29,930 bases of DNA, taken from positions 1-29,930 of the IMG/VR virus record IMGVR_UViG_3300046727_000502; one strand, written 5' to 3'. A program made the position numbers and the translations under genes. The stretch is from a virus. The notes beneath the pieces are model-generated. The model made no database searches. It saw nothing but the letters and a program-made list of their open reading frames with translations, and was not told the DNA's origin. Positions 1 through 29,930 of the stretch are shown piece after piece; position 1 is the first letter of the stretch, and each line of letters starts with the position of its first letter.

Positions 1-3000
1 CGCAGCGACTTTTACGCGCCTGGCAATATCATCTACACCCACTACTGGCACAAGTACGATCGCGTGCTTGAATCCTGGCAGGCTACCGACCGTCCGCAGG
101 GAGACTGGGGAGTCTTGGTGCAGGAGTCCGACAAGTACGGGAATCCGGTTCCTGGCACTGAACCCCGCTGGCATCGCACACAACCGGATCCACGCGACAA
201 AATCGTGGGAAAAGTACAAGCGCAACCCGTTACCCCACAAATCGCCGCGCCGCAGGAAACGGGAGTACCGGCACCGCCGGTTGAAACGGGGCCTCCTCCA
301 AACCAAGAACTCCCCGAGCAAGTGGCACAGAATCAGCCGATCGCGGAAACGAAACCACCAGAAACCACAACTCCCCCACAAGATCTAGGGAAAGGATGGA
401 CTACACCAGTTCCAGAGGTTAGCCCTTCGAGCCCTGCTCCGGAAGCTGAGGCCGCACGTGTGTCGGGAGCGCAGGAGCCGAAACTTATCACTGCGCGGCC
501 ATCTCTCGGCACGACAGGAAGGGATATTTACCAGGGCTGGAAAGCTCTTACAGAGACCACTAGCCCGCCACGAGCCACCATCGAGGGATACGTTCCAGGT
601 ACAGGGCGCTTTGATTTTCGCAACGGCAAGATAGTCAGGCTGCAAACGGAAAGCACTAGGCGCGGCAACGTGAGCACTTATCGAGATGCGACTCCTGCGG
701 AAATCGGAGAAATCCACGATGCTATCGACCGCGGCCAGTTCCAGGTAGAACAGCGCACGATCAGGGGCGCTCTTGGGGTCCGGCAATTCAGTGACGCTGG
801 AGCCCTTGAAAAGGTGTTTCACCAAGCAACAGGCCGCCCGCTTCCAGAATTCCTTGGTACCAAAGAAGGGCAAGATTGGGCGCGGCGCACGCACTATCGG
901 GAAGAGCCCCCTGTCCAGTCCCCCGCTCCAGAAACCATCACAAAACCCGAAGATTCGCTCAACACAGCCTTACGAAACCGGGCAAAAGTAGTTGCCGAGT
1001 CTCAGCGTCAAGAGCAGTCTCCCGAACCCGGGCCCGTCATCTTTGGTAAGCCGGGGACCTACTCCGGTACGATCCGCATTGAAGCGCGTTCAGGTGATCC
1101 GATCTACGGTGATCGCGTGTATCTAGAGAAAAGGAAGGGATCAAAAGAGTGGAGCGTGAGAGCGAGGGACTATGAAACGCTTCCCGGTGAGAAGTTCCCG
1201 GCGCACTTGGAACAGACAATTGCATCAGGCCTGACACTGAAGCAGGCAAAAGCCCTCTCTCAGCAGCGATTGCAGTCTGGTGAGACGTTTGACAGGACCC
1301 GACCCGCGTATCACCCAAACGGCAAGGCCGTAACGCTTCCGCCTCGGCAGCAGGCAGCGGGTAGCCCTCCGAGCCACTCCCTAGCTCCTGTGGAAGCGAA
1401 GCCCTCCCGCCGCCCCACCCAGCGCGGCAGTTTCAGCCGCAAGCCCAACAAGCCCCCCCAGCAGGGCACCATCGAAGAGCTGAGCGCCGCCATTGGCGAG
1501 CACGGCGCCCCGGAAAGGCCCTCCTCCGAGAAGGTAACAACCGTAGGCGATGCCCGCGAGCGCGTCAAGGAGGCCGTAGACAAGTTCAAGGGCAGCATGA
1601 AGGCCTTAGGCAAGGCCTACACGAATCCCCGCAGCTCGATCCTGCTCCCTGCCAGCGGCAAGGATGTGAGCGACTACGAGCGCGCCTTGGGCCACTGGTC
1701 CGGAGCCGATAACCGCGCCGCCTTCCTGCTATATCGCTTCCGGAAAGCCGCAGAAGAAGCCGTGCCCTCACCAGCCGTGCGCGAGGCAATGACCAACTGG
1801 ATCCAGGCGGGCGGCGATGACAAGCTGCTCGCCCAGCGCGCGGCAGACTCGCGGCGCGGCCTGAAGACCCACCGCTACGCCAAGGGCTACGAGGACGCCC
1901 AGCATCTCACCCAGGAAGAGAAGCACGTGGCCAAGGACATCATCGGCTACAACGACCGCGTATTGCGCCAGATGCAGGAAGCCGGGATCTTGTCAGAAGG
2001 CGTCGTAAATTACGTGACGCAGTTGTACGAGAAAGAGCCCGTGATCCTCAACAAGGTGATGGCGCAGGCCAACCTAGATGGGCTGATGACGCGACCGTAC
2101 TTCGTGAACAAGCGGACGTTTGAGAGCTACTTCGACGCCGAGCAGGCCGGGTTCAAGCCGCGCAACAAGGATGTCTTCTACCTGGCTGCAGCGCATGACC
2201 GGGCTTTGCAGGAGGCGCTGGCGGCGCGTGAGTTCGTCAAACGGCTGAAGGATGGAGAAGCCTCCGACGGTCGGCCGCTGGCGATTACCTCATGGGCCAC
2301 CGCGCGGGAAGTTCCCGCCGAGAATGAACCCGGCAAGGCGCTCATGATCTCGCCCAACACGAGCAAGGAAGGCGAATTCGCGGATTACCTGCCGCTCGAT
2401 CATCCCGCTTTGCGCGGCTGGCGCTGGGCCGCGGAAGACTCCAAAGGCCAGTCTATTGTGGTCAAGGGCGATGTACTGGTGCATCCCGAGATTCACCGGC
2501 ACTTGAAAAACAACCTCAGCAAGGGCGGTATCTCCAATTTCTCATTTGAGGCTGGCGGCCAGGTCTGGAAGCCCGGCGAGCGCGCGCTGCGCATCAACGC
2601 CGGACTGAAGCACGCCATCTTCATGCTGAGCCGGTTCCACGAGACGACCCTAGAGTCGCATGCGCTAGAGCACCGCACGAACCCCTGGAACCTAGTCGAC
2701 CTGGACATGCAAGACCCCAACCAACGCGCGCTGATAAACGGCGGCTTGATGGTGGCGCACTACGAAGGCATGGACGCCTTCTCCGAAGGACTCACCGGTC
2801 CGAACCTCCGCAATGTACCAGGCATCGGGCCTTTCCTGCACGGCTACGTGGACCATCTCTTCAAGGAAAAGATACCTGCCTTGGCGATGAACGTGGGACT
2901 GCACGCGCTCGAGCGCAACCGGGCCCGCTACGCTGGCCAGTTCACCGACGCGAAGATTGCGCAGATCACCGCCAAGCAAATGAATGCGGCCTTTGGCACC

Positions 3001-3630
3001 ATCAACTACCGGCTGCTGGGCCGCAACCGGACGCTACAAGAAACGCTGCGCCTGCTCTTCATGGCACCGCAATTCCTCGAGGGGCGCGCCAAGTTCGTGG
3101 CTCAGGCTTTCCGGCCGCAAGGGCGGGAGCAGCTCTGGGCGTACCTGCTGGGCGCGGCCGGATTTCTGACGCTGGCTCAGGTTGCTAACATCCTCGTCAA
3201 CGGAAAGCCTGACTGGGAAGATCCGTTTGCGGCTAAGATCTTCGGCAAGATCATTTCGATGCGCTCGGTCCAAGAGGACACTTGGCAGGCGCTGACCGAG
3301 ACGGGCCGCTTCCTCCACAACCGCCTGGGACCGCCGGCCAGTTTCCTACACGATTACATCGGAAGCAAAAACATCTTCGGCGGGAAACAGACCTTGGGGC
3401 AAGGGGCACTCGAGGCCGCACGGCGCAACGTGCCGATCCCAGTGCAACCCTGGACCCGCACCAGCAAAGCTACGGTCGAGGAACGTATTGCGGAGACCAT
3501 CCTGCGGGCCATCGGCATTAACATCCGCAACCCGCGGGTGAAGGCGGCGCCGGCCGGCCGACCGCCCGCCCGCGATCCGGCCGCTGCGATGCGGCGCCGC
3601 CAAAAGCAGTTGACCCGACCGCCCCGCTAG
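1..3630 (+). CDS. Giant phage internal virion protein (LPD-type, C-terminal part; 5' end outside window)
   Basis: The reading frame is open from base 1, so the start lies upstream; at least 1209 residues are visible. A GTG at 64 is only an internal codon. The first ~65 residues, ending in RWHRT, resemble the short segments found in large polyvalent phage proteins. A Pro/Gln-rich linker follows (about residues 66-150), then mixed alpha/beta segments, a second low-complexity linker (about 440-500), and a long alpha-helical C-terminal region. That region contains a hydrophobic stretch near residues 1042-1063 (LWAYLLGAAGF) and an APQFLEGR motif just before it. Giant proteins of this kind in podovirus-like phages are thought to be packaged in the capsid and ejected with the DNA. 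No protease or transglycosylase active site is recognisable in the visible part. The assignment to the LPD class is from overall style and is moderately sure. Confidence 0.7.
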   Translation, partial: RSDFYAPGNIIYTHYWHKYDRVLESWQATDRPQGDWGVLVQESDKYGNPVPGTEPRWHRTQPDPRDKIVGKVQAQPVTPQIAAPQETGVPAPPVETGPPPNQELPEQVAQNQPIAETKPPETTTPPQDLGKGWTTPVPEVSPSSPAPEAEAARVSGAQEPKLITARPSLGTTGRDIYQGWKALTETTSPPRATIEGYVPGTGRFDFRNGKIVRLQTESTRRGNVSTYRDATPAEIGEIHDAIDRGQFQVEQRTIRGALGVRQFSDAGALEKVFHQATGRPLPEFLGTKEGQDWARRTHYREEPPVQSPAPETITKPEDSLNTALRNRAKVVAESQRQEQSPEPGPVIFGKPGTYSGTIRIEARSGDPIYGDRVYLEKRKGSKEWSVRARDYETLPGEKFPAHLEQTIASGLTLKQAKALSQQRLQSGETFDRTRPAYHPNGKAVTLPPRQQAAGSPPSHSLAPVEAKPSRRPTQRGSFSRKPNKPPQQGTIEELSAAIGEHGAPERPSSEKVTTVGDARERVKEAVDKFKGSMKALGKAYTNPRSSILLPASGKDVSDYERALGHWSGADNRAAFLLYRFRKAAEEAVPSPAVREAMTNWIQAGGDDKLLAQRAADSRRGLKTHRYAKGYEDAQHLTQEEKHVAKDIIGYNDRVLRQMQEAGILSEGVVNYVTQLYEKEPVILNKVMAQANLDGLMTRPYFVNKRTFESYFDAEQAGFKPRNKDVFYLAAAHDRALQEALAAREFVKRLKDGEASDGRPLAITSWATAREVPAENEPGKALMISPNTSKEGEFADYLPLDHPALRGWRWAAEDSKGQSIVVKGDVLVHPEIHRHLKNNLSKGGISNFSFEAGGQVWKPGERALRINAGLKHAIFMLSRFHETTLESHALEHRTNPWNLVDLDMQDPNQRALINGGLMVAHYEGMDAFSEGLTGPNLRNVPGIGPFLHGYVDHLFKEKIPALAMNVGLHALERNRARYAGQFTDAKIAQITAKQMNAAFGTINYRLLGRNRTLQETLRLLFMAPQFLEGRAKFVAQAFRPQGREQLWAYLLGAAGFLTLAQVANILVNGKPDWEDPFAAKIFGKIISMRSVQEDTWQALTETGRFLHNRLGPPASFLHDYIGSKNIFGGKQTLGQGALEAARRNVPIPVQPWTRTSKATVEERIAETILRAIGINIRNPRVKAAPAGRPPARDPAAAMRRRQKQLTRPPR

Positions 3631-3635
3631 GGCGG
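3619..3635 (+). terminator. Short GC hairpin at the end of the giant gene
   Basis: CCGCCC (3619-3624), a 5-base loop, then GGGCGG (3630-3635) form a perfect 6-bp stem overlapping the stop codon. There is no T-run after it, so it is at best a weak or Rho-assisted terminator. Just downstream, TGATCCATTCCCA is repeated at about 3649 and 3670. Confidence 0.3.
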
Positions 3636-3700
3636 GTTACTCCCGCCGATGATCCATTCCCAGACCTGGCTGATCCATTCCCACATTTGGAACCGCCTCC

Positions 3701-3937
3701 TTACCCGCCAGCGCCGCGAGTGGACCCGATCAGGCTTCGCGCCCAAGTCCGGATACCCTCCGCCTCCGTGCCGGTGAAGTCCAAATAGCTGGGTAGGCCG
3801 CCCCCTACTACAGAAGGCGGCTGAATGTACACCCGCACTCCCATTCCGGCGCCGATCGGCTGTTGCAAGCTGATCGGTCCGATGAGCTGCTCCGGGATCG
3901 CGTACGACCCTAGCTGCACAAAGATTGGCATAGCCAA
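3701..3937 (-). CDS. Hypothetical small protein, divergent from the serine recombinase
   Basis: A 78-residue protein rich in Gly, Pro and Ile, with no recognisable domain, Cys pairs or membrane segment. The TTG start at 3937 is chosen because an AAAGGAG Shine-Dalgarno lies 6 bases upstream; an in-frame ATG at 3931 would have 12-base spacing. It is a lone leftward gene. Its upstream region (3938-3978) is shared with the divergent recombinase gene, so the two may be co-regulated. Function unknown. Confidence 0.6.
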   Translation of the reverse strand: MAMPIFVQLGSYAIPEQLIGPISLQQPIGAGMGVRVYIQPPSVVGGGLPSYLDFTGTEAEGIRTWARSLIGSTRGAGG

Positions 3938-3978
3938 GTGATTCTCCTTTGGAATCAGCGTATCATCTCATCAGCCAT

Positions 3979-4575
3979 ATGAGAGCCGCTATTTACGCCC
4001 GCGTTTCGACAAAAGATAAAGGACAGGAGACCGAGAACCAACTCGTCCAGCAGCGCGCCTACGCCAAGGCCTTGGGCTGGGAAGTCCGAGAGTTCATCGA
4101 CCATGATCACGGAGACCGCAGCGACCGCGAACAGTTCCAGGCCATCTTTACGGCCGCCTCAAGGCGTGAAATCGATGTAGTGCTCGTCTGGGCGCTCGAC
4201 CGATTCACCCGCGAAGGTGTCGCCGAAACCTTCATCCACATCAAGAAGCTCCTGGACTACGGCGTGCAGTTCGAAAGCTTGACCGAGCCGCACTTCCGCA
4301 CCACCGGGCCCGCCGGCGAGCTCATGATCGCCATCGCCGCCTGGATTGCCAAGCAGGAGCGTATCCGCATCTCGGAGCGCACCAAGGCCGGCCTGGCGAT
4401 CGCGCGAGCCAAAGGTCACATTCCCGGCCGGCGCCCCAAGGTCTTCGACCGCGACCGCGCCCGCAGCTTGCGCAACCAGACGCCGCCGGTTAGCTGGCGC
4501 GCGATCGCCCGCGAGCTCGGTGTGGCCGAATCCTCCATCCGGGCCGTGCTCAACCGCAGCACCGTGCCCGGCTAA
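3979..4575 (+). CDS. Serine recombinase, resolvase/invertase family
   Basis: A 198-residue small serine recombinase that would cut and rejoin DNA through a 5'-phosphoserine link. The N-terminal catalytic domain starts YARVS, giving nucleophile Ser10 and Arg8. The active-site arginine motif reads DRFTR (Arg75, Arg78). A long helix with ERIRISERTKAG follows. The C-terminus is a helix-turn-helix, WRAIARELGVAESSIRAVL. The length matches resolvases and invertases, not the large serine integrases. The ATG at 3979 is chosen because it gives the family-typical MRAAIYARVS start; an in-frame TTG at 3949 would add ten unrelated residues. No clear Shine-Dalgarno is visible. It could resolve genome dimers or invert a segment; no partner inversion sites were identified. 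Confidence 0.92.
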   Translation: MRAAIYARVSTKDKGQETENQLVQQRAYAKALGWEVREFIDHDHGDRSDREQFQAIFTAASRREIDVVLVWALDRFTREGVAETFIHIKKLLDYGVQFESLTEPHFRTTGPAGELMIAIAAWIAKQERIRISERTKAGLAIARAKGHIPGRRPKVFDRDRARSLRNQTPPVSWRAIARELGVAESSIRAVLNRSTVPG

Positions 4576-4614
4576 ACCCTAGCCTTCGCTTTTCCTTCAA
4601 GAATCTTTGCATCT

Positions 4615-4652
4615 ACGCTGTTTTTGTCTTTACATCGCACGCTGTTTGTGTC
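4615..4652 (+). repeat. Tandem 14-bp direct repeat in the leader of the small-gene cluster
   Basis: ACGCTGTTTTTGTC (4615-4628) and ACGCTGTTTGTGTC (4639-4652) match at 13 of 14 positions and are exactly 24 bp apart. They lie in the 120-bp AT-richer gap before 4697. Two full helical turns of spacing on the same face suggests an operator or activator site, but no convincing promoter hexamers were found around it. Confidence 0.4.
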
Positions 4653-4671
4653 ACACTACAAGTAGAGAGAG

Positions 4672-4696
4672 CCGCTACCAGCGGCAGGAGAAAAAA
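4672..4696 (+). promoter_or_regulatory. Hairpin + Shine-Dalgarno cassette, copy 1
   Basis: A perfect 5-bp stem with 3-base loop (CCGCT-ACC-AGCGG) is followed by one base, AGGAG and six A residues leading directly to the ATG at 4697. The 25-bp cassette recurs exactly at 4895-4919. The small hairpin immediately 5' of the ribosome site could protect the mRNA end or tune initiation. Confidence 0.6.
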
Positions 4697-4885
4697 ATGA
4701 AAAACACGAGCAAACAAGTAACGATCTCTGTGCGAACAGTGGGCCAATCGTTCGGCTGCGAAGGAATCCTGAGATGCGGTTCGCGTGTGATTTGGACGAG
4801 CCGAGTGTACCCCTTCGGCTTCCGCGCCAATGCGTACACGGCGGCAGAGGATAAAGCAAAAGCTGAAGGATGGGCGGTCAGATAA
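4697..4885 (+). CDS. Small hypothetical protein (62 aa)
   Basis: A 62-residue basic protein of beta-strand-like character (VTISVRTVGQSFG, then a VIWTSRVYP segment) ending in a helix, AAEDKAKAEGWAVR. The start is fixed by AGGAG six bases upstream inside the hairpin cassette. Longer forms beginning upstream would run through that cassette. It is first in a run of three small rightward genes after the recombinase. No family recognised. Confidence 0.65.
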   Translation: MKNTSKQVTISVRTVGQSFGCEGILRCGSRVIWTSRVYPFGFRANAYTAAEDKAKAEGWAVR

Positions 4886-4894
4886 CGCCACGTT

Positions 4895-4919
4895 CCGCTA
4901 CCAGCGGCAGGAGAAAAAA
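4895..4919 (+). promoter_or_regulatory. Hairpin + Shine-Dalgarno cassette, copy 2
   Basis: Identical over 25 bp to 4672-4696: stem CCGCT/AGCGG, AGGAG at 4909-4913, then six A residues and one G before the ATG at 4921. The neighbouring coding sequences are unrelated, so the repeat is confined to the translation-initiation region. Confidence 0.6.
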
Positions 4920-4920
4920 G

Positions 4921-5151
4921 ATGAAAATCCAATACACCAACGGACAAGCGGCGCAAGAAGTGGACGACTATGGTGCCGCGGTCGACCTTATCGAGGCATC
5001 TTATCCCGACGCGATCTTTACGCGACGCGATGGTTGGGACGGCGAGCCGGACGAATCCACCAGCGTCCTTGTATGGCGAAATGAGGCCGAGGCGGGCCCT
5101 AATGGTCATGGTGACGATGGATCGCGAGCAATCGCGGAGATCAGTTTGTAA
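4921..5151 (+). CDS. Small acidic hypothetical protein (76 aa)
   Basis: A 76-residue acidic protein. It starts with the strand MKIQYTNG, continues with a helix that includes AAVDLIEASYPDA, and ends with a VLVWRNEAEA segment followed by DDGSRAIAEI. That last pattern is seen in small uncharacterised phage and plasmid proteins. The start is set by the second hairpin/SD cassette. The stop codon abuts the ATG of the next gene, so the two are probably co-translated. Function unknown. Confidence 0.7.
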   Translation: MKIQYTNGQAAQEVDDYGAAVDLIEASYPDAIFTRRDGWDGEPDESTSVLVWRNEAEAGPNGHGDDGSRAIAEISL

Positions 5152-5307
5152 ATGCCACGCTCCCTCACTTCCGCCCAGGCCCGCAACCTCGCCAAGTTGC
5201 GCAAAACCTACGGGGCTGGCACCGGCCGGCCCCGATCCGGAAAGCCCCGCTGCCAGTGCGGCGCTATGACCGCCAAGCGCGCCAAAGCCCGCTTCCATCA
5301 CTGCTAG
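5152..5307 (+). CDS. Tiny basic Cys/His protein (51 aa)
   Basis: A 51-residue, very basic protein that follows the previous stop codon with no gap. The first half is a Lys/Arg-rich helix (AQARNLAKLRKTYG). The second half holds CQCG and a terminal HHC, a spacing that could bind one metal ion. Composition and position suggest a nucleic-acid-binding accessory protein, but no named family is recognised. Its 3' end overlaps the convergent gene at 5304-5699 by four bases. Confidence 0.55.
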   Translation: MPRSLTSAQARNLAKLRKTYGAGTGRPRSGKPRCQCGAMTAKRAKARFHHC

Positions 5308-5699
5308 AGCTCCGCGTCCACCCCAAGCAGATAGTACGGGCGCCCTTCCGCGATTCCGGCTGCAACCGCCCCTTCAGCTTTGGCCTTGTCGCTGAATACT
5401 TTGACCGGCCGCCGTGCGTACCCCTTCCTATTCCCCTTTACCGCCCCAGTCCCCTTCACCATCACAACCCACACCGTCACCGCCCCACCGCTAATGGCCA
5501 GCCTATCCATCACCGCCTTCCTGTGTTCGCGCGTTTCACTGCACACCTCCTGAAATTCTCGCGCGAATTCCGGATCCTTTTTTTTCCACCGCGAAGGTAC
5601 CCCCTGCGTGATTCCGGCTGCCCGAGCGGCGCCTTTAATGTTTCCGGTAATCCGAAAGGCGGCCAGGAAACAATCTTTGTTGAAACGGTTGTAAGGCAT
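5304..5699 (-). CDS. Helix-turn-helix protein resembling terminase small subunits
   Basis: A 131-residue protein whose first 60 residues form a homeodomain-like helix-turn-helix: FLAAFRITGNIKGAARAAGI, then SRWKKKDPEFAREFQE. The same layout occurs in the small terminase at 18926-19390 (FLAAIRQ...ITRAAKAAGIS). The C-terminal half is Gly/Ala/Val-rich, ends GRPYYLLGVDAEL, and is unrelated to terminase. The ATG at 5699 is preferred because the domain starts there. The frame stays open upstream to 5822, but that stretch codes low-complexity Leu/Gln/Lys residues. The role may be DNA binding or regulation and is not established. Confidence 0.65.
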   Translation of the reverse strand: MPYNRFNKDCFLAAFRITGNIKGAARAAGITQGVPSRWKKKDPEFAREFQEVCSETREHRKAVMDRLAISGGAVTVWVVMVKGTGAVKGNRKGYARRPVKVFSDKAKAEGAVAAGIAEGRPYYLLGVDAEL

Positions 5700-5965
5700 C
5701 GGTTCTTTTTTCTTCTGCTGCAAAAGAAGCAAAAAACTCTGGACCCCCCTCCGGACGTGCCGTGTACTCGTGTGGCGTGGTTTTTCGCCGTTTTTCGCGG
5801 GATTTCCGCGCCCGCCGCGCATCCTCTTTATGTCGTTGACGGCGCGTGGGTTAGACCGCCCTGCGTACTACCGCTCGATAGTGCTCAGTAAAACGCTGAA
5901 ACGTCAGGGCTTATTTGCAACGCGGAATCCAGCGTTTTCGGGATACGTTTGCTGCGCACCCTGTT
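5700..5965. other. Gap holding a 9-bp inverted repeat
   Basis: No convincing gene was found. AAAACGCTG (5890-5898) and CAGCGTTTT (5930-5938) are perfect inverted 9-bp arms separated by 31 bp. Near 5703-5735, T- and A-runs flank a weak TTCTTCT/AGAAG hairpin in the leader of the leftward gene at 5699. Confidence 0.4.
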
Positions 5966-6139
5966 TTAGCCGGTTTTCGCCCGTTTCGTCTTCTTTCCCT
6001 TCCACCGCGCCTTGCCGCCCATCGATTGAATCCTCTTCTTTTCGGCCGCACTCATCCGAGCTAGTCCCTTCGGCACTCTCTTGCTCCCGCCTTCTCGGCC
6101 CATCTGCGCCGCGGCTTGGCTCAATCCCTTCTTCGTCAT
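5966..6139 (-). CDS. Small basic phage/plasmid-type protein (57 aa)
   Basis: A 57-residue protein with the familiar layout of small basic proteins common on mobile elements: MTKKGLSQAAAQMGREGG, then a VPKGLARMS loop, an AAEKKRIQSMGGKARW helix and a Lys-rich tail. A competing frame starting at 6146 gives acidic low-complexity sequence and is rejected. Such proteins are uncharacterised, and nucleic-acid binding is only inferred from charge. It lies divergent to the early operon at 6294. Confidence 0.65.
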   Translation of the reverse strand: MTKKGLSQAAAQMGREGGSKRVPKGLARMSAAEKKRIQSMGGKARWKGKKTKRAKTG

Positions 6140-6181
6140 GTCCCATAGCCTATCAAAAATCGCTTGCTGCTGTCGATTTCC

Positions 6182-6221
6182 CTATTGACAGAGTAACCGC
6201 TTATTGCTAAAATGTCAATAG
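6182..6221 (+). promoter_or_regulatory. Sigma-70-like early promoter framed by a 9-bp inverted repeat
   Basis: TTGACA (6185-6190), a 17-bp spacer and TAAAAT (6208-6213) form a near-consensus promoter pointing at the operon starting at 6294. CTATTGACA (6182-6190) and TGTCAATAG (6213-6221) are perfect 9-bp inverted arms covering the -35 box and the base just after the -10 box. This is the geometry expected of a repressor operator. Confidence 0.7.
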
Positions 6222-6293
6222 AGATGGAGCAAGGAACGTCCTGGAGACAGGGGCCGGTACGTTAACCCGGCAACGATTCCAAGCGAGGCTCTT

Positions 6294-6620
6294 ATGAACA
6301 TCTACGAACGAAGTGCCCACCGCCCTTTGACCGATTCCGAATTTATCGCCCGTGATCACGAGCACGCCATGCGCACCGCCCGGATGCGCCGGGAAGCCGA
6401 CCTGCGCACTGAATACGGCGAGGAGCCCGGCTGCACCATGACCAGGAAAGAAATTCTGCAAGGAATTGACGCAATGCAGCGAGTCCAGATGAACAATCCA
6501 CCCTCCTCTGAGAAGTGGCAGCGCGCATCGGAGGCCCTACGTAAACTAGCTGGACTCCTGAACCGCACAACCATTACCCCTGAAATGTGGGATGCGGGGG
6601 TTACGGAGGCGCAATCATGA
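6294..6620 (+). CDS. Hypothetical early protein (108 aa)
   Basis: A 108-residue, mainly alpha-helical, charged protein. One helix is DHEHAMRTARMRREADLRTEY, read in short segments of alternating charge, and a second is EKWQRASEALRKLAGLL. No domain is recognised. It is the first gene after the strong promoter, about 70 bases downstream of the predicted transcript start. An AGCGAGG Shine-Dalgarno-like site precedes the ATG. Its TGA overlaps the next ATG. As the first early gene it may be regulatory, which is inference only. Confidence 0.7.
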   Translation: MNIYERSAHRPLTDSEFIARDHEHAMRTARMRREADLRTEYGEEPGCTMTRKEILQGIDAMQRVQMNNPPSSEKWQRASEALRKLAGLLNRTTITPEMWDAGVTEAQS

Positions 6621-6691
6621 GCCACTGGCGGCTGGCGCTGTGGCAGTTGGGGAAGCTATTGAAACTGATGTTTTTGGAGAGGAGGAAGTAA
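6617..6691 (+). CDS. Translationally coupled micro-ORF (24 aa)
   Basis: A 24-residue peptide that starts MSHWRLALWQ and ends FLERRK, with an amphipathic, cationic helical pattern. The ATG overlaps the previous stop (ATGA), and GGAGG sits seven bases upstream. Its TAA overlaps the next ATG (TAATG), and it contains that gene's GAGGAGGAAG ribosome site. The two tight overlaps and the strong Shine-Dalgarno support real translation, perhaps mainly to couple the homing endonuclease gene to the operon. Confidence 0.5.
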   Translation: MSHWRLALWQLGKLLKLMFLERRK

Positions 6692-7212
6692 TGGACCGTA
6701 GACCTTTAAATCCGAGCGGTGCTAGCGAGTTGGACTGGGCATGGCTGGCCGGGATTTGGGAGGGCGAGGGAACCGCAGGCTTGTGGGGACAGAAGGATAT
6801 CAGAGGGCTGGTACCTGACCGCCTGTACCTACGAGTTACCATCGCTCAGCGAGAAACGACAATGCTGTCAGAGGTTCACCGAATTGCTGGGGTGGGAACT
6901 ATCCACAAAATTACGAGTGCCAGCCGCAAAGGAAGCGTCCTTTTCATTTGGCAGTGCGCGTGTACACAAGCCAGGACGTTCTTAACTCAACTGCTACTTT
7001 ACGTCAGAAGCCACCACAAAAGACAACAGATCCTAGTGACGCTTGCCAGCGATGTCAACATTCGCAGGGCCGGGAAAGCTCGAAGCCGAGAAGCCAACAG
7101 GCTCTCCAATATCCGCCGTTTCGGCCCAGATGGCCATTGCCCGTGCGGCGTCTGCACGAACTGTAAACGACGTATACGTGAAGCAAAACAGAAACAGAGG
7201 TCAATCGCATGA
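6691..7212 (+). CDS. LAGLIDADG-type homing endonuclease
   Basis: A 173-residue protein with one LAGLIDADG-like motif, LAGIWEGEG (residues 19-27), giving acidic residue Glu26 at the expected metal site. A single motif implies a homodimer. The C-terminus carries CPCGVCTNC, four clustered cysteines that could bind zinc, among basic residues. The ATG at 6691 follows GGAGG; the frame extends upstream without a good start. Homing endonucleases cut a specific target to spread their own gene. This one is free-standing in the early operon, with no flanking intron or intein seen. It overlaps the next gene by ATGA. Confidence 0.8.
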   Translation: MDRRPLNPSGASELDWAWLAGIWEGEGTAGLWGQKDIRGLVPDRLYLRVTIAQRETTMLSEVHRIAGVGTIHKITSASRKGSVLFIWQCACTQARTFLTQLLLYVRSHHKRQQILVTLASDVNIRRAGKARSREANRLSNIRRFGPDGHCPCGVCTNCKRRIREAKQKQRSIA

Positions 7213-7940
7213 ACCAACCAACTTACGACTACGGCAACAATCCCGAAGCCGCGCCAATCAACGGTACAGCGCACGGAGTTGGGGAGAGGGAGATTGTTGA
7301 TTTCGTTCCCAACGTCCCGACGCCAATGAACCAGAAGTACGCCAAACCTAAGCAGATCCAGACGAGGCGCGGAATTCGGTACCTCATCACGACCATGAAC
7401 AACCGAGTGGCTTTCGTGGACGCCGACGTGGCGCAGAAGATCGAGGAACTCCTGGTGAAGCCCGGCGAGGACTTCTGGATCTGCTACCGGCACAACGGCA
7501 AACGAGCGGATAAGGGCGAGTGGCAGGTTTGGCTGGACCCCGCTGTGGAACGCAAGCGGGCGGACGCCGAAATGCCGCAGCTCGAGCGCCAGCTCCGGGC
7601 CAGCCTGGATCAGATGCAGAGGGGGCAGCAGGAGATACGCCGCGGCGCCGCAACAGGGGACGTGGTTCCTGTCACGGCGCCCACAGCGCCCGGTCTAGAG
7701 GAAATGGCCTCCATCGTCCAACAGAGGCCGCCCGACACCCGCAATCATACTCTCATCACCGATGGAAGGCCAGGAACGAAGCTGGAGGCCGCCCTCAAAA
7801 CCGTGGTCTATGCTTGCAAATCGGCTAACGACTACGCGAAAGAGATTGGATATCCCATGCCGGCGTTTAATGGAGATGAACTGGTAAGAATGGTCAACAC
7901 ACTTTTGATCAACGATACACAGAGGAATGGACATGCCTGA
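7209..7940 (+). CDS. Hypothetical early phage protein (243 aa)
   Basis: A 243-residue protein. Residues 1-50 look disordered. Residues 50-115 form a strand-rich region (IRYLITTMNNRVAFVDA, then FWICYRHNGKR and EWQVWLDP). Residues 115-165 form a charged helix and linker. Residues 185-240 form a helical C-terminal block (AALKTVVYACKSANDYAKEIG, then ELVRMVNTLLIND). The C-terminal block resembles helical tails of uncharacterised phage proteins. It starts inside the preceding stop codon. The function is not recognised; the early-operon position suggests a role in DNA metabolism or host takeover. Confidence 0.7.
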   Translation: MNQPTYDYGNNPEAAPINGTAHGVGEREIVDFVPNVPTPMNQKYAKPKQIQTRRGIRYLITTMNNRVAFVDADVAQKIEELLVKPGEDFWICYRHNGKRADKGEWQVWLDPAVERKRADAEMPQLERQLRASLDQMQRGQQEIRRGAATGDVVPVTAPTAPGLEEMASIVQQRPPDTRNHTLITDGRPGTKLEAALKTVVYACKSANDYAKEIGYPMPAFNGDELVRMVNTLLINDTQRNGHA

Positions 7941-8241
7941 GAAACCGGAATCGAAACCGAGATGGACGCCAGGGCCGTGGAGACTTGGCCCAATCAATTA
8001 CGCCGACGTGTACGGGCCAAATGGTGAGATTGTCGCCTTGATGCCCAAAGGATACCCCACAACCGTGGCCGACGCCCAACTGATCGCCGCCGCTCCGGAT
8101 CTGTACGCCGCACTGGCAATCATTTTGGATTGCGTCGATTACACCTCCGACAGTTGCCGGCCGAACGAGTGCGTGGCTGCTGTGTTGCCGCTGGACGTCA
8201 TAAGGCTATGCCGCCTGGCTTTGGCGAGGCCTGTCCGATGA
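7933..8241 (+). CDS. Small phage protein with a WTPGPW...DAQLIAAAPDLYAAL signature
   Basis: A 102-residue member of a widespread uncharacterised phage family. It has an N-terminal WTPGPWRLG, then VYGPNGEIVALM, and the hallmark ADAQLIAAAPDLYAAL helix. The ATG at 7933 lies six bases after AGAGGA; the ATG at 7927 is too close to that site. It overlaps both neighbours by a few bases. The family is common in early operons but has no established function. Confidence 0.75.
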   Translation: MPEKPESKPRWTPGPWRLGPINYADVYGPNGEIVALMPKGYPTTVADAQLIAAAPDLYAALAIILDCVDYTSDSCRPNECVAAVLPLDVIRLCRLALARPVR

Positions 8242-8621
8242 TCTCTAACGACGCTCTCGGCCGCTATCTCCACCTACTGATCTGGGAAGAGAAGCCGATG
8301 CCGCGCCGCCGGCAGTCCCGAAAGTCCCTGTTCCGCACCACCCCGCCTCGAAGCTGGAAGTATAAAGCCTGGATCCGCACGCTGCCCTCGGCGGTCTCGG
8401 GTCTGTACGGCTGCGAGGCCTGCCACACCGGCGGCCACGGGCTCTCGGAGAAATCGAGCGACTTCCAGTGCGTGCCGCTGCTACCGGCGGAGCACCGGGA
8501 GCTCGGCGCGGGCGTGCAGGCCTTCCAGGCGCGGTATGGCGTGGATCTGCAGGCCCTGGTGAGACGGCTCAACAGCATCTGGTTTCAATCGTGGAAGATC
8601 GAAGGAGGACAATTCCTGTGA
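8238..8621 (+). CDS. HNH/DUF968-like protein with an altered first Cys pair
   Basis: A 127-residue protein. Residues 38-110 follow the layout of phage HNH-like proteins of the DUF968 kind: YKAWIRTLPSAVSG, CEACHTGGHG, KSSDFQCVPLLPAEHRE, then a helix ending in LVRRLN. In relatives known to me the first knuckle is usually LPCxxC; here both cysteines are serine (LPSAVSG), so one metal-binding pair may be lost. The His of ACHTG and of AEHRE remain. The likely role is DNA binding or cutting in recombination, and activity is uncertain. The start is set by the ATGA overlap at 8238. Confidence 0.65.
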   Translation: MISNDALGRYLHLLIWEEKPMPRRRQSRKSLFRTTPPRSWKYKAWIRTLPSAVSGLYGCEACHTGGHGLSEKSSDFQCVPLLPAEHRELGAGVQAFQARYGVDLQALVRRLNSIWFQSWKIEGGQFL

Positions 8622-8773
8622 ATTGGGAAGCCGAAGTGCGTTGGAACCTGGCCAAGAGAGCCGATGACGAACTGGGGAACCCTTACGCCGAGGCCCGGAT
8701 GTGGCGCCGGCTATGCTGGTTGCTGATCTTCTTCGATGTGATCTTAGGCGGGGTCTACTGGGCGAGCCGGTAG
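8618..8773 (+). CDS. Small single-span membrane protein (51 aa)
   Basis: A 51-residue protein with an N-terminal charged helix (WEAEVRWNLAKRADDE) and a C-terminal membrane span (CWLLIFFDVILGGVYWA). A GTG start at 8618 overlaps the previous TGA and follows GAAGGAGG nine bases upstream. It is the last gene of the rightward early operon, and its 3' end overlaps the convergent methyltransferase gene by 30 bases. The role is unknown; membrane placement is predicted from hydrophobicity alone. Confidence 0.6.
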   Translation: MNWEAEVRWNLAKRADDELGNPYAEARMWRRLCWLLIFFDVILGGVYWASR

Positions 8774-9382
8774 ATACTCCATTACCTGGCGGCCGATGAA
8801 TTCGGAGTAAGCCGGGGGAATAGCTTCCCGTGTTTCGTGGCGACTCATCCAGGGGACTCCCATTTCGTTGCGCCACAATTTCTCGGGATCTTGCCGCCCG
8901 AACTCCGCGTAGATCCGCTTGCGACTTTCGGACCGATGCGGATTCAAGACCGGCTCGGCGGCGAAACAATCTGGCACCAGCGCGAAAACGAAAGGCGATT
9001 CAAAAAGCCGGTGCCGGTGGACCCGCATGCCAAAATGTGTCCCGCAGAGGATCAGCGGCTCACGAAGCGGCGCTCCGAGCACGTTCTCGATACACCACGC
9101 CGCACCTGAACACTCCAAGCGTTCGCGCATGGCGTCGATAAGCATCGGCTGAGGAGTCGCCAGATGCCGCATTGCTGAGGAGTAGGACTGACACGGCGGG
9201 CTTGCCCAGATGAAATCAAACCCTTCTAGCGGAAACGTGAGTGCATCGGCCTGGTGGAACTCGTCTCCGATGTAACGGGGCTGAGGCTTGATGTCCACGC
9301 CTGTCACGTGGAAGCCTGCCATCTGAAGGCCTTTGGTGGCTCCGCCAGCTCCGCAAAAGAGATCCAGGGCGCGAGGATTCAT
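8744..9382 (-). CDS. DNA (cytosine-5)-methyltransferase
   Basis: A 212-residue short phage-type C5-methyltransferase that transfers a methyl group from S-adenosylmethionine to cytosine in DNA. Visible motifs: I, DLFCGAGGATKG (7-18); IV, SPPCQSYS with catalytic Cys64; VI, ENV (99-101); VIII, HRHRLF (122-127); X, IPPAYSEFIG (188-197). The target-recognition region between VIII and X is only ~60 residues. The ATG at 9382 is preferred because the family begins just before motif I; the longer frame adds 24 unrelated residues. No cognate endonuclease is nearby, so it is an orphan, probably protecting phage DNA from host restriction. It is last in the leftward operon. Confidence 0.92.
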   Translation of the reverse strand: MNPRALDLFCGAGGATKGLQMAGFHVTGVDIKPQPRYIGDEFHQADALTFPLEGFDFIWASPPCQSYSSAMRHLATPQPMLIDAMRERLECSGAAWCIENVLGAPLREPLILCGTHFGMRVHRHRLFESPFVFALVPDCFAAEPVLNPHRSESRKRIYAEFGRQDPEKLWRNEMGVPWMSRHETREAIPPAYSEFIGRQVMEYLPARPVDPA

Positions 9383-9591
9383 GACGCTTTCCCCTTCCAC
9401 GCCGCACTCCACTGCGGCTGAGTCAGTAGAGGCACGCTGCGCCACTCGAGCCATCCTTCGATAGTTCCCAGCACCATCGCTTCTTGTTCGTCTGGGGAAA
9501 GCTCCGGCCTCACAATTGAGATTGCGTGGAGCAGGAACCCCATGGCGTCTTCTATCGATTCGTCGGTTAAATGGTCAAACTGATGGCTCAT
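9379..9591 (-). CDS. Hypothetical protein (70 aa) upstream of the methyltransferase
   Basis: A 70-residue acidic helical protein (EDAMGFLLHAISIVRPE, then DEQEAMVLGTIEGWLEWRS). GGGGAG lies six bases before the ATG. It overlaps the preceding gene and the methyltransferase by ATGA, so it is co-translated with both. No family recognised. Confidence 0.65.
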   Translation of the reverse strand: MSHQFDHLTDESIEDAMGFLLHAISIVRPELSPDEQEAMVLGTIEGWLEWRSVPLLTQPQWSAAWKGKAS

Positions 9592-10151
9592 TTCCTACTC
9601 CCCAAGGGTTCAACATTAGGGCAACCACCCAATCGTTTCTCCACATAAATTTTAGCGAGCAACTTGGAGACAAAGCTTCCCCACACGCTGTGTTCCGGAC
9701 TTTCCGCATACCAGACACCCGGCTCCATCGTGGGGAACGCTTCTGATACCAAAGCGAGAATTTTCCCGTTTTCGTCAATGCAAGCCTCTGCTCTGTGGTA
9801 GGAATCTGGCAACTCAAACCAGCGCTTGGTATTTTGGGCCACAACCAGCCGCGGTGTCCTATCAGGCTGATAAGCCACAAGGTTTGGTTTTGCGGGTAAT
9901 CTCGGCGGGGAACTCCAAAGTTTTAATACCGGCCACACTGCGGCGCACATGTCATCCAGGTCGGCATCGTATAGCAGGTCGATGTCGCCACCAGTAATCC
10001 GGCACCCATCAGGGTGATAGATCGGTGCATAGAGACGTACGGCTTGAAGGGTTGGTACGTGGTGCATTTGATTTAACCTGAGCCCAAGCCACACAGGAGC
10101 GGCAAGAAAAAAACCGATAGTCAACCACTTTGCGATCCGTTGGTTAAACAT
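9588..10151 (-). CDS. Membrane-anchored hypothetical protein (187 aa)
   Basis: A 187-residue protein with an N-terminal membrane segment (WLTIGFFLAAPVWLGLRL, residues 9-26) preceded by Arg/Lys. It is probably a signal anchor with the rest outside the membrane. The remainder is mixed alpha/beta with aromatic-rich segments (EPGVWYAESPEHSVWGSF). No Cys motif or catalytic signature is recognised. GGAGG lies ten bases before the ATG. The start follows directly on the stop of the preceding gene, placing it in the leftward operon. Confidence 0.65.
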   Translation of the reverse strand: MFNQRIAKWLTIGFFLAAPVWLGLRLNQMHHVPTLQAVRLYAPIYHPDGCRITGGDIDLLYDADLDDMCAAVWPVLKLWSSPPRLPAKPNLVAYQPDRTPRLVVAQNTKRWFELPDSYHRAEACIDENGKILALVSEAFPTMEPGVWYAESPEHSVWGSFVSKLLAKIYVEKRLGGCPNVEPLGSRK

Positions 10152-10505
10152 TTAAGGCTTTCCTCCCTGTGAATCTGACGTGATGCCTGAAGGCGGAGGG
10201 GGACTGGAGCGCGCGGGAATGATACCCAGGGCCCGCAGTCGCATAGTGATCGCTGTCGCTGTCACATGATCGTAGTTGCTTGGCACATCGTCTGCGAGTT
10301 CCCCTCCGCACGTGAAGCATACGAACCGGCCCGCATATCGGGTGACAAATGCGATGTCATCCTGCGAAGGGTTGTCGTAGAACACTGTGGTTACGACGGC
10401 CACGTTATTTGAATGATCCGCGCACCGGCACATCTTCCACGTAACCGATTGGGAATCCCGCGTTGCGGTCCCTGCTTCCTCTCCAGGATTCACGTTCTGG
10501 TTCAT
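10152..10505 (-). CDS. Hypothetical zinc-ribbon-like protein (117 aa)
   Basis: A 117-residue protein with MCRCADHS (residues 25-32) and FVCFTCGGEL (61-70). The two Cys pairs are spaced as in small zinc ribbons. The tail is Pro/Ser-rich. GGAG lies eight bases before the ATG, just after a 10-bp hairpin (10524-10551) in the leader. It is immediately adjacent to the membrane-protein gene. DNA or RNA binding is possible, but no named family is recognised. Confidence 0.6.
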   Translation of the reverse strand: MNQNVNPGEEAGTATRDSQSVTWKMCRCADHSNNVAVVTTVFYDNPSQDDIAFVTRYAGRFVCFTCGGELADDVPSNYDHVTATAITMRLRALGIIPARSSPPPPSGITSDSQGGKP

Positions 10506-10649
10506 AGGCTCAACTCCTTAGAAGGGGCCCACTCCAGCAGAAGTGGACCCCCTTATTGGCGTGTCTACCAATTCGATGATGCTACGGGCATGCCGGACCC
10601 ATGCCCTGGTCTGCTACAGCCACGCCTGTAGCCGCGATCTCGAGATCCC
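10506..10649 (-). other. Structured gap inside the leftward operon
   Basis: A 144-bp gap rich in dyads. It holds a 12-bp palindrome GATCTCGAGATC (10636-10647), GCTACAG/CTGTAGC (10613-10632), GGGCAT/ATGCCC near 10586-10606, and a 10-bp stem GGGGCCCACT/AGTGGACCCC with one G-U pair (10524-10551) just before the next ribosome site. On the minus strand, 10574-10558 reads GAATTGGTAGACACGCC, like a tRNA-Leu D-arm, but no complete tRNA can be formed. Two short protein-like frames also exist (a TTG-started 23-codon frame, and one ending GSTSAGVGPF), so a decayed gene is an alternative. Confidence 0.45.
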
Positions 10650-11300
10650 TCAATCTACGCCGAATTTAATGTGCGCGCGCACGATCGCGCACAGGGCCCT
10701 GTGCTCTGAGGGCCTGTCGGTGGTGTGGGCGGCGCCGGCGGCGGCGACGTAGGCGGCGGCGGCGGAGGAGGCGGCGGCGGCGACGGCGAAGTCGGCGGCG
10801 GAGGCGGAGTAGGCCGCGGCGGAGGCGGCGGCGTAGGCGTAGGCTGAGGCGTAGGCGGCGGCGGAGGCGGCGTAGGCTGCAGCGGAGGCTACGGCAGCGG
10901 AGGCGAAGTCGTAGTCGGAGGCGGCAGACGCTGCGGCGTAGGCGGCGGATGAGGCAGCGTAGGAGGCGGCGGAGGCGGCGCAGGCGGAGGCCTTGACCTC
11001 CTCTAGTACTGCCTCTCCGCGCGTCCACCTCTCTGCTGTCTCAATCGCTTGCAGCGGGCCCCGGTCACCAGCGGGTACAAAGCGCAAGGCGCGACGGGCG
11101 CACTGGCAGGCGCACCACACCAGTTTCCCGCGGTCCACCTTTGCTTTGGCTGCCCACCAGAGGAGCCAGTCGGCGCGCTCGCATTGCTCCCACGCTTCAG
11201 CAGCAGTGCGGGACTCTAGCCATTTCATGGCTGCGGCGCATGCGGATTTGCCTTCGAGCCAAGCGCGGAATTCGGTATTCGTTTGTGGAGATAAACTCAT
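10650..11300 (-). CDS. Alanine-repeat protein, Imm5-like N-terminal domain
   Basis: A 216-residue protein. Residues 10-95 (FRAWLEGKSACAAAMKWL, then ADWLLWWAAKAK and RRALRFVPAGDRG) resemble proteins annotated as Imm5-type putative immunity proteins, often found on phages and in actinobacteria. Residues ~103-195 are an extended Ala/Ser/Tyr repeat (AAxAAxxAA with Tyr at intervals). A conserved-looking end, ALCAIVRAHIKF, follows. The repeat would form a continuous amphipathic helix or solenoid. The function is unproven; in phages, immunity or exclusion is possible. The start overlaps the upstream stop (ATGA). The repeat tract is a DNA-level low-complexity GC-triplet array, so its length may vary. 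Confidence 0.6.
   Translation of the reverse strand: MSLSPQTNTEFRAWLEGKSACAAAMKWLESRTAAEAWEQCERADWLLWWAAKAKVDRGKLVWCACQCARRALRFVPAGDRGPLQAIETAERWTRGEAVLEEVKASACAASAASYAASSAAYAAASAASDYDFASAAVASAAAYAASAAAYASAYAYAAASAAAYSASAADFAVAAAASSAAAAYVAAAGAAHTTDRPSEHRALCAIVRAHIKFGVD
10735..10985. repeat. GGC/GGA-triplet low-complexity array coding the alanine repeat
   Basis: About 250 bp of irregular GGC, GGA and GTA triplets (plus strand) that code the Ala/Ser/Tyr repeats on the minus strand. Strong G/C strand asymmetry suggests replication slippage and possible G-rich secondary structure. Confidence 0.8.
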
Positions 11301-11596
11301 ATCGCCCAGATCCCGCTTTCATCGATAAAGTTTGGATCGTAGGGCTTCTGCCTGGCGGCTTCTTTGGCCACGTGGTAGCAGACCGCCGAGTGGTGGATGT
11401 TCAAATGGCGGCCGATCTCCTCCACGGTCAGCCCCATTTGCCGCAGGTCCCAGCAGGCCTGGCGCCGCGCCATCACGCAGGCGTGCCGATGGCTTCCCGC
11501 TAGAACCTGGCCCAAGGTCACCCCGTAGCGCGCCGCGGATTGAGCGACGATCTCTAGGATTTTCACGCGGGGCTGACGGACGGTACGGAGCCTCAT
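11297..11596 (-). CDS. DnaA domain-IV-like DNA-binding protein
   Basis: A 99-residue protein whose residues 35-80 match the layout of the C-terminal DNA-binding domain of DnaA: a SHRHACVMARRQACWDLR helix, then the signature-like LTVEEIGRHLNIHHSAVCYHVAK. In DnaA this region (IGxxFxxRDHxTVxxA) reads DnaA boxes. There is no AAA+ ATPase, so it can only bind DNA. GAGGAGG precedes the ATG. It overlaps the alanine-repeat gene by ATGA. Its place in the replication operon suggests a role in origin recognition, or in competing with host DnaA. Confidence 0.75.
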   Translation of the reverse strand: MRLRTVRQPRVKILEIVAQSAARYGVTLGQVLAGSHRHACVMARRQACWDLRQMGLTVEEIGRHLNIHHSAVCYHVAKEAARQKPYDPNFIDESGIWAI

Positions 11597-11626
11597 AAGC
11601 GGCCTCCTCGGTACCGGCTCCGTTCG

Positions 11627-11848
11627 TTAGTCGTCGTCGGAATCACAGGCATAAACCTCTTCCTCCTTTTCGACCGAGAATTTGTACTCGTCGTCTTCAA
11701 TGGGCCCTCGCTCCAAAAACGGGTCCCCTTCTTCTCTGGTCAATCCCGTATGCGAGTGCAGTAAAGCGTAGAAAGTCTGCTGGCCCGCCAGAGAAATGGT
11801 GGAGAGCTGTTCTTGGGTGTCTTTGCGTAAGATCCGATAGCGCATCAT
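11627..11848 (-). CDS. Acidic hypothetical protein (73 aa)
   Basis: A 73-residue protein with a basic start (MMRYRILRKDTQEQ) and a very acidic tail (VEKEEEVYACDSDDD). GGAGG lies six bases before the first of two adjacent ATG codons. No family recognised. The acidic tail recalls DNA-mimic or protein-partner tails, but nothing else supports that. It sits between the probable loader-position gene and the DnaA-like gene. Confidence 0.65.
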   Translation of the reverse strand: MMRYRILRKDTQEQLSTISLAGQQTFYALLHSHTGLTREEGDPFLERGPIEDDEYKFSVEKEEEVYACDSDDD

Positions 11849-11859
11849 GGGTTTCCTCC

Positions 11860-12462
11860 TTAGTCTGGCTTTGGCGGGTCATCAATCCCGAGCCGTTCGA
11901 GTTGTTCGCGTTTTCGCTGTTGCTCTTGTTCCCATAAATGTTGGCCGTCCCGTAATATTCGGTCAACATCAAACTGTGTAAGCGGTTTCCTTTCTAGGCG
12001 TGGTTTTGTTTCGGTCGCTGCAATCCGCCGCTCTACGTCTTCGCGCTCCGCCTCTTCCTTCAGGGCGAGTTGATGCCCCTTAACACCGCCATACTCGCAG
12101 TAGTCATAACGCGGATCGCAGAGAACGCATGGGCGCGCTAGTTTTCCTTGCTCTATCAATTCAGCACGGCCCAACGGAGCAATTTCTTTTTGAGGCGGCG
12201 CGTATTTGCACTGGAACAAAGAGCGCAGTTGCTGCGTCCCTCCGCGATCAGGCCAGCCGTTCTCCCACGTCTCGCGCGCCTCTTCGACCAAGCCCGCGGC
12301 CTGCCTCTCAGGAGACCAGACCACCCCATTGATGACAGCTCCTTTGCACCAACGGATCAGATCCATAGCTGTGGCTTCAATTGCCGCCTGTTGGTAAGGG
12401 TGGCCTATCGACACAAGCGAACCGGCCAAATTGAGAGCCACCTCGTGCCGTAGTTCAGCCAT
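11860..12462 (-). CDS. Replication-operon protein with Cys cluster (200 aa), helicase-loader position
   Basis: A 200-residue protein. Residues 1-90 are helical (MAELRHEVALNLAGSLVS, then WSPERQAAGLVEEARE). Residues 130-150 hold RPCVLCDPRYDYCEY, a Cys cluster. The C-terminus is a long charged coiled coil. The ATG at 12462 follows AGGAGG and overlaps the upstream gene by eight bases. It follows the initiator gene directly, where phages often carry a helicase loader (compare lambda O-P). No AAA+ motif is visible, so a DnaC-type loader is not supported. Its function is open. Confidence 0.65.
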   Translation of the reverse strand: MAELRHEVALNLAGSLVSIGHPYQQAAIEATAMDLIRWCKGAVINGVVWSPERQAAGLVEEARETWENGWPDRGGTQQLRSLFQCKYAPPQKEIAPLGRAELIEQGKLARPCVLCDPRYDYCEYGGVKGHQLALKEEAEREDVERRIAATETKPRLERKPLTQFDVDRILRDGQHLWEQEQQRKREQLERLGIDDPPKPD

Positions 12463-13573
12463 TGCCGGCCTCCTTGGCGCGCTCCTCATAAAGTTCGCGG
12501 ACTCGCTGTTCGAAATAACTCTCCTTTGCTGGGCCACGCGGCTTCCCCAGATAAGGCGGCGGGTCCGTCCCGTAGATCTTCAGCCAGTTCGAAGCCAGGG
12601 GCACCCAGCGGCCTTCGTCGTCCTCTAGCGACCGAATCCATCGTTCGGACTTCCGGTAAACGATCACTTGCTCCAGGACTCGGCATTGCTCCGCGTTGCT
12701 CAGGGCTTCAAAAGCAGGTTTGGTTTTGCCTTCATCGAACTTCTGGCTGGGGTATGCGGTTTTGAATTGTTGATAGAGAGAATCATCCTCCTCGTCCTCC
12801 GCTTTTGCCGGAAGGTGTTCGAGTTGTTGATCTTTTACTAAAGGCAGAGGAGGAGGAGGAGGAGGAGGAGGAGGAGGAGGAGGAGGAGGAGGAGGAGGTT
12901 CTTTCTCTTTAGTTCTTTCTGTTCTTTCTTCCTTATATATGCGTGGCTTTTTTGGCTGCGCGCGATTACCGTTTAAGCGGCGCGCGATTACCTCTTCGAG
13001 CTCTCGGTAAGCGCGCGCGAGCTCCGCGAGCTCCGCGAGCTCCTCGGGGTTATCGAGCGCGATTACCTCATAACTCGAAGCCTTTATTTTCCAACGTTTT
13101 ATGAGTGGTTTTAGGGGATTCCAGGACTCTGGAAACCAGGAAGGTAGTAATCGCGCGCGATTACTACTTTTTTCCTTACCCTCTTGGGGGGTCGCCCACG
13201 AATATAACCGAAGTTGGTCCTTTCGTAAAGGCCCCCCCTCCAAAAATCTTCGTTCTGCTAGACCGTATCCTTCGAGTTCTGACAGGCCGCGGGCTACGTT
13301 CTGCTTCAGTAACCCCGTTTGCTTGGCGATGTCGCTCTGCGTCAGAGGTCGCAACTTGCCGCCTATCTTCGTCAGGGCCATCTCCTGCTGGAACCCCATC
13401 GTGGCCAGTTCCAGACAGGCGTAGACGCGGCGCGCCTCGTTCGACAGCGAATTGAGCATCATGCGCTCAGCGCGGTCTTTGGTATTGAAGTAATACCTGC
13501 CATCCTCAATCACAATCGGCTTCGAGTCCGCTCCTGTGATTCGGAATCCCTTGCTGGCGGCTTTGGGCGTCAT
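12455..13573 (-). CDS. Phage replication initiator (winged-helix, O-like organisation)
   Basis: A 372-residue protein. Residues 45-125 form a winged helix (LSNEARRVYACLELATMG, then LTQSDIAKQTGLLKQNVARGL and YGLAERRF, read separately), which would bind origin repeats. Residues 135-225 are a charged linker containing ELAELAEL. Residues 226-242 are 17 consecutive prolines. The C-terminal ~110 residues (LYQQFKTAYPSQ, then WVPLASNWLKIYG) match the layout of phage replisome-organiser C-termini. It probably melts the origin and recruits the host helicase. The origin-like iterons lie inside the linker-coding DNA, as in lambda O. It overlaps both neighbours (ATGA upstream, eight bases downstream). Confidence 0.85.
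   Translation of the reverse strand: MTPKAASKGFRITGADSKPIVIEDGRYYFNTKDRAERMMLNSLSNEARRVYACLELATMGFQQEMALTKIGGKLRPLTQSDIAKQTGLLKQNVARGLSELEGYGLAERRFLEGGPLRKDQLRLYSWATPQEGKEKSSNRARLLPSWFPESWNPLKPLIKRWKIKASSYEVIALDNPEELAELAELARAYRELEEVIARRLNGNRAQPKKPRIYKEERTERTKEKEPPPPPPPPPPPPPPPPPLPLVKDQQLEHLPAKAEDEEDDSLYQQFKTAYPSQKFDEGKTKPAFEALSNAEQCRVLEQVIVYRKSERWIRSLEDDEGRWVPLASNWLKIYGTDPPPYLGKPRGPAKESYFEQRVRELYEERAKEAGNG
12848..12898. repeat. Pure trinucleotide microsatellite (AGG)17 / (CCT)17
   Basis: Seventeen perfect AGG units on the plus strand code 17 prolines, all with the codon CCT, in the initiator gene. Unit loss or gain keeps the reading frame, so only the linker length would change. The strand-asymmetric purine tract borders the AT-rich part of the probable origin and could form a triplex. 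Confidence 0.97.
12899..13167. other. Probable replication origin: iterons plus AT-rich tract
   Basis: GCGCGCGATTACC occurs exactly at 12958-12970 and 12980-12992 (22 bp apart). It recurs with one mismatch at 13055-13067 and 13153-13165, and in inverse orientation with one mismatch at 13006-13018 and 13146-13158. The last pair forms a perfect 24-bp palindrome (13144-13167; half-site GTAGTAATCGCG). A roughly 42-bp tract (12899-12940), about 74% A+T and almost purely pyrimidine on the plus strand, lies on the C-terminal side. The order domain-iterons-AT tract copies lambda's ori within gene O. Confidence 0.7.
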
Positions 13574-13839
13574 TCAGTTGCCCCTTTCCTCGCGTAGGCA
13601 TAATGCGCCTCGGAAGTGTCTCGTCCAAAGAACATGTGCTCGAAGAATTCCGCACCCGCCTCTTCCATCGAATCGCCAACTGCGATGTAGTTTTTGCAGA
13701 AGTTGCAGCGCATAACCCAAACCAACTGGCCATCCTGAGCGCCAGCGAATATTGACGCAAGTGGTGTTTTTGGGACAGATAGAGGCTTTCCGTTGCCCGT
13801 CCGGTAGGCCTCGTTGTCGAAGTGAACGCCGCTCCCCAT
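13570..13839 (-). CDS. Small zinc-knuckle-like protein (89 aa)
   Basis: An 89-residue protein with a central VMRCNFCKNYIAVGD segment (one Cys-x2-Cys pair), followed by helices containing EEAGAEFFEHMFFG with a His. A single metal site is possible but incomplete. The ATG at 13839 is eight bases after GGAGG; the upstream TTG at 13845 is too close to that site. It overlaps the initiator gene by ATGA. Function unknown. Confidence 0.65.
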   Translation of the reverse strand: MGSGVHFDNEAYRTGNGKPLSVPKTPLASIFAGAQDGQLVWVMRCNFCKNYIAVGDSMEEAGAEFFEHMFFGRDTSEAHYAYARKGATE

Positions 13840-13841
13840 AT

Positions 13842-14069
13842 TCAATTCCTCCCTATCACGGCGGTGCAGCTTCCCCGCCCGAACACCTCGCCGCCGGCAT
13901 GCAGCCCGTGGCAGTCCAGCACCACAGTGATGAGGTGCGGGAAAGCCTTCAGGTCGATCACCGTGACGCGCGTTGCAAATAGTTCTGCCAGGGCCTGGTT
14001 CACCAACTCCCGGGCGTATACCTGGATGGCAGCATCCATCCTTCTCGTCTCCCTCTGTAACTCACGCAT
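13842..14069 (-). CDS. Hypothetical protein opening the replication operon (75 aa)
   Basis: A 75-residue protein. An N-terminal helix (AAIQVYARELVNQALAELFA) is followed by strands (RVTVIDL, HLITVVLDCHG) and a Gly-rich end. AAGGGGGG precedes the ATG. It is the most upstream gene of the leftward operon. No family recognised; the start is well supported by the ribosome site. Confidence 0.65.
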   Translation of the reverse strand: MRELQRETRRMDAAIQVYARELVNQALAELFATRVTVIDLKAFPHLITVVLDCHGLHAGGEVFGRGSCTAVIGRN

Positions 14070-14445
14070 AAAACCCCCCTTAATTTGGGTACTCGGTCAA
14101 AAAGTGGATTGCACTACAGGTGGGAATATGGCAGGCTAAAAGCAGCCGTAACCCTCTCCAGTAGCGCGCCAGCTCATCGCTGCATCATTCCGCCAAAGAA
14201 CCTGCAGCAGTGAGAAAAAAACGCAAGCTGGGAGGGCCTCTCTCGCGGCTATCTGGTTGGGCGGCATTCGCTCGGAGGCGGTACAATCCGAGTTTGTCAC
14301 TCCTCGGAAATCCCTGATCCTGGTACCTATCCCCCCATAAAATCTTTCGATACTTGACGCACCGCGCGCTAAGGTAGGACCGGGCCACGGCGATGCTGAT
14401 GACATTACCGCAGCCCTGACCATTAGCCAGAAAGGATCTCGGGCC
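14070..14445. other. Divergent control region between replication operon and integrase
   Basis: 376 bp without a credible gene; it must hold the leftward early promoter and the integrase promoter. CTCGGA occurs at 14271 and 14303, and its inverse TCCGAG at 14287, each exactly 16 bp apart. No consensus promoter or full attachment-site core could be picked out by eye. Confidence 0.45.
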
Positions 14446-15387
14446 ATGGCTGCTATAGAGTCTACTCTCGTCCTGCAACTCGCGCGTGATAAGTTCACTG
14501 CCGCTCTGGTCGCTCCGAATACCGAACGCGGCTATCGCTACGACTGGCAGGCCTTCGAACGGTGGTGTGAAACCGTAAACCGAAGCGCGCTTCCCTGCTC
14601 CGCCGAAACTCTGGGGCAGTATGTGGCGCACCGCCTGGAGGAAGGACGCAAAACTTCGACCGTCGCGCGCAATGTAGGAGCCATCGTCAACGCTCATCGC
14701 TCGCGGAAGTTCAAACCACCAGCCACAGACGAAGCTCGCAGCCTGTTGCGTGGAGCGCGCCGCCTGCGAGCGGAACACCTCCGCACAGTGCGGCCGTTGT
14801 CGCTTGCCGATCTGCGCGCCATAGTAGCACCACCAGACGGAGCCTCCGATCTCCGGGCCGTCCGTGATCGCACTATCGTGCTGATCGGCTTCGCTTCGAG
14901 CCTGCGCACTGCGAATCTCAGCTCGCTGCAATTGAACGACGTCGAATTCTCGGACCAGGGGGCCACCCTCCGCATTGGCCGCGAGAAACAAGACCAAGAA
15001 GGCAAGGGCCGCTTGATTGGCTTGCCCTATGGGAAACATCCGGAGACGTGCCCGGTGGGCGCCCTGCGCTCTTGGATTGCGCAGCGCGGGCAATTTCCCG
15101 GGCCGTTGTTCATCCGGCTTTGCAACAATCAGCCAATCGAAAAGCCGATGCAGCCGGAGAGAATCGGCCAGATCGTGCAGCAGTGCGTGGCGCGGATTGG
15201 TTTGAACTGGCGGGAATACGGGGGGCACAGCCTGCGCGCTGGCTTTGTCACTGCGGCGGGCGAGGCAGGCATCGGTGAGTTGCTGATCGCGGCGCAGACC
15301 GGACACCATGACATGGCGACCTTGCGGCGGTACTTTCGCAGAACGGACGTCTTCCGGGCGAACGCCTGCGGACTCTTGGATCTTTAG
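14446..15387 (+). CDS. Tyrosine recombinase / phage integrase
   Basis: A 313-residue integrase of the XerC/D-like tyrosine family, which would insert the phage genome at a host attachment site. An N-terminal SAM-like DNA-binding domain (about residues 10-100; ERGYRYDWQAFERWC) precedes the catalytic domain. Predicted active-site residues are Arg154 (SLRTANL), Lys181 (GREKQ), His261 and Arg264 (GHSLRAG), His287 (GHHDM) and Tyr296 (RRYFRR). All are present, so it looks active. AAGGA lies about nine bases before the ATG. It stands apart from both operons. Its presence points to a temperate phage, although no CI-type repressor was recognised in the window. Confidence 0.93.
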   Translation: MAAIESTLVLQLARDKFTAALVAPNTERGYRYDWQAFERWCETVNRSALPCSAETLGQYVAHRLEEGRKTSTVARNVGAIVNAHRSRKFKPPATDEARSLLRGARRLRAEHLRTVRPLSLADLRAIVAPPDGASDLRAVRDRTIVLIGFASSLRTANLSSLQLNDVEFSDQGATLRIGREKQDQEGKGRLIGLPYGKHPETCPVGALRSWIAQRGQFPGPLFIRLCNNQPIEKPMQPERIGQIVQQCVARIGLNWREYGGHSLRAGFVTAAGEAGIGELLIAAQTGHHDMATLRRYFRRTDVFRANACGLLDL

Positions 15388-15489
15388 AACGGTTCGGGGT
15401 GTAGAAGGTTCCAACACAAAGCCCACCGAAACAAGCTTGAGGAGCCTCCACGTTTCGGCGATGGAAGCTCCACCAAAGCTGAGCTACTA

Positions 15490-15517
15490 CTCGGTAAGGC
15501 TGGCCGGCCTCACCGAG
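15490..15517. other. Imperfect 11-position hairpin between integrase and LuxR-like gene
   Basis: CTCGGT-A-AGGC pairs with GCCT-C-ACCGAG around the 6-base loop tggccg, with one A/C mismatch. No T-run follows in either direction, so a classic terminator is unlikely. It could be an operator or RNA structure in the 229-bp gap 15388-15616. Confidence 0.35.
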
Positions 15518-15616
15518 CAAGAAGATCATGGCACAACCCGCGCCAGAATTTCAAGAGGTCCGGTACAAATCATGTGTCAATTACCGTACGCTCTTTTAGC
15601 GATAATCGCAATGGGC

Positions 15617-15928
15617 CTAGGCCGCTTCTTCGCGCAATGCCGTACAGAAGGGACTCTCGCAAGGGCAATTCATGGGATGGAGTCCTGGTAAGCAGCCGAT
15701 CCTCTGCAAACTCATCGGATGCTGGAGAATCCAGCAGCTCACCTCGCCCCGATTCGCCACCTGCAGCAATTGGCACATTGCCGTGACGGCGGCCGAGACG
15801 GTTCCCTTCTCCAGCCCGAACGCCCAAGCGATCTGTTTATCGGTCTCGCCGCGGCATAACAGCCGGGCGACAGTGACCTGGCGGGCGGTTAACAACACGT
15901 TCGGGAGTGCCGTCATCCGGCTCCCCAT
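15617..15928 (-). CDS. Stand-alone LuxR/GerE-type HTH regulator
   Basis: A 103-residue protein. Residues 12-70 are a LuxR-type helix-turn-helix: LLTARQVTVARLLCRGETDKQIAW, read in parts, then GLEKGTVSAAVTAMCQLL. There is no receiver, kinase or ligand-binding domain. The C-terminal tail carries CPCESPFC, an unusual Cys cluster. The ATG at 15928 has GGAG seven bases upstream; an internal ATG at 15916 is also possible. It is divergent from the gene at 16054, whose promoter region it may control. A second mini-LuxR protein lies at 18488. Both may be phage-specific switches. Confidence 0.75.
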   Translation of the reverse strand: MGSRMTALPNVLLTARQVTVARLLCRGETDKQIAWAFGLEKGTVSAAVTAMCQLLQVANRGEVSCWILQHPMSLQRIGCLPGLHPMNCPCESPFCTALREEAA

Positions 15929-16053
15929 AAAGCATCTCCGCCCTGGTGCAGGGGCCCCAAATGCGAGTCCGGTGAACGGGCTCCATAGTACATTAACCCT
16001 ATCAGAATTACGGGTATGAATCTATTGAGCAAAGTTGCACACTAGGGCCAGCG

Positions 16054-16476
16054 ATGTCATCTCCCCAAGTAGCGGCCCCCACGCGGGCCGCGAAAATCGA
16101 TGAATTTGGTGAGCTCGACCGGCAACTTTCCCTCCTCGAACCCCGTTATAAAGTCCTCGCCGCCGAGATCCGCTCCTGGTCTACCGATCAGCCGGCGGCC
16201 GAGGCGGTATCCTTCACCGGCAAATCGTACACCGTCCAGCTCACCGCGTGCGCGAAAAAGCGCTCCATCTTCGACACTTTCAAGGCCTTACAGTTCCTCA
16301 AGCGCGCCGTCAAAGAGGCGGGCGAAGAGCTGCACCAGGTAGTCACGATACCTTTCGGCGTCCTGGACAAATACGTCCCCGAAGCCCTGCACGCTCAATG
16401 TGTTAGCGAGGAGCGCACGGGCGCGCGCCTGATCACTGCGGTCCCTTTGGCTCCCCCAGCCAAGAAGCCCGCATAG
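16054..16476 (+). CDS. Hypothetical phage protein (140 aa)
   Basis: A 140-residue protein with an N-terminal helix (EFGELDRQLSLLEPRYKVLA), central strands (SFTGKSYTVQLTACAKKR), and a helix-rich region (ALQFLKRAVKEAGEELHQVV). It ends in a Pro/Lys tail. No motif is recognised. It is divergent from the LuxR-like gene and starts the rightward group of small pre-packaging genes. The ribosome site (AGGGCC) is weak. Confidence 0.65.
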   Translation: MSSPQVAAPTRAAKIDEFGELDRQLSLLEPRYKVLAAEIRSWSTDQPAAEAVSFTGKSYTVQLTACAKKRSIFDTFKALQFLKRAVKEAGEELHQVVTIPFGVLDKYVPEALHAQCVSEERTGARLITAVPLAPPAKKPA

Positions 16477-16536
16477 CTCGGCAGGGCGAGGATAATTTCC
16501 CTGGAGGCATTTACGCCAAAAGTTCATCGGGTCTTA

Positions 16537-16848
16537 GTGTGTGTGTGCGAGAACGGGATCACGCATGCCGTCGATATCGTGGACCAGGCCCGGGCCCAGC
16601 GGCTCTCCCTGGCGCCCAATGTCCGCATCGTCCGGCGACGGAAAGACAAGCGGATCATGGAAGTCCACATCCTGAGCTTCGGAGACGACTCGAAGCAGGC
16701 CGGCAAGCGCGGAAATCCGCTCAGCTATTCCAATTTCGTAAGGCAGGAAACCGAGTACGAGCCAACCGGCATGTGGGCCTTGAAGCATCTGGCGAATGAG
16801 ACGGCACCGTTATTCGATGAAGTGGTAAGGAGTTGTATCCCAGCATGA
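16537..16848 (+). CDS. Hypothetical protein (about 103 aa), start uncertain
   Basis: About 103 residues, with a basic, strand-rich core (VRIVRRRKDKRIMEVHILSF) and a helical end (GMWALKHLANETAPLFDEVV). A GTG in a GTGTGTGTG run at 16537 is the only standard start near the core, yet the frame is open upstream. A good GGAGG at 16503-16507 points to initiation near 16513, where no standard start codon exists in frame. The stop overlaps the next ATG. Function unknown. Confidence 0.55.
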   Translation: MCVCENGITHAVDIVDQARAQRLSLAPNVRIVRRRKDKRIMEVHILSFGDDSKQAGKRGNPLSYSNFVRQETEYEPTGMWALKHLANETAPLFDEVVRSCIPA

Positions 16849-17087
16849 ACTATAAATGGCAAGCCTTCCTGGCGGCGCTTCAGATCGTAGCTGTCGCCAA
16901 CACCAACCCGCAGAAAGCCGCTGCAATCGTCTCGCTGGCGATCGAGAACACGGATGCCATCGGCTGGAGCGTGCGCGGGTACGCCAAGCCAGCCAGCGAC
17001 ATGGCCCTGGATTTCGTGAACTTCCAACTGGGCCGCACTCCGGCACCAGAGTGGTGGGCACATTCCGCTACGCAGCCCGAAGGGTAA
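16845..17087 (+). CDS. Hypothetical protein (80 aa)
   Basis: An 80-residue protein that starts MNYKWQAFLAALQIVAVANT, continues with a helix (KAAAIVSLAIENTDAIG), and ends QLGRTPAPEWW. It is mildly hydrophobic, but no clear membrane span is seen. The ATG at 16845 overlaps the previous TGA; a TTG at 16833 is too close to the AAGGAG site to be used. It lies next to a membrane-protein gene. Confidence 0.6.
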   Translation: MNYKWQAFLAALQIVAVANTNPQKAAAIVSLAIENTDAIGWSVRGYAKPASDMALDFVNFQLGRTPAPEWWAHSATQPEG

Positions 17088-17090
17088 TCG

Positions 17091-17471
17091 TTGAACACTC
17101 CCGCTCTCCTCGTTGCGGCTGTTGTGGCGGCCCTCGCCTTCGTCTCCGTGCCCTTGCTGACTTCCCAGCCCTCATCGGGCGAGCGGTTAGCTATCGTGCA
17201 AAACCGCCAGAAGATCAACGAGGATCGCATCCTGGATCTGGAGCACCGCATCACGTTCATGGAGCAGGCGCAGAAGCCTCAGGATATCGCCATGGCCACC
17301 TTAGCAGTGCGAATCGAAGATTTGAGCAAGGTCAACGGCTGGATCGTATACCTGTTGAGCGGCATGTTTGCCCTCGTAATCGGCAAAGGCGGTTGGGACG
17401 TCATCAACGCCAATCGGATCGGCGTCAGAGCGGACCGATTACAGGCAGCGGTGGACAAACAAGCCAAATAG
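17091..17471 (+). CDS. Two-span membrane protein with central coiled coil; holin/spanin candidate
   Basis: A 126-residue protein. A membrane span near residues 5-24 (ALLVAAVVAALAFVSVPLL) is followed by a charged coiled-coil-like region (35-80) and a second span near 83-100 (GWIVYLLSGMFALVIGKGG). The TTG start at 17091 is supported by GAAGGG six bases upstream. Size, topology and place before the packaging genes fit a holin or a similar lysis-associated protein. No endolysin was recognised in the window, so this is only an inference. Confidence 0.6.
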   Translation: MNTPALLVAAVVAALAFVSVPLLTSQPSSGERLAIVQNRQKINEDRILDLEHRITFMEQAQKPQDIAMATLAVRIEDLSKVNGWIVYLLSGMFALVIGKGGWDVINANRIGVRADRLQAAVDKQAK

Positions 17472-17498
17472 GATGGTTCGAAAACCAGTGGGCGTCTC

Positions 17499-17729
17499 AT
17501 GTTCGAAGAAGTCCTGTGCCCCAAGTTGTATCCGCCGTTGCGGATTCCTCACGCGGTCTACATCGGTGAGGCGTCCATAGCCGACGTGCTGTTTGAGCAG
17601 TTGGAATTCCTGACGTCCCATCGAGCGGCCCACCGGGATGTCGAGTGCTCTCCCGCTTGTGAGGATTGCTTGCGCCTGCAGATGGTTCGGAACTGGTTAC
17701 TTCTGCCCTTCCGTGAATCCACGCATTAG
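17499..17729 (+). CDS. Hypothetical Cys-motif protein (76 aa)
   Basis: A 76-residue protein with CSPACEDC near residues 50-57, suggesting a small metal site. The rest is a mixed hydrophobic sequence (AVYIGEASIADVLFEQLEFL). The ribosome site is weak, so the ATG at 17499 is the best guess. Its end overlaps the convergent gene at 17726 by four bases. Function unknown. Confidence 0.5.
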   Translation: MFEEVLCPKLYPPLRIPHAVYIGEASIADVLFEQLEFLTSHRAAHRDVECSPACEDCLRLQMVRNWLLLPFRESTH

Positions 17730-18082
17730 CCGGCCGGCGTGTTGGCGGCGATGGCGGCGGCCAGGTCGTCATCGCTGGCTTTGACTGCGGTGTTCAGATC
17801 GTTGAGCGACTTTAACTGAGCGGGCGTCGCCCCGGCGGCCTGGGCTGCCGCGATCGCTGCCGCCAGTTGGGCGGAAAAGCCGTTGATCATGGTAACGGCC
17901 GAGCCGGTCACGGTGGTGTTGGCCGTAACCTGGGCGGTCAAGGCGGTTATGGAATCGTCCATCTGTGACATTTCTAAAGTCTCCTTGTTGAGAAGCGATT
18001 CGATCCGGTCGAGTTGAGCCTGCCTCCCGGGTGGTTCGTCGGTCACGAGGATCACGCCGTCAGGCTGGATGGTCAACTGCAT
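17726..18082 (-). CDS. Opposite-strand helical protein in the late region
   Basis: The frame gives 118 residues from ATG 18082, or 81 residues from ATG 17971. The shorter form has the better ribosome site (GGAG nine bases upstream). The main part is an Ala/Thr-rich helix (ITALTAQVTANTTVTGSAV, then FSAQLAAAIAAAQAAG), typical of small coiled phage proteins. The upstream 37 residues (LTIQPDGVILVTDEPPG) also look like coding sequence, so the longer form is listed. It is a lone leftward gene between rightward ones, as expected of a moron-like insertion. Confidence 0.55.
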   Translation of the reverse strand: MQLTIQPDGVILVTDEPPGRQAQLDRIESLLNKETLEMSQMDDSITALTAQVTANTTVTGSAVTMINGFSAQLAAAIAAAQAAGATPAQLKSLNDLNTAVKASDDDLAAAIAANTPAG

Positions 18083-18120
18083 TTCCAGGCTTCATTCTAC
18101 GCGCTTTGAAAGGTGAAAAT

Positions 18121-18327
18121 ATGTTCCCTGCGATACTGCTTGAAGTTCTGCTGGTGCTCCTGGTAGTGGGCGTGATTCTCTGGGGATTGTCGCAATTCCC
18201 GATCGACGCCACAATCGCGCGCCTGATCCGCGTCGTGGTGATCGTGCTGGTGGCGATCTGGCTGATCTACCTGCTCTTCGGCCTGCTGGGCGGCGCGGCT
18301 CCGCTGACGTATCGCCCGCTGAGATAG
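18121..18327 (+). CDS. Small two-span membrane protein, Thivi_2564-like
   Basis: A 68-residue protein with two membrane spans: ILLEVLLVLLVVGVILWGL (residues 5-23) and VVVIVLVAIWLIYLLFGLL (39-57). They are joined by PIDATIARLIRV. The loop, with I-D-x-x-I-x-R-(I/L)-I, resembles the Thivi_2564 family of small membrane proteins found in bacteria and phages. AAAGGTGAAAAT precedes the ATG. Its location before the terminase allows a holin role, which is unproven. Confidence 0.65.
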   Translation: MFPAILLEVLLVLLVVGVILWGLSQFPIDATIARLIRVVVIVLVAIWLIYLLFGLLGGAAPLTYRPLR

Positions 18328-18344
18328 GAAAGGAAATTCATGAA

Positions 18345-18491
18345 ATGGACACCCTCACCATAGCGCTCGGCGCCATCAAAGCCTACTTTGAATTTCTGTC
18401 CACCCCCGAGGGCCAGAAATTCGCCGCCGATGGGCGCACTCTGATTTGGGATCCGCTCGCGGCCCTAGTTCCGAAGCAGCCGCTGAAGTGA
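18345..18491 (+). CDS. Small hypothetical protein (48 aa)
   Basis: A 48-residue protein with a helical start (TLTIALGAIKAYFEFL), then STPEGQKFAADGRTLIWDP, a pattern seen in small phage proteins. GGAAAGGAAA lies upstream. The TGA overlaps the GTG of the LuxR-like gene (GTGA), which fixes that start. A nearby ATG at 18340 in another frame gives only seven codons and is rejected. Confidence 0.6.
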   Translation: MDTLTIALGAIKAYFEFLSTPEGQKFAADGRTLIWDPLAALVPKQPLK

Positions 18492-18847
18492 ACCTCCAGC
18501 AAGCAGCCCGCTATCAAGGCGAGCTCCGGACCTGCTGCCGGTGCGGTATAGAATTCCTGTCCGACCGCAGCACGAAAAGAGTCTGCGGCACTTGCAAACG
18601 CCCCGCCGTGCGGCCGTACTGCCCGGTAGCCTCGCTACTCGGCAAGCCGCTCTCACCGCGCGAACGGCAGATCGGCAAACTGCTAGTCGAAGGCCTGCCC
18701 AACAAAGAAATCGCCTGGTGCCTCAAATTGAGCATAGGAACTATCAAGGTGTACTCGTCGGCGCTGTTCGGCAAGCTGGGATCGCGCAACCGCATGCACG
18801 CCGCTGTTATGTTGGCGACTACGGCGGCCGATCGGCTTCTCGTTTGA
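18488..18847 (+). CDS. Zinc-ribbon + LuxR-type HTH regulator
   Basis: A 119-residue protein. The N-terminal zinc ribbon is CCRCGIEF...VCGTCKRP (four cysteines). The LuxR-type helix-turn-helix covers residues ~52-110 (LSPRERQIGKLLVEGLPNKEIAW, read in parts, then LSIGTIKVYSSALFGKLG). The GTG at 18488 overlaps the previous stop, so I prefer it to the longer TTG-started frame from 18446. No sensory domain is present. It lies just ahead of the terminase genes and could control late transcription, which is inferred from position only. Confidence 0.75.
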   Translation: MNLQQAARYQGELRTCCRCGIEFLSDRSTKRVCGTCKRPAVRPYCPVASLLGKPLSPRERQIGKLLVEGLPNKEIAWCLKLSIGTIKVYSSALFGKLGSRNRMHAAVMLATTAADRLLV

Positions 18848-18857
18848 GACTCACGCC

Positions 18858-18925
18858 ATGTTTGGAACCTCAGAGCCGACCCTCGACGCCGATGACGAAC
18901 CAGAGGTATACGAAATCTTTTTCGC
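18858..18925 (+). other. Possible short acidic N-terminal frame before the small terminase
   Basis: An ATG at 18858 opens an acidic, protein-like frame (TLDADDEPEVYEIFF) that runs into the T5 tract at 18918-18922. The small terminase then starts at 18926 in the -1 frame without a ribosome site. It may be a leader peptide, a frameshifted N-terminus, or chance. Confidence 0.3.
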
Positions 18926-19390
18926 ATGGGACGACTGCGGCCTTTCGGGCCTAAAACAAGAGCCTTCCTCGCGGCAATCCGCCAGGTTCCCTCAATCACC
19001 CGCGCGGCGAAGGCGGCCGGGATCAGCCGGGAGCTCCATCCCCACCGGCTGAAACAGCAGTACTCCGACGATCCGGAGAAAAGAGCCTACGCGCTGCGCT
19101 ATAAGGCGGCCTTTGAAGAGGCCTGGGAAGTTGGCTGCAACTCGCTCGAATCGACGGCCATCGAGCGCTGCATGTTGGGCGTGGACGAGCCGGTGTTTTA
19201 TCAAGGCGAAGAATGCGGATACGTGACCCGCTACTATCACACCGAATTTCTACTGCGCGGGGCCAAGCCCGAAAAGTACCGGGAACGCATCGAGCACAAA
19301 GTAGAGCCCGGCGAAGGGATGAAGAAATTTGCAGGGACCATGGAAGAGCTGCTGGGCGTGTACCGGGAATTGACGCAGGCGAGTGAATGA
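18926..19390 (+). CDS. terS: Terminase small subunit-like protein
   Basis: A 154-residue protein. Residues 12-45 are a helix-turn-helix (AFLAAIRQVPSITRAAKAAG), followed by helices EKRAYALRYKAAFEEAWEVG and a strand pair (EPVFYQGEECGYVTRYY). The motif EFLLRGAKPEKYRER is characteristic of phage small-terminase-like proteins, which read the packaging signal and load the large subunit. It overlaps the large subunit by ATGA, as expected. No Shine-Dalgarno precedes the ATG, and an upstream stop prevents extension in this frame. Confidence 0.8.
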   Translation: MGRLRPFGPKTRAFLAAIRQVPSITRAAKAAGISRELHPHRLKQQYSDDPEKRAYALRYKAAFEEAWEVGCNSLESTAIERCMLGVDEPVFYQGEECGYVTRYYHTEFLLRGAKPEKYRERIEHKVEPGEGMKKFAGTMEELLGVYRELTQASE

Positions 19391-21105
19391 CCGCAACCCT
19401 GTCGCCCGCCGAAGCCGCCGCGTTGATCCGGGGATTCTCGGATCACAGCAAATTCTGCGAGCACCTGACCATCCGGAACAAGGAAGGCGTTGCGGTTCCC
19501 TACCGGACCTCGCCCGCGGGTCTCAAGCTCAACCGCGCGATCCGGAAGCAGGAACAGGCCGGCCAGCCGGTGCGCATCGCCATGCTGAAGGCCTCCCAGG
19601 TCTTCGCCTCGAGCGCCGTCGCTACTGAGATTTTCCGCCGTGTCCCGTTTTTCCCGGGCCGCCGCGCCCTGGTGCTCGCGGACACGGACCAGCATGCAGG
19701 CCTCGTTTTCGAGTATTACCAGCAGTACATTCGCAGCTATGAAGACAACCCCTACGGCTCGGAGTTCGACTCGGCCGTCAAGCTCCCCGAGCTGGTGAAG
19801 GACACAGACCGGCATATCCGATGGGGCAACGATTCCTCGATCCTGGTAGGGACCGCGAACAATGTGGAAGTGGGCAGAAGCGCCCCGTACAACTGGGTGC
19901 AGCTCTCCGAAGCGGCCTTCTACCGGGACATGGGAACGCTCATGACCGGCCTGATGCAGCGCGTCCCGAATTCCCCCGATTCGGGCGTCATCGTAGAATC
20001 GACCGCCAACGGCATGGGGGGCGACTTTTACGACCTCTGCCAGCGCGCCATGAACCCGCGGCAGGCGAGCGGCTGGGCCTTCGTCTTCTTTGCGTATTGG
20101 GAGCATCCGGAATACCGGTTAACGCCGGAGCCCGGCTTCAAAATCACGGCGGAAGAGCTGGGGGAGTTGCAGAAGTACAACCTCCGCCTCGATCAAATCG
20201 CCTGGAGACGCCGGCAGATCGAGACGGCCTGTGAAGGCAAGATCGAACGCTTCCGGCAGGAGTTCCCCGGCAACGCGCAGGAGGCATTCCAGGCGTCCGG
20301 TCGGACTATCTTCGACCTGGCGGCCATCGCCCGCATGCCGGTAGTGGACGACGCCCCCAGGGGCAAACTCGAAGTGGTCGAAGTAGGAATCGAGAAGCGG
20401 GTACAGTTCGTTCAAGGACTCGACGGACGCGGAGAAGTTGTCATTTACAAGATGCCGCGCAAGGGAGGCCGCTACATAATCGGCGCGGACCATGCCGAGG
20501 GGATCGACCCCAACGCGAAGATGGGCTCTTCGGACCCCGATTATTCTTCCGCCACTGTGATAGACGCGGATACCGGCGAAGAGGTCGCGAAGCTCAAAGA
20601 GCGCTACGAGCCGCATCCGTGGGCCACGCGGCTCTACTGGCTTGGCAAGTTTTACAACTGGGCCTTCATTTGCCCGGAGCAGAAGGCGGTAGGGAAAGCG
20701 GTAATCGGGCATCTGCTTACCCTTCAGTATCCGCTGGAACTGATCTACTCAAAGCAGCGCGACCCGAGCGACCGCAGAAGCCCCATGCTCCAGGAACTCG
20801 GCTTCGACACCAACACCGTGTTTCGGCCGGTGCTGATCTCCGGACTAGACCAGGCGCTCCGCGAAAGCTCGATCCGCCTCCACGACCCGGAGACGATTGC
20901 GCAGTTGCGGCAATTCGTGCGGAAGCCGAACGGCCGGGAAGAGGGCATCAGCCACGATGACGATGTGTTCGGCTTGGCCCTGTGCGTCGAAGGCCTCCCG
21001 TACGCGCGCAAGGCATTCCTCTACCGGGAAGCGCAGGACAAGCAGACCAGCACCTGGAAACCGCAGCGGTACGGACAGCAAGCGAGAGATGACGATGACG
21101 ACTGA
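19387..21105 (+). CDS. terL: Terminase large subunit (packaging ATPase-nuclease)
   Basis: A 572-residue motor that pumps DNA into the procapsid and cuts the concatemer. The ATPase domain has a Walker A position reading LKASQVFASS (67-76), a Walker B-like WVQLSEAAF (170-178) with Glu175, and coupling motif VIVESTANG (201-209). The nuclease domain has IIGADHAEG (Asp368), CPEQKAVG (Glu431) and SHDDDVFGLAL (Asp524-526). The usual P-loop of relatives is roughly KxRQxGxS; here Arg and Gly are replaced by Ser and Phe, which is unusual. The other motifs are intact. It starts within the small-subunit stop codon. Confidence 0.92.
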   Translation: MTATLSPAEAAALIRGFSDHSKFCEHLTIRNKEGVAVPYRTSPAGLKLNRAIRKQEQAGQPVRIAMLKASQVFASSAVATEIFRRVPFFPGRRALVLADTDQHAGLVFEYYQQYIRSYEDNPYGSEFDSAVKLPELVKDTDRHIRWGNDSSILVGTANNVEVGRSAPYNWVQLSEAAFYRDMGTLMTGLMQRVPNSPDSGVIVESTANGMGGDFYDLCQRAMNPRQASGWAFVFFAYWEHPEYRLTPEPGFKITAEELGELQKYNLRLDQIAWRRRQIETACEGKIERFRQEFPGNAQEAFQASGRTIFDLAAIARMPVVDDAPRGKLEVVEVGIEKRVQFVQGLDGRGEVVIYKMPRKGGRYIIGADHAEGIDPNAKMGSSDPDYSSATVIDADTGEEVAKLKERYEPHPWATRLYWLGKFYNWAFICPEQKAVGKAVIGHLLTLQYPLELIYSKQRDPSDRRSPMLQELGFDTNTVFRPVLISGLDQALRESSIRLHDPETIAQLRQFVRKPNGREEGISHDDDVFGLALCVEGLPYARKAFLYREAQDKQTSTWKPQRYGQQARDDDDD

Positions 21106-21325
21106 ACTAGTGAGCAGACCCTACCAGCCGGATCCGGCGCAGTGCTGCGAGGCTTGCGTATTCGGAATGGGGCACCACGCGAAATGGTGCGAACACGCCT
21201 GGTGTTTCTGCGGACGCGAACGGACGAAATTGCAGGGCGTGATGGACGGATCCACGGGACAGTTGCACTACGAGATGCGCTGTCCTGTCCATTTCTTCCT
21301 CTCCTATGAAGCGGCGCATGCCTAA
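21089..21325 (+). CDS. Cys-rich small protein A (78 aa), tandem paralogue
   Basis: A 78-residue protein with PDPAQCCEACVFGMGHHAKWC, read as QCCEACVF and HHAKWC, then WCFCGRE and MRCPVHF. At least eight Cys and several His suggest one or two metal sites. It shares the block PDPxQCCxACVFxxGxHAxWC with the next gene. The ATG at 21089 or 21095 is possible. It overlaps the terminase 3' end by 17 bases. Function unknown. Confidence 0.65.
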   Translation: MTMTTELVSRPYQPDPAQCCEACVFGMGHHAKWCEHAWCFCGRERTKLQGVMDGSTGQLHYEMRCPVHFFLSYEAAHA

Positions 21326-21500
21326 ATCCTTCCAGATCCAGCCGGACCCGCAGCAGTGCTGCGATGCCTGTGTCTTCAAGAGCGGGAAGCATGCCGACTG
21401 GTGCCCCGTTGCGGAAGCATGGCGGCAATACTACGCGCCCATCGAAGCAGCGGGAGGCATGTCTTATCAATACAACCCGCTCAACGGACTTCCAAAATAG
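21318..21500 (+). CDS. Cys-rich small protein B (60 aa), tandem paralogue
   Basis: A 60-residue protein starting MPKSFQIQPDPQQCCDACVF, followed by GKHADWC and a short helical end. It is paralogous to the previous gene over about 23 residues. The start at 21318 is preferred because the same MPKSFQI start recurs on the portal protein; an ATG at 21306 is in frame too. The TAG overlaps the portal GTG. Confidence 0.6.
   Translation: MPKSFQIQPDPQQCCDACVFKSGKHADWCPVAEAWRQYYAPIEAAGGMSYQYNPLNGLPK
21319..21339 (+). repeat. 21-bp direct repeat, copy 1 (gene-start duplication)
   Basis: Starts TGCCTAAATCC and covers the first codons of Cys-rich protein B. It is identical to 21501-21521 at the portal start, 182 bp away. 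The shared DNA codes PKSFQI in both genes. Confidence 0.9.
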
Positions 21501-23725
21501 TGCCTAAATCCTTCCAGATCCTTCTTTCCACCGCGGAACGGTCCAAGCTCGTAACCCGCATTGAGCAGGACGCGGGCAACTGCCTGGCGACGCATCGGCG
21601 CTGGGCCGACCGCTGCGCCGGCTGGATGCAGAAGTGGGAAGCGCGCGCGGATCCTCCGGCAAAGCCCGGCGAGGAATCGAATCCCAACCACGTCGTACCG
21701 CTGCTGCAGTGGCAGTGCTTCAACAAGCTGGCGCGGGATCTGCAGGCGCTGCTGGGCGAGGACGCGGAGATCACCGCGCGCCCCACGGGCCCGCAGGACC
21801 AGAAGAATGTGGCGAAGATCGGCCGCTACATGACCAGCCGCGTGTTCGACCAGATGGAGCTGATTAACCCTCTGTGCGAATTCGAGTTTCGCCGCATCCT
21901 GAACGGGTGGGCGGCGGCCTATCGTCCCTGGTGGCGCCGGGAGTACGACTCCATCATCGGCGGCAAGCGCCAGCGCGTGTGCGACTACGAAGGTCCCGGC
22001 TTCTTCCCGCTAGAGCCCGACCATTTGATGGTCCCTCCGGAGCGCGGCGTGCGCTCGATCCAGGAATTCAGCCACGTGATTCGCCGCGTGCGCGTCACGA
22101 TAGACGATCTGGTGCGAGGCGATGGCACGCTCTACCAAGGAACCAGCAAGCCCGAGATGATCGCCCGGCTCATCAACTGGGCGAAGACCGCACCGACCAA
22201 CGATTACACCCTGCAGGGGCAAGCCCCCGTGATTGCAGAGCGCGAGAGATCCGAAGGCGTGGACTATGAGAACTTCATGCTGGGCCGCCGGTCTCTCTGG
22301 ATCTGGGAGTGGTACGGTTTTTGGCGCCCACTGAAGAAGCGGACGAGGGACGCGGAGATTGACGACCTCGAGAACCGCGCGCAGTACGAAACCGACTTCG
22401 TGATCAAGTTCATCCCGGGGATGCGCGAAATCATCGGCGTGCAGGACCTGCTCGAGCTGTACCCCAAGATGCGCAAGCGCCGCCCATTCGTGGAATCGAC
22501 GCTAATCAAGGACGGCACCTACAGGCCTAAGGGCTTTGGGGCGCTGCTCGAGGACATCGAAGACGAGCTCACCGCCAACTCCCGCCTATTCGCCGCGGCC
22601 GGCGAGCTTTCGGTGTGGCCTATCGTGTTCTTCAAGCCCGGCGGCGCGCTCAACCCAGGCCCGATGAAAATGGGCCCGCGCATGGCCTACCCAACCGACG
22701 ATCCCGCCAGCGTCAACGTCATCAAGCTGAATCCGAATCTCGACTTTGCAGTCGCCCGCCAGCAAGACTTGATCACTACAGCCGAGCGGGTCACCAACAT
22801 CAACGATCAGTCCATGGGCCGCGCCATGTCGCAGCCCAACGCGCCCAAGACGGCGACCGGCCAGCTCGCCTTAATCGAAGAAGGCAACGTGCGCGCCTAT
22901 CTGGACTCGACGATTCTCCGTGAGGACATGGAGCAAATCATCGGGGATTTCTGGGACCTCGACGTGGATATGGTTCCCAAGACCGAGCCGGGGTTGTTCT
23001 TCCGCGTGACCGAGGAGCAAGCCAATGGGTTGTTCGATGTAAAGCAGGGCGGGGCCTTCATGAAACCCGATGAATTCGGAGGACGCTACGACTTCCGCCT
23101 GAAATTCGCTACCAGCGTCTACGCGCGCCAGCAGAAGAAAGCCGAATTCTTCACCTTCTACCAGGCCGCAGTGCTCAATCCGCTGGTGATGCAGAATCCC
23201 AAGGCCCTGTGGGTGCTGCTCAACCGCCTAGCGAAAGAGTGCGGCATCGATGACTTCGAGAGCTTCATTCCGAAGCCCCCGGATCTCGACACGCCCAAAG
23301 ATCCCAAGGACGAATGGGCCGAAATGTTGCAAGGGGAGACCGTCGAGGTCAACCCGCAAGACAACGACCAGGCGCATGTGCAACAGCACGTCATGGATCT
23401 CGAAGACGAGCGCAAAGATCCAGACCGCGACGTGCAGGCCATCCAGTTAATGGTGAAACATATCCTGGACCACCACCAGCAGATGCGCATTAAGATGCTA
23501 ATGCAGGCCCAGGTGCAGCAGTTGGCGCAGCACATGGCCGCCAACCCCGGGGCGCTCCAGGAACTGCAACAGCTCTACCAGCCGCAGAACCCCCAGCAGC
23601 CCGGCGGCGCCGCCAACAAAACCCCGCTCGGCGCTCCGCCGGCCGGTGCGCCCGGATCGGTCCCGCCGCCGCCCGGCCAGGTCGGATCGAGCGCCGCCCC
23701 GCAGCCGCATGAGGGGATGCTGTGA
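21500..23725 (+). CDS. Portal protein (podovirus-like)
   Basis: A 741-residue portal subunit, twelve of which would form the ring for DNA entry. A helical N-terminus (RIEQDAGNCLATHRRWADRC) leads to the core with LQALLGEDAEITARP, then WEWYGFW and IPGMREIIGVQDLLELYP. The later segment AERVTNINDQSMGRA is followed by TATGQLALIEEGN, as seen in podovirus portals. The last ~100 residues are Gln/Pro-rich. The GTG at 21500 overlaps the preceding TAG; the first six residues copy those of protein B. The frame extends upstream without a better start. Family assignment rests on size, composition and place after the terminase. Confidence 0.85.
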   Translation: MPKSFQILLSTAERSKLVTRIEQDAGNCLATHRRWADRCAGWMQKWEARADPPAKPGEESNPNHVVPLLQWQCFNKLARDLQALLGEDAEITARPTGPQDQKNVAKIGRYMTSRVFDQMELINPLCEFEFRRILNGWAAAYRPWWRREYDSIIGGKRQRVCDYEGPGFFPLEPDHLMVPPERGVRSIQEFSHVIRRVRVTIDDLVRGDGTLYQGTSKPEMIARLINWAKTAPTNDYTLQGQAPVIAERERSEGVDYENFMLGRRSLWIWEWYGFWRPLKKRTRDAEIDDLENRAQYETDFVIKFIPGMREIIGVQDLLELYPKMRKRRPFVESTLIKDGTYRPKGFGALLEDIEDELTANSRLFAAAGELSVWPIVFFKPGGALNPGPMKMGPRMAYPTDDPASVNVIKLNPNLDFAVARQQDLITTAERVTNINDQSMGRAMSQPNAPKTATGQLALIEEGNVRAYLDSTILREDMEQIIGDFWDLDVDMVPKTEPGLFFRVTEEQANGLFDVKQGGAFMKPDEFGGRYDFRLKFATSVYARQQKKAEFFTFYQAAVLNPLVMQNPKALWVLLNRLAKECGIDDFESFIPKPPDLDTPKDPKDEWAEMLQGETVEVNPQDNDQAHVQQHVMDLEDERKDPDRDVQAIQLMVKHILDHHQQMRIKMLMQAQVQQLAQHMAANPGALQELQQLYQPQNPQQPGGAANKTPLGAPPAGAPGSVPPPPGQVGSSAAPQPHEGML
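21501..21521 (+). repeat. 21-bp direct repeat, copy 2 (portal start)
   Basis: Identical to 21319-21339. It suggests a local duplication or recombination event that gave the portal gene its present 5' end. Confidence 0.9.
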
Positions 23726-23964
23726 CCCCTGAGCCGTACGACTCCGCCGAACTCGACGCATTGATCGAGTTGGAACGCTCCCCCGGCTATGCACTCATCC
23801 GGGCGCGGTACGAATTCATGCTCGAGCGGAAGCGTCAGGAACTCGAGAAGCCGCACGATGAAGCCAAGACGGCGCAGATCCGGGGCGAGATTGCGATGCT
23901 GCGCGATGTCTTTTGGATCATCGAGAACTTGAAACAGGAAATCCTCGCGCAGTTGAAGGAGTAA
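23722..23964 (+). CDS. Small coiled-coil head-region protein (80 aa)
   Basis: An 80-residue protein, almost wholly charged helix (ALIRARYEFMLERKRQELEK, then FWIIENLKQEILAQLKE). The GTG at 23722 overlaps the portal stop (GTGA). Its position between portal and scaffold suggests an assembly accessory; no family recognised. Confidence 0.65.
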   Translation: MTPEPYDSAELDALIELERSPGYALIRARYEFMLERKRQELEKPHDEAKTAQIRGEIAMLRDVFWIIENLKQEILAQLKE

Positions 23965-23968
23965 ATCT

Positions 23969-24217
23969 ATGGCGAAATTGACGATGGCGCAACGGCGCGC
24001 CCTTCCCAAATCCGACTTTGCGGTCCCCTCGAAAGCCCCTGGTCCGGGATCGTACCCGATGCCCGACAAAGGCCACATGGTGGCGGCCAAGAGCATGTCG
24101 TCGCGCTTCGGAAGCCCCGCAGACAAGGCCGCCGTGGCGAAAAAAGCAAAGAACAAATTTGGAAAGCCCAAGTCCGCCTGGGCCGGTGTCGCCAATCAGA
24201 TGTTAGGAAGGCAATGA
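23969..24217 (+). CDS. Small basic phage protein with NALP/YPMPDKGH-type signature
   Basis: An 82-residue basic protein with LTMAQRRALPKSDFAVP, then YPMPDKGH and a Lys-rich helix with AAVAKKAKNKFGKP. This matches a common phage motif set (RxALPxSxFA, YPxxDxxHA) found in small proteins and at the ends of head proteins. The role is unclear. It starts five bases after the preceding stop, and its TGA overlaps the next ATG. Confidence 0.7.
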   Translation: MAKLTMAQRRALPKSDFAVPSKAPGPGSYPMPDKGHMVAAKSMSSRFGSPADKAAVAKKAKNKFGKPKSAWAGVANQMLGRQ

Positions 24218-24363
24218 GGATCGGATTCCGTAAGCCGGGGCTGGTTTTTGTGGTCTACCTCAGACGCCAGTTTTCGCTCGAAGTGTGGATCAGGCGGGTA
24301 GGATTCGGTTTCGGGATGAATCCTAAGTTTGAGGTGTGGCACTACTGGGGACCTTCCAGATGA
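24214..24363 (+). CDS. Small aromatic-rich protein (49 aa)
   Basis: A 49-residue, basic, aromatic-rich protein (RKPGLVFVVYLRRQF, then FGMNPKFEVWHYWGP) of beta-strand character. GGAAGG precedes the ATG. The start overlaps the previous stop, and its stop overlaps the next start (ATGA at both ends), which supports translation. Function unknown. Confidence 0.55.
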   Translation: MRIGFRKPGLVFVVYLRRQFSLEVWIRRVGFGFGMNPKFEVWHYWGPSR

Positions 24364-24593
24364 ACCGCGGCGGCCCGCTGCTGATCGTGGCGGCGCTGAT
24401 TGCAGGCTTCTTCGTGGGTGGCCGGCTGGCGGCGGGAAATGCCGGTTTCGAGCTGCCTATGCGCTGGAATCTCTTCGCCCGCCACGCCAATGCCTATATC
24501 CAAGTGCTCGAAGCGAACCCCGCGAAACGGCAGCAGAACAAAGACCGGCTTAACCGCGAGTGGGAGGCATTGTACCGCTGTGAGTGTTTTTAG
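24360..24593 (+). CDS. Signal-anchored small protein (77 aa)
   Basis: A 77-residue protein with an N-terminal membrane segment (LLIVAALIAGFFVGGRLAAG) and a helical tail (ANAYIQVLEANPAKRQQNKD) ending in CECF. The ATG at 24360 has GGGGAC seven bases upstream; a GTG at 24336 is less likely. It could be a small tail or lysis accessory. No family recognised. Confidence 0.6.
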   Translation: MNRGGPLLIVAALIAGFFVGGRLAAGNAGFELPMRWNLFARHANAYIQVLEANPAKRQQNKDRLNREWEALYRCECF

Positions 24594-24930
24594 CCCAGCC
24601 TTCTATATCGGCGTCCGCTGCCATTATTGCAACAAATTCCGAGCGCCTTTCGACATCCTGCACCAGCCGGGCGGCGTACAGATCTGCACCGGCTGCGAGC
24701 AGCGGCACCTGGAAGCGCTCGAAGCCATCGGTACCGGCAACTTTCTGGGGGAGTGCTCGGAGTGCCACAAGACCGCAGAGCAGTTGCACAGTCCGAGCGG
24801 CCAGATGGCAATGCACTTTGAAGACGGCAAGTACCGGGCTATGTGCGTCGAGTGCGATCGCGCATACGTCCCCAAGCGCCGCGAGTTGTACGGGGAAACC
24901 GAGTACGGCCACGGTCTCAAATTGAAGTAG
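24580..24930 (+). CDS. Four-CxxC zinc-binding protein (116 aa)
   Basis: A 116-residue protein with four Cys-x2-Cys knuckles: CHYC (14-17), CTGC, CSEC and CVEC, giving two likely zinc ribbons. The gap between pairs includes a helix (EQRHLEALEAIG). The GTG at 24580 is the only start before the first knuckle and overlaps the upstream gene. GGGAGG lies 12 bases upstream. Such proteins usually bind nucleic acid or partner proteins; the specific role is unknown. Confidence 0.65.
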   Translation: MSVFSPAFYIGVRCHYCNKFRAPFDILHQPGGVQICTGCEQRHLEALEAIGTGNFLGECSECHKTAEQLHSPSGQMAMHFEDGKYRAMCVECDRAYVPKRRELYGETEYGHGLKLK

Positions 24931-25093
24931 GCCGGATTAACGGCGGAAGTCCGAAGATCATTCGTTCCTCGGCTTCAACTCTGTCGCGTATGGACTGCGC
25001 CAACGTTTCACAAATCTGATCCTCGATAACTCCCCGTCTGGTGACCTCTTTCGATAAGAGCACCTCATCCGGGATGATTGCCCGCCCGTCCAT
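24917..25093 (-). CDS. Opposite-strand small protein (58 aa) between late genes
   Basis: A 58-residue protein with good coding character: IPDEVLLSKEVTRRGVIEDQ, then a helix, LAQSIRDRVEAEERMIFGLP. AGAGGA is present but 15 bases from the ATG, so the start is not firm. It overlaps the convergent zinc-ribbon gene by 14 bases. It is one of three short leftward genes inside the rightward late region. Confidence 0.45.
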   Translation of the reverse strand: MDGRAIIPDEVLLSKEVTRRGVIEDQICETLAQSIRDRVEAEERMIFGLPPLIRPTSI

Positions 25094-25179
25094 AGAACCA
25101 GTTTAACGTCCTCTCTGCCGATGCGCGAACGTCTCCACCGGAGCTTCGAGCACGCGCAGGTAATACCAAAAAGGAGAAT

Positions 25180-26037
25180 ATGATACCCGAGCCAGTGGTC
25201 GAAGCCGACCCTAAAAACCCTCCTGCGTCCCAACCGGGCCAGGGCAAAGATAAAGACGCCTACACGCCTTTGAGTAAAGAACAGGCAGAGTCGCTACAAC
25301 GCGAACGCGATGAAGCCAAAGAATCGGAGCGCTACTGGGCGGGAATGGCGCGCAACGGCGGCGGGAGACAGGCCGAGTCCGCCGGGGAAGTGAACAACGA
25401 TCCCGACGCCAACGAGTTCCTGGACCCCGAGGCCAACGGCGGAATCGACGGCGACACCCCGGAGCAATTGGTGGATGAACTGGCGGCCAAGGGCGTAGGG
25501 GCCCTCAAGGCGCGCGGCTTCGTGACCGCGGCAGACGCCCAGAGGCTGGCCACGGACATAGCCCTGAAGGTCTCCCGGGAATTGATCGCCCGGGAACGTG
25601 GCAAGATTACCAGCGACAACACGCTCATGTCGGACTTCCCTGAGTTGCGGGACAACGAATCGGATCTCTTCAAGGCAACCAGGGCCATCTACCAGAAAGC
25701 CATCGCCATGGACCCAGAGGCCCGCAAAACGCCGGTAGCCCTGTATCTGGCGGCCACCGCAGCCAAAGCGGCGCTCAAACCGAAAGCGCCGGCCAAACCC
25801 GCGGCGCTCGACCCGGAGGAAGAGGACCTGTACGAGCGGGCGGGCGAAACCGAAGCCGAACGTCGGCAGCGCATCGCCTCGCAGACCCCCAACAGAAACC
25901 GGGGCGACCTCGACGACAGCGATACCGCGATCGGGCCCGAAGCGCGGGCGGTGCTGAAACAGATGGGCGGAGTTACGGATGAACAGTTCCTAGCGTCCAG
26001 GAAAGAGACGGCCAATATGCGAGGGAGGCGAAGGTAA
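25180..26037 (+). CDS. Probable capsid scaffolding protein
   Basis: A 285-residue acidic, helical, low-hydrophobic protein. Residues 1-110 look disordered. Helices follow (ADAQRLATDIALKVSRELIA, then ALYLAATAAKAALKPKAPAK). The tail is acidic then basic and ends NMRGRRR. Size, charge and place between portal and capsid match phage scaffolds, which guide capsid assembly and then leave. AAGGAG lies just before the ATG. The stop overlaps the next start (TAATG). Confidence 0.7.
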   Translation: MIPEPVVEADPKNPPASQPGQGKDKDAYTPLSKEQAESLQRERDEAKESERYWAGMARNGGGRQAESAGEVNNDPDANEFLDPEANGGIDGDTPEQLVDELAAKGVGALKARGFVTAADAQRLATDIALKVSRELIARERGKITSDNTLMSDFPELRDNESDLFKATRAIYQKAIAMDPEARKTPVALYLAATAAKAALKPKAPAKPAALDPEEEDLYERAGETEAERRQRIASQTPNRNRGDLDDSDTAIGPEARAVLKQMGGVTDEQFLASRKETANMRGRRR

Positions 26038-26672
26038 TGTCGAAATCGAAAAGCGAGCAGATCCGCGAGAACCAGGAGGCGGCCGGCATTCCCGACTCGC
26101 GCACGTTTACGGCGCCGGACGGCGAACTGGAAGGCGGCGTGTCCCGGATCCGCCAGTGTCACATCAACGGCGTACTCATTGGCGAGATGCCCTTGGGGCC
26201 GGAAGTGCTCTCCGCGCTGGACTACTGGGCGACCGATGAGGGTATCGCCGAACGCAACGCACGGCCGGAGATGCGCGAACCGAGCGGTATTTCACTGGGA
26301 GTCGACGGCTTCGGCAAAGCCTTGCAACAGCGGCGCGATGACGTGAAAGACCGCGACATCAATCTCTACGAGGCCCGCGACCCCTTCAAAGAAGCGGCCC
26401 AATTCGCAGGCCCGAACATGCGGCCCAAGATGCTCTCCGGGGACGCCATCAAAAACGGGGGCACCGGGGACTGGGACATCGTGAAGTATCCAACAGACCA
26501 CGCGCGGGCCGGCGAACCGGTGAAAGTGCGCGACATGGTACTGGGCCAGATGCCCGAAGCCAAAGCGAAGGCGCGTAACGAGCATTACCGCGCCCGCGGC
26601 AACAATATGCTGAAGCAGATCAGTGAAAAGTGGAAGGCCGAAGGCGGCAAGACCGCCGTAGCCGATCAGTAA
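26037..26672 (+). CDS. Hypothetical head-region protein (211 aa)
   Basis: A 211-residue hydrophilic protein with strands (SRIRQCHINGVLIGEMPLG), a charged centre (QQRRDDVKDRDINLYEARDP) and a basic helical end (LKQISEKWKAEGGKTAVADQ). No family recognised. It is coupled to the scaffold gene by TAATG. Its last 28 bases are copied with one change at 26863-26890. Probably a minor structural or assembly protein. Confidence 0.65.
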   Translation: MSKSKSEQIRENQEAAGIPDSRTFTAPDGELEGGVSRIRQCHINGVLIGEMPLGPEVLSALDYWATDEGIAERNARPEMREPSGISLGVDGFGKALQQRRDDVKDRDINLYEARDPFKEAAQFAGPNMRPKMLSGDAIKNGGTGDWDIVKYPTDHARAGEPVKVRDMVLGQMPEAKAKARNEHYRARGNNMLKQISEKWKAEGGKTAVADQ

Positions 26673-26821
26673 ATCAAGTGTTTGTGATCGGGGCACAAGA
26701 AGAGCATTTGGGGCATAAGGAAGTTCCAGCCTTCCCCTAAATCGTCCGCCGGTAACAGACGGCGGCAACTCTTCACAGCGCAGTAAATCGGCCTCAGATC
26801 CTCTAACGTCAGTCTGATCAT
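26666..26821 (-). CDS. Opposite-strand small zinc-motif protein (51 aa)
   Basis: A 51-residue protein starting MIRLTLEDLRPIYCAVKSC and ending FLCPDHKHLIY. Cys14, Cys19, Cys43 and His46 are spaced as in a compact zinc-binding fold (the CPxH end is common in small metal-binding proteins). No Shine-Dalgarno is evident. It overlaps the convergent gene's stop by seven bases. It occupies about a third of what would otherwise be a 458-bp gap. Confidence 0.45.
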   Translation of the reverse strand: MIRLTLEDLRPIYCAVKSCRRLLPADDLGEGWNFLMPQMLFLCPDHKHLIY

Positions 26822-27130
26822 CCGCACTAGTTCAACGTACCACGCGAAGCAGGCGCGTCCAGCGGTAAGACCGCCGTAGCCGATCAGTAAGCACCAAACG
26901 GGACAGGGGTACGGGCCTTACTCGGCAACCGATATCGGCTAGCCGACCATACCGTCCTTCGGCTCTCCGCCCCGTCTGGTCTGCGCAGTAAGCGACTTTT
27001 ATTAGAACACGCGAAGCAGGCGCGTCCAGCAGTACCGTCCCTCTAGGGCACCCGGACGCGGTTTCCACCTCGACCCAGCCAAGGTCTTCGCTCCTTTGAG
27101 GCAATCGCAAATCACAGGAGTGAAATCTCT
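26822..27130. other. Duplication- and palindrome-rich gap before the head genes
   Basis: No convincing gene. 26863-26890 copies the end of the upstream gene (26645-26672, 27 of 28 bases). A 23-bp sequence starting CACGCGAAGC occurs at 26841-26863 and exactly again at 27008-27030. Overlapping palindromes CCGATATCGG (26929-26938) and TCGGCTAGCCGA (26935-26946) lie between. AGGAG precedes the decoration-like gene. A late promoter is expected here, but none is clear. Confidence 0.55.
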
Positions 27131-27670
27131 ATGGCAAACGTAAACTCGGTCTTCGGCTTCCGGCCGACGATGCGAACATTCACCGGAGGCTCGGGCACCG
27201 GGATTCCGGCTCACAAAATCGTGGGCGATGGCGTGGCTCTCTACATCGGAGATGCTGTCAACCAGGCCAACGGCGCCACCAAATCCACCCGCGCCATCAA
27301 GGCCGCAGCCAACGCCGGGACGAGCGTCGTTCTGGGCGTCAACCTGATCTACGGCGCCGTCTCGACGCTCACCGACCACATCATCGTGCTGGCCGCCAGC
27401 GCCATCTTCCTGGCGCAGTTGGACGGTTCGTCCAACAACTACACCAACGCCAAAGCCAGCTACAACGCGAACCTCAACTTTTCGGCGGGCAGCGCCACGA
27501 CCAAGATCTCTGGTATGGCTTTGGTCGAATCGACCATCGCCACCACCAACACGCTCGACGCCAAGATGCGCGGCCTCTACCAGTCGCCCAACAACACGTC
27601 CGGTCAGTACGCGGTCGTGTATATGAGCTTCAACAACTTGGTCGATGCGGACCAGAAGGCGGGCATCTAA
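27131..27670 (+). CDS. Head decoration-like structural protein
   Basis: A 179-residue protein, Ala/Gly/Thr/Ser-rich and strand-rich. It begins MANVNSVFGFRPTMR, a start typical of phage structural proteins encoded next to the major capsid gene, with GxxPAHKIVGDGVALY further on. It contains no cysteine. AGGAG lies ten bases before the ATG, and the stop abuts the capsid start, consistent with high co-expression. Probably decorates or stabilises the head; assignment is by position and style. Confidence 0.7.
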   Translation: MANVNSVFGFRPTMRTFTGGSGTGIPAHKIVGDGVALYIGDAVNQANGATKSTRAIKAAANAGTSVVLGVNLIYGAVSTLTDHIIVLAASAIFLAQLDGSSNNYTNAKASYNANLNFSAGSATTKISGMALVESTIATTNTLDAKMRGLYQSPNNTSGQYAVVYMSFNNLVDADQKAGI

Positions 27671-28615
27671 ATGCAAATCAGAGGCCAATTTTCCGATTTC
27701 TTCTTTGAAACGATGCTCCCGGCTCTCAATGCCAAGATCTGGGCCAACTTCAAAGCCAAGCCCCCGATGTATACCAGGGTGCTCAACACCGACACCACCG
27801 CGCGCTCCATCGAGCAGTTCTCGCAGATGGTCGGAGTCGGATTGCCTACTGCGGTAGGCGAAACCGAAGACACCCCCACGGACAACTTCATTCAGGGGTT
27901 CAACAAGACGTTCCGCCCCTTGAAATACGGGCTGGGGATCGCCGCCTCGCAAGAGTTGGTCGAAGACGATAAGGTCGGCATCATCAGCCGCCGCTCAGTC
28001 GCTCTCGCCAATTCCATCGCCCAGGCGCGCGAGATTCAAGCAGCCAGCGTTATCAACAACGGCTTCTCCTCGACGGATGCCAACGGCAACAGCACGCTTT
28101 GCCCGGATGGCAAGGTGCTTTTTGCCTCCGACCATCCTCTGATCAAATCCGGCGGCACGCAATCGAACCTGCTCTCGAGTGCGGCCGACCTGGACGTCAC
28201 CTCGCTCGAGCTGGCGCTGACCGACTGGGAACTGATCAAGACGCATGAAGGCTTCTACCAGATGCTGCCCACACCCCGCGTGCTGGTAGCCTCGCAAAAC
28301 AGGTGGAACGTGGCGGAAATCCTGAAGTCTCAGATGCGCTCCGACACACCGAACCACACTGCCAACGCTTTCCAGTACACCGAAACCGGCGGCACTATCG
28401 AATCCATGTGCTGGGCCGGATTCCTCACAGATCCGGATGCCTGGTTCCTGATCGCTCCTCCCGACCAGACCGAGTTGCTCTGGCTCGACCGCAAAGCTCC
28501 CTACACCAAAGCCGATTACATCGAGAAATCGGAAACCGGGATCATTTACATGCGGTATCGCGCGACCTTCGGCAATCACGGCTGGGCCGGCGTCTACGGC
28601 ACTCCCGGCGCGTAG
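27671..28615 (+). CDS. Major capsid protein
   Basis: A 314-residue protein that starts MQIRGQFSDFFFETMLPAL, like Mu gpT-type major head proteins. It has FNKTFRPLKYGLGIAASQEL near residues 79-98, VALANSIAQAREIQAASVIN, and then DGKVLFASDHPL. The end contains IIYMRYRATFGNHGWAGVYGTPGA-like capsid core strands, read in parts. This order (long N-arm, spine helix, then FA.DH motif) is usual in this HK97-fold group. No protease domain is fused. It is followed at once by a strong terminator, fitting a very highly expressed gene. Confidence 0.85.
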   Translation: MQIRGQFSDFFFETMLPALNAKIWANFKAKPPMYTRVLNTDTTARSIEQFSQMVGVGLPTAVGETEDTPTDNFIQGFNKTFRPLKYGLGIAASQELVEDDKVGIISRRSVALANSIAQAREIQAASVINNGFSSTDANGNSTLCPDGKVLFASDHPLIKSGGTQSNLLSSAADLDVTSLELALTDWELIKTHEGFYQMLPTPRVLVASQNRWNVAEILKSQMRSDTPNHTANAFQYTETGGTIESMCWAGFLTDPDAWFLIAPPDQTELLWLDRKAPYTKADYIEKSETGIIYMRYRATFGNHGWAGVYGTPGA

Positions 28616-28636
28616 TTCGTTTCCTCTCCTTGCTCC

Positions 28637-28669
28637 GCGGGGAGTTCTCAACCGCTCCCCGCTTTTTTT
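28637..28669 (+). terminator. Rho-independent terminator after the capsid gene
   Basis: GCGGGGAG (28637-28644), a 10-base loop, CTCCCCGC (28655-28662) and seven T residues (28663-28669). A perfect 8-bp GC-rich stem with T-run; it probably limits read-through from capsid into downstream genes. Confidence 0.92.
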
Positions 28670-28705
28670 CAACCCACTCACCAACACAGAACAGACGGGA
28701 CCACC

Positions 28706-29521
28706 ATGTCATTTCCATCGGATACGCAGCGGGGCATTCCCGCTTGGCTTGCCAAATTCGGGCCGACGCTCTTCAGGGCCCGCTATCGCGCTTCGGTAGG
28801 CGACTCCAACGCCGCCACCAAAGTGCCCGTGATCATTCAAGGGGCGCCCTCGCAGACCGCCAACCTGTTCGAGTGCTACGACTCGGCCAAGAACCTGCTG
28901 GCCGCGATCGACGCCTCGGGCGTGGTGACTTCCGCCGGCGGCGTGACCAATCCCTCCGCCAATAGCCTTGCCATCTCGACGCTAGTGCGGGGTACCAACG
29001 GGCAACTGCTGATCGGGCAGACCGGGGCAGCGACGGCGTACGAGACCGTGACCGGGGACGTCGGCATCACCGCGGGCGGGGTTACCGCCCTCGCCTCGAG
29101 CGTATTGAAAGTGGTCAGCGTCAGTTTGACCAACGCCAATATCAAGAACCTGCGAGCCACGCCGTTTCAACTCGTTGCGGCACCCGCCGCCAACTTCATG
29201 CTGGAGTTCATTTCCGCCAAATTGCTGCTGGTGGCGGGAATCAATGTGCTCACCGAAGCGGGCTACAACCTGGCGGTGAAGTTCACCGACGGCTCGGGCG
29301 CGCAAGTGTCCCAGACCATCGAATGCACGGGGTTCATCGATCAGGCGACCAACACGATTACTAACGGGCTCCCCAAGATCGACGCCATCGTGCCGGCCGC
29401 CTCCGCGTCCGCCGCGGCGCTGGTGCTCCATAACCTGGGCGGCGCTGAATTCGGCGGCAATGCGGGCGTCGACGCCACCATGAAAATCGACATCGTGTAC
29501 CGCGTACACGCGACGAACTAA
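28706..29521 (+). CDS. Virion structural protein, fibre-like (271 aa)
   Basis: A 271-residue strand-rich protein. Residues 30-130 are rich in Gly/Ala/Thr/Val with repeats such as SGVVTSAGGVTNPS, then GDVGITAGGVTAL, typical of phage fibre or trimeric structural shafts. The C-terminal ~120 residues form a separate beta domain (FQLVAAPAANFMLEFISAKL, then KIDIVYRVHATN). The ribosome site is modest (GGGACC). It follows the capsid terminator and so probably has its own promoter or read-through. A head fibre or tail-fibre-like role is inferred. Confidence 0.65.
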   Translation: MSFPSDTQRGIPAWLAKFGPTLFRARYRASVGDSNAATKVPVIIQGAPSQTANLFECYDSAKNLLAAIDASGVVTSAGGVTNPSANSLAISTLVRGTNGQLLIGQTGAATAYETVTGDVGITAGGVTALASSVLKVVSVSLTNANIKNLRATPFQLVAAPAANFMLEFISAKLLLVAGINVLTEAGYNLAVKFTDGSGAQVSQTIECTGFIDQATNTITNGLPKIDAIVPAASASAAALVLHNLGGAEFGGNAGVDATMKIDIVYRVHATN

Positions 29522-29533
29522 AAGGACCAACCT

Positions 29534-29917
29534 ATGTCAACCGTCCAATCCGACGCCACCGTTACGATTGCCGCCGGGGCTACCGGCCTATCCACCGCCG
29601 TCAACGTGGGCAACAAAGTTCCGGTAGCCGTGTTTGTTCCGGCGGCCTGGGTCTCGGCTGCGCTGAGTTTCCAGGTCTCCTACGACCAGGGCACCACCTG
29701 GGCCGACTATTTCAATTCCGCCGGCGTCGAGGTCTCCGTGTCGGCCGCCATCATGGGCGCGGCGGCGACGGCGGCGCGGCCGGTCACGCTCGACCCCTCG
29801 GACTTCGCCGGCGTCATGTTCCTCAAACTGCGCTCGGGCGTCTCTGGCGCCGCGGTGGATCAGACCGCCAGCCGGAAGGTGCAGATCTACACCCGCAAAT
29901 TCTACCCGGTAGGCTAA
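29534..29917 (+). CDS. Virion structural protein, beta-rich (127 aa)
   Basis: A 127-residue Ala/Val-rich protein of beta-sandwich character (VTIAAGATGLSTAVNVGNK, then LSFQVSYDQGTTWADYFNS). It ends RKVQIYTRKFYPVG. The Y/F-QVS-x-D-x-G-x-T-W-x-D-Y pattern resembles carbohydrate-binding or virion surface domains. AGGACC precedes the ATG, 12 bases after the previous stop. Probably a minor surface protein. Confidence 0.6.
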   Translation: MSTVQSDATVTIAAGATGLSTAVNVGNKVPVAVFVPAAWVSAALSFQVSYDQGTTWADYFNSAGVEVSVSAAIMGAAATAARPVTLDPSDFAGVMFLKLRSGVSGAAVDQTASRKVQIYTRKFYPVG

Positions 29918-29919
29918 CC

Positions 29920-29930
29920 ATGCGAAAACT
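29920..29930 (+). CDS. Start of a further gene cut by the window edge
   Basis: An ATG two bases after the previous stop begins a frame reading Met-Arg-Lys, which then leaves the window. The tight spacing suggests it continues the late operon; nothing can be said of its product. Confidence 0.4.

Follow-up and report, generated by a model that had tools for sequence, protein, structure and literature searches.

The replication origin of a phage, probably one of soil bacteria, very likely (probability about 0.9) lies within the gene of its own initiator protein, as judged from sequence comparison. The DNA analyzed, referred to here as the window, comprises positions 1-29,930 of virus record IMGVR_UViG_3300046727_000502 (29,930 bases); by profile matches, its gene content includes an integrase, a terminase, and head genes. 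A first-pass annotation had proposed a lambda-O-style origin inside the initiator gene, and this proposal is supported by the iterons, the adjoining tract, and the covariation of iteron arms with the recognition helix among 16 members of the family. The position within the gene, the palindromic iterons, the A+T tract, and the arm/helix covariation together support an origin recognized by the winged helix encoded in the same gene. The features concerned are as follows.

12455-13573 (- strand): initiator open reading frame (P0001, 372 aa), matching PHROG_678, "replication initiation O-like", at E 8e-5; N-terminal winged-helix domain, linker encoding the putative origin, variable C-terminal domain
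13244-13453 (- strand): winged-helix DNA-binding domain, residues 41-110, predicted from AlphaFold2 and from generic wHTH matches below cut-off
13283-13312 (- strand): recognition helix (residues 88-97, LLKQNVARGL), covarying with the iteron arms
13144-13167 (unstranded): iteron 1, perfect 24-bp palindrome GTAGTAATCGCGCGCGATTACTAC, 11 of 11 inner pairs, formed by the last two one-mismatch copies
13048-13067 (unstranded): iteron 2, imperfect dyad GGTTATCGAGCGCGATTACC, 98 bp from iteron 1
13006-13025 (unstranded): iteron 3, a good arm at 13006-13018 (-) and a poor arm, 42 bp on
12980-12992 (+ strand): iteron 4, exact half-site, 33 bp on
12958-12970 (+ strand): iteron 5, exact half-site, 22 bp on
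12899-12940 (unstranded): putative DNA unwinding element, 73.8% A+T, 85.7% pyrimidine on the + strand and hence purine on the coding strand
12848-12898 (unstranded): (AGG)17 run, equal to 17 Pro codons and one arm of an inverted repeat, from sequence, translation, and arm test
12786-12800 (unstranded): partner arm TCCTCCTCGTCCTCC of this simple-sequence inverted repeat, from the arm test

Iterons, tract, and inverted repeat in the window

The 13-mer GCGCGCGATTACC is present exactly at 12958-12970 and 12980-12992, 22 bp apart, and with one mismatch at 13006-13018 (-), 13055-13067 (+), 13146-13158 (-), and 13153-13165 (+), so that the two exact and four near copies in both orientations, together with the perfect 24-bp palindrome at 13144-13167 described in the first-pass annotation, were all located. 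No further copy with 0 or 1 mismatch was found in the 29,930 bp, and allowing up to 3 mismatches gives 32 matches where 18.5 are expected, the observed number being reached in none of 100 shuffles. Iterons 1 and 2 are dyads, and iterons 4 and 5 are half-sites. Read along the coding strand, the winged-helix codons are followed by palindrome 1, dyad 2, the sites at 42, 33, and 22 bp, the tract, and the 17 Pro codons. The top palindrome exceeds what synonymous-codon shuffling yields (p = 0.003), as does the count of repeats (8 against a null mean of 2.35, p = 0.005), and inverted-repeat iterons, one feature of a lambda-type intragenic origin, are found within the initiator gene. Translation gives the 13-mer as GNRA in one place and as VIAR in another, in agreement with the earlier reading.

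The second feature of such an origin, an A+T-rich tract beside the iterons, is also found: the stretch previously described as 74% A+T and pyrimidine-biased on the C-terminal side has the composition listed above. According to nearest-neighbor energies, the least stable 40 bp of the window starts at 12900 and the least stable 50 bp at 12890, and at a length of 60 bp a site at 15985 slightly exceeds the tract in instability.

Beyond the tract, an inverted repeat was first noticed post hoc. Its arms are simple runs whose unit varies by member (GCA, CGG, GTC, CAA, TCC, CTG, and others), and they exceed synonymous shuffles at p<=0.05 in 11 of the 16 members. The test was not significant in L025, L033, L034, L038, and L050, the first three of which carry, by eye, a loopless (A)CTACTAGTAG(T) that the arm test cannot count. 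DNA fold energies reach p<=0.05 in 5 of 16 members (combined z -2.5 for n=16 and -2.0 for n=13), with single values that include z +0.2 for the window, which is not significant, and z +2.2 for L025. Because the repeat was noticed post hoc, its fold energies are weak, and it was found in few lambdoid controls, the element is proposed with moderate confidence only.

Conservation of the array and covariation of its arms

Sixteen distinct initiators, namely that of the window and 15 relatives, were compared, derived from uncultured virus contigs, a Solibacteraceae MAG (L027), and a further genome from that order (L054). The relatives were reached via the terminase first and then via initiator alignments, the final alignment scan returning 17 loci, all on contigs found earlier. 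Scans with single initiator proteins returned the same phage only, or nothing; the domain of L012 had no match in the phage collection or among plasmids, and megablast of 24.9 kb of the window had no match. Matches were obtained in 8 of 396 genomes of the phylum, G001 being the one strong match, and in 3 of 257 genomes of the order. Of the weak matches, L043, L046, and L047 were inspected and set aside as other proteins, and L044, L045, L048, and L049 were left out. The counts also omit L030 (as L027), L037 (as L036, cut), L039 (nearly identical to L038), and duplicates of contigs already included (e.g., L026, L032, and L041). L053, with one weak dyad (8 of 11 pairs), was left out because it is distant and contains N in two short stretches.

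The best palindrome of the open reading frame beats synonymous-codon shuffles in 14 of the 16 members (p 0.003-0.037), the exceptions being L035 (p 0.29) and L040 (p 0.27). It lies within the array region in all members except L035 (15/16); in L025 the best palindrome is dyad 2, and in L027 it is equaled by another one close to the start codon. Repeats are in excess at p<=0.05 in 13 of 16 members, among them L040 (p 0.045), and their count is not significant in L028 (p 0.11), L035 (p 0.97), and L038 (p 0.16). A conserved protein from which the repeats are absent would argue against the origin; no close relative is of this kind except L035, which has degenerate sites only.

The arrangement of the sites is also shared. 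The motif W[FIL]P is found in 13 members and absent from 3; with L035 (no palindrome there) and L038 (motif elsewhere) excluded, the center of the first dyad lies 17.5-20.5 bp ahead of its codons in 9 of 11 members and 32.5 bp ahead in 2. Counted with arms of at most 2 mismatches, dyads 1 and 2 are separated by 98-101 bp in 11 of 15 members, with other spacings of 113 bp (L033, L034), 133 bp (L025), and 156 bp (L054; L035 not counted), and a step of 33 bp, equal to 11 codons or about three helical turns, occurs in 10 of 15. After the iterons, the purine/A+T tract is kept among members with an unusual codon choice. In the pooled tracts, the ratio of AGR to CGN among Arg codons is 35:1, compared with 83:477 in the rest of the genes, and that of GAA to GAG among Glu codons is 46:12, compared with 254:258; these pooled tests ignore relatedness (Fisher p 7e-26 for the pooled count), and the single CGN, which counts against the claim, comes from L028, whose tract was misplaced by the motif.

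The middle of the palindrome is GCGCGC or a near form, by eye, in all members except L054 (TGTACA), and the outer arms vary between members. Distances between arms correlate with distances between recognition helices (r 0.56, p 0.0002, n=16). In partial Mantel tests, the helix predicts the arms after correction for the remainder of the domain (r 0.54, p 0.0001, n=16; r 0.51, p 0.006, n=13), and the remainder corrected for the helix carries no signal (p 0.53 and 0.50). In a subset of 11 members that excludes L035 and L054, helix (p 0.004) and remainder (p 0.010) are both significant, and two columns that lie outside the helix, 39 and 76, rank alongside column 91 within it. As 7 of 13 inner branches remain open in a tree built without the helix, shared descent may still contribute to the covariation. 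Within one three-member clade (support 100/100), the helix and arm of L051 differ together from those of its sisters L036 and L038.

Individual residues and bases were paired by eye, with residues numbered as in the window protein and bases counted from the dyad; the arms were likewise picked by eye, those of L025 and L035 not from the first dyad. Asn92 accompanies T at -5 in 6 of 6 sequences from about four lineages, the mixed-site L035 being left out, and His92 accompanies C at -5 in 5 of 5, again from about four lineages. Arg94 is paired with G at -6 in 12 of 13 (the base is C in L051, and one arm of L035 has A), and Ala or Thr at 94 with A at -6 in 3 of 3. The related phages thereby suggest how protein and DNA sites change together. 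A more ambitious reading is offered tentatively and is, on balance, doubtful: the initiators would form a distinct O-like clade in phages of Acidobacteriota, with a readable residue-to-base code and an inverted repeat that loads the helicase without a phage loader. In such a code, residue 92 (Asn/His) may set T or C at -5 and residue 94 (Arg versus Ala/Thr) may set G or A at -6, with GCGCGC and the lattice nearly fixed, and the inverted repeat, just beyond the tract, may consist of arms built from simple tri- or tetranucleotide units that vary by member without loss of pairing.

Two other explanations of the repeats are weighed by these data. An autoregulatory operator, at which a wHTH regulator represses its own gene beside an incidental A+T tract, is improbable: MarR/CodY/Crp-type winged helices, which are regulators, do rank first in a Foldseek search of the PDB, none at E<=0.001, and in L027 (4001-4026) an additional exact copy of the palindrome lies some 10 codons from the gene start, perhaps for autoregulation, but the window array begins more than 400 bp into the gene and an exact arm copy near the start codon is found only in L027 among the 15 members searched (L054 left out). 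The kept order of array and then purine tract, the codon choice, and the PHROG profiles, which name replication initiators, also speak against an operator. Even less probable is that the DNA repeats merely reflect a helical repeat of 11 residues in the linker of the protein. Although 33 bp corresponds to 11 codons and an 11-residue pseudo-repeat can be made out by eye in several members, the dyads surpass shuffles that preserve the protein, the arms covary with the recognition helix, and the first and second dyads are read in different frames in 10 of 15 members (by hand), as is the 13-mer within the window. The sites are therefore kept as DNA, which strengthens the earlier claim that the repeat is maintained as DNA and not as peptide.

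The initiator protein and its phage

In the AlphaFold2 model, residues 41-110 have pLDDT values of 75-89, and the mean of the whole model is 67.6. PHROG_678 is matched by all 13 N-terminal domains scanned (E<=0.01), with weak scores for the window protein (4e-6 for the domain, 8e-5 for the whole protein), against E 1.7e-35 for lambda O; in addition, L040 matches PHROG_270 over residues 74-351 (E 2.4e-8), and the distant L054 has no PHROG match at E 0.01. The curated model PF04492 (Phage_rep_O) was not listed for P0001 at E<=1 or for 6 relatives at E<=0.01, and was absent among the 25 of 32 families listed for the 13 N-terminal domains; TIGR01610 was not listed for P0001 and 3 relatives. As positive controls, the O proteins of lambda, HK97, and a Mannheimia phage match PF04492 at 3e-29 or better, and lambda O matches TIGR01610 at 5e-39. 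Comparison with lambda O domains by hhalign gave a probability of 39% (E 3e-4), and the best fold match in BFVD, named lambda GpO N-terminal, has E 3.5e-4, TM 0.43, and rmsd 14. Since the curated O models are unmatched, PHROG_678 is matched, and the fold matches are weak, the protein belongs to the wide O-like group defined by PHROG_678, outside the lambda O family of PF04492/TIGR01610, and is at most a very distant relative of lambda O. Despite lacking a Pfam Phage_rep_O or TIGR01610 match, the system, judged by its layout, appears to work like a lambdoid origin.

The C-terminal domains vary between initiators, and the N-terminal part and the origin are kept; by eye, the window, L038, and L040 have one C-terminal type in common, and the types in L027 and others are different. 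C-terminal domains may be exchanged with the origin as the joint. The least credible of the alternatives is that the repeats, instead of being an origin, serve in partition or as a recombination joint at which domains are shuffled. Differing C-terminal domains beyond the site would be expected of a module joint, but no ParA/ParB match was listed among the 31 window proteins scanned, and the adjoining unstable tract and lambdoid layout indicate an origin.

The same phage is represented by a contig of 51,502 bases (IMGVR_UViG_3300046722_000334), classed as linear, both ends of which lie in an (AGG)n run with an exact 51-nt overlap, and the window crosses the joint. The genome is therefore circular or permuted, of about 51.45 kb, and was broken by the assembler in the AGG run. 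The host probably belongs to the Acidobacteriota, because the L027 initiator sits in a Solibacteraceae MAG. Other features were observed near the initiator. The third open reading frame downstream (11297-11596, -) encodes a 99-aa protein resembling DnaA DNA-binding domain IV (PF08299, E 2.6e-7, 31.0 bits against a cut-off of 31.5; also phrog_27829), for which a viral_contigs scan returned only the same phage. A DNA methyltransferase gene (8744-9454, -; phrog_363, E 2.9e-32) lies about 3 kb downstream of the initiator on the same strand; the iterons are CG-rich. The stretch 10719-10991 is self-similar, with shifted copies 73.5% identical.

With the origin placed inside the initiator gene, the best explanation would be a temperate phage that follows the lambda plan. 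The N-terminal winged helix, probably as a dimer, would bind the palindromic iterons, a recognition supported by the comparative data, at dyads set in helically phased steps of 98, 42, 33, and 22 bp in the window. The resulting nucleoprotein array would open the adjoining A+T/purine tract, and the inverted repeat and the C-terminal domain may assist in recruiting the host helicase. A search for the DnaB_C and IstB/DnaC families returned no match at E<=0.001 in any of 9 records, one being the 51.5-kb record with 51-nt overlapping ends and the others possibly fragments.

Comparison with lambda and lambdoid phages

Lambda-type origins have been studied chiefly in enterobacterial phages, and the Acidobacteriota are a phylum with few studied phages. 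The initiator family would extend the lambda plan to phages probably infecting this phylum, and no report of the family was found in open-licence PMC papers. It offers a natural series of initiator-iteron pairs, seemingly co-evolving within a fixed scaffold, so that a change of origin specificity without loss of function becomes directly testable, as does the reason why the origin remains intragenic. The lack of a helicase or loader match, together with the inverted repeat, raises a second question, namely the mode of helicase loading.

In lambda and seven relatives, the repeats lie in the gene and are followed by a purine tract (8 of 8 by eye, annotated in lambda only), and the 40 bp of lowest stability in the gene coincide with the tract in 7 of 8, lying within the repeats in 1W. 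An inverted repeat directly past the tract was found by arm search (score at least 8) in lambda and the Mannheimia phage, 2 of 8 controls; in mEpX1 a repeat lies about 95 nt further on, in 1W the match consists of the iterons, and none was found past the tract in SEN34, HK97, UAB_Phi20, and the Erwinia phage. Fold energy past the tract is significant in 2 of 7 lambdoid controls (lambda and UAB_Phi20).

Published descriptions agree with this: ori lambda is described as four 18-bp iterons and 38 bp of A+T-rich DNA (PMC3349717), and the lambda iteron as a 19-bp imperfect inverted repeat (PMC7466680). Like lambda (L072), the present system has inverted-repeat iterons in mid-gene, between an N-terminal DNA-binding domain and a C-terminal part, followed by an A+T/purine tract and then an inverted repeat. 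Unlike in lambda, the pitch is 98/42/33/22 bp, against 20-24 bp in lambda by annotated positions, and the iteron sequence is unrelated, as the first-pass annotation had held. Lambda O matches both PF04492 and TIGR01610 and the window initiator neither, and no match was found here in the search for the DnaB_C and IstB/DnaC families. The layout is that of lambda, with sequences of the phage's own.

The initiators of P22, L, and lambda have different iterons, each inside its own gene, according to PMC8022706. As with gene 18 of P22, gene 18 of phage L, HK97, and others, the present proteins are distant O-like initiators with their own intragenic iterons and differing specificity. In contrast to that three-phage account (PMC8022706), 16 members sharing one lattice are compared here, which makes helix residues comparable with bases, and unlike those of the P22, L, and HK97 modules, the hosts look like Acidobacteriota.
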